Origin: Streptomyces malaysiense
GTDB lineage: Bacteria; Actinomycetota; Actinomycetes; Streptomycetales; Streptomycetaceae
Direction: 5' to 3'
Assembly (NCBI RefSeq): GCF_000980885.2
Contig: NZ_LBDA02000001.1
Coordinates: forward strand, 110,091 to 174,090
Length of the DNA: 64,000 bases
In this document: positions 1 through 64,000 of the stretch, one piece after another
How positions within the stretch are numbered: the stretch's first letter is position 1
Layout of the letters: each line of letters starts with the position of its first letter
Made by a program: the position numbers and the translations under genes
Notes under the pieces: generated by a model
What the model saw: only the letters and a program-made list of their open reading frames with translations
What the model was told of the DNA's origin: nothing
Databases searched by the model: none

Positions 1-793
1 GGCTGTCGAGGGGGAGGACGCGCAGGCCGGGCCGGGGGTTTGGACCGGGCAGGACCGCGACGCCGAGGCCGCGCGCGGCGAGGCGGGCGAGCGCGTCCGG
101 AGCCGCCGCCTCGAACACGACGTGCGGCGCGAACCCGGCCTCGGCACACAGCCGCTCCAGCACCGTCCGCGTCCCGGTTCCGCGCGGCGTTCCGATCAGC
201 CGGTGCCCGTCCAGGGCGCCCACCGGGACGGCCTCCCCCTCCCGGTAGCCGCCCACCAGCGGATGCTCCGGTACGGCCGCCACCACCAGCGGCACATCGA
301 CGAACACCTCCCAGGCGAGGCCCGCCGGCGGGGTCCGGTCCGCCACCCCGGCCACCGCGAGGTCGAGCGTGCCGGCGCGCAGCGCGGAGAGCATCCCGTC
401 CGAGAGGTCCTCGGTGAGGGTGACCTCCACCCCGGGATGCGTCCGGTGGAAGCGGGCCAGCAGCCCGGCGAGGTCGGACGGATGGCCCAGGGCACCGGGC
501 ACGAGTCCGATCGCGACCCGCCCGCGCAGCAGACCCGTGTACTCCTGCGCCGTCCGCCGCGCCCCGTCGGCCGCCGCCAGTGCCGCCCGCGCGTACGGCA
601 GTACGGCCTCGCCGACCTCGGTCGGCCGCACCGTGCGCCCCGAGCGGTCCAGCAGCGGCTGTCCCAACTCCCGCTCCAGTTGCCGTATCTGCGCGCTCAG
701 CCCCGGCTGTGCCAGATGCAGCCGTGCGGCGGCCCGGGTGAAACCGGCCTCTTCCACCACCGTCACGAAGTAGCGCAGCTGCCTCAACTCCAT
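1..793 (-). CDS. LysR-family transcriptional regulator (C-terminus cut by window edge)
   Basis: This is a LysR-type DNA-binding regulator read leftward from an ATG at 793. The first ~60 residues form the winged helix-turn-helix, beginning MELRQLRYFVTVVEEAGFT and continuing with RAAARLHLAQPGLSAQIRQ. The rest is a periplasmic-binding-protein-like effector domain. About 264 residues are visible, and family members are usually ~300, so roughly 30-40 C-terminal residues lie outside the window. The downstream genes are not visible, so target and inducer are unknown. The divergent neighbour is the DinB-like protein at 865, and the 71 bp between them is the likely shared promoter region. Confidence 0.9.
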   Translation of the reverse strand, partial: MELRQLRYFVTVVEEAGFTRAAARLHLAQPGLSAQIRQLERELGQPLLDRSGRTVRPTEVGEAVLPYARAALAAADGARRTAQEYTGLLRGRVAIGLVPGALGHPSDLAGLLARFHRTHPGVEVTLTEDLSDGMLSALRAGTLDLAVAGVADRTPPAGLAWEVFVDVPLVVAAVPEHPLVGGYREGEAVPVGALDGHRLIGTPRGTGTRTVLERLCAEAGFAPHVVFEAAAPDALARLAARGLGVAVLPGPNPRPGLRVLPLDS

Positions 794-864
794 AACGGAT
801 CATGCTAGTTGCGATACGGACCCGGTCTTGGACGCGTCGCCGCGGCGCTCCCCATGCTGGGGGC

Positions 865-1494
865 ATGGAGAAAGCACCGGACATCGCCGCACTCATCGCC
901 GCCGAACGCCGCGAATCGGCCAAACTTTTCGAGGAGCTGTCGCCGGCGCAGTGGGACGCTCCCAGCCTCTGCGCGGGCTGGCGGGTCCGAGAGGTCGTGG
1001 CGCACATGTCGATGGGGTTCCGGTACCCGACCGCGAAGGTGCTGCTGGAGCTGGCCAAGGCGCGCGGGAGCCTGCACCGGATGACCGACCGGCTCGCCCG
1101 CCGGGACGCGGCCGCCCACCCGGACCGCGCCCTCGCCGGCTTTCTGCGCACTCATGCCCGCCACCCCTGGAAGCCGCCGGTCGGCGGCCTCGCCGCGGCC
1201 CTCGGCCATGACGTCGTCCACGGCCTGGACGTCACCGTGGCGCTGGGCCTGGACCGCCGGGTCCCCGAGGACCGGCTGCGGGTCCTCCTCGACGCCGTCG
1301 ATCCGCGCGCCTTCCGCCTCTTCGGCACCGACCTCACCGGGGTGCGGCTGTGCGCCGACGATCTCGACTGGTCCTTCGGTGCCGGCGCACCCCTGCGCGG
1401 CAGTGCCCAGGACCTGCTGCTCGTCGCCTACGGCCGGGCGCTCCCCGACGGCCGGCTCCGGGGTGAGGAAGCTCACCGTTTCGTCACGAGGTGA
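865..1494 (+). CDS. maleylpyruvate isomerase / DinB-like mycothiol-dependent family protein
   Basis: This 209-residue protein has the N-terminal four-helix DinB/MDMPI signature (an ALIAAERRESAKLFEEL helix, then a W..PSLCAGWRVREVVAHM segment with the conserved His). It also has a second region with ALGHDVVHGLDVTVALGL. Actinobacterial members are commonly annotated as maleylpyruvate isomerase or mycothiol-dependent enzymes of the TIGR03083 type. The true substrate cannot be read from sequence. I chose the ATG at 865 because the family begins there; an upstream in-frame codon at 802 would add 21 low-complexity residues. Probably monocistronic. Confidence 0.8.
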   Translation: MEKAPDIAALIAAERRESAKLFEELSPAQWDAPSLCAGWRVREVVAHMSMGFRYPTAKVLLELAKARGSLHRMTDRLARRDAAAHPDRALAGFLRTHARHPWKPPVGGLAAALGHDVVHGLDVTVALGLDRRVPEDRLRVLLDAVDPRAFRLFGTDLTGVRLCADDLDWSFGAGAPLRGSAQDLLLVAYGRALPDGRLRGEEAHRFVTR

Positions 1495-1614
1495 CCAGAA
1501 AGGCAACCCCGGCGTGTCCGATCGGGTCTACTTGTCCGAGATCGTGGGAATCGCGGACGCGAGCACCCGGGGGAGGCCCTGGGAAAAAAGGTGAGAAGAA
1601 GGAGAAAAGCCCTC

Positions 1615-2313
1615 ATGGGGGACATACGCAGACGAGGTGTTGTGGCGGCCGGAATCACGGGACTCGTGGCGCCGCTCACACTCGCCCTCACCGCGGCACC
1701 GGCCCAGGCCGCGAGTTACTGCACCACATCGACGGGCCCGTACCAGAAGCAGGCCGAGAAGTTCCTCGGCCGCCCGGTGGACGGCCGCCAGTCCGCCGCC
1801 GACTGCAAGGCGATCCGCTCCTTCCAGGCGAAGAACGGCATCACGCCCACCATCGGCTACGCGGGGCCGGTCACCTGGGGTGTGATGGACCTCATCGACA
1901 AGCAGAAGGCCGTGGGGAGGAATCCGAACAAGAGCGGCAAGTGCCCGGTGAACAAGGGCCGGATCGCCTGTGTGGACCTCACGCACCAGCTCAGCTGGAT
2001 CCAGGACGGCAAGAAGCTCGTCTACGGTCCGGTGCCGGTGCGCACCGGCCGCAAGGGCTTCGTCACCCGCACCGGCCTGACGAAGGTCTACTGGCGTGAC
2101 CTCCACCACGTCTCGACGCTCTACGACGTGCCGATGCCGTACAGCCAGTTCTTCAACGGCGGCGAGGCGTTCCACTCGGTCGGCCTGAGCATGTGGAACC
2201 CGCCGGGGTCGCACGGCTGCGTCAACATGACCCCGAAGGACGCCAAGAAGTACTGGTCGCTGCTGCGGACGGGCGACGACGTCTTCGTGTACGGCCGCAA
2301 GCCCGGCACCTGA
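1615..2313 (+). CDS. secreted L,D-transpeptidase with peptidoglycan-binding region
   Basis: This 232-residue exported cell-wall enzyme would cross-link or remodel peptidoglycan by L,D-transpeptidation (YkuD fold). The start at 1615 has a GGAGAAA ribosome site at 1601-1607. Residues 1-33 are an Arg-rich then hydrophobic signal peptide ending APAQA. Residues ~38-95 resemble a peptidoglycan-binding domain (CKAIRSFQAKNGI, then VTWGVMD). The catalytic region is residues ~118-230, with conserved His187 and the SHGCVNM motif at 199-205, making Cys202 the nucleophile. It stands alone between the DinB-like gene and a small unknown gene. A GTG 24 bp upstream is possible but less well placed. Confidence 0.92.
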   Translation: MGDIRRRGVVAAGITGLVAPLTLALTAAPAQAASYCTTSTGPYQKQAEKFLGRPVDGRQSAADCKAIRSFQAKNGITPTIGYAGPVTWGVMDLIDKQKAVGRNPNKSGKCPVNKGRIACVDLTHQLSWIQDGKKLVYGPVPVRTGRKGFVTRTGLTKVYWRDLHHVSTLYDVPMPYSQFFNGGEAFHSVGLSMWNPPGSHGCVNMTPKDAKKYWSLLRTGDDVFVYGRKPGT

Positions 2314-2531
2314 GCGCCCGTTCGCCCGGTTCCGCCGGTCGCTCCGGCCGGGAAACCGTGCCGTCGCCCACCCTCGTCCGGCGGTCCCGGAGCCGCCGCC
2401 GGGTGAGGGTCGGGTGTGAACTCCCTTACACCGCTTGACACATCGACGTGATGAGCAACACGGTCCGAAATGTCCATGTCGGGGCTACTTACTCACAGCG
2501 TCTTCACCCCGATCGGCATATGCTTCACAGC

Positions 2532-2705
2532 ATGTCCACCACTCTTGAAGCCGCCTCCGAGCGATCGGCCGCGGAGGTCAACGAGGAGATCCGGGCCCTG
2601 TGGCGCCGATCGGGCGGGACGCTTACCACCGAGCAGCGCAAGGAGTACCAGCGCCTCGTGATGGAGTGGGCCGCCGCGGCTCCACGGCCGTACCGGGCCG
2701 TCTGA
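2532..2705 (+). CDS. small conserved-looking protein of unknown function
   Basis: This 57-residue ORF begins MSTTLEAASERSAAEVNEE. It is rich in charged residues and predicted to be helical, with the segment TLTTEQRKEYQRLVMEWAAA near its C-terminus. No domain is recognised and no signal peptide or membrane segment is seen. An open frame extends upstream to 2448, but the ATG at 2532 gives the more Streptomyces-like N-terminus. A strong hairpin follows immediately at 2719-2747, consistent with a short transcription unit converging on the methyltransferase. Confidence 0.6.
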   Translation: MSTTLEAASERSAAEVNEEIRALWRRSGGTLTTEQRKEYQRLVMEWAAAAPRPYRAV

Positions 2706-2718
2706 CCCCGCGACGCGA

Positions 2719-2747
2719 ACCCGCGACCCCGATCGGGAGTCGCGGGT
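2719..2747. terminator. bidirectional hairpin terminator
   Basis: The arms ACCCGCGAC (2719-2727) and GTCGCGGGT (2739-2747) are perfect complements enclosing a CCCGATCGGG palindrome. It lies in the 55 bp between two convergent genes, so it can serve both. There is no U-tract, as is common in Streptomyces. Confidence 0.7.
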
Positions 2748-2760
2748 CCCCAGACCCTCC

Positions 2761-3591
2761 TCAGCCCTTGCGGGCCACCCCGCCGAACATGGCGACCTCC
2801 TCCGGCTCGGCCCCGTTGTCGTGCTCCGGGCGCCAGCGCGAGCAGGAGACCACACCCGGCTCCAGCAGCCGAAGACCGTCGAAGAACCGGGCCACGTCCG
2901 CAGGCGTGCGCTGGGTCAGCTTCGGGGTGCCGTGCTCGTTCCAGAACTTCACCGCCTCGTCCACGTCCGGCATCGAGGGATGCGTGACCGTGTGCGACAG
3001 CACCAGATGGCTGCCCGCCGGAAGCCGGTCCATGAACCTGCGCACAAGTCCGTACGCCTCGTCGTCCTCACCGATGAAGATGACCACACCGAGCAGTATC
3101 AGCGCGACCGGCTCGCTGAAGTCCAGCGTCTTCGCCGCGTGTTCGAGGATCGCGTCCACATTGCGCAGATCCTCGTCCAGGTAGTCGGTACGGCCCTCCG
3201 GCGTGCTCGTCAGCAGGGCCCGCGCGTGTGCCAGCACCAGCGGGTCGTTGTCGACGTACACGATCCGCGACGCGGGCGCGATGCGCTGGGCGACCTCGTG
3301 CGTGTTGTCGGCGGTGGGCAGCCCGGTGCCGACGTCCAGGAACTGGCGGATGCCCGCCTTCTCGACCAGGTGCCGCACGGCCCGGCCCAGGAACAGCCGG
3401 TCCGCGCGGGCGTACTCCCCGATGCCCGGGTGTAGTTGGCGGATCTGATCGCCGGCCGTCCGGTCGACCTCGTAGTTGTCCTTGCCGCCGAGCCAATAGT
3501 TCCAGATCCGCGCGGTGTGCGGCTGGCTGGTGTTGATACGGGCGCGCAGCGACACCGCCACGTCGTTGGTGGCTGCGGGGTTGTCGGTCAC
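2761..3591 (-). CDS. SAM-dependent methyltransferase, PF04672 (Methyltransf_19) type
   Basis: This 276-residue protein is of the actinobacterial PF04672 family. Diagnostic features are ARIWNYWLGGKDNYEVDR near residues 27-44, the SAM-binding motif FLDVGTGLP at ~84-92, VYVDNDPLVLAHARALL at ~112-128, and VALILLGVVIFI at ~166. Family members are abundant in Streptomyces, often near Scr1-type XRE regulators. Their methyl acceptors are generally unknown. There is no signal peptide, so it should be cytoplasmic. It has its own upstream region of ~500 bp. Confidence 0.9.
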   Translation of the reverse strand: MTDNPAATNDVAVSLRARINTSQPHTARIWNYWLGGKDNYEVDRTAGDQIRQLHPGIGEYARADRLFLGRAVRHLVEKAGIRQFLDVGTGLPTADNTHEVAQRIAPASRIVYVDNDPLVLAHARALLTSTPEGRTDYLDEDLRNVDAILEHAAKTLDFSEPVALILLGVVIFIGEDDEAYGLVRRFMDRLPAGSHLVLSHTVTHPSMPDVDEAVKFWNEHGTPKLTQRTPADVARFFDGLRLLEPGVVSCSRWRPEHDNGAEPEEVAMFGGVARKG

Positions 3592-4096
3592 GTGCGTCAG
3601 CTCCTGGGGGCCTGGAGGAGTGGTTCAGCCTTCAAGGCGCAATCTAATCCCCCGAGTTGCCCCGCGCCGCCGGTCCCGCCGATTCCGCCGCCGGAGCCGC
3701 GGGGCACCCGGTCGCCGAGGTGCGGGCGCCTGACCGGTCCCGCCGGCGGCAGCGGCAGCGGGAGCGGGGAGCGGGGAGTGGGGGGCGGCCGGACGCGCCC
3801 CCGGTGGCGGTCCGCGCCGGAGTGGGCCGCCGTCGGCACGGACGCGCGGCGGGCGGTCCGCCGCGCGCGGGCCCCCGCCGGCCCGGCGCGCCGAAGGTGC
3901 CGGACCGGCGCGGCGGACCGGACCCGGCCGTGCCGCCGGCGGCGGACCGACGGTCCGCTCCACCGCGGAGTACGCCTCGCCGCCGGCCGGGAACTCCCTG
4001 CCGGGGCCGGGCCCGTCACAGGCGGCCTCCCGGCCGCGCGCCACCGCCCCGTCCGCCCCGTTCCGGCTCACGGCACAGCCCCCTATCTTGTGCCTC
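3592..4096. other. intergenic region, no gene supported
   Basis: This is 505 bp between the divergent methyltransferase and the aminotransferase. It is extremely G+C rich with simple GGC/CGG-like runs (for example around 3740-3790). The overlapping open frames on both strands are compositional, Arg/Pro/Gly-rich and unlike proteins. It should contain both divergent promoters, but I could not place a convincing -10/-35. Confidence 0.5.
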
Positions 4097-5275
4097 ATGA
4101 CCAGCCTCCCGCACGACACCGCCGCCGAACCGGATCCGCTGCGCGCCCTCGGCCTGGAGCGGCTGCGCCGTCGTACGAGCATGAAGTGGCGCACCTACCC
4201 CGAGGACGTCCTCCCGCTGTGGGTGGCCGAGATGGACGTGCCCCTCGCCCCGCCCGTGGTCCGCGCCGTCACCGACGCCCTCGCCCTGGGCGACACCGGG
4301 TACCCGGCCGGCACCGCCTACGCCGAGGCCCTCGCCGCCTTCGCGGCCCGGAGCTGGCGGTGGGACGGGATCGCGGCGGACCGTACGGCGATCGTTCCGG
4401 ACGTCATGCTCGGAGCGGTCGAAATGATCAGACTGGTGACCGGAGCGGGCGATCCGGTGATCGTCAACCCGCCGGTCTACCCGCCGTTCTTCATGTTCAT
4501 CACCCATATGGACCGCCGGGTGGTGGAAGCCCCGCTCGGCGCGGACCTGCGCCTCGACCTGGGGGCGCTGGAGGACGCCTTCCGACGGGCCACCGCGGGC
4601 GGCGGGCGCGCGGCCTACCTGCTGTGCAGCCCGCACAACCCCACCGGCACCGTGCACACCGCCGCCGAGCTGACGGCCGTCGCCGAGCTGGCCGAGCGCC
4701 ATGGCGTGCGGGTCGTCGCGGACGAGATCCACGCCCCGCTCACCGCCCCCGGCACCTCCTTCGTGCCGTACCTCAGTCTGCCCGCCGCCGCTCGGGGCCT
4801 CTCCCTCATGTCGGCCTCCAAGGGCTGGAACCTCCCGGGCCTCAAGGCCGCCCTCGCCCTGGCCGGCCCCGGGGCCGCCGCCGATCTCGCCCGGATGCCC
4901 GAGGAGGTCGGCCACGGCGCCGGCCACGTCGCGGTCATCGCGCACACCGCCGCCCTGCGTGAGGCCACCGGCTGGCTCGACGCCCTGCGCACCGGGATCC
5001 AGTCCAACCGGCGCCTGCTGGCCGGCCTGCTCGCCGAGCACCTGCCCGCGGTCCGCCTCCACCCCGGCGAGGCGACCTACCTCGCCTGGCTCGACTGCCG
5101 CGCCCTCGGCCTCGGCGACGACCCCGCCGGGGTCTTCCTGGACCGCGGCCGGGTCGCCCTCTCCGCGGGTCTCCCGTTCGGCACCGGAGGCGCGGGCCAC
5201 GCGCGCCTCAACCTCGCGACCTCGCCGGAGATCCTCACCGAGGCCGTACACCGCATGGCCGCCGCCCTGAGGTGA
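4097..5275 (+). CDS. class I/II PLP aminotransferase, MalY/PatB (cystathionine beta-lyase-like) type
   Basis: This 392-residue cytoplasmic fold-type I PLP enzyme starts at the ATG at 4097. MalY/PatB hallmarks are visible: an N-terminal [19 protein letters not shown] segment, [12 protein letters not shown], the [14 protein letters not shown] loop binding the cofactor, [10 protein letters not shown] with the PLP-nitrogen Asp, and [12 protein letters not shown] containing the Schiff-base Lys. MalY/PatB proteins act as C-S beta-lyases on cystathionine or cysteine conjugates; the true substrate here is not determinable. The next gene begins 22 bp later, so the two are probably co-transcribed. Confidence 0.88.
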
Positions 5276-5297
5276 GCGGACGCCTAGACTCACCGTC

Positions 5298-5687
5298 ATG
5301 GACGAAGACTCGCGTCAGGCCCGGCTCGCCGCCGGAAAGTACCTGCTGGTGACCAGCTACCGCAGGAACGGAACGCCCGTGGCCACCCCGGTGTGGGTGG
5401 TCCAGGACGGCCCGCGCCTCGGTGTCTGGACGGCCGCCGACAGCTTCAAGGTCAAACGCATCCGCAACCGCGCCGACATCCTCGCCGGCCCCTGCGACCT
5501 GCGCGGCAACCCCACCGGCGACCAGCTCCCCGCCACCGCCGAGATCACCGACCCGGCCACCACCGCCCGCTACCGCGACCTGATCGCCCGCAAGTACGGC
5601 ATCCTCGGCCGCCTCATCCTCCTGGGCAGCCGACTGCGGCGTGGCTCGGGCGGCGCGGTCGGCATCCGGGTGACCCTCGACGGCTGA
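5298..5687 (+). CDS. PPOX-class (F420- or FMN-dependent) oxidoreductase
   Basis: This 129-residue split-barrel flavin/F420-binding protein of the pyridoxamine-phosphate-oxidase-like superfamily shows KYLLVTSYRRNGTPVATPVW at the N-terminus, WTAADSFKVKRIRNR in the middle and a C-terminal Ile-Arg-Val-Thr strand. Small actinobacterial members often use F420 for reductive chemistry on unknown substrates. The F420 assignment is family inference only. It lies 22 bp behind the aminotransferase, probably in the same transcript, and is followed by a hairpin at 5704-5719. Confidence 0.8.
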   Translation: MDEDSRQARLAAGKYLLVTSYRRNGTPVATPVWVVQDGPRLGVWTAADSFKVKRIRNRADILAGPCDLRGNPTGDQLPATAEITDPATTARYRDLIARKYGILGRLILLGSRLRRGSGGAVGIRVTLDG

Positions 5688-5703
5688 CGGCCGGGAGCCA
5701 CCC

Positions 5704-5719
5704 GGAGCGGAACCGCTCC
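5704..5719. terminator. short hairpin between convergent genes
   Basis: GGAGCGG (5704-5710) and CCGCTCC (5713-5719) form a compact inverted repeat in the 36 bp between two converging coding regions. The loop is very short, so the working stem is probably 6 bp with a GAAC tetraloop. There is no U-tract. Confidence 0.5.
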
Positions 5720-5723
5720 TGGA

Positions 5724-8561
5724 TCAGGGCGCGTTCAGCACCGAACCCGCCAGCACCAGCCCGTTCCGGCGGGGTTCGCCCGTCATGTCGTCGAGCTGCT
5801 GGAACCGGACCGACTCCGTGGGCTCGGCGGTCCTGTCCTCGACCGTGGGCACCGTGATGTCCGCACTCGTCCGGTGCGCGGGGACGTCGACCCAGAGGTA
5901 GAGGCCGTTCACCTTGGACAGCGGGCGCTCCGGGTCCGGGGACGCACCGCAGATGTCGCGCAGCCACGCGGCCGGGACGTCCTTGGTGGACAGCTCCGCA
6001 CCGCCGGCGGGCGGGGCGACGCCGAACAGGGCGCTCATGTCCATGTCGACCGGTTCCGACAGCGTCACGCGCCACGTGAGGGACTGGCCCTCCGTGACGC
6101 GGTTCGCGAGCGGGGTGACGGTCATGGCGGGCGCCGGATCGTCGTCGTGCACGGTCACGCCGCCCCCGTAGGAGCCGACGACGGCGCCGTGTACCGCCTT
6201 GACCAGCACGTCGTACGTGATGTCCGGGCCGTAGCGGGTGTTGCCCCTGACCTCGATCGGCACGTCGATGTCCTGGCCGCCCGGGTGCACCGTGACCAGC
6301 CGGTCGGTGGCACGGCCGGTGGCCGGGTCCAGCACGTAGACGCGGACCTGGCCGCTGCCGTGGCCGGACACGCGGGCCGGGACGCGGTAGGTGCGCGCGC
6401 CAGAGTCGCCCTCGGCCACCGTCAGCCGGCCGAGGTCCACGCGCGGCAGCGCCGCCGGGCGCACCGCGGGCGTGCCCGGACGCCAGCCCCACGCGTCGAC
6501 GAGCCAGGCCCGTCCGGACGCCGAATGCGCCTTCAGTTCCATGGACTTGACGGAAGCCAGGTCCACGCGGGCGCGGCCGGCGGCCGTCAGTGGGACCCGG
6601 AACTCGCGGGCCCAGTAGGCGGCGGTCCGCTGGCTGCCGGGCAGTCCGTCGGCATGGATCCGGCCCAGCGTCGCACGGTGGCCGCCGGTGTCGGTGAGGG
6701 TCACGTCGAACTGTGTGCCGCGGGAGTCGGGCGGCACGAACAGCCGGAGCGCCAGATCCTCGGCTCCGGACAGGGACAGCGGCCGCCGCGCGGTCACCCG
6801 GGTCCGGGCGCCGGTGTGCGTCCAGCGCAGCGCGATCGCGTGCCGGCCGGACTCCCGGTCGGTCTGCCACTGCGCGAAGTGCGGCGAGTAGCCGCTCGCG
6901 TCGTCGCCGAGACAGCGCTTCGCCGGGCTGGGATCCACGACGGCACACAGCCTGCCGCCGCTCACCGAGACCCCGCCGTCCGGCAGGAAGCCGCCGCCGC
7001 GGCGCGCCCCCACCGCATGGCTGAGGACCCGCGCCGGATCCGCCGACGGCGCCCGCTTCCCGGAGCCGTCCAGCAGCGGCCGCACCCGGTCGTCGCCGGC
7101 CACGAACAGCCGCGCGGCCGCCGCGACGTACACCGAACCGGCCCGGTGCTGCCGGTCGGCGGAGAGCCGGGTCGCGGCGTGGTTGCCGCACACCGGGTCC
7201 GGACGGTCCGGGTCGTCGTAGAAGTCGTCCTCGGCGGGCGCCGCCGAAGTTCCTGGTGTCCACTCGGAGTTGAAGAAGTTGTGATCGGCGCCGACGACGT
7301 ACACGGCACTGTGCAGGGCGCGGCCCGTGCTGACCGTGCGCGTCCCGTCGACGTACAACTCGCCTTCCAGATCGGAGACGTCACCGTCGCAGCCCGGCAG
7401 GACCGACACCGACGGCACGTCGGGCACCGGGTTCTGGCCGAACAGGGTGGGGCCGATCAGCACCATGCCACGCACGTTCCAGCGCACCGCGCCGTGATAG
7501 CCGTCCTGGTCGGCGGGCGGCGGGTAGAGGCTGTCCAGGGCCGCCCGGTCGACACCCTCGCCGCCCCGGGAATGCCCGACGAGCAGCACCCGGTTCAGAT
7601 CGGCGCGGGGCGCGGAACGGACGATCGCCGGCGCGGACCCGGGGTTTCGCGCCCAGTCGGCCCAGTGGCCCAGGTGGAGCCGGATCAGGGAGGAGCGGGC
7701 CTGGGCGCCGCCGTCCTCGGCCGACTCGTCGTCCTGGCCGTTGACGCCGTTCGCCGAGACCGACACCGTCAAGTAGCCCTGCGAGGCGAGGAGTCGCTGG
7801 TCGCGCAGATAGCCGCGGTAGCTCGGCACCGGAAGGTAGCCGGACTTGCAGGGCCAGTCGATGCTGATCTCGCCGCCCCGGTAGCAGGTGTAGTGACGGC
7901 CGTGCAGGAAGAGCGCGAGCGGCCGCTTGCCCAGGGCGCCGACGGGGGCGACGACCACCGCGCGCATCTCCACCGGCTTCGCGAAACCCGGCAGCCGTAC
8001 CGACGTGAGGGCGTATTCGCCGGTCCGGGTGCGATAGGCGCCCGGCTTGCCCGGATCGACGCCGTTCGCGGGGAGCCGGGGCGGAGGAGCCTGTTCGGCG
8101 GGTGGTGCGGGGGCCACGGGCGAGGCGGGCGGTGCCGCTGTCGCGCCGCTCGGGCGGCCGTCCAGCCGGTGGCCACCGGACCAGACCTGCAGCGCCTCGG
8201 GCCGGCCGAGTCCGACGAGTCCGCGCGGTCCGCTCGCCTGCGATCCGTCGAGCGGGAGACGGAACGTGCGGCCGTCGGCGTCCGGCTTCGGCACCCCCAG
8301 CAGGCGCCCGTCCGAGCGGAACTCGACCCGCGCGTCCCCCATCGGTACCGGCCGGTCGGAGCGCCACTCCAGCCGGGGCGCCGCGTTCTCGCCGGCCAGC
8401 CGCCAGCCCGGTGGCAACGCGCCGCGGCCGTCCGGTGACGCCGGTATCGCTGTCGCTGTCGCTGACGTTGGCCGTCCCTGGGCGACCGCCGTTCCTGGAG
8501 ACACCCCCGCCACCGCGCATAACGCGGCGGCGGTGACCCATATGCGCCGGGCACGGACCAC
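5724..8561 (-). CDS. large secreted alpha/beta hydrolase with Calx-beta-like C-terminal domains
   Basis: This 945-residue exported protein starts at a GTG with AGGAGGA 5 nt upstream, followed by a signal peptide ending near AVAQG. A central alpha/beta-hydrolase domain carries LALFLHGRHYTCY (oxyanion-side loop) and the nucleophile elbow LLVGHSRGGEGVDRAAL, with the Ser within GHSRG. A later VYVVGADHNFFNSEW segment likely holds the catalytic His. Residues ~700-860 have two stretches resembling Calx-beta modules (VAEGDSGARTYRVPARVSG and VTEGQSLTWRVTLSEP, each with a V.EG motif). The enzyme should act outside the cell on an ester or peptide, but the substrate is unknown. The architecture is unusually long for a secreted hydrolase. 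Confidence 0.85.
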   Translation of the reverse strand: MVRARRIWVTAAALCAVAGVSPGTAVAQGRPTSATATAIPASPDGRGALPPGWRLAGENAAPRLEWRSDRPVPMGDARVEFRSDGRLLGVPKPDADGRTFRLPLDGSQASGPRGLVGLGRPEALQVWSGGHRLDGRPSGATAAPPASPVAPAPPAEQAPPPRLPANGVDPGKPGAYRTRTGEYALTSVRLPGFAKPVEMRAVVVAPVGALGKRPLALFLHGRHYTCYRGGEISIDWPCKSGYLPVPSYRGYLRDQRLLASQGYLTVSVSANGVNGQDDESAEDGGAQARSSLIRLHLGHWADWARNPGSAPAIVRSAPRADLNRVLLVGHSRGGEGVDRAALDSLYPPPADQDGYHGAVRWNVRGMVLIGPTLFGQNPVPDVPSVSVLPGCDGDVSDLEGELYVDGTRTVSTGRALHSAVYVVGADHNFFNSEWTPGTSAAPAEDDFYDDPDRPDPVCGNHAATRLSADRQHRAGSVYVAAAARLFVAGDDRVRPLLDGSGKRAPSADPARVLSHAVGARRGGGFLPDGGVSVSGGRLCAVVDPSPAKRCLGDDASGYSPHFAQWQTDRESGRHAIALRWTHTGARTRVTARRPLSLSGAEDLALRLFVPPDSRGTQFDVTLTDTGGHRATLGRIHADGLPGSQRTAAYWAREFRVPLTAAGRARVDLASVKSMELKAHSASGRAWLVDAWGWRPGTPAVRPAALPRVDLGRLTVAEGDSGARTYRVPARVSGHGSGQVRVYVLDPATGRATDRLVTVHPGGQDIDVPIEVRGNTRYGPDITYDVLVKAVHGAVVGSYGGGVTVHDDDPAPAMTVTPLANRVTEGQSLTWRVTLSEPVDMDMSALFGVAPPAGGAELSTKDVPAAWLRDICGASPDPERPLSKVNGLYLWVDVPAHRTSADITVPTVEDRTAEPTESVRFQQLDDMTGEPRRNGLVLAGSVLNAP

Positions 8562-8732
8562 TGTTCCTCCTCGACCCCCGACCTCGGGCGCCCCGGCCGT
8601 CCCGGGGCCCCTCGCTCCCGGAGGACGGAACGCGGAGTCTGTGGGTTGCCTGTGAAAGGGAAGCGGTGGATCACATGTGCCGCAACCGGGCTAACCGAAG
8701 TGGGGTGTTCGAGGGTGCGGCGGTCGGGAGGG

Positions 8733-9149
8733 TCAGGTCCAGGCCCGGTACGGCTCGTCCACCAGCTGGAAGACCGGCTCGCCGCGCACCGGGTCCTTGG
8801 TCGTCGACAGCCGCACCCGGTCGCCGCTGTGGATGCCGACCGGCGGCCCCATGACCCGGCCCCGTACGACGAAGCCCTCGGCCATCTCGATCAGCGAGAC
8901 ATTGCGCGCCGCCGGGGTGTTGCGGTGCACCACCGTGGAATGGCGGACGGTGCCGGTCCCCTCGCTGCGCTCGGTGCACAGTTCACTGCCCTGGCACACC
9001 GGGCACAGCAGCCGGTGGTACATCGCGGTACCGCACCAGGTGCAGCGCTGGAAGTGGATGGCGTCCCTGGAGTCCGTGGCGGCGGGATCGAGCACACCCG
9101 TCGCGGAGCCGGCCACCGGATGCGGGGCGCTCACTGAGTGTTGGTACAT
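8733..9149 (-). CDS. DUF35 Zn-ribbon / OB-fold protein
   Basis: This 138-residue protein has an N-terminal zinc ribbon (CTWCGTAMYHRLLCPVC, a CxxC-10-CxxC arrangement) and a C-terminal OB-fold (GTGTVRHSTVVHR...GRVMGPPVGIHSGDRVRL). DUF35 proteins act beside thiolases or acyl-CoA enzymes and are thought to bind acyl-CoA. That fits the family III CoA-transferase encoded upstream on the same strand. The start at 9149 gives a Shine-Dalgarno GGGAG; an open frame extends to 9251. A CACTGAGTG copy lies inside codons 4-6, and two further copies lie ~100-130 bp upstream, so control by the TetR gene product is likely. Confidence 0.85.
   Translation of the reverse strand: MYQHSVSAPHPVAGSATGVLDPAATDSRDAIHFQRCTWCGTAMYHRLLCPVCQGSELCTERSEGTGTVRHSTVVHRNTPAARNVSLIEMAEGFVVRGRVMGPPVGIHSGDRVRLSTTKDPVRGEPVFQLVDEPYRAWT
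9132..9140. promoter_or_regulatory. operator-like site E (CACTGAGTG)
   Basis: This perfect copy of the odd palindrome CACT-N-AGTG falls within the first codons of the DUF35 gene. It is one of five related copies clustered around the TetR gene. Confidence 0.4.
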
Positions 9150-9246
9150 CCTGGTCAACTCCCTGCACTCGGCCGGAATCCCGCGTGCGCGTCCCGTGCA
9201 CGCGTGCGCCCGGCGGCCTGGCCACCGCGCCTGACCGACAGCGTAT

Positions 9247-9281
9247 GGCACTCAGTGTCACTCGTAAAGGCACTCGGTACC
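9247..9281. promoter_or_regulatory. two operator-like sites upstream of the DUF35 gene
   Basis: GGCACTCAGTGTC (9247-9259) and GGCACTCGGTACC (9269-9281) are spaced 22 bp apart centre to centre, in the 178 bp between the TetR and DUF35 genes. Both match the core CACTCAGTG found upstream of the TetR gene itself. They are probable TetR-regulator binding sites. Confidence 0.6.
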
Positions 9282-9327
9282 CTTAAGTGAATTCCGGGGT
9301 TACCCGCGCGACCGCGGCGCCGGCCGC

Positions 9328-10089
9328 TCAGACGTGACGCGGCGCCGTCTCCAGCTGCTGCACCACCCGCCACAGCGGGGCGTCCCGGCGCGTGACGAGG
9401 ACCAGTACGTCGTCGGGGCGCGGGGAGTCCTCGGCGTCCGGCGCGGACCCGGGCCGCACGGGGGTACGGCCGTCCGGCGCGGACGCCGTCTCCTGCGGAC
9501 GCCCGAACTCCCTCTGCACATAGCCCAGCGCGCGGTCCAGCGCGGCGACCGCGTCGCCGGTCCCGTCCGAACGCAGCCAGGAGCGCAGCGCGTTGTTGTG
9601 CGCGGCGACCACCGCGGCCGCGATCACATCGGCCCGCAGCGTGCCGTCGGGGTGCCCGGCGAACCGGCCGCGCAGATATCCGGCCATCGCGCGCTCGTAG
9701 CGCCACACCACCGAGAGTTCCGACGCCCGCAGGCCCGGCACCTTCCGGGTGAGGCGATAGCGCTGCACGGAGAACGCCGGGCTCTCCGCGTACATGTGCA
9801 GCACCATCCGGGCCGAGTCGCACACCCGCCGCACCGGCTCGCACTCCTCGCCGCCCGCCGCGAGGAAGGCCGTCATGTCGGCGAGACAGCGCTCGTGGTC
9901 CGGGAAGACCACGTCCTCCTTGGCGGGGAAGTAACGGAAGAAGGAACGCCGGCCGACTCCGGCCAGGGCCACGATGTCGTCCACCGTGGTCTGCTCGTAG
10001 CCGTGTTCCGAGAAGAGCCGGAAGGCCGCCGCGACCAGGGCGTCCCGCATCGGCGGTTTGGCGGCCGGCGCCGCGCTGCTGGAGCTCAT
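9328..10089 (-). CDS. TetR-family transcriptional regulator
   Basis: This 253-residue repressor-type regulator has a helix-turn-helix at residues ~17-63 (ALVAAAFRLFSEHGYEQTTV, then DDIVALAGVGRRSFFRYFPAKED). The divergent all-helical ligand domain follows. It has ~45 extra C-terminal residues (PDGRTPVRPGSAPDAEDSP, then a VLVLVTRRDAPLWRVVQQLE segment) not usual for the family. It sits between a CoA-transferase gene and a DUF35 gene on the same strand. Repeated CACTCAGTG sites lie upstream of it and of the DUF35 gene. Autoregulation and an acyl-CoA or organic-acid ligand are inferences from context. Confidence 0.9.
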   Translation of the reverse strand: MSSSSAAPAAKPPMRDALVAAAFRLFSEHGYEQTTVDDIVALAGVGRRSFFRYFPAKEDVVFPDHERCLADMTAFLAAGGEECEPVRRVCDSARMVLHMYAESPAFSVQRYRLTRKVPGLRASELSVVWRYERAMAGYLRGRFAGHPDGTLRADVIAAAVVAAHNNALRSWLRSDGTGDAVAALDRALGYVQREFGRPQETASAPDGRTPVRPGSAPDAEDSPRPDDVLVLVTRRDAPLWRVVQQLETAPRHV

Positions 10090-10404
10090 GGACGGGAACG
10101 TAGCACCCGGATCGACAATGTGACACTCAGTGCAGCAACTGTGGAGATCCGAGGGAACTGAGTGCTGTGCGAAAGGTGCGCTCGGACATCGGAGTGATCA
10201 TATTGACGGGAAACGGTCGCCACAGCCGTGGGCGTGGAGCGAGTGACCCGAAATCAGGCTCGGACCACCGTCCAGGAGGGAGCCCCGTGCGAGCCTCCGC
10301 GTCGCCGAACCGGCGGACGGACCCGGCGTCCCCGCCGTCACCTCGTGCCGCGCCGTCGAGACGCCGGCATCCCGCTGCGCCGCATCGCCGAACGCGCCGC
10401 CCGG
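10090..10404. other. regulatory intergenic region upstream of the TetR gene
   Basis: These 315 bp hold no credible gene. The part next to the TetR start has two operator-like sites at 10122-10166. The rest is GC-rich sequence with Arg/Pro-rich shadow frames that run antisense into the CoA-transferase gene. Confidence 0.5.
10122..10166. promoter_or_regulatory. paired operator-like sites upstream of the TetR gene
   Basis: GACACTCAGTGCA (core 10124-10132) and, inverted, GGAACTGAGTGCT (10154-10166) lie 33-77 bp upstream of the TetR start. They share the CACTCAGTG core seen upstream of the DUF35 gene. The placement is right for autoregulation. Confidence 0.6.
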
Positions 10405-11565
10405 TCAGGAGTCGAGCCAGTCGGCGATCTCGTCGGTGTGCTCGCCGAGGCGGGGCGGCCGGTGGTCGTAGCGGGGCGGGGTACGGGACAGCGAGATCGG
10501 GTTGGCGACCAGGTCCAGGGTCGCCCCGTCGTCCCCGTCCACGGAGGCGCGGGGGGCGAGGCCCAGCCGTTCGGCGAGGGCGAAGGCCCCGCCGATGTCG
10601 TTGACCGGACCGCACGGGACGCCGAGCGGTGTGAGGTGCTCGAACCACTCGGCGGCGGTCCGAGCCGCCAGCAACTCCGACAGTTTTGCGGCCAGTTCGT
10701 CGACATGGGCCACCCGCTCGGCGTTGCCGGCGAAACGCGCGTCGTCGGCCAGCTCCGGGGCGCCGACGCCCTGGCACAGAGCCGCGAACTGGCGGTCGTT
10801 GCCGACGGCGATCACCAGCGGCCGGTCCTTGGCCCGGTACACCTCGTACGGGGCGATCGACGGATGCCGGTTGCCCATGATGCCCGGCACCCGGCCGGCC
10901 AGGGTGTATCCGGCGGACTGGTTGACCAGGCCCGACAGCAGGGTCGTCAGCAGATCGACCTCGATGAGCTGCCCCTCGCCGGTCGCCTCCCGGTGCCGCA
11001 GCGCGGCCAGCACCCCGACCGCGGCGTGCAGCCCGGTCAGCACGTCCACCACCGCCACCCCGGTCTTCACCGGCTCCCCGGGCGCGGACCCGGTGACACT
11101 CATCAGCCCGCCCACGGCCTGGATCAGCAGGTCGTACCCGGGCAGCGCGGCCCCCGGTCCGGACCCGAAACCGGTGATCGAGCAGTACACGATGCCCGGG
11201 TTGCCGGCGCACACCTCGTCGTAGCCGAGCCCGTACTTCCGCAGCGTCCCCGGCCGGAAGTTCTCGAACAGCACATCCGCGCGGCGCGCCAGTTCGACGG
11301 CACGGCGCCGGTCGGCCTCCGCACGCAGATCGAGAGCGACCGAGCGCTTGTTGCGGTTGACGGACAGGAAATAGGTGGCCTCGCCGTGCGCGTGCGGCGG
11401 CCCCCACGCACGGGTGTCGTCACCGCCCGCCGGATGCTCGACCTTGATCACATCGGCGCCCAGGTCGGCGAGGAGCATCGTCGCGTACGGCGCCGCGAGC
11501 ACCCGCCCGAAGTCGGCGACGAGAACACCGCTCAGCGGCAGCGGCACATCGGCTCCACCCGTCAC
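10405..11565 (-). CDS. family III CoA-transferase (CaiB/BaiF)
   Basis: This 386-residue cytoplasmic enzyme moves CoA between carboxylic acids. The N-terminus GVLVADFGRVLAAPYATMLL and ADVIKVEHPAGGDDTR, then NRNKRSVALDL and ENFRPGTLRKYGLGYD, are classic for the family. The probable catalytic Asp is Asp174 in GVAVVDVLTGLHAAVG, matching the formyl-CoA transferase Asp that forms the acyl-anhydride. The GTG start at 11565 is preceded by GGGAGGTAGGAC. Downstream genes on the same strand are the TetR and DUF35 genes. The donor and acceptor acids are unknown. Confidence 0.92.
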   Translation of the reverse strand: MTGGADVPLPLSGVLVADFGRVLAAPYATMLLADLGADVIKVEHPAGGDDTRAWGPPHAHGEATYFLSVNRNKRSVALDLRAEADRRRAVELARRADVLFENFRPGTLRKYGLGYDEVCAGNPGIVYCSITGFGSGPGAALPGYDLLIQAVGGLMSVTGSAPGEPVKTGVAVVDVLTGLHAAVGVLAALRHREATGEGQLIEVDLLTTLLSGLVNQSAGYTLAGRVPGIMGNRHPSIAPYEVYRAKDRPLVIAVGNDRQFAALCQGVGAPELADDARFAGNAERVAHVDELAAKLSELLAARTAAEWFEHLTPLGVPCGPVNDIGGAFALAERLGLAPRASVDGDDGATLDLVANPISLSRTPPRYDHRPPRLGEHTDEIADWLDS

Positions 11566-11983
11566 GTCCTACCTCCCGAGCCGTGCGGATTCCCGGTGGT
11601 CCGGGGCCGCCGGACCACTCCGGCCCGGCCGAGGCGGCCATTGTGGGGGTGGCCGGCCCTTCGGCGCACTGGACGAAATGGCCTGCTCCCGGGGGTCGGG
11701 GTGCGCCGGTCTGTCGATGGCGCGGGGCCTTCGGGCCGGCCCTCGTCCCCCTGCTGCCCTCGCTCCCCATACCGCCCTCGCTCCCCACGCTGCCCTCGCC
11801 CCCTCCGCCCGGGTCACACCGACGGCGCCGCGCCCCCCCCCCCGCCGTGCACCGGGGGTCGGGGTACCGGAGCGCGGCGAGGTGGAACCCCGGGTGATCG
11901 AAAGCGCGTCAACTGCCAGGCGTAACCTTTCTGCGCCCGATCCGCCCCGCCCGTCGACCCCAGCGCCGCCCAAGGAGAACCGC
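11566..11983. other. intergenic region with an 11-C homopolymer
   Basis: These 418 bp separate the CoA-transferase and the ATP-grasp gene (divergent). Visible structure: a pyrimidine-rich segment with two CCCTCGCTCCCCA copies at about 11756-11785, and an uninterrupted run of 11 C at about 11833-11843. The remainder should contain two promoters. No gene is supported. Confidence 0.5.
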
Positions 11984-12826
11984 ATGCCCGCCGCTCGCCC
12001 CCGTGTCCTCTACGTCACCGACCTGGCGTACCAGGCCCGCGGGCGCCGCTACTGCGACGAGGACATCTTCCTCACCTCCCGGCTGCGCGCCCATTTCGAC
12101 CTCGCCCTGTGCCATCCGCTGGACACGGCGGCACTCATGGACGGCCACGACGCCGTCGTCGTCCGCAACAGCGGCCCCGTCCTCGGCTACCAGCGGGCCT
12201 ACGACGCCTTCCGCGCGCGGGCGCTGGAACACGGCAGCCGTGTGTACAACCCGCTCACCGGCAAGGCCGACATGGCCGGCAAGCAGTACCTCCTCGACCT
12301 GACCGCCGCCGGGTACCCGGTCATCCCGACCGTCGACCGCCTTGCCGACCTGCACCGGCTGCCGCCCGCGCACCGCTACGTGGTCAAGCCCAGGCTCGGC
12401 GCGGACTCCCTCGGCCTGCGCATCGTCCCCGCCACCCGCCTCGACACCCACGCGGGGGACGACGTCCTCATCCAGCCGCACATCGACTTCGCCTACGAGG
12501 TCTCCTTCTACTTCGTGGACGACGACTTCCAGTACGCCCTCTACGCCCCCGACCCGCGCCGCCGCTGGGAGCTGAAGCCGTACGCGGCGACCGCCGCCGA
12601 CCTGGAGTTCGCCCGGCGCTTCATCGACTGGAACGAACTCGGCCACGGCATCCAGCGGGTCGACGCCTGCCGGGCCCCCGACGACGGCCTCCTGCTGGTC
12701 GAACTGGAGGACCTCAACCCCTACCTGTCGCTGGAGGCCCTGCCGGAGCGGGACAGGGACGCCTTCGTGGGCGCGTTCACGGCGTCCCTGAGCCGGTTCG
12801 TGCGGGGGGCGGTCAGCGCGATGTGA
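11984..12826 (+). CDS. ATP-grasp family protein, orphan
   Basis: This 280-residue protein has an AAGGAG site 8 nt before the ATG. The core is RimK/glutathione-synthetase-like. Residues ~128-145 read RYVVKPRLGADSLGLRIV, the ATP-binding strand with Lys, and near the C-terminus LLLVELEDLNPYLSLEAL supplies acidic and Asn metal ligands. The N-terminal ~110 residues form a pre-ATP-grasp domain (PRVLYVTDLAYQARGRRYCDED). ATP-grasp enzymes ligate a carboxylate to an amine or thiol via an acyl-phosphate; no partner or peptide substrate gene is adjacent. The 3' end overlaps the convergent lyase gene by 14 bp. Confidence 0.8.
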   Translation: MPAARPRVLYVTDLAYQARGRRYCDEDIFLTSRLRAHFDLALCHPLDTAALMDGHDAVVVRNSGPVLGYQRAYDAFRARALEHGSRVYNPLTGKADMAGKQYLLDLTAAGYPVIPTVDRLADLHRLPPAHRYVVKPRLGADSLGLRIVPATRLDTHAGDDVLIQPHIDFAYEVSFYFVDDDFQYALYAPDPRRRWELKPYAATAADLEFARRFIDWNELGHGIQRVDACRAPDDGLLLVELEDLNPYLSLEALPERDRDAFVGAFTASLSRFVRGAVSAM

Positions 12827-15236
12827 CGCCGATCAGCTGGCTGACTCCGGCCGTGCCGGCGAGGTCGCCGAAGGTCAGGGTGAGGGACTCGCCGGTCTCG
12901 GCCGAAGCGAGCGTGGCCGGGGCCGAGACGACCGAGGTGACCGGACGCCGCCAGGTCAGGGTCAGACCCGTGCGCGTCAGTGTCGGATCGCTCACGGCGA
13001 TCACCGCGGTACCGTCCCCCCGCTCGCTGATCATCACGGAACACGGATCGCTCGCCGTGAGCGATCCGACCGTTCCGCCGGACCAGAAGTTCACCCCGGT
13101 GAAGCCGAGCGAACGGACCGAAACGCCCTGCTGACCGTCCGCGTTGGCCGATACGGTCAGCCAGTGCCGGTCCGCCGACCGTGCGCGCGTTCGCGCGGCG
13201 CTCGCGCCCGGCATGAGCAGATAGGAGTACGAGGCGTCCACCGGATCGGTGCCGTGATCGACGTACATCGTCAGGTACTTCCTGGTCAACACGGCGGTCG
13301 AGCCGGCCGTGTTGATCGAGCTCCAACTGCCCTCGCGCGCCTCGCGCAGCGCCCGTACCGTCGCGCCCCCGGGAAAGACATAGCCGCCGTGCCCGCCGAT
13401 GTGCGCCCAGCCGGTGCCTTCGAGCGTCTGCGACCAGGGGTACCCCGCCGGTTCCGCGCCGCCGTCCACCGTGAACGTCGCGCCGCCGGCCGCGCCGAGG
13501 TTGCGGTTCTCGATCGTCGTCTCCACGGTCGTGCCGTCGGTGCAGGAGATGCCGGCGCCGAGGCAGACCACCGTGTCGTCCAGGAAGAACCACGACTTCC
13601 TCGCGACCAGTGTCGACCGGAGGCCCTTGAGGTACTGCCCGACCGCGGCCCGGCGGCCGTCCGTCGCGCCGCCCACCCAGTTCACGTCCGGTCTGGCCGC
13701 GCCCCAGTCGCCGCCCGCACCGTCGGCCAGGGCCTTGCGCGAGACGGTCGTACCGGGGAGCCGGCAGGGGTCGACGGTGGGCCAGAAGGCGTCGCTGTAC
13801 TGGTCGTCGGCGAAGGTGCCGCCCCACCAGTACAGCATCCCGGAACCGGTGTGCCAGCCGCGCGGGTTCTCGCCGTTGCCGCACTCGTAGTAAGCGATCC
13901 GCTCGCTCGCCATGCTCAGCGAGGCCGCCCAGCCGGGCCGGCGGTGCGTGGCCCGTGCCATGGCCGGGAACAGCCGGTGCCCGGTCGGCTCCGGGACCGC
14001 CCGCACCGTCGTATCGTCCTCGACCTCCTGGAGCCGGGCCAGGTTCGGCAGGCTGAGCACCGGGTCCGCGAGCGGCGGACGGTACCGGTCGCGCCGCATC
14101 CAGCCCTTCACCAGAGCGCGCCAGCGCGCGTTCCGCGCCGCGCCCGCGCCCTGGCCGAGCAGCACGATGGCGGCGAGGACGGGGTGCCCGCGCAGGTGGT
14201 CGTCCTGCTGTACGCCCGCCGGGTCATCGGCGGACAGGCCCCGGCTGACCGCGCGGCCCGCGACGCCGTCCATGACCAGGCCGTTGTACAGGAACGGCGC
14301 CCAGGCCCTCTCGACCGAGTCGAACACGGCCGTCCGGTTCTCGTCCGTCACCTCCCAGTTCGACCCGGCCAGCAGCGCGAACAGCATGCCGAGACCGCCC
14401 AGGAACACCGAACCGTACGAGCCCGTGTACGGCACCCAGGTGTGCTGGACGAACGAGCCGTCGGCGTACAGGCCGTCACCCGAGGAGACGTAGGGGAAGA
14501 CGGGGGACAGGGCGTCCCGGGCCAGTGCCACCTTCGCCGCGTCCGCCCCGACCACCCCGCGCAGCGCCAGCACCCGGCACAGATCGACCCGGTTGGCGCC
14601 GGTGCTCGTACCGCTGTAGTCCGACACCGCCGAGTCGGGAACGAACTGGTCCACCGCCGCCAGGTACCCGGCGAGTCGGTCGGCCGGCAACGCGTCGTGG
14701 AGCAGCACGCACGTGTCCAGGAGTGCCTGCGGGGCGCCGATCTGCCAGCTCCACCAGTTGCCGTAACGGGCCCGGCCGGCGTGGTACACGTCGTCGTGGA
14801 GGTGGCCGAGGCCGGTGACGACGGCGTCGCGCAGGTTCGCGTCACCGGTGAGACCGGTGCCCGGCTGGCCGTACGCCTGCGCGAGAGTGCTCAGCCGGGT
14901 GTAACTGGTGCTCATGTTGCCCGAGCAGACGTACGATCCCGGGTCCGTGCCCGGATCCGGTTCGGCGTACGGGAGGTCCGGCCACAGGGCCCCGGCCGTC
15001 GGCGACATCGAGGCGAGGTACCGTCGCGCCGTTCCGCCCAGGCCGGCCAGGCGGGAGGCGAAGGGCTCGGCGGCGGGGTCGAAGCCCTCGCCGAGGATCA
15101 GGGTGCGCCACTTGGACCGCAGGGCGGTGAACTCGTCCGGCACGGCGGAGGCGGGGGAGGGGGTGCCCAGTCCCAGGGCGGCGGCGGTGCCGGAGCAGAC
15201 GGCCAGGAAACCACGACGTGACCGAGGAGTCGTCAT
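12813..15236 (-). CDS. secreted polysaccharide lyase family 8 (hyaluronate/chondroitin/xanthan lyase-like)
   Basis: This 807-residue exported enzyme cleaves uronic-acid polysaccharides by beta-elimination. A twin-arginine-type signal (SRRGFLAVCSGTAAALGLG) covers residues 1-32. The alpha/alpha toroid holds NWWSWQIGAPQALLDT at ~160-175. Asn215 (TGANRVD), His265 (SFVQHTWVPY) and Tyr274 have the 50- and 9-residue spacings of the PL8 catalytic Asn/His/Tyr. The C-terminal half is the beta-sandwich. The true substrate (hyaluronan, chondroitin or xanthan) is not decidable by eye. The ATG at 15236 follows CGCCGTC with only a weak ribosome site. Its stop overlaps the end of the ATP-grasp gene. Confidence 0.9.
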   Translation of the reverse strand: MTTPRSRRGFLAVCSGTAAALGLGTPSPASAVPDEFTALRSKWRTLILGEGFDPAAEPFASRLAGLGGTARRYLASMSPTAGALWPDLPYAEPDPGTDPGSYVCSGNMSTSYTRLSTLAQAYGQPGTGLTGDANLRDAVVTGLGHLHDDVYHAGRARYGNWWSWQIGAPQALLDTCVLLHDALPADRLAGYLAAVDQFVPDSAVSDYSGTSTGANRVDLCRVLALRGVVGADAAKVALARDALSPVFPYVSSGDGLYADGSFVQHTWVPYTGSYGSVFLGGLGMLFALLAGSNWEVTDENRTAVFDSVERAWAPFLYNGLVMDGVAGRAVSRGLSADDPAGVQQDDHLRGHPVLAAIVLLGQGAGAARNARWRALVKGWMRRDRYRPPLADPVLSLPNLARLQEVEDDTTVRAVPEPTGHRLFPAMARATHRRPGWAASLSMASERIAYYECGNGENPRGWHTGSGMLYWWGGTFADDQYSDAFWPTVDPCRLPGTTVSRKALADGAGGDWGAARPDVNWVGGATDGRRAAVGQYLKGLRSTLVARKSWFFLDDTVVCLGAGISCTDGTTVETTIENRNLGAAGGATFTVDGGAEPAGYPWSQTLEGTGWAHIGGHGGYVFPGGATVRALREAREGSWSSINTAGSTAVLTRKYLTMYVDHGTDPVDASYSYLLMPGASAARTRARSADRHWLTVSANADGQQGVSVRSLGFTGVNFWSGGTVGSLTASDPCSVMISERGDGTAVIAVSDPTLTRTGLTLTWRRPVTSVVSAPATLASAETGESLTLTFGDLAGTAGVSQLIGVTSR

Positions 15237-15467
15237 GACGGCGCTTTCTAGCACGCGCCCGCTCAGACGCTCAATAGGTGTGTTTTCGGACATCACTTGG
15301 GCATCCGGGTGTTCGGTCCAATGGCGAGGGCGAGTTGAGCCATTGGGGCGATTCGGTGGCGGCGCGCGGGGAACGCCGGACCACGGGACGACGAGTGCGC
15401 GAAACGATCGGCACGCGGGCACGGCACTCGCGGGCGACGGGTGCGGCGGCGGACGGAGCGGAGCGGT

Positions 15468-15971
15468 ATGGCGCGGGCGGAGGACGGTTTCCTGGGGCGG
15501 CTCGACCCCGACATGTGCGTGGTCACGGCCGCGGCCCGCGGTGAGCGGGCGGGCTGTCTGGTCGGCTTCGCCTCGCAGTGCTCCATCCGGCCACCCCGGT
15601 TCGCCGTGTGGCTGTCCAAGGTCAACCACACCTATCGAGTCGCCCGCGCCGCGCACTGCCTCGTCGTCCACCTGCTCACCCGCGACCAGCGCGCCCTCGC
15701 GGAACGCTTCGGCGGCGAGACCGGGGACGACACCGACAAGTTCGTCGGCCTCGACTGGGTGCCAGGACCTGACGGCGCGGTCGTCCTCGCGGACGCGGCG
15801 GCCTGGTTCGTCGGCGGCATCCTGCACCGCGTCGACGGCGGCGATCACGTCGGCTTCGTACTCGACCCCCTGGAGTGGGGCGGGGGAGCGGCGGGCCCCC
15901 TGTTGCGACTGTCCGACACGGCCGGCATCGAGGCCGGGCACCCAGTGGACCGACTTGCCGGCGGGTTCTGA
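15468..15971 (+). CDS. flavin reductase-like FMN-binding protein
   Basis: This 167-residue split-barrel protein of the flavin reductase family shows DMCVVTAAARGERAGCLVGF at the N-terminus, CSIRPPRFAVWLSKVNHTYR (FMN and NAD(P)H site region), and LVVHLLTRDQRALAERFGGETGDDTDKF cut by a characteristic DK(F) motif. Such proteins supply reduced FMN or reduce small substrates. It ends 13 bp before the SMI1/KNR4 gene, suggesting co-transcription. No cognate monooxygenase is adjacent. ATG at 15468; the ribosome site is weak. Confidence 0.82.
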   Translation: MARAEDGFLGRLDPDMCVVTAAARGERAGCLVGFASQCSIRPPRFAVWLSKVNHTYRVARAAHCLVVHLLTRDQRALAERFGGETGDDTDKFVGLDWVPGPDGAVVLADAAAWFVGGILHRVDGGDHVGFVLDPLEWGGGAAGPLLRLSDTAGIEAGHPVDRLAGGF

Positions 15972-15984
15972 CAGCATCGCGGTC

Positions 15985-16548
15985 ATGATCGATGTCGATG
16001 ACCTCGTGCAACGCGTCGCCGTCCGGGCCGCTGCGGACAACGAGGACCTTCCCGCACCGGTCGGGGCCGCGCGGATCGCGGAGGCCGAGGCGCGGCTGGG
16101 CTTCGCGCTGCATCCCCTGCTCGCGCGCCTGTACCGCGAGGTCGCTGACGGCGGCTTCGGCCCCGACTACCGTCTGCTGCCGCTGCTCGGTCCGGGCTCC
16201 AGCGTCGTCGGCGAATACCTCGCCCGGCGCGAGGAGTCCGTCTCGGCGGATCACCCGCAGTGGCCCGAAGGCGTCGTACCGATCCTGACCTGGGGCTGCG
16301 CCATGTACGCCGGTGTCGACTGCCGCGGCGAGGACGGCCAGGTCCTGCTCTTCGAACCGAACCCGTACAGCGGCGGGTCGTGGGCCCGGTGCTGGTTTCT
16401 CGACTCCGCCGGCATCGCGGCATGGCTGGAGACCTGGCTCGCGGGAACCGGCTGGTTCGACGAGGACGCCTGCGACAGGGACGACGTGGCCGAACCGCAG
16501 CCATGGGACCAGGCCGCGAGCCGCTTGTCGCGCGGCGCCTCAAGGTAG
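15985..16548 (+). CDS. SMI1/KNR4 family protein
   Basis: This 187-residue protein matches the SMI1/KNR4 (SUKH) fold: ARIAEAEARLGFALHPLLARLYREVADGGFG is the defining helix-turn segment, followed by LLPLLGPGSS and VPILTWGCAMYAGVDC. SUKH proteins often act as immunity proteins to secreted or contact-delivered toxins, but many in actinobacteria are stand-alone. No toxin gene is adjacent, so an immunity role is not supported here. It begins 13 bp after the flavin reductase. Confidence 0.82.
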   Translation: MIDVDDLVQRVAVRAAADNEDLPAPVGAARIAEAEARLGFALHPLLARLYREVADGGFGPDYRLLPLLGPGSSVVGEYLARREESVSADHPQWPEGVVPILTWGCAMYAGVDCRGEDGQVLLFEPNPYSGGSWARCWFLDSAGIAAWLETWLAGTGWFDEDACDRDDVAEPQPWDQAASRLSRGASR

Positions 16549-16587
16549 TTCCGTACGGCGGTGTGAGCCAACCGGTCAGGGGCAGGG

Positions 16588-19032
16588 TCAGGTCGTGGAG
16601 TCGGGCGATGCCGAGCGTGGCCCGGTGACGGCCGTCACCGGCACCCGGATGTCCACCACGCACACGTCGTCCCGCCATTCGTCCACCAGCATGGCCGTGA
16701 GCAGTGCTGACAGGGAGCCGGATTCCCCGTCCCCATGGGCGCGTACCGCTCGCGCGAGGCGGTCGAGGCCCGCGTCCAGGCTCTCGCCGGGCCGTTCGAC
16801 CAGGCCGTCGGTGTAGAGCAGCAGCCGGTCGCCGGGTTCCAGGCGCAACTCCGCGGATTCGTAGTGCGGGTCGGCCGCGGCACCGAGCAACAGGCCGCCG
16901 GGGCGGTCGAGATAGCGCACATCCCGGCCGCGCACCAGCAGGGGTGGCGGATGCCCGGCCTGGGCCCAGGCGAGGAGCCGGCGCTGCGGGTCGTAGCGGG
17001 CCATGACCATGGTGGCCGTCATACGGCTGTCCCGGGAGTGCAGCAGCAGATGGTTCAGCCGTGCCAGGGCGACGGTGAGCGAGGTGCCGGTGCTGACCAT
17101 CCCCTTGGCGGTGAAGCGGAGCTGGGCCATGGTGGCCACCGCGTCGATGCCGTGTCCGGCCACGTCGCCGACCACGAACAGCGCGTCGTAGTCCGGAAGT
17201 TCGATGGCGCTGAACCAGTCACCACCGACGTGGATACCGGCCTGCGCCGGCAGATAGGCGACCTCGACGCGCAGCCCGGCCAGCCGCACCGGCTTGCTGG
17301 GCAGGGGCAGCAGGGCGTGCTGCAGCCGGGCGGCGAGGGCGCGTTCGGCCTGCAGGACGCCGCGTTGCAGCGACATGGTGCGCTCGCTCCTGACCAGGGC
17401 GAGTTCCGCGCTGCGCTGCGCGGTGAGGTCCTGCACGAAGCCGTGCACCTCGGCCGGGGTGCCGTCCGGCTCGCTGACGGCCTCGGCGACCATCCGCAGA
17501 TGGCGTACGCCCTCGGGTGTCTCGACCCGGAACGGCATGTCGTACGGCCGCCCCCGGTGGATCAGTCCGGCGATCGCGGCGGTCAGCGCGTCCGCGTCCC
17601 GCGGCACTGCCAGCCGCGGGAGCTTCTCCAGTTCCAGCGGCCCCTGGTCGGGGTCGCACCCCAGGACCGCGTACGCCTGCCCGGACCAGGAGATCTCCCG
17701 GGTGAGCAGATTCCAGTTCGCCCAGCCGAGGTTGCCGAGCCGCTGCACGTCGGCCAGCCGCTGCTCCTGCCGGGCGAGGGGGTCGTGCCGCAGCCAGGAC
17801 ACCAGCAGCCCCGCGCCCAGTGGAGCGGCCCGCACCGAGAAAGTGCCGGTCAGGGTCACCCCGTCGGCCGTCTCCCGGTAGGCGAACGGCTCGCTCTCGA
17901 ACGGCACCCCGGACTCCAGGGTCTCCAGATAGCCCCGCCACAGCGGCTCGCCCGCCACGGACGGGTAGCTCTCCAGGATGAGCCGGCCGACCAGGTCCGG
18001 GCCCGTGCGGCCGGACACGTCGACCGCCTGCGGGGTGGCGGCGTCGATGCGGTAGTCCGCCACCTCGCCGGCGGCGGTGCGCAGCGGCGTCAGCAGGACC
18101 GCGGCACCGGGCAGCGCGTCGAACACCGCCTGCACGATCTCCGCGACGCGCGGATCCCCGGGCGCCTGCCGCGCGGCGTCGAAGACGCGCAGCCGCCCCG
18201 CGCACAACCGGGCTGCGGCGAGGAGCAGCTGGCGCTCGTGCGGCTCGAACGGCCCGCCGCACCGGCGCAGTACCCCGAGAACGAACCGGGCGGTTCCACC
18301 GGCGGGTACCGGCAGCCACACCCGGCTCGGCCACCGTTCCGGCGGGCCCCCGACCAGCGTGTGGCGGGCCCGGTCGGCGGGCAGGTCCTGCAGCCACAGC
18401 GGCTCGCCCGCCGTCAGCGCCTCGATCGCGGGCAGTCCGGTCAACGGGGGAACATGCCGCCACCGGGCGGCGAACGGCTCGTCGATCCCGGCATGCCCGG
18501 CCAGTTCGAGACCGCCCTCGTCCTGCCACTCGTAGAGGAGTACCGCATCGGCCCGTACCTGCGGCGCCAGGTGGTGCAGAAGGCGGTCGGCCAGTTCGTG
18601 GGCGGACCGCACGCGGAGCAGGTCGCGCCCCATCCCGCCGAGCACCTCCACCGTCCCCGAGGCGTCGGCGGCACCGGGCGCGGGCGTCGCGCGGGGCGCG
18701 GGTGCGGACCGGGGCCGCTCGGGCGCCGGTGGATCACGGCGCGGCCGCAGGGAGTCCAGGGTGAACCGGCACTGTTCGAGAAGGGTGCGTCCGCTGTCCT
18801 CGGCGCGCCTGCGCAGTTCCTGGTCGGCGGCGTCCGGGGTGCATCCGGTGACCGCCATCAGGGCGCCCTTGGCCCGTTCGAGGACCGCCGGCGGCACGGC
18901 GAGATCGGCCGGCCGCTCCAGCCCGGCACGCTGCCGGGCCTCGACCTCTGCCGGCGCGGCGCTCTCGGCGCCGGTCCCGGGGTCGTCCATCGAGGGCGCG
19001 GACTCGCTGGTCACGCGATGAGCATCGCACAT
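16588..19032 (-). CDS. ANTAR-GAF-PAS-SpoIIE (PP2C) multidomain phosphatase
   Basis: This 814-residue signalling protein has an N-terminal ANTAR-like helix set at ~35-80 (VLERAKGALMAVTGCTPDAA). A GAF-like region (~110-270), a PAS region (~280-410, RTAAGEVADYRIDAATP) and a second PAS with PAC (~425-530, MPFRVETPEGVRHLRMVAEA) follow. The C-terminal SpoIIE/PP2C domain carries IHVGGDWFSAIELPDYDAL, VVGDVAGHGIDAVATMAQLR and LLLYTDGLVERPGESLD. Such proteins dephosphorylate anti-anti-sigma factors in partner-switching. The start is uncertain: ATG 19032 is used, and GTG 19014 is possible. It is not linked to an obvious anti-sigma gene. Confidence 0.88.
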   Translation of the reverse strand: MCDAHRVTSESAPSMDDPGTGAESAAPAEVEARQRAGLERPADLAVPPAVLERAKGALMAVTGCTPDAADQELRRRAEDSGRTLLEQCRFTLDSLRPRRDPPAPERPRSAPAPRATPAPGAADASGTVEVLGGMGRDLLRVRSAHELADRLLHHLAPQVRADAVLLYEWQDEGGLELAGHAGIDEPFAARWRHVPPLTGLPAIEALTAGEPLWLQDLPADRARHTLVGGPPERWPSRVWLPVPAGGTARFVLGVLRRCGGPFEPHERQLLLAAARLCAGRLRVFDAARQAPGDPRVAEIVQAVFDALPGAAVLLTPLRTAAGEVADYRIDAATPQAVDVSGRTGPDLVGRLILESYPSVAGEPLWRGYLETLESGVPFESEPFAYRETADGVTLTGTFSVRAAPLGAGLLVSWLRHDPLARQEQRLADVQRLGNLGWANWNLLTREISWSGQAYAVLGCDPDQGPLELEKLPRLAVPRDADALTAAIAGLIHRGRPYDMPFRVETPEGVRHLRMVAEAVSEPDGTPAEVHGFVQDLTAQRSAELALVRSERTMSLQRGVLQAERALAARLQHALLPLPSKPVRLAGLRVEVAYLPAQAGIHVGGDWFSAIELPDYDALFVVGDVAGHGIDAVATMAQLRFTAKGMVSTGTSLTVALARLNHLLLHSRDSRMTATMVMARYDPQRRLLAWAQAGHPPPLLVRGRDVRYLDRPGGLLLGAAADPHYESAELRLEPGDRLLLYTDGLVERPGESLDAGLDRLARAVRAHGDGESGSLSALLTAMLVDEWRDDVCVVDIRVPVTAVTGPRSASPDSTT

Positions 19033-19164
19033 TCGGGCGCGTTCGATCGCTTGTCCGCAGGGGGGAAGTGCCACGGCTCTCCGCCCGCCCCTCTCGGGGT
19101 CCGGCCGGTGCGACGTGGACCGGGGCGGTCCGGGCGGCACGCGGGTGCGGGGCCGGGGCGGGGC

Positions 19165-19551
19165 TCAGCGGCGAGACAGGGCCGTGCTGACCGCGCGGAC
19201 GCTGCGGGCGATGTGCTGGAGCTGCAGCACCTCGGCGGCGTACATCTTGATCGTGTGCTCGATGACCGCCTCGGGCAGTCCGAGCGTCGGCAGCTCGGCC
19301 CGCGCCGTCTGGAGCGCGGTGCGGGCCACCCGGATCTCCTGCTCGACCTGGATCTGCGCGTGCCGGGCGAGCAGTACGGGGTGCCGGATCAGGGCCGGAT
19401 AGCTGGCGTAGCGCGCCGGGATCAGCTCGCGCAGCCATTTGGCGGCCGAGCGCTCCCAGTCGTACGAGCCCGGTGTCTTGACCTGGCAGGGCCAGTCGGG
19501 GCTGATGCGCATGCTGGTCAGGGGCATGGTCACGGGCATGGTCACGGGCAT
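19165..19551 (-). CDS. unknown helical protein with tandem MPVT N-terminal repeats
   Basis: This 128-residue protein starts MPVTMPVTMPLTSMRISPDW because its 5' end is a 12-bp tandem repeat (CATGGTCACGGG on the + strand, 19525-19554). The ATG at 19551 has GGAAG 5 nt upstream, but three ATGs are in frame and the functional one could be any of them. The body is charged and helical (VEQEIRVARTALQTARAELP, then IKMYAAEVLQLQHIARSVRA). No domain is recognised. A 12-bp-stem hairpin and an AT-rich patch lie in its upstream region. Function unknown. Confidence 0.65.
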   Translation of the reverse strand: MPVTMPVTMPLTSMRISPDWPCQVKTPGSYDWERSAAKWLRELIPARYASYPALIRHPVLLARHAQIQVEQEIRVARTALQTARAELPTLGLPEAVIEHTIKMYAAEVLQLQHIARSVRAVSTALSRR

Positions 19552-19554
19552 GGT
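19525..19554. repeat. 12-bp tandem repeat at a translation start
   Basis: GGGCATGGTCAC is repeated 2.5 times, encoding Met-Pro-Val-Thr units on the minus strand. Slippage would change the number of in-frame start codons without shifting the frame. Confidence 0.75.
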
Positions 19555-19597
19555 CACTTCCGGTCTGCGGCGTCGTGAGGGTGGTCCGACGAGATGC

Positions 19598-19633
19598 GGG
19601 CGGCCCCGGCCTAGGGGATGACCGGGGCCGCCC
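19598..19633 (-). promoter_or_regulatory. leader hairpin upstream of the MPVT-repeat gene
   Basis: GGGCGGCCCCGG (19598-19609) and CCGGGGCCGCCC (19622-19633) form a perfect 12-bp stem with a 12-nt loop, ending 46 nt before the ATG at 19551. No U-tract follows on the minus strand. It may be an attenuator or an RNA-stability element. Confidence 0.5.
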
Positions 19634-19729
19634 CTGATGCGGCACAGGGGCGCCGCACCACCGGACATCCCGGGCGCCGTCTGGGTAGGTGGCGGCGGTC
19701 CTGGATGTCCGCGCGGGCGATCCGCCAGC

Positions 19730-19782
19730 AGAGTATTTATATATACCGAGCAGTTTGCAAGACGTATGAAAACATTCATGCG
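19730..19782. promoter_or_regulatory. AT-rich promoter-like island with inverted repeat
   Basis: On the minus strand TTGCAA is followed by TATATATAAATACTC, which is promoter-like though the spacing is not ideal (13-17 bp depending on register). An imperfect inverted repeat CGTATGAA/TTCATGCG flanks it upstream. This is the probable promoter/operator of the gene at 19165-19551. Confidence 0.4.
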
Positions 19783-19974
19783 TGATATGCGCCGAAAGAT
19801 CCGTCTACGGGCGTTCGACGACCGCAAGATCTTCACGGGTGTGTGGGCCGCACCGCAGGACCGGCGGGGCGCGGTCACGCGGAGGGGACGGCTGTCGTGG
19901 GCGAAGGGTGACCGCTCTCGTCGGCGGAGGGGACAGCTGCCCGTGAGGGGGGGCGGCTCTCGTGAGGGGGGCGT

Positions 19975-20892
19975 TCAGTCCCGCACGAAGAACTGGTGCT
20001 GGTCGGACACCTGCTCGTACTTCTCCAGCCGGGCCTGCGTCCGCTCCGGGTCGGCGTCGGTCATCGCCTGGAGCAGTGCCGCGGCCATCACGTTGGGCGC
20101 GGCGTAGGAGTCGAAGACCAGCCGGGAGCCGGTGCCGGTGGCGAAGGTGACGTCGGCCTCGTCGGCCAGCGGCCCGAGCGCGAGGTCGGTGATCAGGGCG
20201 ACCTTGAGGCCGGCGCGGTGGGCGACCCGGACCGCCTGGAGCGTCTCGTGCGAGTGCCGGGGCATGGCGAACGCCAGCACCCAGCTGCCGCCTGCCTCGC
20301 GGGACTGCAGCAGCGCGTCGTAGGCCACGCTGCCGCCCCGGGTGACCAGCCGGACGTCGGGGTGGATACGGCGGGCCGCGTACCCGAAGTACTCCGCCAG
20401 CGACTCCGCGATGCGCAGGCCGAGCACGGTCAGCGGGGTGGAACGGGACAGCTCGCGGCCGATGTGGATCACCCGGTCCGGATCGGCGAAGTCGCGGCGC
20501 AGGTACTCCAGGTTCGCGATCTCGGCGTCCACGGCCGCCTGGAGCTCATTGGCGCGGTTCGGCTCGGCGGGGCCGCCGGCCAGGGCCTTCAGCGCGATGG
20601 ACTGGAGCCGCTCGCGCAGGGCGGGGTAGCCGCTGAAGCCGACAGCACCGGCGAAGCGGGTGACGGAAGGCTGGCTGACCCCGACCCGGTCGGCGAGTTC
20701 GGTGATCGACAGGAACGCGGCCTCGGTGATGTGTTCGATCAGGTACTGCGCGATCCGCCGCTGCCCCGGTGACAGGCGAGGGCCGTCGAACAGCTCCCTG
20801 AGCTGGGATGTCGGGGCGGCCTCGGCCTCCGGCACGGTCTTGCCCGAAGTGATCGCTGATGCATGTGCGCGGGCCTGCTGCGGCGAGGGCAC
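19975..20892 (-). CDS. RpiR/MurR-family transcriptional regulator with SIS domain
   Basis: This 305-residue regulator has an N-terminal RpiR helix-turn-helix (~42-115, ELADRVGVSQPSVTRFAGAVGFSGYPALRERL) and a C-terminal SIS domain binding a phosphosugar (~140-290, STPLTVLGLRIAESLAEYFG, then LVTRGGSVAYDALLQSRE). RpiR proteins regulate sugar or amino-sugar catabolism. The adjacent divergent-side genes encode a kinase, a beta-phosphoglucomutase and a GH65 phosphorylase, so a phosphosugar from that pathway is a plausible ligand. The GTG at 20892 has AAGGAGA 7 nt upstream and is preferred over a GTG at 20922. Confidence 0.9.
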   Translation of the reverse strand: MPSPQQARAHASAITSGKTVPEAEAAPTSQLRELFDGPRLSPGQRRIAQYLIEHITEAAFLSITELADRVGVSQPSVTRFAGAVGFSGYPALRERLQSIALKALAGGPAEPNRANELQAAVDAEIANLEYLRRDFADPDRVIHIGRELSRSTPLTVLGLRIAESLAEYFGYAARRIHPDVRLVTRGGSVAYDALLQSREAGGSWVLAFAMPRHSHETLQAVRVAHRAGLKVALITDLALGPLADEADVTFATGTGSRLVFDSYAAPNVMAAALLQAMTDADPERTQARLEKYEQVSDQHQFFVRD

Positions 20893-21046
20893 CGGTCCGT
20901 CTCCTTTGTCTCCCACGAGCACTCAACATAGCTCACCCAGGGCCGTGACCAGCGGGTTGACCAGCAATCGAGCGAACCGGACCAGCACTCGGCGCGACCA
21001 GGGGAATCGGCCCCGCGGACCGTGGGCCGCCCGACCCTGCCGCCGG

Positions 21047-21142
21047 GGCCGTCGGGTCCTGCTGACCTGAGGCCGTCCGGTCCTGCTGACCTGGGGCTGC
21101 CCGGTCCCGCCGGCCTGGAGGCGCCCGGTCCTGCCGGTCAGA
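21047..21142. repeat. degenerate 24-bp tandem repeats
   Basis: There are four consecutive units of ~24 bp. Units 1 and 2 (21047-21070, 21071-21094) are nearly identical with core GTCCTGCTGACCTG; units 3 and 4 (21095-21119, 21120-21142) are diverged (CCCGGTCCCGCCGGCCTG and CCCGGTCCTGCCGGTCAG). They lie between the 3' end of the kinase gene and the start of the RpiR gene. A GACCAGC motif also recurs at 20946-21001. Confidence 0.65.
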
Positions 21143-21180
21143 GGCAGGCCGGTGCGGCAGGCCGGTGTGGCCGGCCGAGG

Positions 21181-21858
21181 TCACGAAGGTGAGGGCAGCG
21201 CCCCCGCCGGGACCAGCAGATCCGCCCGCCCCCGTGTCGTCGCCACCAGTTCGGCATTGCGCTGGTCCGTGCCCAGCGCCCAGGCGCGCGCCGCCGCGGG
21301 CTCCTTGCCGAACTCCTCGTGCCGGGCCACCAGTCGGCGGATCCGCTCGTCCTCCGGGAGCTCGCAGTACCAGACCTCGTCCAGGCACGGCCGCACCCGT
21401 GCCCACGAACCCTCCCGGAGGAGGAGGTAGTTGCCCTCGGTCACCACGAGCCGGGCGGCCGGCCCCACCGGGATCGCACCGGCGAGCGGCTGCTCCAGGA
21501 CCCGCTCGAACCCGGGCGCGTACACCACCTCCGCCGTCTCCTCGCGCAGCCGCCGCAGCAGCGCCGCGTACCCGGCCGCGTCGAAGGTGTCCGGTGCGCC
21601 CTTGCGGTCCCGCCGTCCCAGCCGGTCGAGTTCGGCGTCGGCCAGGTGGAAGCCGTCCATGGGGACATGGGCGGCCCACCCGGGTCCGCCGGCGTTCAGG
21701 GCGCGCACCAGACACGCGGCCAGCGTGGACTTGCCCGCGCCGGGGCCGCCCGCGATGCCGAGCAGGGCGCGCCGCCCGTCCCGGGGGAGCGCGCGGGCGC
21801 GCGCCAGGAGATCGTCGAAGGCGGGGGACACGCGGTCGGGGGGCAACGGCACACCCAC
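21181..21858 (-). CDS. P-loop nucleoside/phosphoribulokinase-like kinase
   Basis: This 225-residue cytoplasmic kinase of the PRK/uridine-kinase/pantothenate-kinase class has Walker A GGPGAGKST at residues 37-45, then AAHVPMDGFHLADAEL (substrate region with the DGFH motif), VVTEGNYLLL (Walker-B-like strand), and ELPEDERIRRLVARHEEFGK (lid with Arg). It resembles bacterial nucleoside/nucleotide or fructose-type kinases (YfdG/FrcK-like); the substrate is unassigned. It is divergent to the pgm/GH65 operon across a 79-bp spacer, suggesting shared control. Confidence 0.85.
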   Translation of the reverse strand: MGVPLPPDRVSPAFDDLLARARALPRDGRRALLGIAGGPGAGKSTLAACLVRALNAGGPGWAAHVPMDGFHLADAELDRLGRRDRKGAPDTFDAAGYAALLRRLREETAEVVYAPGFERVLEQPLAGAIPVGPAARLVVTEGNYLLLREGSWARVRPCLDEVWYCELPEDERIRRLVARHEEFGKEPAAARAWALGTDQRNAELVATTRGRADLLVPAGALPSPS

Positions 21859-21904
21859 GAGTGTGCCACCCCGAAACCGGGAAAAATGTGGCGCGGGACA
21901 CTCG
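21858..21904. promoter_or_regulatory. hyphenated dyad in the divergent kinase / beta-PGM promoter
   Basis: CGAGTGT (21858-21864) and ACACTCG (21898-21904) are exact complements. GCCAC and GTGGC sit inside them, giving a symmetric arrangement over ~47 bp in the 79-bp divergent spacer. It is a candidate operator for the nearby RpiR regulator. Confidence 0.4.
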
Positions 21905-21937
21905 CTGGAGCGCCGCTCATGGGGAACAGTCCTCGGT

Positions 21938-22678
21938 ATGACTCAGCTCGGTCTGCCCGACGGCATCCAGGCCTGCCTCTTCGACCTCGACGGGGTCGTC
22001 ACCAAGACCGCCGTGCTGCACGCGGCCGCCTGGAAGGAGACGTTCGACGCCTTCCTGCGTTCCCACGAGGGCGCACAGGAACGGCTGTTCGACGCGGTCG
22101 CCGACTACGACGAGTACGTCGACGGCCGCCCCCGCGCCGACGGGGTGCGCGCCTTTCTGGACTCGCGGGGCATCCGTCTGCCGGAGGGCTCACCGGATGA
22201 TCCGCCGGACGCCCTGACGGTGAACGGCCTCGGCAACCGGAAGAACGAACTGCTCCTGGAGCGGATCCGCACCGGCGGCGTCGAGGCGTACGAGGGCACC
22301 CTGCGCTACCTGGAGGCGGTCCGCGCCGAGGGGCTGCGCACCGCGATCGTCTCCTCCAGCGCCAACTGCCGTGACGTGCTGCGGGCCGTGGACGCCGAGC
22401 ACTTCTTCGACGTACGGATCGACGGCGTGGTGGCCGCCGAGCGCGAGCTGCCGGGCAAGCCGCACCCCGACACCTTCCTCGCCGCCGCCCACGACCTCCG
22501 CGTCGAACCGTCCCGGGCGGCCGTCTTCGAGGACGCGCAGGCCGGCATGGACGCGGGCCGCGCGGGTGGCTTCGGGTTCGTCGTCGGCCTCGACCGGGTG
22601 GGCCAGCGCGACGCGCTGTACGCGCACGGCGCGAGTGTCGTCGTCGAGGACCTCGCCGAACTGGGGGGCAAGCGGTGA
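21938..22678 (+). CDS. pgmB: beta-phosphoglucomutase-like HAD hydrolase
   Basis: This 246-residue HAD-superfamily enzyme is predicted to convert beta-glucose 1-phosphate to glucose 6-phosphate. The motif I aspartates are Asp16 and Asp18 in CLFDLDGVVTKT. Motif II is in RTAIVSSSANCRDVL, motif III is GKPHPDTFLAAA, and motif IV is VFEDAQAGMDAG. The second motif-I Asp in DxD, the acid/base residue used by phosphoglucomutases, is present. It is translationally coupled to the GH65 phosphorylase by a 4-bp GTGA overlap. This is the usual pgmB pairing, because the phosphorylase releases beta-glucose 1-phosphate. Confidence 0.9.
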   Translation: MTQLGLPDGIQACLFDLDGVVTKTAVLHAAAWKETFDAFLRSHEGAQERLFDAVADYDEYVDGRPRADGVRAFLDSRGIRLPEGSPDDPPDALTVNGLGNRKNELLLERIRTGGVEAYEGTLRYLEAVRAEGLRTAIVSSSANCRDVLRAVDAEHFFDVRIDGVVAAERELPGKPHPDTFLAAAHDLRVEPSRAAVFEDAQAGMDAGRAGGFGFVVGLDRVGQRDALYAHGASVVVEDLAELGGKR

Positions 22679-25032
22679 TCAACCACGGGTCTTACGCGGT
22701 CGAGCCGTGGGCGGTGCGCGAGACCACCCTCGACCTCGACGTGCTCGCCCAGAGCGAGTCCGTGTTCGCGCTGTCCAACGGCCACGTCGGCTGGCGCGGC
22801 AACCTCGACGAGGGCGAACCCCACGGACTGCCCGGCAGCTACCTCAACGGCGTGCACGAGGTGCACCCGCTGCCGTACGCGGAGGCCGGCTACGGCTATC
22901 CGGAGTCCGGCCAGACCGTCATCAACGTCACCAACGGCAAGGTCCTGCGGCTGCTCGTGGACGACGAGCCGTTCGACCTGCGCTACGGCCGTCTCACCGC
23001 CCACGAGCGGGTGCTGGACCTGCGCCGGGGGGTGCTGGAGCGGACCTGCGAGTGGACCTCCCCGGCCGGTTCCACGGTCCGGGTGCGCTCGACCCGGCTG
23101 GTCTCGCTCACCCAGCGCGCGGTGGCCGCCGTGGCGTACGAGGTGGAGGCCGTCGACGCCCGCAGCCGGGTGGTGATCCAGTCCGAACTGGTCGCCAACG
23201 AGAGCCTGCCCGGCTCGGACGGCGATCCGCGCGCCGCGATGGCGCTCCACTCGCCCCTGGAGCAGGAGGACCATTTCGCCACGGGCAACCGGCTGCGCCT
23301 GGTGCACCGGACCCGGCGCAGCGGGCTGCGGGTCGCGGTCGCCGCCGACCATGCCGTCAGCGGCCCCGGGCAGACCACCACGACCAGCGAGAGCGGCACC
23401 GACCTGGCCCGGCTGACCGTCACCTCGGTCCTGGAGCCCGGCCAGAGCCTGCGGGTGGAGAAGCTGGTCGCCCACGGCTGGTCCGCGACCCGCTCGCTGC
23501 CCGCGATGGCCGACCAGGTCGACGCCGCGCTCGCGGCCGCCGCCCATGACGGCTGGCGCGGACTGCTCGCCGACCAGCGGGCCGGCCTGGACGACTTCTG
23601 GGCGCGCGCCGACGTCGAGGTCGGCGGCGACGAGGAGATCCAGCAGGCCGTACGGTTCGCCCTGTTCCACGTCCTGCAGGCCGGGGCCCGCGCGGAGCGG
23701 CGCGCGATACCCGCGAAGGGCCTGACCGGCTCCGGCTACGACGGGCACGCCTTCTGGGACACCGAGATGTTCGTGCTGCCGCTGCTCACCCACACCGCGC
23801 CCGCGGCCGTCGCCGAGGCGCTGCGCTGGCGGTACAGCACCCTGGACGAGGCCCGCGAGCGCGCGGCCCAACTGGGGCTCGCCGGGGCCGCGTTCCCCTG
23901 GCGGACCATCGCGGGACCGGAGGGCTCGGCGTACTGGCCGGCCGGCACCGCGGCCTTCCATGTGAACGCCGGCATCGCCGACGCCGTCGTCCGCTACGTC
24001 GAGGCCACCGGCGACACCGGCTTCGAACGCGAGGCCGGGGTCGAACTCCTGGTGGAGACAGCCCGGTTGTGGCGCTCCCTCGGTCACCACGACGCCCACG
24101 GCGTCTACCACCTCGACGGTGTCACCGGACCCGACGAGTACAGCGCGGTCGCCGACGACAACACCTACACGAATCTGATGGCGCGTCAGAACCTTTTGTC
24201 CGCCGCCGATGCCGTCGAGCGCCATCCGGACGAGGCCGCCCGGCTCGGGGTGGACGAGGAGGAGAGCGCGGCCTGGCGGGACGCGGCCGCGGCGATGCAC
24301 GTGCCGTACAACGCCGAACTCGGCGTGCACGAGCAGCACTCCGGGTTCACCCGCTACCAGCGCTGGGACTTCGAGGGCACCCGCTCCGACCAGTACCCGC
24401 TGCTGCTGAACTTCCCGTACTTCGACCTCTACCGCAAACAGGTCATCAAACAGGCCGACCTGGTGCTGGCGCTGTACACCTGCGACGGCTGGTTCGCCGA
24501 GCGGTACGACGAGGAGCAGATCGCCCGGAACTTCGCCTACTACGAGCCGCTGACCGTGCGCGACTCCTCCCTGTCCGCCTGCTGCCAGGCCGTCGTCGCC
24601 GCCCGCACCGGCCATCTCGACCTCGCCTACGACTACACGGCCGAGGCGGCCCTGATGGACCTGCGCGACCTGGAGCACAACACCCGGGACGGACTGCACA
24701 TCGCCTCGCTCGCCGGCACCTGGATGGCGCTGGTCGCGGGCTTCGGCGGAATGCGCCGCGACGGCGAACGGCTGCGTTTCGCCCCCCGGTTGCCCGAACG
24801 GCTCTCCCGGCTCGCCTTCCATGTGCAGTTCCGGGGCCGCCGGCTGCGGGTGGAGATCGACGCGGACAAGACGACGTACGAGCTGCTCGACGGGCCGCCG
24901 CTGGACCTGCGGCACCACGGTGACGCCGTCACCGTGACCACGAGCGAGCCGGCCGTCCGCGCCGTACCGCCGTCCGCCCGCCGGCCGGTGCCGCGGCAGC
25001 CGCGGCACCGGGTCCCGAACCAGACCTCCTGA
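22675..25032 (+). CDS. GH65 disaccharide phosphorylase (trehalose/maltose phosphorylase-like)
   Basis: This 785-residue cytoplasmic enzyme would use phosphate to split an alpha-linked glucosyl disaccharide into glucose and beta-glucose 1-phosphate. The N-terminal beta-sandwich contains LSNGHVGWRGNLDEGEPHG. The (alpha/alpha)6 barrel has YDGHAFWDTEMFVLPLL and GVYHLDGVTGPDEYSAVADD, where Glu488 is the expected general acid. The start is a GTG at 22675 overlapping the pgmB stop. GH65 specificity (trehalose, maltose, kojibiose, nigerose) cannot be settled by eye. It ends at a strong hairpin at 25034-25061. Confidence 0.92.
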   Translation: MINHGSYAVEPWAVRETTLDLDVLAQSESVFALSNGHVGWRGNLDEGEPHGLPGSYLNGVHEVHPLPYAEAGYGYPESGQTVINVTNGKVLRLLVDDEPFDLRYGRLTAHERVLDLRRGVLERTCEWTSPAGSTVRVRSTRLVSLTQRAVAAVAYEVEAVDARSRVVIQSELVANESLPGSDGDPRAAMALHSPLEQEDHFATGNRLRLVHRTRRSGLRVAVAADHAVSGPGQTTTTSESGTDLARLTVTSVLEPGQSLRVEKLVAHGWSATRSLPAMADQVDAALAAAAHDGWRGLLADQRAGLDDFWARADVEVGGDEEIQQAVRFALFHVLQAGARAERRAIPAKGLTGSGYDGHAFWDTEMFVLPLLTHTAPAAVAEALRWRYSTLDEARERAAQLGLAGAAFPWRTIAGPEGSAYWPAGTAAFHVNAGIADAVVRYVEATGDTGFEREAGVELLVETARLWRSLGHHDAHGVYHLDGVTGPDEYSAVADDNTYTNLMARQNLLSAADAVERHPDEAARLGVDEEESAAWRDAAAAMHVPYNAELGVHEQHSGFTRYQRWDFEGTRSDQYPLLLNFPYFDLYRKQVIKQADLVLALYTCDGWFAERYDEEQIARNFAYYEPLTVRDSSLSACCQAVVAARTGHLDLAYDYTAEAALMDLRDLEHNTRDGLHIASLAGTWMALVAGFGGMRRDGERLRFAPRLPERLSRLAFHVQFRGRRLRVEIDADKTTYELLDGPPLDLRHHGDAVTVTTSEPAVRAVPPSARRPVPRQPRHRVPNQTS

Positions 25033-25033
25033 G

Positions 25034-25061
25034 GTCCGGGTCCGCCGGGGCGGGCCCGGAC
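25034..25061. terminator. hairpin terminator between GH65 and M56 genes
   Basis: GTCCGGG (25034-25040) pairs with CCCGGAC (25055-25061), with an inner CCGCC/GGCGG stem. It fills the 32 bp between two convergent genes and probably ends both transcripts. Confidence 0.7.
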
Positions 25062-25064
25062 CGG

Positions 25065-25955
25065 TCAGAGCGGCGCGCCCGTCAACAGCCGGAAGAGGTC
25101 GCGCGTCGCGTCGGCGGCCAGCAGCGGCGGCAGCGTGCTCAGGGCGAGGACCGCCAGCGCGGCGGAGCCCAGGCTGGGCTGCGGGGCGGCCTGGAGGGCG
25201 GCGATACGACGGGTGACGGCGTGGTCGGCGAAGTGCAGCGCGCACACCGCGCCGCCGCGTTGCGCCGTGAGCGCGGCGCGCGCCAGTGCGTGGGCGGTGG
25301 TACGGCGGTCGCCCACCGCGGCCGCCGCCCGCTCGTCGGCCCACCGCTCCACCAGGTAGGCGACGGTCGAACGCACCGGGCACAGCAGCGGATCGGCCGC
25401 CGCCGCCAGGGCGGCCGCCGTCACCAGGACGTCGTGCCGGTGGGCGAGATGGGCCCGCTCGTGCGCGAGGAGCACCCGCCGCTCGGCGGGTCCGAGCGCG
25501 CCCAGCATCGCCGAGGTGACCAGGATCCGGCCCGGCCGCCCGGGAATCGCGCACGCCCGCGGCACCGCCGAGGCGGCCACGACCAGCTCGGTGTCCACCG
25601 GCTGCCCGGCGCACAACTGCCGCAGCGCCCGGCGGGTGCGCCGCTCGGCCCGCACGGCACGGCGCAGCCGCACGCCGATGACCACCAGCGTCAGACACGC
25701 GGCCAGCCCGATCACCGCGGGCACCGGATCGGCCGCCGCCCCGCCCTCCCCGGCCCCGCGCACCAGCGGCGGCACGTCCCCGAGCAGCGCGGCACCGAGC
25801 AGCACCAGCGTCCAGGTGGTGGCCCCGGCGGTCACCACGGCGGCCGCGGCCAGCACCCGCGCGGCCACCGCGGGCGCGACGTACCGGCCGGTCAGCGGGC
25901 CCGCCGCGGCGAGCAGCAGCGACAGAGCCAGCGGGCTGTACACGTCGAATCTCAT
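25065..25955 (-). CDS. M56-family (BlaR1-like) membrane metallopeptidase
   Basis: This 296-residue integral membrane protein has hydrophobic segments near residues 8-20, 28-58 and 78-96, and a zinc motif HERAH at 165-169 within VLLAHERAHLAHRHD. A further transmembrane stretch lies near 262-282. It lacks the C-terminal penicillin-binding sensor domain of true BlaR1. It is paired with the BlaI-like repressor gene 123 bp upstream on the same strand. The likely role is regulated proteolysis of that repressor, but the inducing signal and targets are unknown. Confidence 0.85.
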   Translation of the reverse strand: MRFDVYSPLALSLLLAAAGPLTGRYVAPAVAARVLAAAAVVTAGATTWTLVLLGAALLGDVPPLVRGAGEGGAAADPVPAVIGLAACLTLVVIGVRLRRAVRAERRTRRALRQLCAGQPVDTELVVAASAVPRACAIPGRPGRILVTSAMLGALGPAERRVLLAHERAHLAHRHDVLVTAAALAAAADPLLCPVRSTVAYLVERWADERAAAAVGDRRTTAHALARAALTAQRGGAVCALHFADHAVTRRIAALQAAPQPSLGSAALAVLALSTLPPLLAADATRDLFRLLTGAPL

Positions 25956-26078
25956 GCGCGAGACCTCATGTCGTGGACGTCGTGCGCGGAACCTCGTGTG
26001 CCGAACCTCGTGCGGAGCCCTCGTACCCGGCCCGGTAAGCGGCTCTGTGGGCGGTCCTCGCGCGCGGAACCCGTCCGC

Positions 26079-26462
26079 TCACGCGTCGCCCTCGGCGAGC
26101 AGTTCGCGCAGCGCCCGCTCCTCCTCGCTGCTCAGGCCGGTCACGAACTGCTGGAGCGCGGCGATCGGGTCCGGGCCCCGGTCCAGAGCCTGGTGCATGG
26201 CCTCGGCGGTCACCTCGGCCGCGTTCTTCGCCGGACGGTACGCGCCGCGCCGCCCGTCCGCGTCGCGCAGCACCAGCCCCTTGTCGTACAGGCGTTTGAG
26301 GATGGTGTGCACAGTGTTGTACGCCAGACCGCCGCCGATCTCGGCCTGGATCTCCGCCGGGGTGAGCGGCCGGTCGGTGGCCCAGAGGGCGGCCAGCACC
26401 TCGCTCTCCAGCTCCCCGGCGCTGCGCCGTTCCGCCCTGCCCCGGGACCCTGTGCCAGCCAT
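26079..26462 (-). CDS. BlaI/MecI/CopY-family repressor
   Basis: This 127-residue winged-helix repressor contains GELESEVLAALWATDRPLTP, AEIQAEIGGGLAYNTVHTIL and KRLYDKGLVLRDADGRRGAY (recognition helix and wing), with a C-terminal dimerisation and cleavage region. It precedes the M56 peptidase gene in the same direction, giving a BlaI-BlaR1-like switch. There is no beta-lactamase gene in the neighbourhood. The start at 26462 is supported by family alignment; the ribosome site is weak. Confidence 0.9.
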   Translation of the reverse strand: MAGTGSRGRAERRSAGELESEVLAALWATDRPLTPAEIQAEIGGGLAYNTVHTILKRLYDKGLVLRDADGRRGAYRPAKNAAEVTAEAMHQALDRGPDPIAALQQFVTGLSSEEERALRELLAEGDA

Positions 26463-26470
26463 GCGCCAAC

Positions 26471-26485
26471 CTTACAGCGCGTAGT
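26471..26485. promoter_or_regulatory. possible BlaI operator upstream of the repressor gene
   Basis: On the minus strand ACTAC-GCGC-TGTAAG lies 9-23 bp before the repressor start. It resembles only half of the TACTACA..TGTAGTA-type BlaI operator. Weak evidence. Confidence 0.3.
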
Positions 26486-26614
26486 GGCGGGGCCCGAGGG
26501 GACCGTACCGCCTTCCCGGGCTCCCGGGTGGGCGGCGGGTTCGCCCGGGATCTTCGGCCGTCCTGTGATGAGGTGGTCCTTTCAGGTTCCGCCCGGTTCG
26601 GGGCGAGGGGGAGG

Positions 26615-28138
26615 ATGATGACCGGCAACACCGACGCCGTGCTCACCGGGCCGCGGGACGCCCGATCGCGGCCTTTGTCCGGCGGCGCCCGCCCCCTCCG
26701 GGCCGCCCTCCCGCTCGCGGCCGTCGCCGCCGCCTTCACCCTCGCCCAACTGCTCCTGGTCCGGCCCGGCATGGGCCTCGGCTGGGACGAGGCGGTGTAC
26801 GTCAGTCAGGTCGGTGTCCGCGCTCCCGCCGCCTATTTCAGCGCGCCCAGGGCCCGCGGCATCTCCCTGCTGGTCGCGCCGGTCGCCGCGTGGTCGTCCT
26901 CGACGGTCCTGCTGCGCTGCTACCTCGCCGTCCTCTCCGGCCTCGCCCTGTACGTGGCGTCGCGGGCCTGGCGCGGCCTCTTCCCGCCCCGCGTCATCGT
27001 CCTGGGCGCCGCTCTCTTCGCCTCCCTGTGGGTGACCCTCTTCTACGGCCTCCAGGCCATGCCCAACTACTGGGTGGCGGTCGGGGCGTCGGTGACCGTC
27101 GGCTCCTACCTGCGCGCGGGCGCGCCCCGTTCCGGCCGGGCCGCGTTCGGGGGCCTGGCCGCGGGGGCCGTGCTGATGGGCTGGACGCGGCCCATGGACG
27201 CGGTGTGGGTCGTACTGCCGCTGCTCGCCACCGGTCTTCGGCACCGGCACTGGCACCGGCTGTCCGTACTGCTCGCGGGGCTCGCGGCCGGGGTCGCCGA
27301 GTGGGTGGTCGAGGCGTACGTACGCTACGGCGGCCTGCTGCACCGGCTGTCCGAGGGCTCGGCGATCCAGGGCGGCCTCGGCTGGCACCTCGCCGTCGTC
27401 GACCAGTTGCGCAGCCTCGGCGGGCGCACCCTGTGCCGGCCCTGCGCCGGCGCGCTGCCCGGCCCGCTCGTCACCTTCTGGTGGTGCGCGCTGCCCCTCC
27501 TGGCCGCGCTCGCCCTGCTGTTCGCGGTGCGCGCCGGACGCACGGCGGTCACCGCGCTGCCGCTGGCGTGCGCGGCGTCGGCCGCCTTCCCGTACCTGTT
27601 CCTGATCGGCTACGCGGCACCCCGCTTCCTGCTGCCCGCCTACGCCCTGCTCGCCTTCCCCGTCGCCGCCGCCCTGCTCCGCCTGGCGAGCGCCCCGCCC
27701 CCGCGCCGGCGCCCGGTGGCCCGCGGCGCGCTCCTGCTGGTGGCCGCCGTCCACCTCGGGGTCCAACTGACCGTCCTGGTACGCACGACGGACGTCGCGA
27801 CCGCCGGTCACCGTTCCTGGTCGCGCACCGCCGCGACCCTGCACCGCCTCGGCGTGCGCGCCCCCTGCCTGGTCACCGGTGAGGACGCCCTGCCCGTCGC
27901 CTTCTACGCCGGCTGCTCCTCCGCCGCGACCTCCGGCCCCAACGCCGACACGACAGCGGACGCCATTGCGCGCACGGCCCGGCGCGTTCCGACGGCCACC
28001 CTCGTGCCGGCGGGGGCGGATCCGCCCGGATACGCCCGCGGCTGGCCGTGGGTCGCGGCCGGAACCGGGCGGCTGTACTACACACCGGGGCGTGGGGAGG
28101 GGTTTCCGGTGCGGCCGCGTCAGGTAGGAGACGGGTGA
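26615..28138 (+). CDS. polytopic membrane protein, GT-C (GT39/mannosyltransferase-like)
   Basis: This 507-residue protein has about ten hydrophobic segments and an early extracytoplasmic loop GMGLGWDEAVYVSQVG. The Asp-Glu pair there is typical of GT-C glycosyltransferases that use polyprenyl-phosphate sugars. A second loop with LSEGSAIQGGLGWHLAV and a C-terminal soluble tail (residues ~420-500) follow. The GAGGGGGAGG ribosome site directly precedes tandem ATGs at 26615 and 26618; either may be used. The proteasome beta gene starts 34 bp downstream, so they are probably one transcript. The sugar donor and acceptor are unknown. Confidence 0.75.
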   Translation: MMTGNTDAVLTGPRDARSRPLSGGARPLRAALPLAAVAAAFTLAQLLLVRPGMGLGWDEAVYVSQVGVRAPAAYFSAPRARGISLLVAPVAAWSSSTVLLRCYLAVLSGLALYVASRAWRGLFPPRVIVLGAALFASLWVTLFYGLQAMPNYWVAVGASVTVGSYLRAGAPRSGRAAFGGLAAGAVLMGWTRPMDAVWVVLPLLATGLRHRHWHRLSVLLAGLAAGVAEWVVEAYVRYGGLLHRLSEGSAIQGGLGWHLAVVDQLRSLGGRTLCRPCAGALPGPLVTFWWCALPLLAALALLFAVRAGRTAVTALPLACAASAAFPYLFLIGYAAPRFLLPAYALLAFPVAAALLRLASAPPPRRRPVARGALLLVAAVHLGVQLTVLVRTTDVATAGHRSWSRTAATLHRLGVRAPCLVTGEDALPVAFYAGCSSAATSGPNADTTADAIARTARRVPTATLVPAGADPPGYARGWPWVAAGTGRLYYTPGRGEGFPVRPRQVGDG

Positions 28139-28172
28139 CGGGTGGTACCGCGTGTCCATGGAGGGGAAGCAG

Positions 28173-29027
28173 ATGACGGGGAACGACACCGCCGGGCTCA
28201 TGGACGAGGCGTTCTTCACGCCGGGCAGCTCGTCCTTCGCCGAGTTCCTGGCCGCCCACCGGCCCCGGCTGCTGCCCACCACGTCCCCGCTGCCGCCCGG
28301 CACGAGCGCGACCCCGGGCCGTTTCCCGCACGGCACCACGGTGCTCGCGCTCACCTACGGCGACGGCGTGCTGCTCGCCGGGGACCGCCGGGCCACCATG
28401 GGCAACCTGATCGCCCAGCGGGACCTGGAGAAGGTCCACCCCGCCGACGACCACACGGCCGTCGCCTTCGCCGGCACCGTCGGACTCGCCCTCGACATGG
28501 TGCGGCTCTACCAGGTCGAACTGGCCCACTTCGAGAAGATCGAGGGCACCCCGATGACGCTGGGCGCGAAGGCGACGCGCCTGGCCACCATGATCCGGCA
28601 GAACCTCGCCCAGGCCATGCAGGGCCTCGCCGTCGTCCCCTTGCTCGCCGGGTACGACCTCTGCGCGCCCACGGGTGACGGCGGCCGCATCTTCGCCTAC
28701 GACGCCGCCGGTGGCCTGTACGAGAAGCGGGAGTTCCACGCCGAGGGCTCCGGCTCGCCGTACGCCCGCGGCGCGCTCAAGAAGCTCTACCGGCCCGGCC
28801 TGAGCCGCCGGGAGGCCGCCCTCGCCGCGTTGCACGCTCTGTACGACGCGGCCGATGACGACTCGGCCACGGGCGGGCCCGATCTCAACCGCCGTATTTT
28901 CCCGGTTCTCTCGTTCATCACCGAGGAGGGTTACGAGCGGTTGCCTCAGGCCGAGGCCGAGGAGCTGAGCCGTGAGATGGTGCGGCGCCGTGAGGAGCGC
29001 CCGGACGGCCCGTATGTCGCGCCCTGA
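28173..29027 (+). CDS. prcB: orphan 20S proteasome beta subunit with an altered S1 pocket
   Basis: This 284-residue precursor has a ~60-residue propeptide ending PHG, then the mature chain starting Thr-Thr-Val. Numbering from Thr1, the active site Thr1, Asp17 and Lys33 is intact (LLAGDRRATMGN, QRDLEKV). Position 45 is Phe and position 49 is Val (VAFAGTVGL), whereas Ala49 is usual in PrcB. The C-terminus keeps the beta-subunit LHALYDAADDDSATGGPDL motif. No prcA, pup, dop or mpa lies within the window, so it must pair with an alpha subunit encoded elsewhere. GGAGGGG ends 6 nt before the ATG at 28173. It is probably co-transcribed with the upstream membrane protein. Confidence 0.92.
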   Translation: MTGNDTAGLMDEAFFTPGSSSFAEFLAAHRPRLLPTTSPLPPGTSATPGRFPHGTTVLALTYGDGVLLAGDRRATMGNLIAQRDLEKVHPADDHTAVAFAGTVGLALDMVRLYQVELAHFEKIEGTPMTLGAKATRLATMIRQNLAQAMQGLAVVPLLAGYDLCAPTGDGGRIFAYDAAGGLYEKREFHAEGSGSPYARGALKKLYRPGLSRREAALAALHALYDAADDDSATGGPDLNRRIFPVLSFITEEGYERLPQAEAEELSREMVRRREERPDGPYVAP

Positions 29028-29387
29028 ACCCGACGGGGTGTCATCCGTACGGCAGTGAACGCGGCCGGGGGCGGGGGGAACGGCTCTTCGCCGCTTCGTC
29101 CCGACGACGGCACGGGCCCGGCCGGTGCCTCATCCGTCCCGCCCTGGAGCGCAGGCGCCATGACACGGGCGCCATGACCTGGACGCCTGACCGAGGGCTG
29201 CCCGGGTCGGTGCTGGTGCGCGCCGGTCGGGCGGCCGCGGGCGAGGGCCGGCGCGGTGCCGAGCGGGCCGCCGACTCCACGCCCGGACCGGTCGCGGCGC
29301 CGGTGAGCCCGATCCGGGTGACGCCCGGGTCCCGCGGCGGGGTGTCGAGTCCGGTGCCGTGGCATGCGCCGCGCCGCCGCCCGGTGA
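29028..29387. other. intergenic region between convergent genes
   Basis: These 360 bp hold no gene I can support. A GGGCGCCATGAC-like element is repeated at about 29154-29178, and the rest is GC-rich sequence with Arg/Pro-rich frames. No clear terminator is visible. Confidence 0.4.
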
Positions 29388-30209
29388 TCAGCGGGCCGCC
29401 CGGCCGGACGCCGGCCTCGTCCACCGGCCCGGTGCGGTCCGACGCCCGCCCGGCCCCGCCCCCGGGTTCCGCGGCGTTCCGGGACCGTCCGGCCGCCGTG
29501 CGACCCGGTGCGCGTCCGGTGACGTCGACGAGGAGCGCCGGCCGGAGCCGGAGCCCGGTGCGCCGGGCCTGAGGCCGGCGGGCAGCCACCGGGCCGCCGC
29601 CGTGAGCAGCAGGGCGAGCCAGCCCGCCGCGAACAGCCAGCCGCCCAGCACATCGGTGAACCAGTGCACCCCGAGGAAGATCCGGGTCAGCCCGACGCCC
29701 GCGCCCCAGCAGGCGGCCAGGAGCATCAGCGGGCCCCGGCCGCGCGGGGAGCGCGACCACAGCGCCGTGATCAGCAGTCCGGCCGTCAGCGCCGAGGTGG
29801 TGGTGTGCCCGGAGGGGTACGACCAGCCGGAGGCGAGCACCTCCCAGTCCCGGTACGGAGGCCGGGCCCGGCCGATCAGGTCCATCACGCCGTACCGCAC
29901 CGCCTGCCCGAGGACGAGGCAGAGCAGGCTCAGCAGGGTGGCGGCCCGGCGCTGCCTGGCCGTACGGCCCGCGATCAGTCCGGCCGTGATCACCAGGGCG
30001 TACGGCACCGCGCCCGTACCCGTGTCGGTGAGTCCGCGCGCCGCCGCGACCGCCACCGGCGGCCGGTGCCCGAGGGACCAGGCGAGCAGCGCGCGGTCCG
30101 GGGCGAGCGGGGTGCCGTGCCGGGTGACCACGATCAGGGTCAGCGCCGCGAACGCGGCCCAGGCGCAGGCGCCGAGGCCGGCGACCGCCGCGGTCCCGCG
30201 GCGGCTCAC
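29388..30209 (-). CDS. PAP2-family phosphatase (lipid or undecaprenyl pyrophosphate type)
   Basis: This 273-residue membrane phosphatase has ~6 hydrophobic segments. The three PAP2 motifs are present: an IGRARPPY segment (motif 1 region), SYPSGHTTTSA (motif 2 PSGH), and TRIFLGVHWFTDVLGG (motif 3, His and Asp). The expected substrate is undecaprenyl or phosphatidyl pyrophosphate/phosphate on the outer face of the membrane. The last ~60 residues are low-complexity Gly/Pro/Arg sequence, not part of the fold. It lies 70 bp downstream of the DedA gene, and the pair probably forms an envelope-lipid operon. Confidence 0.85.
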   Translation of the reverse strand: MSRRGTAAVAGLGACAWAAFAALTLIVVTRHGTPLAPDRALLAWSLGHRPPVAVAAARGLTDTGTGAVPYALVITAGLIAGRTARQRRAATLLSLLCLVLGQAVRYGVMDLIGRARPPYRDWEVLASGWSYPSGHTTTSALTAGLLITALWSRSPRGRGPLMLLAACWGAGVGLTRIFLGVHWFTDVLGGWLFAAGWLALLLTAAARWLPAGLRPGAPGSGSGRRSSSTSPDAHRVARRPDGPGTPRNPGAGPGGRRTAPGRWTRPASGRAAR

Positions 30210-30279
30210 GGCGCCGGCAGAGGCCGCGCCGAGCGCGCCCCCGCCGCCCCGAGCGCCCGCCCGGATGCCGCCGGGCCCG

Positions 30280-30948
30280 TCACGGGCTCTCCTTCGCCGC
30301 CCTGCGCGAGCGCAGTACTTCCGTGGCGAGCGGGATCAGCGAGACCAGCACGATGAGCGCGATCACCGGCAGCAGGTACCTGTCGACGTTCGGGATCGAG
30401 GACCCCAGCGCGTACCCGCCCATTGTGAGACCGACGCTCCAGAGCAGGCCGCCGATCACCTGCCACAGGGTGAAGGTGCGGGCCGGCACGCCGAGCGCGC
30501 CCGCCATCGGGTTCAGCACCGTACGCACCACCGGCACGAAGCGGGCCAGCACGATCGCCTTCGCGTGGCCGTACCGGTCCAGCAGCTCCTCCGCGCGGTG
30601 CGCGCCCTCGCGCAGTTTCGCCGACCGGGTGCGGGCCAGCAGCGCGCCGCCCGCCTTGCGGCCGATCAGGAACCCGCACTGGGAGCCCGCCAGCGCGCCG
30701 AACGCCGCCGCGACCAGGAGCGGTCCGAGAGCGAGGTGCAGCCCGCGGTCGGCGGCGCCCGTGCACAGCAGACCCGCCGTGAACAGCAGCGAGTCCCCGG
30801 GCAGGAAGAACCCGATCAGCAGGCCCGTCTCCGCGAAGAGCACCACGGCGACGCCGAACACGCCGAAGGCGGCCAGCAGCGAGTGGGCGTCGAGCACGTT
30901 GACCGCGAGCTGCGACGCCAGATGTGGGGGAGTGGCCACGGCCGGCAC
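30280..30948 (-). CDS. DedA-family membrane protein
   Basis: This 222-residue protein of the DedA/SNARE-associated family is now linked to lipid-carrier (undecaprenyl phosphate or phospholipid) flipping. The diagnostic region is FAETGLLIGFFLPGDSLLF near residues 38-56, followed by GSQCGFLIGRKAGGALL and KAIVLARFVPVVRTVLNPMA, a conserved re-entrant Arg/Pro segment. Four to five hydrophobic segments are visible. The GTG at 30948 has AAGGA close by; the next GTG at 30939 is an alternative. It is encoded upstream of a PAP2 phosphatase on the same strand, which is functionally coherent for polyprenyl-phosphate recycling. Confidence 0.87.
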   Translation of the reverse strand: MPAVATPPHLASQLAVNVLDAHSLLAAFGVFGVAVVLFAETGLLIGFFLPGDSLLFTAGLLCTGAADRGLHLALGPLLVAAAFGALAGSQCGFLIGRKAGGALLARTRSAKLREGAHRAEELLDRYGHAKAIVLARFVPVVRTVLNPMAGALGVPARTFTLWQVIGGLLWSVGLTMGGYALGSSIPNVDRYLLPVIALIVLVSLIPLATEVLRSRRAAKESP

Positions 30949-31103
30949 CTTTTCCTTCGACTTGCCTCGACAACATGTGACTACACATTTGTAGACGTTC
31001 GCGGGGCGTCCGACGGACTCGGACAGGGGATCCTTCCCGGACTTTGCCCTGCGATTACCGGTTCGTGACCGGTTGCCTACGAAGGTGTGGTCATCATGGT
31101 CGC

Positions 31104-31124
31104 GAAGGTAAGGCATGCCTTCGC
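31104..31124 (+). promoter_or_regulatory. iron box (DmdR1/IdeR-type) upstream of the efe operon
   Basis: GAAGGTAAGGCATGCCTTCGC contains the perfect palindrome AAGGCATGCCTT and outer arms GCGAAGG/CCTTCGC. It matches the DtxR-family consensus TTAGGTTAGGCTAACCTAA at roughly 11 of 19 positions. It lies 27-47 bp before the ATG of the iron transporter, well placed for repression in iron-replete cells. Confidence 0.65.
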
Positions 31125-31150
31125 TTAGTTTTCCGGGAGGGTCGCAGGGC

Positions 31151-33211
31151 ATGTGGGACGACGCGTTTCCGAGTTTCCTGATCGGACTGAGGGAGGGACT
31201 CGAAGCCGGACTCATCGTCTCCATCCTGGTCGCCACCCTGGTGCGCGCGGAGGCGCGCTCGCGGCTGCCGCAGGTGTGGACGGGTGTGCTGGCCGCGATC
31301 GCCGTCGCGATGAGCTTCGGAGCGGTCCTCACCTTCACCGCCGCGTCCATGCCGGAGACGGCCCAGGAGGCCTTCGGCGGCTTCCTCAGCGTGATCGCCG
31401 TCGCGTTCGTCACCGCCATGGTGTTCTGGATGCGCCGCTCGGCCCGCAACCTCGCGGGCGAGCTGAAGCAGAAGGTCACCGGGGCCCTCGCCCTGGGCTC
31501 CGGCATGCTGATCCTCACCTCCTTCCTGGCCGTCGGCCGCGAGGGGCTGGAGACCGCCCTGTTCCTGTGGACCACCGCCCAGGCGGCCGGTGAGTCCGCG
31601 GGCCCGCTGACCGGCGCCGCGATCGGCCTGGTCCTCGCGGCCGGCCTGTGCTGGGGCCTGTACCGCAAGGTCCTGAAGATCAATCTGACGAAGTTCTTCA
31701 CCGCCACCGGCGTCGTCCTGATCGTCATCGCCGCCGGGGTCCTCGGCTACGGCCTGCGCGACCTCCAGGAGGGCGGCGTGCTGCCCGGCGGGACGGCCTA
31801 CGCCTTCGACCTCGCCGGCAGCATCGACGCCGGCTCCTGGTACAGCACCCTGGTCCAGGGCGTCTTCAACCTGATGCCCACCATGACGTGGCTCCAGGTG
31901 GTCGCCTACGCCGGCTACCTCGTCGTGGTGATGACCCTGTTCGTGCGCGGCGTGCGCGTCACCGCGCCCAAGGCCGCGCCGCGGCCCGAGCCCGGGTCGG
32001 CCGCCGCGGCTCCCGGTGCGACGGCCGCCGCGCCGAAGCCCGCGGCCCGGCGCCGCCCCGTCTGGGTGCTCCCGGCCGCGGTGGTGGCCGTACCCGCGGT
32101 CGTCGCCGGACTCCTCGTCGCCCTCGGCCGCCCCAAGCCCGCCGGGGACGAGACCGTCGCCGTCTCCGAGACCGACTGCGGCAAGGGGTTCACCGCGCCC
32201 AAGCCCGGCCGGCAGACCTTCCGGATGCACAACACCGGCCGCCAGGCCTCCGAGGTCTACCTGATCGACCCGTCCACCAACGCGGTCTACGGCGAGATCG
32301 AGGGGCTCGCCCCGGGCACCACCCGCGACCTCGTCGCCACCGTCGCAGGCGGCACCTACGCCTGGCGCTGCGTCCCCGCGAGCGGCAAGGCCGTCACCTC
32401 CGCGGCGGTCACCGTCCGCGGCGGCGGTGGCGCGGCCGAGCCGGTCGCCCCCGTCTCCGAGCAGGACCTCGCCGCGCCCCTGAAGTCGTACAAGGCGTAC
32501 GTCGGCAAGGGCCTGGACACCCTCGTCGGGCAGACCCGCACCCTCCAGCACGACATCGAGGGCGGCCACCTCGGCAAGGCCCGCACCGACTGGCTCACCG
32601 CCCACCGCACCTACGCCTCCCTCGGCGCCGCCTACGGCACCTTCGAGGACTTCGACAAGAAGATCGACGGCCGCGCCGACGGTCTGCCGGGCGGCGAGCG
32701 GGACAAGGACTTCAGCGGCTTCCTGCGCCTGGAGTACGGCCTGTGGCACGACCAGTCGGCCAAGGAGCTGACCGGGCCCGCCCGGCAGCTCAGCGCGGAC
32801 GCCGCCGGGCTGCGCAAGGCCTTCCCGCACCAGGACTTCGACCCCGGTGACCTGCCGCTGCGCGCCCACGAGATCCTGGAGAACACCCTCCAGTTCGAGC
32901 TGACCGGCGACACCGACGAGGGCAGCGGCACCAACCTCGCCACCGCCGACGCCAACCTCGCCGGCACCCGCGAACTGCTCACGGTCCTCAAGCCGCTGCT
33001 CACCGGCCGCGCCCCCAAGCTGCTGCCGGCCGTCGACAGCGACCTCGACCGGGTGCAGAAGCTGCTGGACGGGGACCACGACGGCGGCCACTGGACCCCC
33101 GTGGAGAAGCTCTCCGCCACCGACCGCCGGCGCCTCGACGGGGCCACCGGGCAGCTCCTGGAGGACCTCGCCCCGATCCCGGATCTGCTGGAGATCCGGA
33201 AGTCCGCCTGA
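31151..33211 (+). CDS. efeU: fused EfeU-EfeO ferrous iron uptake protein
   Basis: This 686-residue fusion combines an FTR1-type permease (residues ~1-275, about seven hydrophobic segments) with an EfeO-like extracytoplasmic part. The permease carries both REGLE iron motifs (residues 14-18 and 130-134). After a Pro/Ala linker and a hydrophobic segment at ~305-325 comes a cupredoxin-like domain (~335-430, [19 protein letters not shown]). An imelysin/M75 domain follows with HEILE at ~573. The usual operon has separate efeU and efeO. ATG at 31151 with GGGAGGG upstream. The downstream efeB start overlaps its stop by one base. Confidence 0.93.
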
Positions 33212-34521
33212 TGACCACCGCGCACCCGCACCCCGAAGGGAACCCGCCCATGTCCACCGCCGACACGCCGTCCTGCCCCGTCGGTCCCGCCCGCCGCTCC
33301 TTCGTGCGCGGCGCGCTGGGCGCCGGTGCCGCCGGAGCGGTGCTGGCCGGCGGCGGCTTCGCGCTCGCCGAGAGCGGTGGCACGGCCCAGGCCGCGCCGA
33401 GCGGTCCGGACGGACGCGCGAAGGTGCCCTTCCACGGCGCCCACCAGGCCGGGATCGTCACCTCGCCGCCGGCCGCCGCCGCGTTCGTCTCCTTCGACGT
33501 GATAGCCGACGACCGCGGGGGCCTCGCCGACCTGCTGAGGACCATCACCGAGCGGGCCCGCTTCCTCACCTCCGGCGGCGCACCCGCCGACCTCGGCGTC
33601 GGCGCGCCGCCCGCCGACAACGGCATCCTCGGCCCCGAGGTCCCCTCGGACGGCCTCACCCTCACGGTCGGCGTCGGCACCTCCCTCTTCGACGACCGCT
33701 ACGGCCTCGCCAAGGCCAGGCCCGCCCGGCTCGTCCCGATGCGGACCTTCCCGAACGACAACCTGGACCCGGCCGAGTGCCACGGCGACCTCTCGCTCCA
33801 GATCTGCGCGCAGAGCAGGGACACCGTGCTGCACGCCCTGCGCGACATCGCCCGGCACACCCGCGGCGCGATGCAGGTCAAGTGGCGCATCGACGGCTTC
33901 CAGAACGCGCCCCGGCCCACCGGCGCCGCGCGCAATCTGCTGGGCTTCAAGGACGGCATCGCCAATCCGGACGTCCACTCCGCCCGTGAGACCGACAAGC
34001 TGATCTGGGTCGGCGACGGCCAGGGCGAGCCCGCCTGGGCCACCGGCGGCAGCTACCAGGTCATCCGGATCATCCGGATGCTGGTCGAGTTCTGGGACCG
34101 GGTCTCGCTCACCGAGCAGGAGAAGATGTTCGGCCGCCGCAAGGACACCGGCGCACCGCTGGACGGCGCCAGGGAGACCGACGCCCCCAACTACGCCAAG
34201 GACCCGCACGGCAACGCGATCCCGATGGACGCCCACATCCGCCTCGCCAACCCTCGCACCGCCGCGTCGGACAGCTCCCGCATCCTGCGCCGCGGCTACA
34301 ACTACGACCGGGGCGCGGACAACGTCGGAAACCTCGACATGGGCCTCGTCTTCTGCTGCTACCAGCAGGACGTCAAGCGCCAGTTCGAGGCCGTGCAGAC
34401 CCGGCTGATCGACGAGCCCCTGGTGGACTACATCTCCCCGACCGGCGGCGGCTACTTCTTCGCCCTGCCGGGCGTCCGGGACACCAAGGACTGGCTGGGC
34501 CGGGGCATGTTCTCCGCCTGA
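33211..34521 (+). CDS. efeB: EfeB deferrochelatase / DyP-type peroxidase, Tat-exported
   Basis: This 436-residue heme peroxidase is exported by the twin-arginine route ([17 protein letters not shown] at ~26-42). It completes the EfeUOB iron-uptake system, where EfeB oxidises iron or extracts it from heme. The DyP signature [15 protein letters not shown] (GxxDG) with proximal-His region and a late [17 protein letters not shown] segment are present. The start at 33211 overlaps the efeU stop (TGATG), so translation is coupled. An in-frame ATG at 33250 preceded by GAAGGGAA is a good alternative. A strong terminator follows at 34561. Confidence 0.92.
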
Positions 34522-34560
34522 TCCCCAGGGCCTGAGCGCCCGACCGGACCCGGCTTCTTT

Positions 34561-34592
34561 ACCGCTCCCCCCGCCGGGGGAGCGGTCTTTTC
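34561..34592 (+). terminator. rho-independent terminator after efeB
   Basis: ACCGCTCCCCC and GGGGGAGCGGT form an 11-bp stem with a short loop, followed by CTTTTCC. It is one of the few classical hairpin-plus-T-tract terminators in the window. Confidence 0.85.
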
Positions 34593-34642
34593 CTGTTCAT
34601 GGTCTTTTCCTGACCATGGGAAAGGCCTGCCGCCGCCTTTAC

Positions 34643-34658
34643 TGCACATGAGTTGCAA
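34643..34658 (+). promoter_or_regulatory. Nur-like nickel box upstream of the HoxN permease
   Basis: TGCACATGAGTTGCAA fits the Streptomyces Nur consensus tGCaa-N5-ttGCaa at nearly every position (TGCAC-ATGAG-TTGCAA). It lies ~68 bp before the predicted start codon of a nickel/cobalt permease, so nickel-dependent repression by Nur is expected. Confidence 0.65.
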
Positions 34659-34725
34659 GTACGGGATGATGGCGCAGGCTGCTGCCCGCAGCCCTACCCG
34701 TACGACGTTAGGAATGACCCTCCCG

Positions 34726-35877
34726 ATGACGGCCGCCCCTGATTCCGCTCCGTCCCTCCCCGCACAGACCGGCGCCAAGCCGTCGGCCTGGCAACGCGTC
34801 CGCCGCTCCATGACGCGCCAGGAGTGGATCAGGGTCGGCTCGATGGCCGCCTTCGTGCTGGCCCTGCACATCATCGGCTGGGGAACCCTGGTCGGCGTCA
34901 TCGCGCCGCAGCACTTCAGCGTCGGCACCGAGTCCTTCGGCATCGGCATCGGCGTGACCGCCTACACCCTGGGCATGCGGCACGCCTTCGACGCCGACCA
35001 CATCGCGGCCATCGACAACACCACCCGCAAGCTCATGGGCTCGGGGCAGCGCCCGCTGTCCGTCGGCTTCTGGTTCTCCCTCGGCCACTCCACCATCGTC
35101 TTCGGCCTCGCCCTGCTGCTGTCCCTGGGCATGAAGAGCCTGGCCGGACCGGTCGAGAACGACAACTCGCACCTGCACGAGGTCACCGGCCTCATCGGTA
35201 CGACCGTCTCCGGCGCCTTCCTCTACCTGATCGCCGCGATCAACCTCGTCATCCTGGCCGGCATCTGGAAGGTCTTCCGCAAGATGCGCACCGGCCACTA
35301 CGACGAGGCCGCCCTGGAGGCGCAGCTCGACAACCGGGGCTTCATGAACCGCCTGCTCGGCCGGGTCACCAACTCGATCACCAAGCCCTGGCAGATGTAC
35401 CCCCTGGGCATCCTCTTCGGCCTCGGCTTCGACACGGCGACCGAGATCGCCCTGCTGGTCCTGGCCGGCTCCGGCGCCGCCTCCGGACTGCCCTGGTACG
35501 CGATCCTGACCCTGCCGGTCCTGTTCGCGGCCGGCATGTCGCTGCTGGACACCATCGACGGCTCGTTCATGAACTTCGCCTACGGCTGGGCGTTCTCCAA
35601 GCCGGTCCGCAAGGTCTACTACAACCTCACCATCACCGGCCTGTCCGTCGCCGTCGCCCTGATCATCGGCTCCGTCGAACTCCTCGGCCTCCTCGCCGAC
35701 AGGCTGGACCTGCACGGCTTCTTCTGGGACTGGGTCGCCGGGCTCGACCTCAACACGGTCGGCTTCGTCATCGTCGGCCTGTTCTTCGCCACCTGGGCGC
35801 TCGCGCTGCTGGTGTGGAAGGCCGGCCGCATCGAGGAGAAGTGGACCTCGGGCCTGGCGGAGCAGTCCGCCGAATGA
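34726..35877 (+). CDS. HoxN/NixA-type nickel/cobalt permease (NiCoT)
   Basis: This 383-residue integral membrane transporter takes up Ni2+ (or Co2+) with high affinity. The NiCoT signature RHAFDADHIAAIDNTT at ~85-100 contains the HX4DH metal motif (His86, Asp91, His92). Further signatures are FWFSLGHSTIVFGLALLLS and LGFDTATEIALLVLAGSG. Eight hydrophobic segments are visible. The exact start is uncertain: ATG 34726 is used because ATG 34714 directly abuts the only AGGA; the frame is open up to 34648, which lies in the Nur-like box. Likely customers are Ni-superoxide dismutase or urease, not encoded here. Confidence 0.9.
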   Translation: MTAAPDSAPSLPAQTGAKPSAWQRVRRSMTRQEWIRVGSMAAFVLALHIIGWGTLVGVIAPQHFSVGTESFGIGIGVTAYTLGMRHAFDADHIAAIDNTTRKLMGSGQRPLSVGFWFSLGHSTIVFGLALLLSLGMKSLAGPVENDNSHLHEVTGLIGTTVSGAFLYLIAAINLVILAGIWKVFRKMRTGHYDEAALEAQLDNRGFMNRLLGRVTNSITKPWQMYPLGILFGLGFDTATEIALLVLAGSGAASGLPWYAILTLPVLFAAGMSLLDTIDGSFMNFAYGWAFSKPVRKVYYNLTITGLSVAVALIIGSVELLGLLADRLDLHGFFWDWVAGLDLNTVGFVIVGLFFATWALALLVWKAGRIEEKWTSGLAEQSAE

Positions 35878-36028
35878 GGCCGGGCGGCCCACGGGCCGGG
35901 GCGGGCCGGCTCCGGCGCCGGTGACCGGCCGGGCGCCTCGGCGGCCGGATCCGGAATTCGCGGGATTGACGTCCCGGCTTCGGGAAACGCGGGCCGGGAC
36001 CGCCGCGCGAGCACCGAAGGAGGCGACG

Positions 36029-36493
36029 ATGAGCGACGCGCAGACTCCCCTCGGGGACGACGCCCACCAGCCCACCGGGACGAACGAGGAGCAGGCGGAC
36101 GCCGCGCCCGTGGATCCCGAGGACGCGGTCGGTGAACGCTCCTACGACGAGATGCTGGACGAGGGCTACTCGCCGCCCGAGCGGCCCCTCGGCGTCACCA
36201 GGTACGGCACCACCGCCGCCGAGCAGCGCGCGGGGGAGTCCCTGCAGCAGCGGCTCCGCCAGGAGGTCCCGGACCCGGACGACGGGCCGGCCGGCGACGG
36301 CATCGGCGACCTGCCCGGCGGCGAGGGCGAACCCCTCGACCCCGAGGCGGGCGACTCGCGGGCGGGCCGCCTGTCGGCCCGGGACCCGGGAGCGGGCATC
36401 CTCGCCGAGGACGTGGGCATCGACGGGGGCGCGGCGGGCGCGGAGGAAGCCGCGGTGCACGTCGTACCGGACGAGCCGGCCCCGCCGGAGTGA
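36029..36493 (+). CDS. DUF5709-type acidic protein
   Basis: This 154-residue, strongly acidic protein has the conserved segment ERSYDEMLDEGYSPPERPLG near residues 36-55, then a GITRYGTTA-like stretch (GVTRYGTTAAEQRAGESL). The rest is Gly/Asp/Pro-rich with ARDPGAGILAEDVGIDGGAA, typical of actinobacterial DUF5709 proteins. No signal peptide or membrane segment is seen, and the low hydrophobicity suggests disorder. AAGGAGG lies 8 nt before the ATG. Function unknown. Confidence 0.8.
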   Translation: MSDAQTPLGDDAHQPTGTNEEQADAAPVDPEDAVGERSYDEMLDEGYSPPERPLGVTRYGTTAAEQRAGESLQQRLRQEVPDPDDGPAGDGIGDLPGGEGEPLDPEAGDSRAGRLSARDPGAGILAEDVGIDGGAAGAEEAAVHVVPDEPAPPE

Positions 36494-36536
36494 CGCGGAC
36501 GACCCGGCCGGCACCCGGCCGATCCGGCCGCGGACC

Positions 36537-36580
36537 GAGCCGGGGCGGGTGGCGCCCATCCGCGCCGCCCGCCCCGGCTC
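36537..36580. terminator. 13-bp-stem hairpin between convergent genes
   Basis: GAGCCGGGGCGGG (36537-36549) and CCCGCCCCGGCTC (36568-36580) are perfect complements with an 18-nt loop, in the 100 bp between the DUF5709 gene and the small gene on the other strand. No U-tract. Confidence 0.65.
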
Positions 36581-36593
36581 CCCGTCGCCCCCG

Positions 36594-36800
36594 TCAGGGC
36601 AGAAGCTTCTCGATCGCCGACGGACCCTCCGTCTCCAGCTTGCGGCGCGCCCAGTCGAGCGTCTTCGGGGTCACGTCCCTGCCGGCCGCCATCACCAGGT
36701 CCTCCGGGGTGACGTCCTGCTGGGGAGCCGAGTGGAGCAGGGAGTCCGGGGTGCAGTGGTCGTCGGGCGACCGGGACCCTCCAGTTGCGGATGTCGACAT
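36594..36800 (-). CDS. small protein of unknown function (68 aa)
   Basis: This small ORF has a very strong ribosome site (GAGGAGG, 6 nt before the ATG at 36800). The product begins MSTSATGGSRSPDDHCTPDS. The C-terminal half, DVTPEDLVMAAGRDVTPKTL followed by DWARRKLETEGPSAIEKLLP, looks folded and helical. No known domain is recognised. It is divergent to the GH15 gene, sharing a ~210-bp promoter region. The strong ribosome site makes it a credible gene despite its length. Confidence 0.7.
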   Translation of the reverse strand: MSTSATGGSRSPDDHCTPDSLLHSAPQQDVTPEDLVMAAGRDVTPKTLDWARRKLETEGPSAIEKLLP

Positions 36801-37011
36801 GTGTTGCCTCCTCCTCGGTCCGGATGACCGCATCCGTGCCGGTGCCGCCGAACGGGGCACACTCTCACCATTGCCCGCCGCGACGCACCCTGCATCCGGA
36901 GGGTACGCCGGTAACGGGTGAGAAGCGCCTGCCCACTCCACCGCGCCGCACTCGCTCCTAAGCTGGAGACATCGCGGGACGAGTTCGCGCACCCGCACCG
37001 GGAGGCCGCTG

Positions 37012-38856
37012 ATGAGCCAGACGCCGTTCGCCGCGGACACCTCCGCGAGCCCCCGCTACCTGCCCATCGCCGAGCACGGCCTGATCGGCGACCTGCGCAG
37101 TGTCGCCCTGGTCGGCAGCAACGGCACCATCGACTGGTACTGCTCGCCGTCCTTCGACTCGCCCAGCGTCTTCGCGGCCGTCCTGGACGCCGAGCGCGGT
37201 GGCTGCTTCGAGCTGGCCGCCGCCGTACCGGCCCGCACCAAGCAGTTCTACTTCCCCGACACCAACGTGCTGATCACCCGCTTCTTCACCGAGGAGGGCG
37301 TCGGCGAGGTGCAGGACTTCATGCCGGTCACCGCCGATTCCGGACAGCCCTGCGAGACGGTGCGGCACCGGCTGATCCGGCGGGTGGTGTGCGTGCGCGG
37401 CCATGTGCCCTTCCGCGCCCTGGTCGCCCCTCGCTTCGACTACGGATCCGCCCCGCACACCGTCCGCGACATGGACGGCACGCTGCTGTTCGAGTCGCCC
37501 GACCTGTCGCTCGCGCTCACCGCGACCGTGGCCGTGGAGTGCGACGGCCGCGACGCGTGCGCCGAGTTCAAGCTCGCCGAGGGCGAGACGGCGGTGTTCG
37601 CCCTCGACCAGGCCAACACCGCCATCGCCCCACGCGGCTGCGCCCACGCCGAGGCGGAGCACGAGTTCAACGCGACCGTGGCCTACTGGCGGCGCTGGCT
37701 CCACCAGTCCCGCTACCGGGGCCGCTGGCGCGAGATGGTGCACCGCTCCGCGCTCACCCTGAAACTGCTCACCTACGCCCCCAGCGGCGCCATCGTCGCC
37801 GCCCCCACCACCAGCCTGCCCGAGCAGCTCGGCGGTGAGCGCAACTGGGACTACCGGTACGTGTGGGTGCGCGACGCGGCCTTCGCCGTGTACGCGCTGC
37901 TGCGGCTCGGCTTCAGCAGCGAGGCCGAGGCGTTCATGCGCTTCCTGACCACGCACATCAGCCCCGGCGACGGCGCCGCCTCCGGCCCGCTCCAGATCAT
38001 GTACGGCATCGACGGCCGCACCGACCTGTCCGAACGCGAGCTGCCCCATCTGGAGGGCCATCAGGGCTCGGCACCGGTCCGCGTCGGCAACGCGGCCGCC
38101 GGCCAGCTCCAGCTCGACATCTACGGTGCCCTGATCGACTCCGTCTACCTCTTCGACAAATGGGCCCAGCCCATCTCCAGCGGGCAGTGGGACGACGTGA
38201 CCCACCTGGTCGAGTGGGTCTGCGAGCACTGGGACCAGCCCGACGAGGGCGTGTGGGAGACCCGGGGCGGGCGCAAGAACTTCCTGTACTCGCGGCTGAT
38301 GTGCTGGGTCGCGGTGGAACGCGCCATCCGGCTCGCCAACCGGCGCGGGCTGCCCGCCGAACTGCTGCGCTGGCGGCGGACCCGGGACGCCATCTACCGG
38401 CGGATCATGGACCGCGGCTGGTCGGAGCGGCGGCAGGCCTTCGTGCAGCACGAGGGCGGTGACGTGCTGGACGCCTCCGTGCTGATGATGCCGCTCGCCA
38501 AGTTCATCGCTCCCACGGACCCCAAGTGGCTGTCCACCCTCGACGCCCTCACCGAGGAACTCGTCTCCGACTCGCTGGTCTACCGCTACGACCCGTTGGT
38601 CAGCCCCGACGGCCTGCGCGGCGACGAAGGCACCTTCTCCATCTGCTCGTTCTGGTACGTCGAGGCGCTGGTGCGGGCCGGCCGGGTGGACGAGGCCCGG
38701 CTGGCCTTCGAGAAGATGCTCACCTACGCCAACCATCTCGGCCTCTACGCCGAGGAGATCGGCCGCACCGGGGAGCAACAGGGCAACTTCCCGCAGGCGT
38801 TCACTCATCTCTCGCTGATCAGCGCCGCCTTCAACCTCGACCGCGCCCTCGGCTGA
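37012..38856 (+). CDS. GH15-family glycosidase (trehalase/glucoamylase-like)
   Basis: This 614-residue cytoplasmic protein has an N-terminal beta-sandwich (YLPIAEHGLIGDLRSVALVG, then SNGTIDWYCSPSFDSPSVFA) and the (alpha/alpha)6 barrel. Catalytic-region motifs are GGERNWDYRYVWVRDAAF at ~267-284, HWDQPDEGVWETRGGRKNF (general acid Glu in WE), and LGLYAEEIGRTGEQQGNFPQ (general base Glu). Actinobacterial GH15 proteins of this exact layout include mycobacterial trehalases, so trehalose hydrolysis is the leading guess; glucoamylase-type activity is the alternative. A GGGAGG site precedes the ATG. Confidence 0.9.
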   Translation: MSQTPFAADTSASPRYLPIAEHGLIGDLRSVALVGSNGTIDWYCSPSFDSPSVFAAVLDAERGGCFELAAAVPARTKQFYFPDTNVLITRFFTEEGVGEVQDFMPVTADSGQPCETVRHRLIRRVVCVRGHVPFRALVAPRFDYGSAPHTVRDMDGTLLFESPDLSLALTATVAVECDGRDACAEFKLAEGETAVFALDQANTAIAPRGCAHAEAEHEFNATVAYWRRWLHQSRYRGRWREMVHRSALTLKLLTYAPSGAIVAAPTTSLPEQLGGERNWDYRYVWVRDAAFAVYALLRLGFSSEAEAFMRFLTTHISPGDGAASGPLQIMYGIDGRTDLSERELPHLEGHQGSAPVRVGNAAAGQLQLDIYGALIDSVYLFDKWAQPISSGQWDDVTHLVEWVCEHWDQPDEGVWETRGGRKNFLYSRLMCWVAVERAIRLANRRGLPAELLRWRRTRDAIYRRIMDRGWSERRQAFVQHEGGDVLDASVLMMPLAKFIAPTDPKWLSTLDALTEELVSDSLVYRYDPLVSPDGLRGDEGTFSICSFWYVEALVRAGRVDEARLAFEKMLTYANHLGLYAEEIGRTGEQQGNFPQAFTHLSLISAAFNLDRALG

Positions 38857-38891
38857 CCGCGTGTCCGTGGCAGCCGGCTCCCGCGCGGGCC

Positions 38892-39800
38892 TCAGGGCGC
38901 GTCGGCGTACCCCCGGGCGCGGACCAGTTCGTGGACGATCCGGGTGAAGGCGAGGGCCGCCGCGCTGCGGTAGGCGTCGGCGCGGCCGAGGAGCGCCACC
39001 GTGCGGGTCGGCAGTGCGGGGTCCAGCGGCACGGGGGTCAGCCGGGGGTGGTCGTGGGTGATCGCGTCCGGCAGGACGGTGGCGAGGGAGGTGCGCTGCA
39101 CGACCTCGGTCAGGGCCTGGATGGAGTTGGCCTCGACGGCGATGCGCGGGCTGACGCCGTGCCGCTCCAGGTACCCGTCGATATGGCCGCGGGTGGCGAA
39201 GTCGGGGCTGAGCAGAGCGAGTTGGCGGTCGGCGAGATCCCGTACCGGCAGCGCGGCCGAACGGCCCCCGGTAGCGCGGTGGTTGCCGGTGACCAGGGTG
39301 AGTGTCTCGGTGAACAGGGCGGTCCCGGTGAGGCCCGGCAGATGGGTGCCGCGGAAGGCGATGCCGAGGTCGAACTCGTCGGCCAGCAGTCCCGTTTCGA
39401 TCCGGTCCTGGGTGGTCTCCCGCACGGTCAGGCTGATGCCGGGATGCCGGCCGTGCAGCTCGGCGGTGAGCGGGCCGACGAGATAGGCCGTGAACGTGGG
39501 GGTGACCGCCAGCCGCAGCCGCCCGCGCGTCAGGTCCCGCACATCGTGGACGGCGCGCTCGGCGGCGGCCAGCTGATGCAGCGCGCCCCGGGCGTGATGG
39601 GCGTACGCCTCGCCCGCGTCGGTGAGGCGCACGGTGCGTCCGGTGCGGTCGAGCAACTGGGTGCCCAGGGTCCGTTCGAGCTGCTTGATCTGCTGGGAGA
39701 GCGTGGGCTGGGAGATATGCAGATCCTCCGCGGCGCGCGTGAAGTTGCCGTGCTCGGCCACGGCGAGCAGATAGCGCAGGTGACGCAGTTCCAGGGCCAT
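38892..39800 (-). CDS. cynR: LysR-family regulator of the cyanate locus (CynR-like)
   Basis: This 302-residue regulator has an N-terminal helix-turn-helix MALELRHLRYLLAVAEHGNF, then TRAAEDLHISQPTLSQQIKQ, and an inducer-binding domain. It is divergent to carbonic anhydrase and cyanase genes, the arrangement of the E. coli cynR/cynTS locus, so cyanate-responsive activation is inferred. The start ATG 39800 is chosen because a near-consensus promoter ends 7 nt upstream, implying a leaderless mRNA. ATG 39806 and an upstream TTG at 39836 are alternatives. Confidence 0.88.
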   Translation of the reverse strand: MALELRHLRYLLAVAEHGNFTRAAEDLHISQPTLSQQIKQLERTLGTQLLDRTGRTVRLTDAGEAYAHHARGALHQLAAAERAVHDVRDLTRGRLRLAVTPTFTAYLVGPLTAELHGRHPGISLTVRETTQDRIETGLLADEFDLGIAFRGTHLPGLTGTALFTETLTLVTGNHRATGGRSAALPVRDLADRQLALLSPDFATRGHIDGYLERHGVSPRIAVEANSIQALTEVVQRTSLATVLPDAITHDHPRLTPVPLDPALPTRTVALLGRADAYRSAAALAFTRIVHELVRARGYADAP

Positions 39801-39836
39801 GACCATGACTATAGATGTGACTATAGATGGCATCAA
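39798..39836 (-). promoter_or_regulatory. near-consensus, apparently leaderless promoter of cynR
   Basis: On the minus strand a -35 TTGATG (39836-39831), an exact 17-bp spacer and a -10 TATAGT (39813-39808) are followed by 7 nt and the ATG at 39800. This places the predicted transcription start at the A of the start codon. Confidence 0.6.
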
Positions 39837-39847
39837 TGGCTTTGATG
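39806..39847. promoter_or_regulatory. cyn control region: tandem 12-mers and a dyad
   Basis: TGACTATAGATG occurs twice in perfect tandem (39806-39817, 39818-39829). It is followed by CATCAATGGCTTTGATG (39831-39847), a dyad CATCAA/TTGATG. This dyad overlaps the cynR -35 and fits a LysR-type binding site. A TATAGC hexamer at 39867-39872 could be the cynT -10. Confidence 0.55.
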
Positions 39848-39939
39848 TCCAGCGCGTCTTGGACGCTATAGCTCCAGCTCATGCATGGTGGATCTCGCCG
39901 GGCCCCACGGATCCGGCCACCACGAAAGGGAGTGACCCC

Positions 39940-40524
39940 ATGCATCACCTCGCCCAGGGCGTCGCGCGCTTCCAGCAGGACGTCTACCCCGCCAGACGGG
40001 AGCTGTTCGGCCGGCTGGCCGCGCGCCACACGCCGCACACGCTGTTCATCGGCTGCTCCGACGCGCGCGTCGTGCCCGAGCTGATCACCGACTGCGAGCC
40101 GGGCGAGCTGTTCGTCATCCGCACCGCGGGCAACCTGGTCCCCGCCCGCACCCCGGGCGCCGACGGGGTCGCGGCGAGCATCGAGTACGCCGTCGGCACG
40201 CTCGGCGTGCGGGACATCGTCGTCTGCGGGCACTCCGCGTGCGGCGCGATGACCGCCCTCGCCCACGGCCACGACCTCGGCGGCGCCCCCGCGGTCGCCG
40301 ACTGGCTGCGGCTCGCCGACACCTCCGTGGCCCGCACCCATGACGCCGCGGACGTGCCCGCCCTGGTACGGCAGAACGTGCTGGCCCAGCTGGCGAACCT
40401 GGCCACCCACCCCTGTGTCGCCCGCGCCCTGGCGCGGCGCCGGATCACGGTGCGCGGCTGGGTCTTCGACATCGCCACCGGCCGCGTCGAGGAACTCACG
40501 GTCCCCGCCCCGCTCGCCGCCTGA
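39940..40524 (+). CDS. cynT: beta-class carbonic anhydrase of the cyanate operon
   Basis: This 194-residue zinc enzyme interconverts CO2 and bicarbonate. In the cyn system it returns bicarbonate, the co-substrate of cyanase. The zinc ligands Cys39, His98 and Cys101 and the Asp41-Arg43 dyad are all present (FIGCSDARVVPE, CGHSACGAM). GGGAG lies 8 nt upstream of the ATG at 39940; the frame is open back to 39799 through the control region, which is not coding. Cyanase follows 73 bp downstream. Confidence 0.93.
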   Translation: MHHLAQGVARFQQDVYPARRELFGRLAARHTPHTLFIGCSDARVVPELITDCEPGELFVIRTAGNLVPARTPGADGVAASIEYAVGTLGVRDIVVCGHSACGAMTALAHGHDLGGAPAVADWLRLADTSVARTHDAADVPALVRQNVLAQLANLATHPCVARALARRRITVRGWVFDIATGRVEELTVPAPLAA

Positions 40525-40597
40525 CCACCGCCCCCCGGACCGGCCCCGCCGGGGCGGTCCGCCACCCGCACCGACCACACAGTGAGGAACGACCCCC

Positions 40598-41068
40598 GTG
40601 ATCCACGCCCAGTTCGACCCCACCGCCCGCCGGCTCCTGGCCGCCGCCGCCGTCGAGGCCAAGACGCGTCGGGACCTCTCCTGGCGGCAGATCGCCGACG
40701 CCAGCGGCCTGTCGGTCGCCTTCACCACGGCCGCCGTCCTCGGCCAGCACGCCCTGCCCGAGGACGCCGCCGAGGCCGTCGTCGAGCTGCTCGGCCTCGA
40801 CGACGACGCCGCGCTGCTGCTGACCACCGTACCCACCCGCGGCTCGATCCCCGGTGCCGTCCCCACCGACCCGACGATCTACCGCTTCCACGAGATGCTC
40901 CAGGTCTACGGCACCACTCTCAAGGCCCTGGTCCACGAGGAGTTCGGCGACGGCATCATCTCCGCGATCAACTTCAGGCTCGACGTCAAGAAGGTGGCCG
41001 ACCCCGAGGGCGGCGAGCGTGCCGTCATCACCCTGGACGGCAAGTACCTGCCGACCAAGCCCTTCTGA
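40598..41068 (+). CDS. cynS: cyanate hydratase (cyanase)
   Basis: This 156-residue decameric-type enzyme converts cyanate plus bicarbonate to ammonia and CO2 via carbamate. The catalytic triad is exactly where expected by E. coli numbering: Arg96, Glu99 ([12 protein letters not shown]) and Ser122 (DGIISAINF). The N-terminal helix-turn-helix-like domain ([20 protein letters not shown]) is intact. GTG start at 40598 with GAGGAA 9 nt upstream. It is the third gene of a cynR-cynT-cynS locus that would detoxify cyanate and release usable nitrogen. Confidence 0.95.
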
Positions 41069-41148
41069 CCCGCCCCCACCTCCCGCGAGGACACCATGGA
41101 CTTCGTCCGGCGCACGGCGAGATCCTGGCCGCCGATGCGGCACGGCCC

Positions 41149-43884
41149 CTACGGCAGCGGCTGCTCCGCCCAGATGATCTTGCCGTTCGGCGTGTAGCGG
41201 GTGCCCCAGCGGTCGGCGAGCTGGGCCACCAGGAACAGGCCCCGGCCGCCCTCGTCGGTGCTCGCCGCGTACCGCAGATGCGGGGAGGTCGTGCTGCGGT
41301 CGGAGACCTCGCAGATCAGGGTGCGGTCGCGCAGCAGCCGTACCCCGATCGGCGGCCGCCCGTAGCGGATGGCGTTGGTGACCAGCTCGCTGAGGATCAG
41401 CTCGGTCGTGAACACCAGGTCCTGGAGGCCCCATCCGTCCAGCGCCCCGGTGACCGCGGTGCGCATCTCGGAGACGGCCGCCGGATCGGCGGGCACCTCC
41501 CACTCGGCCACCTGGGCCGGACCCAGCACCCGGGTCCGGGCCACGATCAGCGCCACGTCGTCGCTCGGCCGGGCCGGCATCCGCTCCAGCACGGTACGGC
41601 AGGTCGTCTCCGGGGAGCTGTCCGGCGCCCGGCGCAGGGCGTCGCCCAGCAGTTCGAGGCCGACGTCGATGTCCCGCTCCCGGTCCTCGACCAGCCCGTC
41701 CGTGTACAGCACCAGCCTGCTGCCCTCGGCCAGCTCCAGCTCGACCGTCTCGAACGGCAGCCCGCCCAGGCCCAGCGGCGGCCCGGCCGGCATCTCCGCG
41801 AACTCCACCCGCCCGTCGGGATGCACCAGCGCGGGCGGCGGATGCCCCGCACGGGCCATGGTGCACCGCCGCGACACCGGGTCGTACACCGTGTACAGGC
41901 AGGTCGCGCCGGTCACCGCGGCACCCTCGTCCGGGTTCTCGTCCTGGTCGATCCGGCCCACCAGTTCGTCCAGCAGGCCGAGCAGTTCATCGGGGGGCAG
42001 GTCCAGCGCGGAGAAGTTGTGCACGGCCGTGCGCAGCCGCCCCATGGTCGCCGCCGCGTGCAGCCCGTGCCCCACCACGTCGCCCACCACCAGCGCCACC
42101 CGGGCCCCGGACAGCGGCAGCACGTCGAACCAGTCGCCGCCCACCCCGGACTGCGCCGGCAGATACCGGTACGCGATCTCCAGCGCGCCCTGCTCGGGCA
42201 GCGTCCGCGGCAGCAGGCTGCGCTGGAGCGTCACCGCCATGCTGTGCTCGCGCGTGTACCGGCGGGCGTTGTCGATGGACACCGCCGCCCGCGCCACCAG
42301 CTCCTCGGCGAGCGCCAGCTCCTCGTTGTCGAACGGCTGCGGTTTCTCCGAACGCCAGAAGTTCGCCACCCCCAGCACCAGGCTGCCCGCCCGCAACGGC
42401 ACGGTGATCAGCGAGTGGATGCCGTACTCCACCACCTTGTCCGTGCGCTCCGGCTCCTGCGCCCGCCAGCCCGGCGCGTCCCGCAGCCGCGGCTCCACCA
42501 CCGACTGCCCGGTCGTCAGGCTGTGGGCCTGCGGGGAGGTGGACACGAACCGTATCCGGTGGTCCACCGGATACAGCGGGGAGTCCTTGCGGATGCCCAC
42601 GCTGGCCACCCGGCGCATGTCGCTCCCCGGCCGCGGCTCCTCGCCGTGCAGCACCGGCTCGAACAGGTCCACCGTGGCGAAGTCCGCGAACCGGGGCACC
42701 GCGAGCTCCGCGAGTTCCCCGGCGGTGCGGGTCACGTCCAGGCTGGTGCCGATGCCCACCCCGGCGTCGTACAGCATGTTCAGCCGCTCCCGGGCCACCT
42801 CGGCCCGTCCGGACACCGCCCGCAGCTCGGTGGAGTCGCGCAGCGTGGTGACGCTGCCGGCCGGGCCGCCGCGCAGCTCGGTGGGCCGCTGGTTGATCGC
42901 CAGCAGGCGGTCCTTGACCAGGTGCACCTCGTCCGTGGCCATCCGCCCCGACGCCAGCAGCCGTGCCGTGTCGTCGTCCAGACCCAGCTCCAGGACATGC
43001 CGGCGCTCGGCGTTCCTGGGCAGGTCGAGCAGCCGCTGCGCCTCGTCGTTGGCGAGCAGCAGCCGGCCGTCGTGGCCGACGATCAGCACTCCCTCCCGGA
43101 CCGCGTGCAGCACCGCGTCGTGGTGCTCGTACATCCGGGTCATCTCGTACGGCCCGAGGCCGTGCGTCTGGCGCAGCAGTCGTCTGCTGACCAGCGCGGT
43201 GCCCGCGGTGGCCAGCGTGAGCGCCGCGGCGGCCGCGGCGAGCAGCAGGGGCAGCTGCTGGTCGGCGGCCCCGCCCACGTGCGCGGTGGTGATGCCGGCC
43301 GACACCAGCCCCACCACGGTGCCCTTCGCGTCCTTGACCGGGACCACGCTCTGCACCAGTGGGCCGATCGTGCCGTTGATCTTCTCCACGACCGTGCCGC
43401 CGGCCACGGCCGGGCCGATGGTGCCGACGAACTTCTTGCCTATGCGGTCGGGACGGGGGTGCGTGTAGCGGATGCCCTGCGTGTTCATCACGACGATGAA
43501 GTCCACGCCGGTCGCCTTGCGGGCGGCCTCGGCCTTCGGCTGGAGGATCGCCGTCGGGTCCGGTGAGCGCAGCGCGGCGGCCGTGCCGGGCGCGTTGGCG
43601 AACGTCTGTGCCACCGCGAGGGAGCGGTTGCGGGCCTCGGTGTCGCTGTCGTGGCGCACCTGGAGCACCTGGGCCACCACGGCCGAGACCACCAGCAGCA
43701 GCACGATCACGACCTGGAGCACGAAGACCTGGCCGGCGACGCTGCGTCCGGTCACCGCCGCCCACAGCATTCCCGGCCGGTCGCCGTTCGCGCCGGGGCC
43801 GTCCGGCGGCGGGGCCAGTGGTGCGCGCGGGTGCCCGAAAGGTCGGGGCGGCCGGGACACTGGCCGGCCGGGCAGTCGCACCAT
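41149..43884 (-). CDS. Cache-sensor / PAS / GAF / SpoIIE phosphatase / RsbW-like kinase fusion
   Basis: This 911-residue membrane signalling protein has a transmembrane segment at ~47-67, then an extracellular DcuS/CitA-type sensor (VDFIVVMNTQGIRYTHPRPD with the THPxP..IG motif, ~110-150). A second transmembrane segment lies at ~200-222. A PAS domain (~238-330), a GAF domain (~345-500), a SpoIIE/PP2C domain (SGVGGDWFDVLPLSGARVAL, VVGDVVGHGLHAAATMGRLR) and a C-terminal HATPase (SELVTNAIRYGRPP, DEGGRGLFLVAQL) follow. One chain thus combines a phosphatase with the opposing anti-sigma-type kinase. I used ATG 43884; ATG 43770 is possible. Confidence 0.88.
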   Translation of the reverse strand: MVRLPGRPVSRPPRPFGHPRAPLAPPPDGPGANGDRPGMLWAAVTGRSVAGQVFVLQVVIVLLLVVSAVVAQVLQVRHDSDTEARNRSLAVAQTFANAPGTAAALRSPDPTAILQPKAEAARKATGVDFIVVMNTQGIRYTHPRPDRIGKKFVGTIGPAVAGGTVVEKINGTIGPLVQSVVPVKDAKGTVVGLVSAGITTAHVGGAADQQLPLLLAAAAAALTLATAGTALVSRRLLRQTHGLGPYEMTRMYEHHDAVLHAVREGVLIVGHDGRLLLANDEAQRLLDLPRNAERRHVLELGLDDDTARLLASGRMATDEVHLVKDRLLAINQRPTELRGGPAGSVTTLRDSTELRAVSGRAEVARERLNMLYDAGVGIGTSLDVTRTAGELAELAVPRFADFATVDLFEPVLHGEEPRPGSDMRRVASVGIRKDSPLYPVDHRIRFVSTSPQAHSLTTGQSVVEPRLRDAPGWRAQEPERTDKVVEYGIHSLITVPLRAGSLVLGVANFWRSEKPQPFDNEELALAEELVARAAVSIDNARRYTREHSMAVTLQRSLLPRTLPEQGALEIAYRYLPAQSGVGGDWFDVLPLSGARVALVVGDVVGHGLHAAATMGRLRTAVHNFSALDLPPDELLGLLDELVGRIDQDENPDEGAAVTGATCLYTVYDPVSRRCTMARAGHPPPALVHPDGRVEFAEMPAGPPLGLGGLPFETVELELAEGSRLVLYTDGLVEDRERDIDVGLELLGDALRRAPDSSPETTCRTVLERMPARPSDDVALIVARTRVLGPAQVAEWEVPADPAAVSEMRTAVTGALDGWGLQDLVFTTELILSELVTNAIRYGRPPIGVRLLRDRTLICEVSDRSTTSPHLRYAASTDEGGRGLFLVAQLADRWGTRYTPNGKIIWAEQPLP

Positions 43885-44513
43885 GTGCCCATGTCTACAC
43901 TGCCCGGCCCCATCAGGCGAGGGCGTCACCCCGGGGTGCGGGTCCCGGAGGCGTCGGACGAGGCGCGCCGGGGCAGGGAGCACACCGAGGGCGTGCGGGG
44001 AACGGCGCGGCCGGCCGCGGCCGGCCCGCCGGCAGGCGGCGCGCCACTTTCGCCCGGCCGCGGTCGGCCACCGGGAAGGGACCGGCCGGCTACCCATGGC
44101 GGAGCCCTCTGAGCCCTCTGAGCCTCGGGGCGAGGGGCGGGGCCACGTCGTCGGGGCGGGACGCTGCGTGCCGGGCGGCGGCGGTGAGGCGGCCGGTGAC
44201 CCCGGACAGCGTGCGGACGGCGTCCGGTGCGAGGACCGGCTCGGTCACCGGACAGCGCGCCCCGCGGCCATCATGATCGTCCGCCATCGGCCCTACCTCG
44301 TCCTGTGCGTCTCCGGATGGATCACACAGCAAGAATGGGCCAGGAGGAGCGGAGGGCGCACCCCGGGCGGCGTGCGGGCGGGACGGCGGGGGATCACACC
44401 GGTGCCCCACCCGGGTGGCGGCACGCGGGAGCGGCTCCTAGTAATGGACTGCGTACTGCGCGTGCCGCGGTCGGGGGCGTCAGGTGCGGCCGCACTCCTG
44501 CACTGGAGCCGAG
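43885..44513. other. 629-bp region, mostly non-coding
   Basis: This gap between a leftward and a rightward gene holds one possible small ORF (44090-44287, minus) and promoters for both flanks. CCTAGTAATGG near 44436-44446 resembles a -10 for the rightward gene. The remaining frames are compositional. Confidence 0.4.
44090..44287 (-). CDS. possible small protein (65 aa), unknown
   Basis: ATG at 44287 is preceded by GAGG 8 nt upstream. The product begins MADDHDGRGARCPVTEPVLA and continues with a helix-like PDAVRTLSGVTGRLTAAARH segment. The tail is Arg/Leu/Gly-rich. It has no recognised domain and could be a compositional frame. The N-terminal half has more protein-like residue use than neighbouring frames. 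Low confidence. Confidence 0.3.
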   Translation of the reverse strand: MADDHDGRGARCPVTEPVLAPDAVRTLSGVTGRLTAAARHAASRPDDVAPPLAPRLRGLRGLRHG

Positions 44514-45755
44514 ATGACCACCCGCTCTTCGTCCACCTGTTCCGACGACTCCCTCATATGCCCCGCTCCGGTCACGGCCGGTGTCCGGGTGCGGCCGGTC
44601 CGGATCCTGGCGCGGTCCGCGCCGCCGTCCGAGCCCCGGACGGGGCGGCCTGCCGGGGCCACGTCCGAGGGTGCGCCCGAGGCTGTGCCCGGGCCGGTGC
44701 CAGGGTCCGGGGCAGGGTCCGCGTCCGGAGAGGACGGCCGGTACGACGATCCGCTGTTCGGCCTGGTCCGTACGGCCGTCACCACCCGCCCCCTGGAGGA
44801 CGTCGTCCGCCTCATCGCCCTGCTGGAGCGCTCCCCCGCGCACACGCGGACCCTGGCCGAGGCGGTGCGCTCGGCCGGACTCGATCGCTCGGTCGCGGAC
44901 GTCACCCGACTGGCGGCCCTGCTCACCCGGCCCCCGAGAGGCCCCGCCGGCGCCGACGCCGTACTTTGCGCCGCCGCCGGGCAGCGCCCCGTGGACGAGG
45001 TGAGCCTGCTGCTGCGCCTGCTGCACCGCACCCCCCTGGAGCCGCGCTGCCGGCGGACCGCCGTACAGGCCGCGGCCACCGGGCGGACCGTCGGGGAACT
45101 GACCGCGCTGATCGGCAGGCTGGCCGCGGACACGGAGCGGCAGCCGGTGCGTGAACTCCCGTCCGCCGCCGCGGACGAGGACGCACCGGTCGCCGGCCGG
45201 CCGGGGGCCCTGCCCGGCCGCCCCTCGCCCGAACGCCCGCTGCCGCCCGGGACCGCGCCGGGCCGGGCGCCACGGGCACGGCTCAGGCTCCTCCGGCTCG
45301 AACCCGCCGGCCACGAGCCCCTCGCGCCCCCGCTGAAGGAGGCCGCCCGGCACGACCGTCCGGCCGGGACCGGCGTCCGCGTCGCCGCCCTGCTGGTGTT
45401 CCTCTGCGGAGCCGCGCACGCGCCCCGCTACTGGGCGGGGCTGTCCCACGGGCTGCTGGGCGCCACGCTCGTCGCCTCCGCGCTGTGCATGCTCCTGGGC
45501 CTCGCCCTGCCCGCGCGGGCGGCGCACGCCCGGCTCGGCGCGGCGGCGGCCGCCCTCGCGGTCACGGCGGGGCTCGGCGCGGGACAGGTGCTCGGCGGGC
45601 GGTTCGGGCTGCCGGACCCGGCACGGCTGTGGGCGGCCACACTCGCCCCGCCCTGGCTCGCCGGTACGGCCGCGGCGATGGCCGCGCTCGCCGCGCTCGC
45701 GGTGGTGCTGGCCGTCCTGCTCGGGGTCAGCACCACCGGTCGTAAGGAGAGTTGA
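44514..45755 (+). CDS. membrane protein with internal helical repeats, unknown function
   Basis: This 413-residue protein has two parts. The cytosolic N-terminal part has at least four related helical repeats of ~37 residues, each containing a leucine-rich helix and an R-P/T turn: [54 protein letters not shown] and [19 protein letters not shown] Pro/Ala linker leads to four hydrophobic segments from ~290 to 405. The repeats resemble a solenoid used for protein binding. The ATG at 44514 lacks a strong ribosome site; the frame is open to 44484. Its 3' end overlaps the convergent ComB-like gene by 29 bp. Confidence 0.75.
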
Positions 45756-46449
45756 GCCGGGGAACCGGCTGATCGAACGCACGCAGCTCCAGGTGGCCGT
45801 CCGCCCGGCCGGCCACCATCGCGAACGGCACGCCGTCCGCCTCCAGACACAGTTCCACGTCCTGCGGATGCACCCCTGTCCACCCCCGCCGCACCGCCTC
45901 GGCCAGCTCTGCCGCGGCTGCGGAGCGGCGGGCCCGTTCCAGGTAGGGCCCGGGAGCGGTGTCGGCGGCGCGCACCAGGGCGGCGATGTACTCGGCGCAG
46001 GCCAGATCCTCCTCGGCCCGCCCGTCGTCCCCGGTGACGACGAAGGTCACCGTCCGCGCCCCGGCCCGGCGCAGCACCTCGGCGGTCGCCCCGGCCACCG
46101 GAAAACTCGCGCACAGCAGGAGCCCCGCGTCCGCCACGGCCAGCGCCCCGGCGGTACCGGCGGTGGTCTTCTGCACGATCGTGCGGCCGCGCACATCGAG
46201 CGAGCGCAGCCGCGCGGGCGAGTTGGCGAGGTCGAAGCCCGGCACCGGCGCCCCGTCCTGGAAGGCCAGCCAGCCGGGGTTGCGGGCCTTGAGCGCCAGC
46301 GCCTCCCGCCGTGTCCCGGCGAACACGATCCGCTCGGCACCGCGCCGCAGCGCCGAGGCGGCCACGGTGAACGCGCGCATCACATCGACGACGACGGCGA
46401 CCTCCGGCGCGGCAGGGGCGTCGGGGATCCCGGTGAACACGGTCCGCAT
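45727..46449 (-). CDS. 2-phosphosulfolactate phosphatase-like (ComB family)
   Basis: This 240-residue protein of the ComB family is Mg-dependent and removes phosphate from 2-phosphosulfolactate. Family motifs seen: [17 protein letters not shown] near the N-terminus, [39 protein letters not shown] and [10 protein letters not shown]. In methanogens ComB serves coenzyme M synthesis; in bacteria its role is uncertain, possibly sulfolactate metabolism. No ComA or ComC homologue is adjacent. ATG 46449 chosen by homology; the frame opens at 46467. Confidence 0.85.
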
Positions 46450-46477
46450 CGCACCATGATCGGGCACGCGCGGGCGT

Positions 46478-46777
46478 TCAGGGCAGCCGGGGCGTCTTCG
46501 GCGTCTGCGCCGTCTCCGGCCGCGCGGCGCGCAGGCTGCGCAGCGCGAGGAGCAGGACGCCGATGTCGTCCAGGTAGATGGGATCGGGCAGCAGGTCGGT
46601 GGGGAGCAGCAGATACGCCACCGCGCCCCAGAACACCCAGCGCGGCCCAGCGGGAAGTCCGGCCCGCAGCAGCGTACGCCGGGCGCGCACCAGGCGTATG
46701 AGCAGGGCGACGGCGCAGGCGGCCAGGCCCGCGGCGACGGCGGCGGCGATGATCAGCAGCAGGGTGGTGGTGTCCAC
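46478..46777 (-). CDS. YkvA/DUF1232 membrane protein
   Basis: This 99-residue protein has an N-terminal transmembrane segment (residues ~5-28) and a second at ~46-62. The DUF1232 core [29 protein letters not shown] contains the signature PxDLxPD...DD. It lies 28 bp downstream of the unknown gene at 46805 and 28 bp upstream of the ComB-like start, so the three are probably one transcript. Function unknown. Confidence 0.85.
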
Positions 46778-46804
46778 CGGAGCTCCTTGTACGGCACGTG
46801 GGCC

Positions 46805-47986
46805 TTACGACGGCAGGTCGGGGGACGGCGGAACCGCGCCGTCGGCGGTGTCCTCAGGGGCCGCCTTCGCCCGGCCGGGAAGACCGGGGATGCGCAGCCG
46901 TTCGAACGTCCGGGTGAGCTGCTGGAGCGGTGCGGGCGCCTTGGCGGCGGGCCGCTGCTGCGGCAGGGCGGGCGCCGGTACGTCACGGTAGGCGGCCAGC
47001 GCCTCCAGGGCCTGCTCGGCGGCCTCCTTGTACAGGTCCCGGGACTTCGTCATGGCCTCCAGCGCCTCGGCGTACATGGTGACCAGGCGCCGCTCCCGGT
47101 CCAGTTCCTCCTGGTGGGTCATCAGGGTCCAGTTGTCCCTGAGGTCCGCCAGCGCCTCGGTCGCGTCCTGCGGCGCCGGCCGGGACAGGGCGACGAAGTG
47201 CCGCAGCGCGGCGAGCAGTTCCGGGGGCTCGGAGCCGTCCAGGAAGACGCTGCGCACCCGGTGCGGGCCGCCGTCGTAGTCCTGCGGGGCCGGGTCCGGC
47301 GGCAGGATCACGGCGCCGCCGCGCGGCACCTCGACGCCGAGGTCCTTCAGCGCCCAGTTGACGCCGCGCAGTTGGTGCGGCGCGGCGCGGTGCTCCACGA
47401 CCCGGTGCCGCAGGGCGGGTGGCAGCAGCCGGGCGAGCGGCAGCTTGCCCTGCTCGTCGGGGGTCATGGCCTCGTGCACGACCAGGTTGACGCACCAGGC
47501 CTCACGAGCGGCGTCCCGCAGCCGGCGGCGCATCTCCTTGTCGTCCGAGGGCAGCGCGTTGACCTGCCGGAAGCGCACGCCCGCGACCGTGGGGTGGTGG
47601 TCCCAGGAGCCGTCGTCGCCGGAGCCGCCCTCGGGCCAGAACAACGTCGCGGGCGAGGGCCAGCCCTCGTCCCACGGCCGCTCGGCCTCCGCGACGAGCC
47701 GCCACTCGTGTCCCTGCGGCCTGCTCCGCCGGGGTACGAGGGTCAGCCGGGCCCGCACGGTCACGGTGCCGCCGACCCGCCAGCGCGCCTCGAACACCGT
47801 GGGGGGCGTGTCGCTCACGGCGTCCTCGGGCGCGGGAGGCTCGGCGAAGTCGTCGATGTCCCCGCTCTCCCTGTGCCGGCGCAGGGTGCGGCGGACGACG
47901 TCCTCGGGTGCGGGACCGGTGTGACGGCCGCGCGCCGCCCAGACGGACTGCGGGACGGGGGCGCGGTCGGTGGCGGAGTTCGACAT
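46805..47986 (-). CDS. conserved hypothetical protein (393 aa)
   Basis: The family is not one I can name. The product begins MSNSATDRAPVPQSVWAARG and has a middle region with beta-strand character (WRVGGTVTVRARLTLVPRR, then HEWRLVAEAERPWDEGWPS). A helical C-terminal half includes a possible coiled coil at ~300-345 (TLMTHQEELDRERRLVTMYA). The last 50 residues are Pro/Ala-rich. There is no signal peptide or transmembrane segment. It heads a minus-strand run with DUF1232 and ComB-like genes. The ATG at 47986 is used; the frame opens at 48022. Confidence 0.7.
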   Translation of the reverse strand: MSNSATDRAPVPQSVWAARGRHTGPAPEDVVRRTLRRHRESGDIDDFAEPPAPEDAVSDTPPTVFEARWRVGGTVTVRARLTLVPRRSRPQGHEWRLVAEAERPWDEGWPSPATLFWPEGGSGDDGSWDHHPTVAGVRFRQVNALPSDDKEMRRRLRDAAREAWCVNLVVHEAMTPDEQGKLPLARLLPPALRHRVVEHRAAPHQLRGVNWALKDLGVEVPRGGAVILPPDPAPQDYDGGPHRVRSVFLDGSEPPELLAALRHFVALSRPAPQDATEALADLRDNWTLMTHQEELDRERRLVTMYAEALEAMTKSRDLYKEAAEQALEALAAYRDVPAPALPQQRPAAKAPAPLQQLTRTFERLRIPGLPGRAKAAPEDTADGAVPPSPDLPS

Positions 47987-48247
47987 AGGCCAATCTGCTG
48001 ATGAGGGCGGGTGCGTCTCCAAGTATCACCGTTCGCCCCGGGGAAACGTAGACGGCCCCGTGCCCGCGTGCGGCGCGTGTCCCGCGCGGGAGAAGCGCGG
48101 ATCGCCGCCGACCGGGCTCCGCGGGTCGCTCTCGCAGGGTCCCGCGCGCCGGAGTGCGCCCGCGCCCCGCACACTCGGGGTGTGCGGGGCGCGGTCCGGT
48201 CGCGGCACAGGAGGCTCAGTCCTGGCCGAGGTGGTGCGCGGGAGCGC

Positions 48248-49612
48248 TCACGCGCCGCTCTCGCGCAGCATGTCCTCGCGCTCGACGATCTTCACGCGCT
48301 CGCGGCCCTGTGGTTCGCCCAGGGCGCGTTCGGCGGCGTCCAGCCGGTGCCAGCCCTCCCACGTGGTGTGGCGGACCTCGCGCTCGGCGAGGAAGGCGTC
48401 CACGGCCTCCGGCTCGGGCGAGGAGGGGGTGTGCAGGCGGCCCTCCGCGTGGTCGGCGAGCAGGTTGGCCACCGTCTCGTTGGCGTCCCCCTTGGTGTGG
48501 CCGATGAGGCCGACGGGGCCGCGCCGGATCCAGCCGGTGACATAGGTGGACCGCAGGTGCGTGCCGCCCTCCTCGACGACCCGGCCGCCCTCGTCCGGGA
48601 CGGTGCCCGAGCCGAGGTCCCAGGGCAGCTTGGGCAGCTTCTCGGAGAGGTAGCCGACCGCGCGGTAGACGGCGGTGACGTCCCAGTCCTTGAACTCGCC
48701 GGTGCCCTTGACGTTGCCGGTGCCGTCGAGGGCGGTGCGCTCGGTGCGCAGGCCGACGACCCTGCCGTCCTCGCCGAGGATCTCCGCGGGGGACTCGAAG
48801 AAGTGCAGGAACAACTTGTGCGGGCGGTCGCCGACATCCCGGATCGCCCAGTTCTCCAGGGTCTTGGCGACCATGTCGGCCTGCTTGTTGCCGCGCCGGG
48901 TCTCGATCGAGCCGGCGTCGTAGTCGATGTCCTCGGGGTCGACGATGACCTCGATGTTGGGGGAGTGGTCCAGCTCGCGCAGCTCCATCGGGCTGAACTT
49001 CGCCTGGGCCGGGCCCCGGCGGCCGAAGACGTGGATCTCCAGGGCCTTGTTGGCCTTCAGACCGTCGTACACGTTCTGCGGGATCTCGGTCGGCAGCAGT
49101 TCGTCCGCGGTCTTGGCGAGGACGCGGGCCACGTCCAGGGCCACGTTGCCGACACCGAGCACCGCGACCTTCTCGGCCGTGAGCGGCCAGGTGCGCGGCA
49201 CGTCCGGGTGGCCGTCGTACCAGGAGACGAAGTCGGCGGCGCCGTAGGAGCCGTCCAGGTCGATGCCGGGTATGGACAGCGCGCGGTCGGCCATGGCGCC
49301 GGTGGAGAAGATCACCGCGTCGTAGAAGGCGCGCAGGTCGTCCAGGCTGATGTCCGTCGGGTAGTCGACGTTGCCGAACAGCCGGATCTGCGGCTTGTCC
49401 AGCACCTGGTGCAGAGCGGTGACGATGCCCTTGATCCGCGGGTGGTCCGGCGCGACGCCGTAGCGGATCAGACCGAAGGGGGCGGGCATGCGCTCGAAGA
49501 GGTCGATGGACACGCCGGGGTCGGCGGCCACCTCGGACTTGAGCAGGGCGTCGGCGGCGTAGATCCCGGCGGGGCCGGCTCCGACGATGGCTACCCGCAG
49601 GGGGCGCGGCAT
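48248..49612 (-). CDS. fprA: FprA-type ferredoxin/adrenodoxin-NADP+ reductase
   Basis: This 454-residue FAD enzyme moves electrons between NADPH and ferredoxins. The FAD Rossmann motif GAGPAG is at 11-16, followed by FGLIRYGVAPDHPRIKG. The NADP-binding stretch VAVLGVGNVALDVARVL lies at ~147-163, and the C-terminal TYVTGWIRRGPVGLIGHTKG near 370 is diagnostic of the FprA/adrenodoxin reductase family. AAGGGA precedes the ATG at 49612. An iron box lies 46-64 bp upstream, so it should be induced by iron limitation. A role in iron release or electron supply fits. Confidence 0.92.
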   Translation of the reverse strand: MPRPLRVAIVGAGPAGIYAADALLKSEVAADPGVSIDLFERMPAPFGLIRYGVAPDHPRIKGIVTALHQVLDKPQIRLFGNVDYPTDISLDDLRAFYDAVIFSTGAMADRALSIPGIDLDGSYGAADFVSWYDGHPDVPRTWPLTAEKVAVLGVGNVALDVARVLAKTADELLPTEIPQNVYDGLKANKALEIHVFGRRGPAQAKFSPMELRELDHSPNIEVIVDPEDIDYDAGSIETRRGNKQADMVAKTLENWAIRDVGDRPHKLFLHFFESPAEILGEDGRVVGLRTERTALDGTGNVKGTGEFKDWDVTAVYRAVGYLSEKLPKLPWDLGSGTVPDEGGRVVEEGGTHLRSTYVTGWIRRGPVGLIGHTKGDANETVANLLADHAEGRLHTPSSPEPEAVDAFLAEREVRHTTWEGWHRLDAAERALGEPQGRERVKIVEREDMLRESGA

Positions 49613-49657
49613 GATCAGGTTCCCTTCGAGTGAAAAAGTCGACTCGATCGGGAAGCC

Positions 49658-49676
49658 TAAGCTAAGGCAGACCTAA
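49658..49676 (-). promoter_or_regulatory. iron box (DmdR1/IdeR-type) upstream of fprA
   Basis: TAAGCTAAGGCAGACCTAA matches the DtxR-family consensus TTAGGTTAGGCTAACCTAA at 14 of 19 positions, and better on the right arm. It is 46-64 bp before the fprA start. Confidence 0.75.
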
Positions 49677-49704
49677 GTAGGTACGCGGGTCCCGTCTATG
49701 ACCT

Positions 49705-49721
49705 CATAAGTACATCTTATG
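49705..49721. promoter_or_regulatory. inverted repeat CATAAG-N5-CTTATG
   Basis: A 6-bp inverted repeat separated by TACAT lies ~95 bp upstream of fprA, with another CTTATG at 49738-49743. AT-rich for the region and dyad-symmetric, it is a candidate site for a second regulator. Confidence 0.4.
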
Positions 49722-49848
49722 ACTTCTCTAGGGGTGTCTTATGGCGCCGCTCCGGGCTTCCCGAGGGACGCCCCGACGAGTCCGGACACGGGCAGCCGGC
49801 GGGACGGACCGCCGGCGCCGGTCCCCCGGGCCCCGGTCTTCCCCGGCC

Positions 49849-50184
49849 TCACTCCGGTTGGGTCAGTGCCTCCCTCTGGAGCTGAACCGCCGCCAGCAGG
49901 CTCAGCTTCGGCTCCGCCTGGCGCAGGGCCTTCGTCGCCGCGACCGAGGAGAGGTCACCCGTGAAGCCGACGGCGGCCAGCCGGGCGCGGGTCCAGTCGG
50001 CGCGCAGCTTGGCCTCGGTGGCCTGTGCGGTCGACTCGACCAGCGCGACGGCGCGTTCCAGCCCTGGGCGCTCCTCGGGTGACGCCTGCGCCAGCGCCTC
50101 GCGCAGCGCCGGGGCCACCACATCCGCGTCCCGGATGACCACCAGGTGGTTGTGCTTCCTGTGCAGACCCGCGAGTTCCATCAT
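49849..50184 (-). CDS. conserved hypothetical protein (111 aa)
   Basis: This short cytoplasmic all-helical protein has a first segment MMELAGLHRKHNHLVVIRD, a central region RPGLERAVALVESTAQATEA, and a C-terminal TKALRQAEPKLSLLAAVQLQ. GAGGA lies 8 nt before the ATG at 50184, which decides the start; the frame opens at 50205. I do not recognise the family. It is unrelated by sequence to the flanking methyltransferase. No membrane segment. Confidence 0.6.
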   Translation of the reverse strand: MMELAGLHRKHNHLVVIRDADVVAPALREALAQASPEERPGLERAVALVESTAQATEAKLRADWTRARLAAVGFTGDLSSVAATKALRQAEPKLSLLAAVQLQREALTQPE

Positions 50185-50271
50185 GTTGATCATCCTCGCC
50201 GTCAAGGGCGCGGAACGACAAGCGGCTTGAGGAAGACCAGAGGCTGGGGGAGGCCGGGGGGAGCCCGGAGG

Positions 50272-50913
50272 CTACCGCGCGGGCCGTGCGCAGTGCAGGA
50301 ACAGGTGCGGTTCCGGTACGGCCTCGGGGTGCGCCGGCGCGAACTCCGCGTGCTGCTGCGCCAGTACGGCGAGTCCGGCCCGCGCCGCCACGTCCTCGAA
50401 CGCGTCCGCGCCGAAGCTCGTCACCCGCACCGGCTGCCCCATGAAGAGTCCCTCGGCGCACTCGACGTCGACGGGCACGGTCGCCAGCACCACGAACCCT
50501 CCGGGCCGTACCGCCCGCGCGAGCCGCGCCACCACGGCCTCCTGCTCGGTCCGGTCCATCTGGAGCAGTGAGAAGTAGGCGCAGGCCGCGTCGAACTCCC
50601 CCTCCTCCAGCGGGAGGTCACGGATGTCCGCCCGGCGGAACTCGGCCCCCGGGACCTGCCGCGACGCCAACTCCACCATCACCGGGGACACGTCGACGCC
50701 GAGCACCCGGTGCCCCGCGTCCGTCAGGGTCCGCGCGGTCGGCCGCCCCGTGCCGCAGCCCGCGTCCAGCACCCGGCTGCCCGGCGCGAGCCGCTCCAGC
50801 AGCCAGCGCAGGGACGCCCGGTGCGCCTCGGAGGAGGCGAACGCCCGCTCGTAGTCGAGACCCAGCGCGTCGAACACCACGGCCGCCGGTACCCGGCGCT
50901 CGTCCTCGGTCAC
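50272..50913 (-). CDS. class I SAM-dependent methyltransferase
   Basis: This 213-residue protein has the canonical SAM-binding motif I VLDAGCGTGRPTARTL at ~51-66, HRVLGVDVSPVMVELA (motif II acidic ribose-binding), RRADIRDLPLEEGEFDAA, and RAVRPGGFVVLATVP. The substrate is unknown; it is a generic methyltransferase type 11/25. GGGAGGAGCC precedes tandem GTG codons; I used the second (50913) for better spacing. It is divergent to the flavodoxin-like gene at 51089 with a ~175-bp spacer. Confidence 0.88.
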   Translation of the reverse strand: MTEDERRVPAAVVFDALGLDYERAFASSEAHRASLRWLLERLAPGSRVLDAGCGTGRPTARTLTDAGHRVLGVDVSPVMVELASRQVPGAEFRRADIRDLPLEEGEFDAACAYFSLLQMDRTEQEAVVARLARAVRPGGFVVLATVPVDVECAEGLFMGQPVRVTSFGADAFEDVAARAGLAVLAQQHAEFAPAHPEAVPEPHLFLHCARPAR

Positions 50914-51088
50914 CACGGCTCCTCCCGTCGCGCGGCACCGGCCCCCGCGGCACCGGCCCGCACACCGCCCGCCCGGCGCCCGTGCGGCACCGGCGCCGGG
51001 CATCCTCGCACCCCGCGCGCCGCGTCCACAACGGCGTGGCACGACGGCGCGTTTGCGTACCGCGCGCCGCAGGCGGCAGGGTGCGCTT

Positions 51089-51541
51089 GTGCCCACCTTG
51101 CTGATCGTCCACCACACCCCGTCACCCAACTGCCAGGCCCTGTTCGAGGCCGTCGTCTCCGGTGCCACGGCACCCGGGATCGAGGGCGTCCGGGTGGTGC
51201 GCCGCGCGGCCCTCGCGGCCACCGCCGCCGACGTCCTCGAAGCCGACGGGTATCTCCTCGGCACCCCCGCGAACCTCGGCTACGTCTCCGGCGCCCTCAA
51301 GCACTTCTTCGACCAGATCTACTACCCCTGCCTGGACGAGACCCGGGGCCGCCCCTTCGGTTACTACGTCCACGGGGGCAACGACGTCACCGGCGCGGTG
51401 CGCGCCCTCGACACCATCACCACCGGCCTCGGCTGGCGCCGTGCGGCCGAACCGGTCACCGTCACGGGTGAACCCGGGCGGGCCGACACGGAGGCCTGCT
51501 GGGAACTCGGCGCCACCCTCGCCGCGGGCCTGTCCGCCTGA
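51089..51541 (+). CDS. flavodoxin / NAD(P)H-dependent FMN reductase-like protein
   Basis: This 150-residue flavodoxin-fold protein has the FMN phosphate loop near residues 6-15 (VHHTPSPNCQALFEAV), GYLLGTPANLGYVSGALKHF (isoalloxazine loop), and GRPFGYYVHGGNDVTGAVRAL. It is likely an FMN-dependent reductase or a redox carrier; the partner is unknown. I used GTG at 51089 because the upstream frame (from 51053) is Arg-rich and non-homologous. The ribosome site is weak. Confidence 0.82.
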   Translation: MPTLLIVHHTPSPNCQALFEAVVSGATAPGIEGVRVVRRAALAATAADVLEADGYLLGTPANLGYVSGALKHFFDQIYYPCLDETRGRPFGYYVHGGNDVTGAVRALDTITTGLGWRRAAEPVTVTGEPGRADTEACWELGATLAAGLSA

Positions 51542-51821
51542 CCCGCCCGCGCACCCCCGCTCGCCCGCCCGGCCCCGCTCCCGCGGCGCCCCGCCCCGGA
51601 CCGCGTTCGGCACCGGTGCGGGCGCGTGACCACAGGGTCGTGATCGCACACCCGGCCGGGCGTAGTACCCCGGTACCAGCGCTTCTGCCCCGTTCAGCCC
51701 CCAGTACCACGGGTTCGGTGGGTTATGGCGCCTAGCGTTGCGGATGAGACGTCAGACGTGACGGACGCCGCCGCCCGGGAGGGCACGACGGACGCCGCGG
51801 TCCGCGACAGAGGGAGCCCGC

Positions 51822-52796
51822 ATGATCGAGGCACGAGGACTGACCAAGAGATACGGCGAGAAGACGGCGGTCGACGCACTGGACTTCGTCGTCAGACCCG
51901 GCACCGTCACCGGATTCCTGGGCCCGAACGGCGCCGGGAAGTCCACCACCATGCGCATGATCGTCGGCCTCGACGCCCCGACGAGCGGCTCCGTCACCGT
52001 CAACGGCCGCCGCTACGCCGGCCACCGGGCCCCGCTCCAGGAGGTCGGCGCCCTGCTGGAGGCCAGGTCCGTGCATCCCGGCCGCTCGGCCCACCAGCAC
52101 CTGCGGGCGCTCGCGCTGACCCACGGCATCCCGCGCCGCCGCGTCGACGAGGTCATCGGGCTCGCCGGGCTCGGCGGCGTCGCCGGCAAGCGGGCCGGCT
52201 CCTTCTCGCTCGGCATGGGCCAGCGGCTCGGCATCGCCGCGGCCCTGCTCGGCGACCCCCGCACGGTGATGCTGGACGAGCCGGTCAACGGCCTCGACCC
52301 CGAGGGCGTCCTGTGGATCCGCAACCTGCTCACCTCGCTGGCGGCGGAGGGCCGCACGGTCTTCGTGTCCTCCCACCTGATGAGCGAGGTCGCGCAGGTC
52401 GCGGACCATCTGATCGTGGTGGGCCGGGGGCGGCTGCTCGCCGACACGACCGTACGGGACCTGGTGCGCGACGCGGGCGGAGACACCGTCCGGGTCGCCA
52501 CCGGGGACCCGGGACGACTGCGCGAGGTGCTCGCCGGACCGGGCGTGGAGATCACCGGCCGGGTCGGTGCGGAGGAACTCCAGGTCAGCGGGGTGAGTGC
52601 CCGGGAGGTCGGGCTCAAGGCCGCCGAGCACGGCATCCCGCTGTTCGAACTGAGCACCAGGGCCGTGTCGCTGGAGGCGGCCTTCATGGACCTGACCAGG
52701 GACGCCGTCGAGTACCACGGCACCACCACCGGCACCGACCGGACCCGAGCCGACGGCACCGGCGCCGGCACCGACCGCACCGGGAGCGCCGCATGA
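51822..52796 (+). CDS. ABC transporter ATP-binding subunit
   Basis: This 324-residue NBD of the drug/peptide-exporter (DrrA/BcrA) class has Walker A GFLGPNGAGKSTTM at ~34-47, ABC signature FSLGMGQRLGIAAALL (the second signature Gly is replaced by Met: SLGMGQ), Walker B TVMLDEPVNGLDPEG, and H-loop VFVSSHLMSEV. The C-terminus ends in a low-complexity run of GTDRT units. Its stop overlaps the permease start by 4 bp (ATGA). A two-component system follows, so the exporter is probably induced by a cell-envelope or antibiotic signal. Confidence 0.92.
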   Translation: MIEARGLTKRYGEKTAVDALDFVVRPGTVTGFLGPNGAGKSTTMRMIVGLDAPTSGSVTVNGRRYAGHRAPLQEVGALLEARSVHPGRSAHQHLRALALTHGIPRRRVDEVIGLAGLGGVAGKRAGSFSLGMGQRLGIAAALLGDPRTVMLDEPVNGLDPEGVLWIRNLLTSLAAEGRTVFVSSHLMSEVAQVADHLIVVGRGRLLADTTVRDLVRDAGGDTVRVATGDPGRLREVLAGPGVEITGRVGAEELQVSGVSAREVGLKAAEHGIPLFELSTRAVSLEAAFMDLTRDAVEYHGTTTGTDRTRADGTGAGTDRTGSAA

Positions 52797-53641
52797 GCAC
52801 CGTGACCGAGACCACCTCAGCCGCGGGGAACACCGAGGCCGCGCCCGGCCGCCCCGCCTACCGGGTGACCGGGCGCCGCGTCCTGGCCTCCGAATGGGCC
52901 AAACTCTGGTCCCTGCGCTCCACCTGGATCACCCTCGGCCTGGGACTGCTGTTCCTCGTCGTCTTCGGCGTCATCGCCGCCTACCGCTACCAGTCCATGA
53001 TCGGCTCGCCCCGCATGGACAAGGACTTCGCCCGCTCCACGGCCCTCAGCCTCTCCCTCTTCGGCGTCAACTTCGCCCAACTCGCCCTCGGGGTCCTGGG
53101 CGTGCTGGTCACGGCGGGGGAGTACTCCACCGGCATGATCCGCTCCACCATGGCGGCGGTGCCGCGCCGGCTGCCCGTCCTGTGGTCCAAGGCCGCGGTG
53201 TACGGACTGGTCGCCCTCGTCGTCGGCACGGCCGGCGCGTTCGCCGCCTTCCTCGCCGGCAGCCGGATCGTCTCCGACACGTCCGCCGCCCTGACGATCG
53301 GTCACCCGGGTGTCGTCCGCGGCCTGTTCGGCGCCGGGCTCTACCTCGGCCTCGTCGGCGTCATCGGTGCGGCCCTGGGCGCGCTGCTGCGCTCGGTGGC
53401 CGGCGGCATCTCCGTCCTGGTCGCCACCTTCATGCTCGTACCCGGCCTCGCCTCCCTGCTGCCCAGCTCCTGGCAGGACGACATCGGCCCCTACCTGCCG
53501 AGCAACGCGGGCCAGGCGATGTACGCCCTCACCCACGACGCCACCACGCTGTCCCCGGGCGCCGGGCTGCTGGTCTTCCTCGGCTGGACCGTGCTGGCGC
53601 TGGCGGGAGCGGCCTACCGCCTGCGGCGGGGGGACGTCTGA
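52793..53641 (+). CDS. ABC-2-type permease
   Basis: This 282-residue membrane protein has six predicted hydrophobic segments (about 47-67, 92-120, 142-165, 186-215, 222-240 and 258-275). It is the transmembrane partner of the upstream ATPase (start ATG within the ATGA overlap). SEWAKLWSLRSTWITLGLGL at the N-terminus is typical of bacitracin/daunorubicin-type exporter permeases. The substrate is unknown. A histidine kinase gene begins 15 bp downstream. Confidence 0.92.
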   Translation: MSTVTETTSAAGNTEAAPGRPAYRVTGRRVLASEWAKLWSLRSTWITLGLGLLFLVVFGVIAAYRYQSMIGSPRMDKDFARSTALSLSLFGVNFAQLALGVLGVLVTAGEYSTGMIRSTMAAVPRRLPVLWSKAAVYGLVALVVGTAGAFAAFLAGSRIVSDTSAALTIGHPGVVRGLFGAGLYLGLVGVIGAALGALLRSVAGGISVLVATFMLVPGLASLLPSSWQDDIGPYLPSNAGQAMYALTHDATTLSPGAGLLVFLGWTVLALAGAAYRLRRGDV

Positions 53642-53655
53642 CCGAGGTCCCCGCC

Positions 53656-54963
53656 ATGACCACCCTGCCTTCCGCCCCCGCGGCCCCCGCGGTCACGGAG
53701 GAACTCGGCGCCATGGGGCCGCTGGTCGCCCGGCTCGGCCGGGCCGGCCGGCGGCTGCGGGGTGCCGACCGGGACCGGCCCTGGGCGCTGGACACCGCCG
53801 TGGTGGCCGCCGTCTTCCTGATGTTCTGCCTGCCGGATCTGCTGCACGGCGGCGTCGTCGACGCGGACGGACCGCGCCGCTTCCGGCTCGCGTTCACCCG
53901 GCTGCCGCTCGCGGCCGTGCTCGCCGCGCAGGCGGGCCTGGTACTGCCGCTGCTGTGGCGCAGACGTCGTCCCGCGACGGCCTTCGTCGTTGTCGCCGCG
54001 GTGTTCGTCCTCCAGTGGGCCATCGGCGCCGCCCTGCACGCGGACGTCGCCCTCTTCCTCGCCCTGTACAGCCTCGCCCTGCACGGGCGGCCGCGCCGGA
54101 TTCCCTGGGCCTGCGCGGTGATGGCGGCCGCCCTCGCGCTGGTCGCGGTACGGGTGTCGGCCGTCGTGTCGGTCGCGGACGCGCTGTTCTTCCTGCTCAG
54201 CACGGCGACCGCGGCCCTCGCGCTGGGCCTGGCGATCCGGATCCGCCGCGCCCAGCTCGCCGCGCTGCGGGACCGGGCGGCCCGCCTGGAGACGGAGCGC
54301 GACCAGCGCAGCAGACTGGCCGCGGCCTCCGAACGCGCCCGGGTGGCACGGGAGATGCACGACATCGTCGGCCACCACCTGTCCGTCGTGATCACCCTCG
54401 CCGACGCGGGCGTGTGCGCCACCGCCGCCGATGCCGGACGCGGCGCCGAGGCCCTCGCGCTCATCGGCGACACCGGCCGTCAGGCCCTCGGCGAACTCCG
54501 GCGGGTCCTCGGCGTGCTGCGCGACACCGACGCCTCGCCCGCCTGCCCCGAACTCAGCCCGCAGCCCGGACTCGCCGACCTCGACGCCCTGTGCCACGGC
54601 GTGCGCGCCGCCGGGCTCGACGTCGTGTACCGGACCGCCGGGAAGGTCGAAGCCCTGGACGAAGGAGTGCAGTTGACCGTCTACCGGATCGTGCAGGAAG
54701 CCATGACGAACACCCTGAAGCACGCGGGAGCCGGTACCCGGGTGGACCTCGCGATCGATGTCGGGGAGGGCCGGCTCGGCATCCAGGTCCGCGACACGGG
54801 CAGGTACGTCCGGGCGGGGCGACGAGGCGACGGCCAGGGCCTGCCGGGCATGCGGGAGCGCGTCGCGCTGTACGGCGGACGGCTCAGCGCGGGCCCCGCC
54901 CCGGGCGGCGGCTGGATCGTCGCGGCCACCCTCGACCTCGGCCCGCGGGAGGGCGCGGCGTGA
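53656..54963 (+). CDS. sensor histidine kinase (HisKA_3, NarL-type)
   Basis: This 435-residue membrane kinase has an N-terminal region with about four to five hydrophobic segments (residues ~45-200) and little extracellular sequence, so it may sense a membrane signal. The dimerisation/phosphoacceptor motif RVAREMHDIVGHHLSVVI has the His near residue 234, and VYRIVQEAMTNTLKHAGAGT with GDGQGLPGMRERVALYGG forms the HATPase. GAGG lies 9 nt before the ATG. It overlaps the response regulator start by 4 bp. Confidence 0.92.
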   Translation: MTTLPSAPAAPAVTEELGAMGPLVARLGRAGRRLRGADRDRPWALDTAVVAAVFLMFCLPDLLHGGVVDADGPRRFRLAFTRLPLAAVLAAQAGLVLPLLWRRRRPATAFVVVAAVFVLQWAIGAALHADVALFLALYSLALHGRPRRIPWACAVMAAALALVAVRVSAVVSVADALFFLLSTATAALALGLAIRIRRAQLAALRDRAARLETERDQRSRLAAASERARVAREMHDIVGHHLSVVITLADAGVCATAADAGRGAEALALIGDTGRQALGELRRVLGVLRDTDASPACPELSPQPGLADLDALCHGVRAAGLDVVYRTAGKVEALDEGVQLTVYRIVQEAMTNTLKHAGAGTRVDLAIDVGEGRLGIQVRDTGRYVRAGRRGDGQGLPGMRERVALYGGRLSAGPAPGGGWIVAATLDLGPREGAA

Positions 54964-55616
54964 CCACCGTGCTCATCGTGGACGACCAGCCGCTGCAACG
55001 GTACGGCTTCCGGATGCTGCTGGACTCCGTGCCCGGGACCGAGGTGGTCGGCGAGGCCGCCCATGGCGCGGAGGCCGTCCGCCGGGCCGCCCTACTGCGC
55101 CCCGACGTCGTCCTGATGGACATCCGCATGCCGGGTATGGACGGCATCGAGGCCACCCGGCGCATCGTCGCCACCGGCGCACGCTCACGCGTCCTCGTGC
55201 TGACCACCTTCGACCTGGACGAGTACGTGCACGCGGCCCTGCGCGCCGGGGCCAGCGGCTTCCTGCTGAAGGACGCCCGCCCCGACGAACTGCTGGCGGG
55301 CATCCGCGCGGTGGCCGGCGGCGACGCGGTGATCGCCCCCGCCCTCACCCGCCGCCTCCTGGACGAGTTCGCCCGCTACGGCCGCGCCCCCGCCGACGAC
55401 CCCCGTGTCGACCGTCTCACCGAGCGGGAACGCGAGATCCTCGTCGCCATCGGCAAGGGCTGGACCAACGGCGAGATCGCCGCCCGCCTCGTCCTGTCCG
55501 AGTCCACGGTCAAGACCCATGTCGGCCGCGTCCTGGCCAAGACGGGCGCCCGCGACCGGGTCCAGGCGGTGATCTTCGCCTACGACCTCGGGCTGGCGCG
55601 GCCGAGTGCGCGGTGA
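54960..55616 (+). CDS. NarL/LuxR-type response regulator
   Basis: This 218-residue regulator has a receiver domain with acidic Asp8-Asp9, phospho-acceptor Asp54 (VVLMDIRMPGMDG) and FLLKDARPDELLAGI. The LuxR helix-turn-helix is at ~150-210 (LTEREREILVAIGKGWTNGE, then IAARLVLSESTVKTHVGRVL). GTG start at 54960 overlaps the kinase stop (GTGA). The four-gene unit ABC-ATPase, permease, kinase, regulator is transcribed together and the regulator probably controls it. Confidence 0.93.
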   Translation: MTTVLIVDDQPLQRYGFRMLLDSVPGTEVVGEAAHGAEAVRRAALLRPDVVLMDIRMPGMDGIEATRRIVATGARSRVLVLTTFDLDEYVHAALRAGASGFLLKDARPDELLAGIRAVAGGDAVIAPALTRRLLDEFARYGRAPADDPRVDRLTEREREILVAIGKGWTNGEIAARLVLSESTVKTHVGRVLAKTGARDRVQAVIFAYDLGLARPSAR

Positions 55617-56022
55617 CGGCCGGGGCCGGGAGCCCGAGCGCCGGACGCCGCGTGCGGGAGGGAGCGCCGGCCGTCGCGTCGCAGGCGCCGAGGACGGCGA
55701 TGCGAAGCCGGTGAACGCCGGGGCCCCGGCCGACCGCCCTGTCTCTCCGCGCCCGGCCGCCGTCCCCCGGGCCCCCGCAGCTTCACCCCCGGGCCTCGCT
55801 GGGCCACCCGGGTGACGCGCGCCCGCCGGGAAAGTGCGACCGGTCCCAACGGCCCCCACCCGCCTGTCCTTCCCACCGGACCCCCGCGCCCGGCACCCCA
55901 CCGCCCCGTCACGCCCCCGGACGAAGGTGCGGGGCCGGTGGGGCTGGCACACGATGGACGCGGGTCGCGTCCCGCCGACGCGGCCGCAGCCGTCGTACGT
56001 CGTCTAACCGAGGGAGCGCCGG
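55617..56022. other. intergenic region, no gene supported
   Basis: These 406 bp separate the response regulator and the hydrolase fusion. They should contain a terminator for the first and a promoter for the second. I see only GC-rich sequence with Pro/Arg-rich frames; TAACCGAGGGAG just before 56023 is the ribosome site. Confidence 0.4.
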
Positions 56023-58119
56023 ATGCGAGCGGACGGCACCGCACCCGGGCGGCCCGCGCCGGGCGGCCCGGACCCAGCAGACGTGCTGCGCGGCTGCGCG
56101 CGGGACGTGCTGGAGATCGCCGAGGGCATCCGCGCGGTGTCCGGACGCACCGCCACCACCCTGTCCGCCCCGGACCTGACCGCCGCGACCCGCCGCCACC
56201 CCCGCACCGGCCTCGCCGGCTGCTGGGCCCTGCTGCGGGCCCTCACCGCACGACCGGGCCTCGGCGGTCCCGCGGACCCCGGGCCCCGCGACGGCATGGC
56301 CCGCGCCCTCGCCCGCGCGGGCCGGGCACGCGGCGCGGAGAACCTGGCCGCGCTGGTGGCCCTCACCTCCCTGCGCCTGCGCGTCACCGCCGTACTCGCC
56401 GACCACCCCGAACTGGCCCGCACCCCGGGCATGCGCCTGCTGACCCGGGCCGTCACCGCCGAGCGCGACGAGGACGCCGTACGGGCCCTGCGCACCCTGC
56501 TCCGGGACCGCACGGCCCAGCGCGCCCTGTCCGGGCTCGCGCCGCTGATATCCGAACTCCTCTCCGTCCGCGCCCTGCTGGACGGGCCGTCCGAGCGCGG
56601 CGGCGTCCCCGAGGGCGGCGCCGAGGCCGTCGACCTCGGCGACCAGCGCCGCCGGATCATCGCCACCGAGGGCTCCCTCCTCGGCTTCCTGCGGAACATC
56701 GAGGCGCTGTCCACCGACGGACGGATCCTCGTCCAGAACGTGCGCGGCCCCGACGGCGTCGTCCGCTACGTCGTCCAGGCCCCCGGCGCGGCCCCCGGCC
56801 GTCCCCGCGACGACGCCCCGCAGGACCTGGTGGGCGCCTGGCGCGACCTGTGCGCCACGGACTCCCCGTACACCCGCTCCCTGGTGCACGCCCTGGCCGT
56901 GCACGGCATCCCGCGCGGCGCCGAACTCGCCCTGATCGGCCACAGCGAGGGCGGCAACGCGGTCCTCAACCTCGCCCAGGACGAGGACTTCTGCCGCACC
57001 TACCGCGTCACCCACGCCATCGCCGTGGGCGCCCCGTCCGGCGACCGCAAGCCCGCCGACCCCCGTACCTGGATCGCCACCGTCACCAACCAGTACGACC
57101 TGGTGGCCGCCCCGGACGGGCACCGCACCGAACCGGCGCCCCGCGCGGACCCGGACGACACCACCCGCTACCACGTCGAATACGCCGGTCCCACCCGCGA
57201 GTTCCCGCTCTGCCACCGCCTGCGCGAATACATCGAGCACCTGCGGACCCTGCTCCCCGTGGCCCGAGCGGATCTGGACGAGGCACTGGCCCCCTACCGC
57301 GGGCCCGTCGTACGCACCCAGGCCTACCGGCTCAAGAACCACGCCCACCCGCCCGCCGGCCACCCCTTCCTCACCCTGGCCACCGCCCCCGTGCGCACCA
57401 CCGTGGGCCCGGTCGAGGTCCCGGTGCGGTACTACGACTCCGCCGCCGCGCACCTCTGCTTCCCCGTCGACCCGGCGGCGGCCCGGAGCCTGCTGCCCGA
57501 CGCGGACTGGCTGGCACCGAGCCGGCTGGGCCCCCGGGCCCTGGCCGTGCTCTCCGTGCACGAGCACCGGTGCACCACCATCGGCCCGTACACCGAGATC
57601 GCTCTGTCCGTCCTGGTCGACGACCTGTGGCGGCCGCGTCCGTACGACGCCGTCATCGATCTGCTGCGCCGTGTCGACCTGCGCCGTACCGGCCGCTACG
57701 TCCTGTCGCTCGCCGTCACCACCGAGGCGGCCCGCGTGGTCGCGCGGGAGGTCTGGGGGCAGCCGGTGCTCAGGATGCGTGCCGAGGCCGACCTGACGGG
57801 CCGGGAGATCCGGGCCCGCTCCGAGGACCTCGGGCTCGTGGTCGAGGGCCGGCTCGGGCCGGGCCTGCGCTGCCCCGACGCCGACCGGGCCCTGTACGGC
57901 CGCCGGGGCACCGGCACGGTCCGCACCCTGGTCCGGGCCCAGGGCAGGCTGCGGCTGCACCCGGGCGCGGGCGTCCGGGTACGGCTCGACAACGCGGCCG
58001 CCGAGCCCCTCGCCGGGCAGCTGCGCCGACTCGGCATCGACGCGGCCCGGCCCCTGTTCGTGCTGGCCTGCCCGCAGTTCATGGCACACCGCGGCGGCGG
58101 CGCGGAGCTGGCGCGCTGA
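56023..58119 (+). CDS. alpha/beta hydrolase fused to an acetoacetate-decarboxylase-like domain
   Basis: This 698-residue fusion has a helical N-terminal region (~1-190), an alpha/beta-hydrolase domain with nucleophile elbow LALIGHSEGGNAVLNLAQ near 303-320, and VTHAIAVGAPSGDRK with WIATVTNQYDLVAAPDGHRT. The C-terminal third (~430-690) resembles acetoacetate decarboxylase: EVPVRYYDSAAAHLCFPVD, LAVLSVHEHRCTTIGPYTEI, and ARVVAREVWGQPVLRMRAE. In that last motif the lysine pair of true decarboxylases (WG.PKK) is replaced by PVL, so Schiff-base catalysis is unlikely. Function unknown. GGGAG precedes the ATG. Confidence 0.75.
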   Translation: MRADGTAPGRPAPGGPDPADVLRGCARDVLEIAEGIRAVSGRTATTLSAPDLTAATRRHPRTGLAGCWALLRALTARPGLGGPADPGPRDGMARALARAGRARGAENLAALVALTSLRLRVTAVLADHPELARTPGMRLLTRAVTAERDEDAVRALRTLLRDRTAQRALSGLAPLISELLSVRALLDGPSERGGVPEGGAEAVDLGDQRRRIIATEGSLLGFLRNIEALSTDGRILVQNVRGPDGVVRYVVQAPGAAPGRPRDDAPQDLVGAWRDLCATDSPYTRSLVHALAVHGIPRGAELALIGHSEGGNAVLNLAQDEDFCRTYRVTHAIAVGAPSGDRKPADPRTWIATVTNQYDLVAAPDGHRTEPAPRADPDDTTRYHVEYAGPTREFPLCHRLREYIEHLRTLLPVARADLDEALAPYRGPVVRTQAYRLKNHAHPPAGHPFLTLATAPVRTTVGPVEVPVRYYDSAAAHLCFPVDPAAARSLLPDADWLAPSRLGPRALAVLSVHEHRCTTIGPYTEIALSVLVDDLWRPRPYDAVIDLLRRVDLRRTGRYVLSLAVTTEAARVVAREVWGQPVLRMRAEADLTGREIRARSEDLGLVVEGRLGPGLRCPDADRALYGRRGTGTVRTLVRAQGRLRLHPGAGVRVRLDNAAAEPLAGQLRRLGIDAARPLFVLACPQFMAHRGGGAELAR

Positions 58120-58154
58120 AGTCCCGCACGCACGCAGCCTAGTTGGGAGTCCCC

Positions 58155-58445
58155 ATGGTGACCGAGTCCGCCCGGCCGCAAGCGGCGCAGGCCGATGAAC
58201 TCCTCGCCCACATCGGCCGGTTGCGGGCCGACGCCGATCTGATGGACGGCTACGCCCGGCGCCTGCGCGCCACCGCGGCCGCGCTCGGCGGCTGTCCGAT
58301 GGCGCCCGAGTGGAGCCGCCCGGCCCTGGACCGGCAGGCGGCCGCCTGCGCCGCGGCGGCGGTCCGGCTGCGCACCGCCGCCGAGGCGCTGCTCGCCCAC
58401 GCGCGCGCGGACCGGCCGACGCGGGGCGCGATGTCGGGGTCGTAG
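58155..58445 (+). CDS. small helical protein (96 aa), possibly WXG100/EspC-like
   Basis: GGGAG lies 5 nt before the ATG at 58155. The protein is helix-rich (QADELLAHIGRLRADADLMD, then RRLRATAAALGGCPMAPEW; then AACAAAAVRLRTAAEALLAH), a two-helix layout with a central W. This resembles small secreted WXG100 or EspC-type helical hairpins but lacks the WxG signature. It follows the hydrolase fusion by 35 bp, and the pair may be functionally linked. Family not established. Confidence 0.6.
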   Translation: MVTESARPQAAQADELLAHIGRLRADADLMDGYARRLRATAAALGGCPMAPEWSRPALDRQAAACAAAAVRLRTAAEALLAHARADRPTRGAMSGS

Positions 58446-58467
58446 GAGGGGGCGCAGGAGGGGGCGC
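58444..58467. repeat. 12-bp tandem duplication
   Basis: AGGAGGGGGCGC occurs twice in tandem (58444-58455, 58456-58467), directly after the stop codon region of the small helical protein. Confidence 0.6.
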
Positions 58468-58509
58468 AGGGATACGGAGGTGTGTGTGGGGGAGTCGTGG
58501 TGGCGGGGC

Positions 58510-58608
58510 TCAGTCGGGCTGTTCCTCGGAGCCGGGCTTCGGGCGGGCGCGGGTCCAGGAGGGGTCGACGACCGGGAGGGGCTGGGGGAGGGGGACGATG
58601 CGGTGCAT
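58510..58608 (-). CDS. 32-residue ORF with a strong ribosome site
   Basis: This short ORF sits in the 250 bp otherwise lacking a gene. ATG at 58608 has AAGGA 5 nt upstream (58618-58614). The predicted product is MHRIVPLPQPLPVVDP followed by SWTRARPKPGSEEQPD. It is Pro-rich with a basic centre and acidic end and has no signal peptide. It lies 90 nt downstream of the RsbW-like ATPase gene on the same strand. It may be a small regulatory partner, a leader-type peptide or a conserved micro-protein; function not known. Confidence 0.5.
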   Translation of the reverse strand: MHRIVPLPQPLPVVDPSWTRARPKPGSEEQPD

Positions 58609-58698
58609 GGGGATCCTTCGGACTGGTGGGGGTTGGTCCGTGGCGGCGGTTCGAGGAGCGGCGGCGCTGCCCGGAAGAGCCGGGCGGGACGAGGTGGT

Positions 58699-59244
58699 TC
58701 AGACGGACCGCAGTTCCGCCCAGACGACACGGGCGGGCCGGTCGGCCGGGAGGGTGACGCCCCAGCCGAGGCTCAGCGACTCGACCAGGAGCAGCCCGCG
58801 CCCGTGCTGGTCCTCGGCTCCGGGGCGGCGGCTCACCAGGAGCACTGAGCCCGCGTCCCCGGTGGTCTCGTCCGCCACCTCCACCCGTATCCGCTCGGCC
58901 GTGCGGCGCAGCCGGCAGCCGATCCGGGTGCCGCCCGCGTGCACCAGCGCGTTGGTGACCAGCTCGGAGACCACCAGGACCACATCGTCCCGTACGCCCT
59001 CCGGCACACCCCACACAGTGAGCAGATCCCCCGCGGCCCGGCGGGCGGCGCCGACGGACGAGGGACGGGCCGGCAGGTCGAAGGAGGCGTCCGACGCCGG
59101 GAGTCCGACCCCGGTGACCGGCCGGCCGGCCCTCTCGGACCGTGCGCCCCGCCCCGGGCCCGGCCCGCCCGCGGCGGACGACCGGTCCTCTCTCGCGTCC
59201 GGGGGCGGGCGGTGGAGCGGTCGGGGGAGGAAGGGCGGAGCCAT
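58699..59244 (-). CDS. RsbW-like ATP-binding protein (anti-sigma-type GHKL kinase)
   Basis: This 181-residue GHKL ATPase shows RRAAGDLLTVWGVPEGVRDD, the N-box VVLVVSELVTNALVHAGGT near residues 88-106, a VEVADETTG G1-box-like segment and HGRGLLLVESLSLGWGV. Such single-domain proteins are common in Streptomyces and act as anti-sigma factors or serine kinases of anti-anti-sigma factors. The first ~45 residues are low complexity. ATG at 59244; earlier frames are Arg-rich. It is divergent to the XRE/DUF5753 regulator, a frequent Streptomyces pairing. Confidence 0.85.
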   Translation of the reverse strand: MAPPFLPRPLHRPPPDAREDRSSAAGGPGPGRGARSERAGRPVTGVGLPASDASFDLPARPSSVGAARRAAGDLLTVWGVPEGVRDDVVLVVSELVTNALVHAGGTRIGCRLRRTAERIRVEVADETTGDAGSVLLVSRRPGAEDQHGRGLLLVESLSLGWGVTLPADRPARVVWAELRSV

Positions 59245-59571
59245 CGCCGTACGCCTTTCGTCCGGCCTGGCGTGGGGAGCGTCCGGCCGTGCGTGGTGGG
59301 GGGTCGGTCGGGCGGCCGCGCGCAGCAGGCGGCGCACCGCCCCGTACGAGGCCGTGCCGCGGCCCGGTCCCCCGACCGGCCACGCCGCCTGCTCCTCGGT
59401 CGGCCGGAGCAGTCGCTCCACTTTCCCACCTGTCAACAACAGGCCGCAACCTACGAGTTGAAAATGGCAGTCGGCCGTGTACATGTTGCCCGCAACGGGC
59501 ACACCCAAGCGTGGCGGGCCCGCGGTGAACGTGTACGCGGGCGACCCTGCTGCCTGCTCCCGGGGGTGCGG
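59245..59571. other. divergent promoter region with inverted repeat
   Basis: These 327 bp separate the RsbW-like and XRE genes. TGCCCG-CAA-CGGGCA (59487-59501) is a perfect inverted repeat, embedded in GTTGCCCGCAAC. Related GCAAC/GTTG motifs occur at 59434-59460 (TGTCAACAACAGGCCGCAAC and GAGTTG). It is a candidate binding site of the XRE protein. Confidence 0.45.
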
Positions 59572-60447
59572 ATGACCACGGAGACCGACTGGGGCGGCGC
59601 GCCTTCCGTGCTGCGCATGATCCTCGGCCGGCGGCTCGAGCGGCTGCGGGTCCGCGCCGGACTCGGATACGCCGAGGCGGGGGCCGCCATCGGGGTCAGC
59701 CACTCCACGATCCGCCGGATGGAGGCCGCCAAGGTGGCCCGGCTGCGCCTCACGGACGCCGAGAAGCTGCTCCAGGTCTACGGCATGACCGACCCTCACG
59801 AGATCGACACCTTCCTGCGCTCGGTGCGCGAGGCCAACAAGCGTGGCTGGTGGCACGGTTACCGCGATGTCCTGCCCGACTGGGGCGCCGCCCACCTCAG
59901 TCTGGAGCAGGCCGCCGAACGCATCCGCGGCTACGAGAACCAGTGTGTGCCCGGCCTGTTGCAGACCGAGGACTACGCCCGCGCCCTGCTTCGCGCGACC
60001 CACCCGGGCGCGTCCGCGGAGGTCACCGAACGCCGGGTCGCCCTGCGGATGCGGCGGCAGTGGCTCCTGGCCGGGGCCGAACCCCCGCGGGTGTGGGTGG
60101 TGCTGGACGAGACCGCGCTGCGCCGGACCGTCGGCGGGTCCGGGGCGATGCGCGCGCAGATCGACCACCTCGTCGAGATCGGCCGGCTGCCCCATGTGAC
60201 CGTGCAGCTCATGCCGTTCGCGCACGGCCCGCACCCCGCGATGTCCGCGGCCGCCTACCACCTCTTCCGGTTCCGGGCCCGTGAACTGTCCGACATCGTC
60301 CACGTCGACGGCCTGCTCGGGGCCGTCCACCTCGACAAGCCCGAGCACGTCGAGCCGTACCGCGAGGCCCTGGACCGCCTCGCCGTCCAGGCGGCGCCCG
60401 TGACGCGGACCGAATCCCTGCTGGGCGCGATCCGCAAGGAGCTGTAG
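59572..60447 (+). CDS. Scr1-family XRE regulator with DUF5753 domain
   Basis: This 291-residue protein has an XRE helix-turn-helix at ~12-65 (LGRRLERLRVRAGLGYAEAG, then AAIGVSHSTIRRMEAAKVAR) and a C-terminal DUF5753 domain (YENQCVPGLLQTEDYARALL, PHVTVQLMPFAHGPHPAMSA, FRFRARELSDIVHVDGL). This is the abundant Streptomyces Scr1 family that usually pairs with a small DUF397 protein. No DUF397 gene is adjacent; instead the divergent gene is an RsbW-like ATPase. ATG at 59572 follows a GGGGG run. Confidence 0.9.
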   Translation: MTTETDWGGAPSVLRMILGRRLERLRVRAGLGYAEAGAAIGVSHSTIRRMEAAKVARLRLTDAEKLLQVYGMTDPHEIDTFLRSVREANKRGWWHGYRDVLPDWGAAHLSLEQAAERIRGYENQCVPGLLQTEDYARALLRATHPGASAEVTERRVALRMRRQWLLAGAEPPRVWVVLDETALRRTVGGSGAMRAQIDHLVEIGRLPHVTVQLMPFAHGPHPAMSAAAYHLFRFRARELSDIVHVDGLLGAVHLDKPEHVEPYREALDRLAVQAAPVTRTESLLGAIRKEL

Positions 60448-60823
60448 GCCCGTGAGCCCGTGAGCCCGTGAGCCCGTGGCGGCCGCAGGGGCCGCAAGGG
60501 CCGTCGGCCCGAGGGCCGCGCACTTTCCCCGCACGTCCGCCGAGCCGCCGTCCGCGCGGGGCGCCGGCGCCCTCGTCGGGGGTGACGGCGGGGCACCCGC
60601 ATGGCCCTCGGCCGGATCGCCCGGCCGCCCGAGGAGCGGTAGAACCGGATACATGACCGGACCGGCACGCTCCGAGGCCAGGAACCGACGCAACCTTCCC
60701 CGCCTCGCCGCATGCCCGGAATCATCAAAAAACCGCCGGAACCACCCAAGCCGAAACGCGGTATTACCAGCCGTCAGCAGACGGGAACAGCCCGTCCGTC
60801 ACGAAATCGGGGGAACGAGACAC
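60448..60823. other. intergenic region with an 8-bp simple repeat
   Basis: These 376 bp begin with CCCGTGAG repeated 3.5 times right after the XRE stop (about 60449-60477). Further on there is a local AT-rich stretch (60719-60770). The frame of the secreted protein stays open back to 60476, but the strong start is at 60824. No gene is supported. Confidence 0.5.
60449..60477. repeat. CCCGTGAG tandem repeat
   Basis: There are three perfect CCCGTGAG units and a partial fourth (CCCGTGG) immediately downstream of the XRE regulator stop codon. Confidence 0.75.
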
Positions 60824-61309
60824 ATGTCCGTCCGTAGCCGTACGACCCTGTTCACCGCCCTCGCCCTCGCCGCCGGCCTCAGCCTGGCCGCGGTGACGCC
60901 CGCCCTCGCGCGGCCCTCCACCGCGCGCGCCACCGCCGTCGCCCAGGGGGACGCGCACAACGTCACCCAGCACGTCGCCGACTTCTACGGCGCCTACATC
61001 GACGCCGTGTGGGCCACCGGAGACAAGTCCGCGGGTGCCGAGGCCAAGGCCCTGTGCGCCTTCTACCTCTCACCGGCCGCCCGGCAGAAGGTCGCCGCCT
61101 ACGAGAGCGAGGAGCACGCCGACGGCATCCTCTTCGCCCAGAACGCGCCGGTGCGCTGGCAGGTGGCCTACACCGGTTCGGGCGCCGGCCACGCCACCAG
61201 CCGGGTGACGCTGACCTGGAGCGACGGCCCGCACGCCGAGCTCACCCGGATCGACGTCCAGTCCGACCTGCGGACCCTGAAGATCACCGACCTCAAGCCG
61301 GCCGGCTGA
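60824..61309 (+). CDS. secreted protein, possibly NTF2-like fold
   Basis: This 161-residue protein has an N-terminal signal peptide (residues 1-30, MSVRSRTTLFTALALAAGLS with cleavage near PALARP). The mature chain, HVADFYGAYIDAVWATGDKS then ALCAFYLSPAARQKVAAYES, and strands such as VRWQVAYTGSGAGHATSRVT resemble a small alpha+beta, possibly NTF2-like, fold. Family not identified. GGGGGAA precedes the ATG at 60824. The function of the exported protein is unknown. Confidence 0.75.
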   Translation: MSVRSRTTLFTALALAAGLSLAAVTPALARPSTARATAVAQGDAHNVTQHVADFYGAYIDAVWATGDKSAGAEAKALCAFYLSPAARQKVAAYESEEHADGILFAQNAPVRWQVAYTGSGAGHATSRVTLTWSDGPHAELTRIDVQSDLRTLKITDLKPAG

Positions 61310-61356
61310 CCGCACGGCACGTCTCCCGGCGGCGTCCCGCTGCGAACCGGACGGGT

Positions 61357-62547
61357 CTACGACAGCTCGGTGCCCGCAGCGTCCTGCCGTACGGCCGCCC
61401 GGCCGTGGCCACGCCCGTGGCCGTGGTGACGGTGCCGCTCGACGGGGGTGCGGTGCAGCGCGATCAGCGCGGCGTCGTCACCGAGACTGCCCCCGGCGTG
61501 GGCGAGCAGATCGCGGCGGATGTGGTGCAGCAGTGCCTCGGGAGGTTCCTCGCTCCACCGCGCCACCCGCTCCGCCAGCGGATAGAACCGGCCCCGGGCG
61601 TCCCGTGCCTCGATGACGCCGTCGGTGTAGAGCAGCAGGGTGTCGCCGGGCTCGAAGGAGAAGACGTCCAGCGTGTGCTCCACGCTCGCCGGCAGCCCCT
61701 GCACGCCGAGCGGCGGCGAGGGGTGCAGGCTCGGCACCGTCACCACGTGCCCCGGACTCAGCAGCAGCGGCGGCGGATGTCCGCAGCTGGTCATCCGGGT
61801 GATCTGGTCCCGGTCCGGGATCTCCACCAGCAGCGCGGTGGCGAACCGCTCGCCCGCCTCGTCCTCCGGCTCCAGGTCGGCCGTGTACCGGGTGACGCTC
61901 TGCTCCAGCGTGTCGACCAGGTTCTCCAGTGTGCCGTGCCGGTGGGCGCTCTCCCGGAACGCGCTGAGCAGCAGCGCGGCCTCCCCGATGGCGGGCAGCC
62001 CCTTTCCGCGGACGTCCCCGATCAGCACCCGTACGGCGTTGTCGCACACGGTCGCCGCGTAGAGGTCGCCGCCGATCTGGGCCTCGTCCTCCGCGGCCAG
62101 GTACAGCGAGGCGATCCGCAGCGGGCCGATCTGCTCGGGCAGCGGCCACATCAGCACGTGCTGCGCGGCCTCGGCGACGGTGCGGACCTGGGCCAGCTGG
62201 GCCTGCCGCCGCTCGCGCAGGGCGCTGTAGAGGACCACCGTGACCGAGAGCAACGCAAGGGTGATGATCTGCACGATGTGGTTGGAGGTGCCGATGCCGC
62301 CGTGGGCGAGGGCGATGACGATCTGCGCGAGCGTGGCCAGCGCGCCGACGGCCGCGGTCGTCCGGGGGCCGGCGAAGGACGGGGTCAGCGCGGGCGCGAT
62401 CACCAGGGCCGGGCCGAGGTGGATGCTCTCCGGCGCCTGTACGTCCACCACCGTGATCACCGCGATGAGGGTGATCGGCAGCAGCAGCAACGCGTGCGAC
62501 GACTGCCAGAATCGCCGCTCACCGGCCGACCCGGCCCGAGATCCCAT
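61357..62547 (-). CDS. membrane-bound SpoIIE-type PP2C phosphatase
   Basis: This 396-residue protein has three to four N-terminal transmembrane segments (residues ~18-118: LLLLPITLIAVITVVDV, LGPALVIAPALTPSFAG, AAVGALATLAQIVIALAHGG, IVQIITLALLSVTVVLYS). A short coiled linker leads to the SpoIIE/PP2C phosphatase domain (EAQIGGDLYAATVCDNAVRV, LIGDVRGKGLPAIGEAALLL, GDTLLLYTDGVIEARDARG). The C-terminus is His/Arg/Gly-rich. It probably dephosphorylates an anti-anti-sigma factor. ATG 62547 is used. Confidence 0.9.
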   Translation of the reverse strand: MGSRAGSAGERRFWQSSHALLLLPITLIAVITVVDVQAPESIHLGPALVIAPALTPSFAGPRTTAAVGALATLAQIVIALAHGGIGTSNHIVQIITLALLSVTVVLYSALRERRQAQLAQVRTVAEAAQHVLMWPLPEQIGPLRIASLYLAAEDEAQIGGDLYAATVCDNAVRVLIGDVRGKGLPAIGEAALLLSAFRESAHRHGTLENLVDTLEQSVTRYTADLEPEDEAGERFATALLVEIPDRDQITRMTSCGHPPPLLLSPGHVVTVPSLHPSPPLGVQGLPASVEHTLDVFSFEPGDTLLLYTDGVIEARDARGRFYPLAERVARWSEEPPEALLHHIRRDLLAHAGGSLGDDAALIALHRTPVERHRHHGHGRGHGRAAVRQDAAGTELS

Positions 62548-63144
62548 GCCTACCAGCGTGCTACCGGGCGGGATGGGCGGCCACTTCGCCCGGTCCGCCC
62601 GTCGCCGCGCCGCCACGCCGAGCTCCCTTTGCGCGGCTTTGGCCCTAAGCGGGGCGTGAATATGCCAAACGCACACTACTGAATCCCGGATTCCGGGGGC
62701 AGTCTGCTGCCGTACCGCCCGCCCCGCCGCGTTCACGAGGTCCGGAAGCCTCCCCGCACGCGGCGGGGCCGGCGTTCGTACGGGCCGAAAACGCGTTGCG
62801 GTGGACCGGCGCACTCGATGAGCTGGAGCGGCGGGGGCCGCCCCGCCCGGTAGCCCTGTCGGTCGTGCGGGCCGCCGCGCCGGGACCATCCGAGTCGGAA
62901 GACGTGGCCGGAGGGGGAGAGGTTGCCTTCTCTCCCCAGTTTTCCCTTCCGTCCGCCTGTGGGGCTTCCCACCCCTTAAAGATCTTGACGGCCGTCGCGC
63001 GGATCGCTGAACTGTCCCCCGGGCCGTGCGACCACACGACCCGGGGGAAATCCGCCGGCATTCCGATGGTGATGCCTGAAACGAGCGGGTATTGGGAAAA
63101 GCCTCGTACGGTCGATCACCGGACGTGGGCCGAAGGGGGGCGAT
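62548..63144. other. 597-bp intergenic region with an unexplained terminator
   Basis: The region separates the SpoIIE gene and the rightward membrane protein. Visible features: an AT-richer stretch at 62655-62690 that may be a promoter, a hairpin with T-tract at 62914-62943, and a small hairpin near 62959-62976. No protein-coding gene is convincing. Confidence 0.5.
62914..62943 (+). terminator. hairpin plus T-tract, no gene upstream
   Basis: GGGGAGAG (62914-62921) and CTCTCCCC (62930-62937) form a perfect 8-bp stem with an 8-nt loop followed by AGTTTT. It is oriented to stop rightward transcription, yet the nearest annotated gene upstream on that strand is over 1.5 kb away. Confidence 0.6.
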
Positions 63145-64000
63145 GTGCATGACAGGTGCGTCGAAGGCGAAGGTGACGGGCTGTCCCGTCTCATGACCGC
63201 GGAGAGACTTCCCGACCGGCTCCGCCCGGCGGCGGCCCGCCTCGCCCGGTTCGCCGGGCGCACCCTGCGCGGCGAGTGGCAGGCCATCGTCGTCGACCCG
63301 GTACGGCAGCTCGCCCGGCGCGGACTGCCGGGGCTGTTGCTGGCCTTCGTCGCGGCGTTCGGCGTCATCTTCTTCCACGACATCGCCCAGCACCCCACCG
63401 GCGCGGTCTGGGTCACCCGGCTCGGCGGCGTCAAGGCCGACCTGCCGCTGTGGCTGTCCCTGCTGCGCACCCCGGTGTCGCTGTACGTCCCGGCGCTCGA
63501 CCTGCCGGTCTGGGCCGGCATCACCCAGCTGTTCCTGGCCTTCGCGCTCGCCGAACTCACCCTCGGCCGCTCCCGTACCCTCGCGATCGCCTACACCACC
63601 ACGCTGGCCGGCACGCTCGTCGCCCGGCTGATGGTCGCGGTCGGGCCCGGCTGGTCGGGCTTCGGCCTGCCGGCCGCCTGCGGGCACGTCCTGGACACCG
63701 GGCCCTCGGCGGCGGTCGTCGGCCTGTTCACCTATCTCTCGGTCATCAGACGCGCGCCGGTGGTCTTCACCCTCACCGGCGGCTCCATGGTGTGGGAGTC
63801 GATCGCCGTACCCAACCTCGCCGGCCGCGAGCACCTGATCGCGGTGGGCTCGGCCGTCGTCCTCGGCCTCCTGCACGGCCGCCGGGCGCGGCTGCGCGCC
63901 CTCGGCCGCTCCCTGCTTCCCACCCGCACCCCCGTACCGGCCCCTGCGGCCCCCAAGGCGTCCCCGGTTCTCCCCATGGCCGCCCCCGCCTCCGCCGTCG
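63145..64000 (+). CDS. polytopic membrane protein (rhomboid-like), cut by the right window edge
   Basis: An open frame with no stop runs to the end of the window (>=285 residues). The GTG at 63145 has GAAGGGGGG 4 nt upstream; an in-frame ATG at 63193 is an alternative. Hydrophobic segments occur around LPGLLLAFVAAFGVIFFHDI, WAGITQLFLAFALAELTLG, TTTLAGTLVARLMVAVG, AAVVGLFTYLSVI and HLIAVGSAVVLGLLHG. A CGHVLDTGPSAAVVGLF segment looks rhomboid-like, but catalytic residues are not evident. Family uncertain. Confidence 0.7.
   Translation, partial: MHDRCVEGEGDGLSRLMTAERLPDRLRPAAARLARFAGRTLRGEWQAIVVDPVRQLARRGLPGLLLAFVAAFGVIFFHDIAQHPTGAVWVTRLGGVKADLPLWLSLLRTPVSLYVPALDLPVWAGITQLFLAFALAELTLGRSRTLAIAYTTTLAGTLVARLMVAVGPGWSGFGLPAACGHVLDTGPSAAVVGLFTYLSVIRRAPVVFTLTGGSMVWESIAVPNLAGREHLIAVGSAVVLGLLHGRRARLRALGRSLLPTRTPVPAPAAPKASPVLPMAAPASAV

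Follow-up and report, generated by a model that had tools for sequence, protein, structure and literature searches.

PrcB2, encoded in a 64,000-nucleotide stretch of Streptomyces malaysiense DNA (hereafter the window), is best explained, judging from sequence comparisons, as a member of an old and widespread family of alternative proteasome subunits with a pocket resembling that of SalI, which shifts the reading of the gene away from self-resistance. With moderate confidence, we consider PrcB2 to be a second complete 20S beta subunit that is predicted to co-assemble with the only PrcA of the organism, so that the resulting proteasome, alternative or mixed, would have a remodelled S1 pocket and would prefer other cleavage sites.

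Results

The prcB2 gene and its product

By model match, catalytic residues and predicted fold, prcB2 is a gene for a bacterial 20S proteasome beta subunit. It occupies positions 28173..29027 on the forward strand of the window (stop codon included) and codes for an orphan PrcB-type precursor of 284 residues. A ribosome-binding-like GGAGGGG lies on the same strand at 28160..28166, 5' of the ATG at 28173. There is an alternative GTG start at 28152, and the N-terminus of a homologue with 94% identity (P0001) matches the residue encoded by the ATG and not that of the GTG. The propeptide has 54 residues and ends in His-Gly (28173..28334, +), and the mature subunit has 230 residues (28335..29024, +). 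Counting from the mature N-terminal Thr1 (codon 28335-28337), which is directly preceded by Gly, we find Asp17 (28383-28385), Lys33 (28431-28433), His35 (28437..28439), Phe45 (28467..28469) and Val49 (28479..28481), all on the forward strand.

The protein scores 352.1 bits against the NCBIfam equivalog model TIGR03690 (20S_bact_beta), well above its cut-off of 191.9 bits, and 129.8 bits against PF00227. Its AF2 monomer, built from an alignment of 15 sequences, has a mean pLDDT of 80.2 with residues 20-29 below 50, and is predicted to adopt the proteasome fold, with a TM score of 0.88 to the Rhodococcus beta subunit 1q5q_H. The preliminary description of this DNA, made from the letters alone, had reported a complete PrcB-type subunit retaining Thr1, Asp17 and Lys33, with Phe45 and Val49 in the mature chain, and it holds on each of these points. 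Conservation among homologues was followed in two protein lists, each restricted to the 120 top-scoring of about 8,000 sequences, so that the counts describe close relatives; Thr1, Asp17, Lys33, Gly47 and the His-Gly before Thr1 are present in 120 of 120 entries in both.

Proteasome genes of the S. malaysiense genome

The genome assembly (7.96 Mb in 235 contigs, 99.98% complete) contains three PF00227 genes, namely prcB2 on the contig of the window (C1) and a beta-alpha pair on contig C2, which corresponds to one alpha and two beta subunits in S. malaysiense. The resident canonical prcB lies at C2:8318-9250. Around the pair are a proteasomal ATPase gene, pup and two Pup_ligase-family genes, which we take to be dop and pafA from their start motifs. 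Searches of the genome with PF03136 and PF05639 gave no match outside C2, and the PF00227 search gave no alpha subunit gene on C1. The window therefore lacks prcA, pup and dop, as had been noticed originally, since every match to these three families other than prcB2 itself lies on C2. The canonical locus is thus found in the rest of the genome, with prcB, the only prcA, pup and the two Pup-ligase-family genes together on C2, and the presence of this normal prcB means that prcB2 is an extra copy and not the only prcB of the genome.

PrcB2 and the resident PrcB are about 60% identical, and their propeptides resemble each other. The identity of about 60%, together with the placement of PrcB2 in a clade apart from canonical Streptomyces PrcB (see below), rules out a recent duplication of the resident prcB as the origin of the gene.

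A coordinated change in the S1 pocket

Positions 35, 45 and 49 presumably line the S1 pocket, and the signature that they form separates PrcB2 from the canonical subunits. Among 87 non-redundant betas with an adjacent prcA, the residues at 35/45/49 are Phe/Ile/Ala in 81, Tyr/Ile/Ala in 5 and His/Ile/Ala in 1, so that Ile45 and Ala49 occur in all 87. This bears out the statement of the preliminary description that canonical betas have Ala49, and also answers the question raised there of whether Phe/Val might be common in Streptomyces PrcB. At 55 PrcB2 loci the same positions read His/Phe/Val in 52, Leu/Ile/Val in 2 and Gln/Phe/Val in 1, the two Leu35/Ile45 loci (L020 and L030) having no aromatic residue at either position. 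In the list obtained with PrcB2 as query (best 120 clusters of about 8,000), Phe45 and Leu31 are found in 120 of 120, His35 in 119 and Val49 in 119, with one Ile. The list obtained with a profile of orphan betas from outside Streptomyces (best 120 of about 8,000), which contains some entries of canonical look, has Val49 in 111 (7 Ala, 2 Leu), Leu31 in 110 and Phe45 in 106; the combinations Gln/Phe/Val and Asn/Phe/Val account for 88 and 13 entries, respectively. The combination Met45 and Ala49 was seen in 2 of 17 further Streptomyces betas and in one of two betas from the genus of genome G410.

Taken as a set, the shift consists of Phe to His, Gln or Asn at 35, Ile to Phe at 45 and Ala to Val at 49. 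The change at residue 35, which occurs together with those at 45 and 49, was absent from the preliminary description. From these alignments, the aromatic side chain seems to have shifted from position 35 to position 45, with residue 35 becoming polar and residue 49 bulkier. Over 227 compared positions there are 11 fixed differences between PrcB2 and the canonical subunits, 2 of them among the 9 positions that we assume to form the pocket (p = 0.064), while a post hoc criterion of scarcely overlapping residue sets gives 9 such positions with 3 in the pocket (p = 0.0032). The enrichment of pocket positions among the diagnostic changes thus depends on the criterion, and is suggestive rather than proof.

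Distribution of the family

At least 24 Streptomyces loci encode PrcB2 at 76-94% identity, after which identity drops to 64% or less among the best 80 matches; the number of loci argues that prcB2 is not a chance open reading frame. Of 295 Streptomyces genomes drawn evenly from the genus, 54, or nearly one in five, have a close member (at least 77% identity), with one copy each. All 54 carriers show exactly one further beta match, which adjoins prcA in 17 of the 17 carriers that were fetched, and prcA was next to PrcB2 at none of 66 places, 7 of which are near the edge of the available stretch. Two beta matches were also present in 12 more of the 295 genomes: two have a more distant member of the PrcB2 clade (L117 and L118), nine have a different orphan beta group, and one (G133) has a decayed prcB2 at the syntenic position (L140/L183). 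The decayed copy, at about 9900-10700 of L183, is out of frame over approximately residues 30-52; Asp17 is gone, the Gly before Thr1 is kept, and the piece in the other frame still reads AFAGTVGLA.

Outside Streptomyces, three genomes in a draw of 394 from the class have two beta matches. The profile of these three orphan betas recovers sequences from Actinomadura, Spirillospora, Thermomonospora and Actinoallomurus, and one match, from Thermomonospora (P0126), is named "Proteasome subunit beta 2" by its source. This protein shares Leu31 and Val49 with PrcB2, with His35/Met45/Val49 where PrcB2 has His35/Phe45/Val49, and by sequence it probably belongs to the same family. As these comparisons indicate, PrcB2 is an old second-beta family that is present besides the normal prcBA and reaches the Thermomonosporaceae. 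Among the open-licence papers listed by our literature search, we saw no functional study of the family. Carriage of prcB2 on plasmids was considered and dropped, as it yielded three distant matches only. A plasmid record of S. chartreusis (NZ_CP108841.1) contains at 794019-794171 a short C-terminal remnant resembling a beta subunit, which has no annotated gene and is 57.7% identical over query residues 179-230.

Phylogeny, descent and selection

A tree of 104 sequences, calculated with the pocket columns left out, places the clade of the window gene, L117/L118 and the three non-Streptomyces orphans in one clade of 36 (support 99/92) that stands apart from the canonical Streptomyces betas. Val49 is present in 36 of the 36, including the PrcB2 of the window, which falls inside the clade and is without an adjacent prcA. 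Eleven sequences make up a second orphan group (99/95), which pairs with the canonical Streptomyces betas as their sister (support for the two together, 100/96); although the tree shows two groups, a single clade of all orphans is compatible with the data in an AU test (p = 0.161). Val49 was rejected as a mark exclusive to PrcB2, since four sequences of the second group (L031, L127, L128 and L132) have it too, the others having Ala49 (three) or Thr49 (four). A further orphan beta lineage (L136-L139, from genomes G184, G047, G050 and G105) has Thr49, Glu53 and a one-residue insertion near position 25, and the gene order around this lineage is kept (L174-L176).

For 18 Streptomyces genomes, distances between PrcB2 sequences track those between the canonical prcBA (Mantel r = 0.757, p = 0.0002), and the nearest neighbors of the two agree in 10 of 18. 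The fact that PrcB2 distances follow prcBA distances indicates mainly vertical descent within Streptomyces. Among 55 PrcB2 sequences dN/dS has a median of 0.23, compared with 0.106 among 50 canonical betas from Streptomyces. By these ratios PrcB2 is under purifying selection, at a constraint weaker than that on prcB because the value is twice as high. The patchy distribution and the one decayed syntenic copy in G133 indicate that prcB2 is dispensable.

Genomic neighborhood and chromosomal position

Directly upstream of prcB2 is a gene for a hydrophobic protein (26528..28138, +), which has no Pfam or NCBIfam match and ends 34 bases before the ATG at 28173. Of 24 loci (L007-L030), 17 have it in the flanking DNA, though not always adjacent; two of the seven loci without it (L008 and L026) have little upstream DNA. 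No gene was found to be a constant partner of prcB2, this one included. Besides the beta gene, one gene cluster recurs at L175, L176 and 10 PrcB2 loci, and another at five orphan loci and 3 PrcB2 loci. The neighbors within the window include a GH65 enzyme, a penicillinase-repressor-like regulator, a PAP2 phosphatase and iron-uptake genes, and those scanned in relatives are permeases, oxidoreductases and the like. Elsewhere in the window, both on the reverse strand, are genes for a 1075-residue protein with all three polysaccharide lyase family 8 domains (12816-16040) and for a 982-residue SpoIIE phosphatase with Cache, PAS, GAF and HATPase domains (41152-44097). Beside the second-group orphan betas L127 and L132 are genes resembling an ethylmalonyl-CoA pathway set (L171 3131-10262, identified by Pfam, and L170 12216-19901, identified through shared clusters), consisting of an acyl-CoA mutase, an HpcH/HpaI lyase, a mesaconyl-CoA hydratase-like protein, an acyl-CoA dehydrogenase, a zinc-binding dehydrogenase and a TetR regulator.

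With respect to inhibitor biosynthesis, C1 has no NRPS condensation (C) domain, and the ketosynthase (KS) closest to prcB2 (C1:45375-46121) is about 92 kb away. No acyl-CoA dehydrogenase gene in the genome has both a C domain and a KS at a distance of 15 kb or less; the one exception is a fragment on contig C230, where 39 residues match in a frame of 59 codons. Within about 20 kb of prcB2 in five carriers whose contigs are of chromosome size, six open reading frames exceed 900 codons; the longest, of 1408 codons, was scanned for domains and is a GH65 enzyme. No location of prcB2 in an inhibitor biosynthetic cluster was thus seen in the stretches checked.

In 9 of 11 single-contig carriers prcB2 is at most about 1.3 Mb from an end, the exceptions being G007 (4.6 of 10.0 Mb) and G272 (3.0 of 5.3 Mb). 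It is nearer to the end than prcB in all seven carriers compared, at 0.30-1.05 vs. 1.73-2.35 Mb. This arm position fits a conditional role and does not demonstrate one.

Discussion

PrcB2 shares with canonical actinobacterial PrcB (TIGR03690) the fold, the catalytic residues, the processing site and the plan of the propeptide. It differs in having no adjacent prcA, pup and dop, in carrying Leu/His/Phe/Val instead of Ile/Phe/Ile/Ala at residues 31/35/45/49, and in a loop near residue 112 that is three residues longer. SalI of Salinispora tropica is said to have Phe45/Val49. Like PrcB2, SalI is an extra beta beside a complete canonical set. Positions 45 and 49 are said to distinguish it from the normal subunit of S. 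tropica (PMC6449301); the account given there is inconsistent in itself, giving 58% identity yet "only two" differing residues and a "greater binding affinity" for the drug, and the positions are all that can be used from it. SalI, which we compare by description, lies inside the salinosporamide cluster (PMC6804068, PMC7888443), whereas prcB2, as far as checked, is in no such cluster. EpnC and TmcC of the epoxyketone clusters, also compared by description, are likewise orphan extra betas in Streptomyces, but sit with NRPS, PKS and acyl-CoA dehydrogenase genes (PMC8988807), neighbors that prcB2 does not have. In Rhodococcus erythropolis NI86/21 two kinds of beta subunit occur in one organism and, as described in PMC12915292, together in isolated 20S particles that also contain two kinds of alpha subunit, which is a precedent for mixing; S. 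malaysiense, in contrast, has one alpha gene.

In the mechanism that we propose, PrcB2 would be autoprocessed at Thr1 and would use the resident PrcA, since no other alpha subunit was found. Phe45 and Val49 would make a tighter pocket and His, Gln or Asn at position 35 a more polar floor, with large hydrophobic P1 residues disfavored. The gene might be made under some stress or at some developmental stage. Inhibitors reaching into S1 would be bound less tightly as a side effect, which inhibitor producers could have recruited, so that tolerance would be incidental or a secondary use of PrcB2. In the vertebrate immunoproteasome, an alternative catalytic subunit is exchanged into a common core; the likeness to PrcB2 is an analogy of working only, as the system is not homologous. 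Rather more tentatively, and with considerable doubt, one may picture a bacterial counterpart of the immunoproteasome in Streptomyces and Thermomonosporaceae, in which an ancient beta, inherited apart from prcBA, is exchanged into the PrcA core and provides a tight S1 pocket with a polar floor. SalI-type resistance would then represent an ancestral pocket recruited into clusters and not a new mutation.

The preliminary description had proposed an inhibitor-resistant paralog or one of altered specificity. Altered specificity fits. Resistance has become a less likely reason for the existence of the gene. A SalI-type subunit would replace PrcB when the host makes or meets an inhibitor, its pocket having been selected against drug binding, and we regard this as unlikely in the case of PrcB2. 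Such a role would agree with the shared positions 45 and 49, with the 30-fold resistance ascribed to SalI (PMC6804068) and with the beta subunit present in 9 of 17 epoxyketone-type clusters, in which acyl-CoA dehydrogenase genes are common (PMC8988807). In a genome-mining table (PMC8510958), the resistance model given for clusters from S. avermitilis and S. bingchenggensis is a proteasome beta subunit. As many NRPS and PKS genes are present elsewhere in its genome, S. malaysiense may produce some inhibitor, and environmental inhibitors are another conceivable source. Against this, Phe45/Val49 is near-fixed across a large, old and mainly vertically inherited family, which has close members in 54 of the 295 Streptomyces genomes and extends to the Thermomonosporaceae, C1 is without a C domain, the nearest KS is about 92 kb off, and an acyl-CoA dehydrogenase near both C and KS exists only as the C230 fragment. 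A SalI-like pocket that is common to the whole family is probably no sign of self-protection against a drug of the host. Weaker inhibitor binding by PrcB2 is nevertheless plausible since SalI is said to differ at the same two positions, and collateral resistance is accordingly possible from the sequence.

It is also conceivable that PrcB2 is a redundant copy with a relaxed pocket that does nothing more than contribute a little to the normal activity of the proteasome. The dN/dS of 0.23 against 0.106 for prcB, the patchy distribution and the decayed copy are all in line with this, but the value is still far below 1 and the pocket residues are nearly invariant among the best 120 matches (Phe45 in 120, Val49 in 119), where relaxation predicts otherwise, which makes redundancy quite improbable. 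That PrcB2 works without PrcA, in a beta-only assembly like the HslV-type peptidases, would account for there being no alpha gene linked to prcB2. We hold this to be very improbable indeed, given scores of 30.4 and 25.5 bits against the HslV models compared with 352.1 bits against the PrcB model, a propeptide similar to the one on the resident PrcB, and an alpha gene elsewhere in the genome.

If the alternative or mixed proteasome that we favor is real, it would mean that some bacteria retune their proteasome by exchanging the catalytic subunit, as vertebrates do, and that they do so with two beta genes and one alpha gene, a proteasome system among the simplest known. For genome mining there is a warning that an extra beta with Val49 is, taken by itself, no flag for an inhibitor cluster. 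The PrcB2 family may, moreover, be the evolutionary source of SalI-type resistance.
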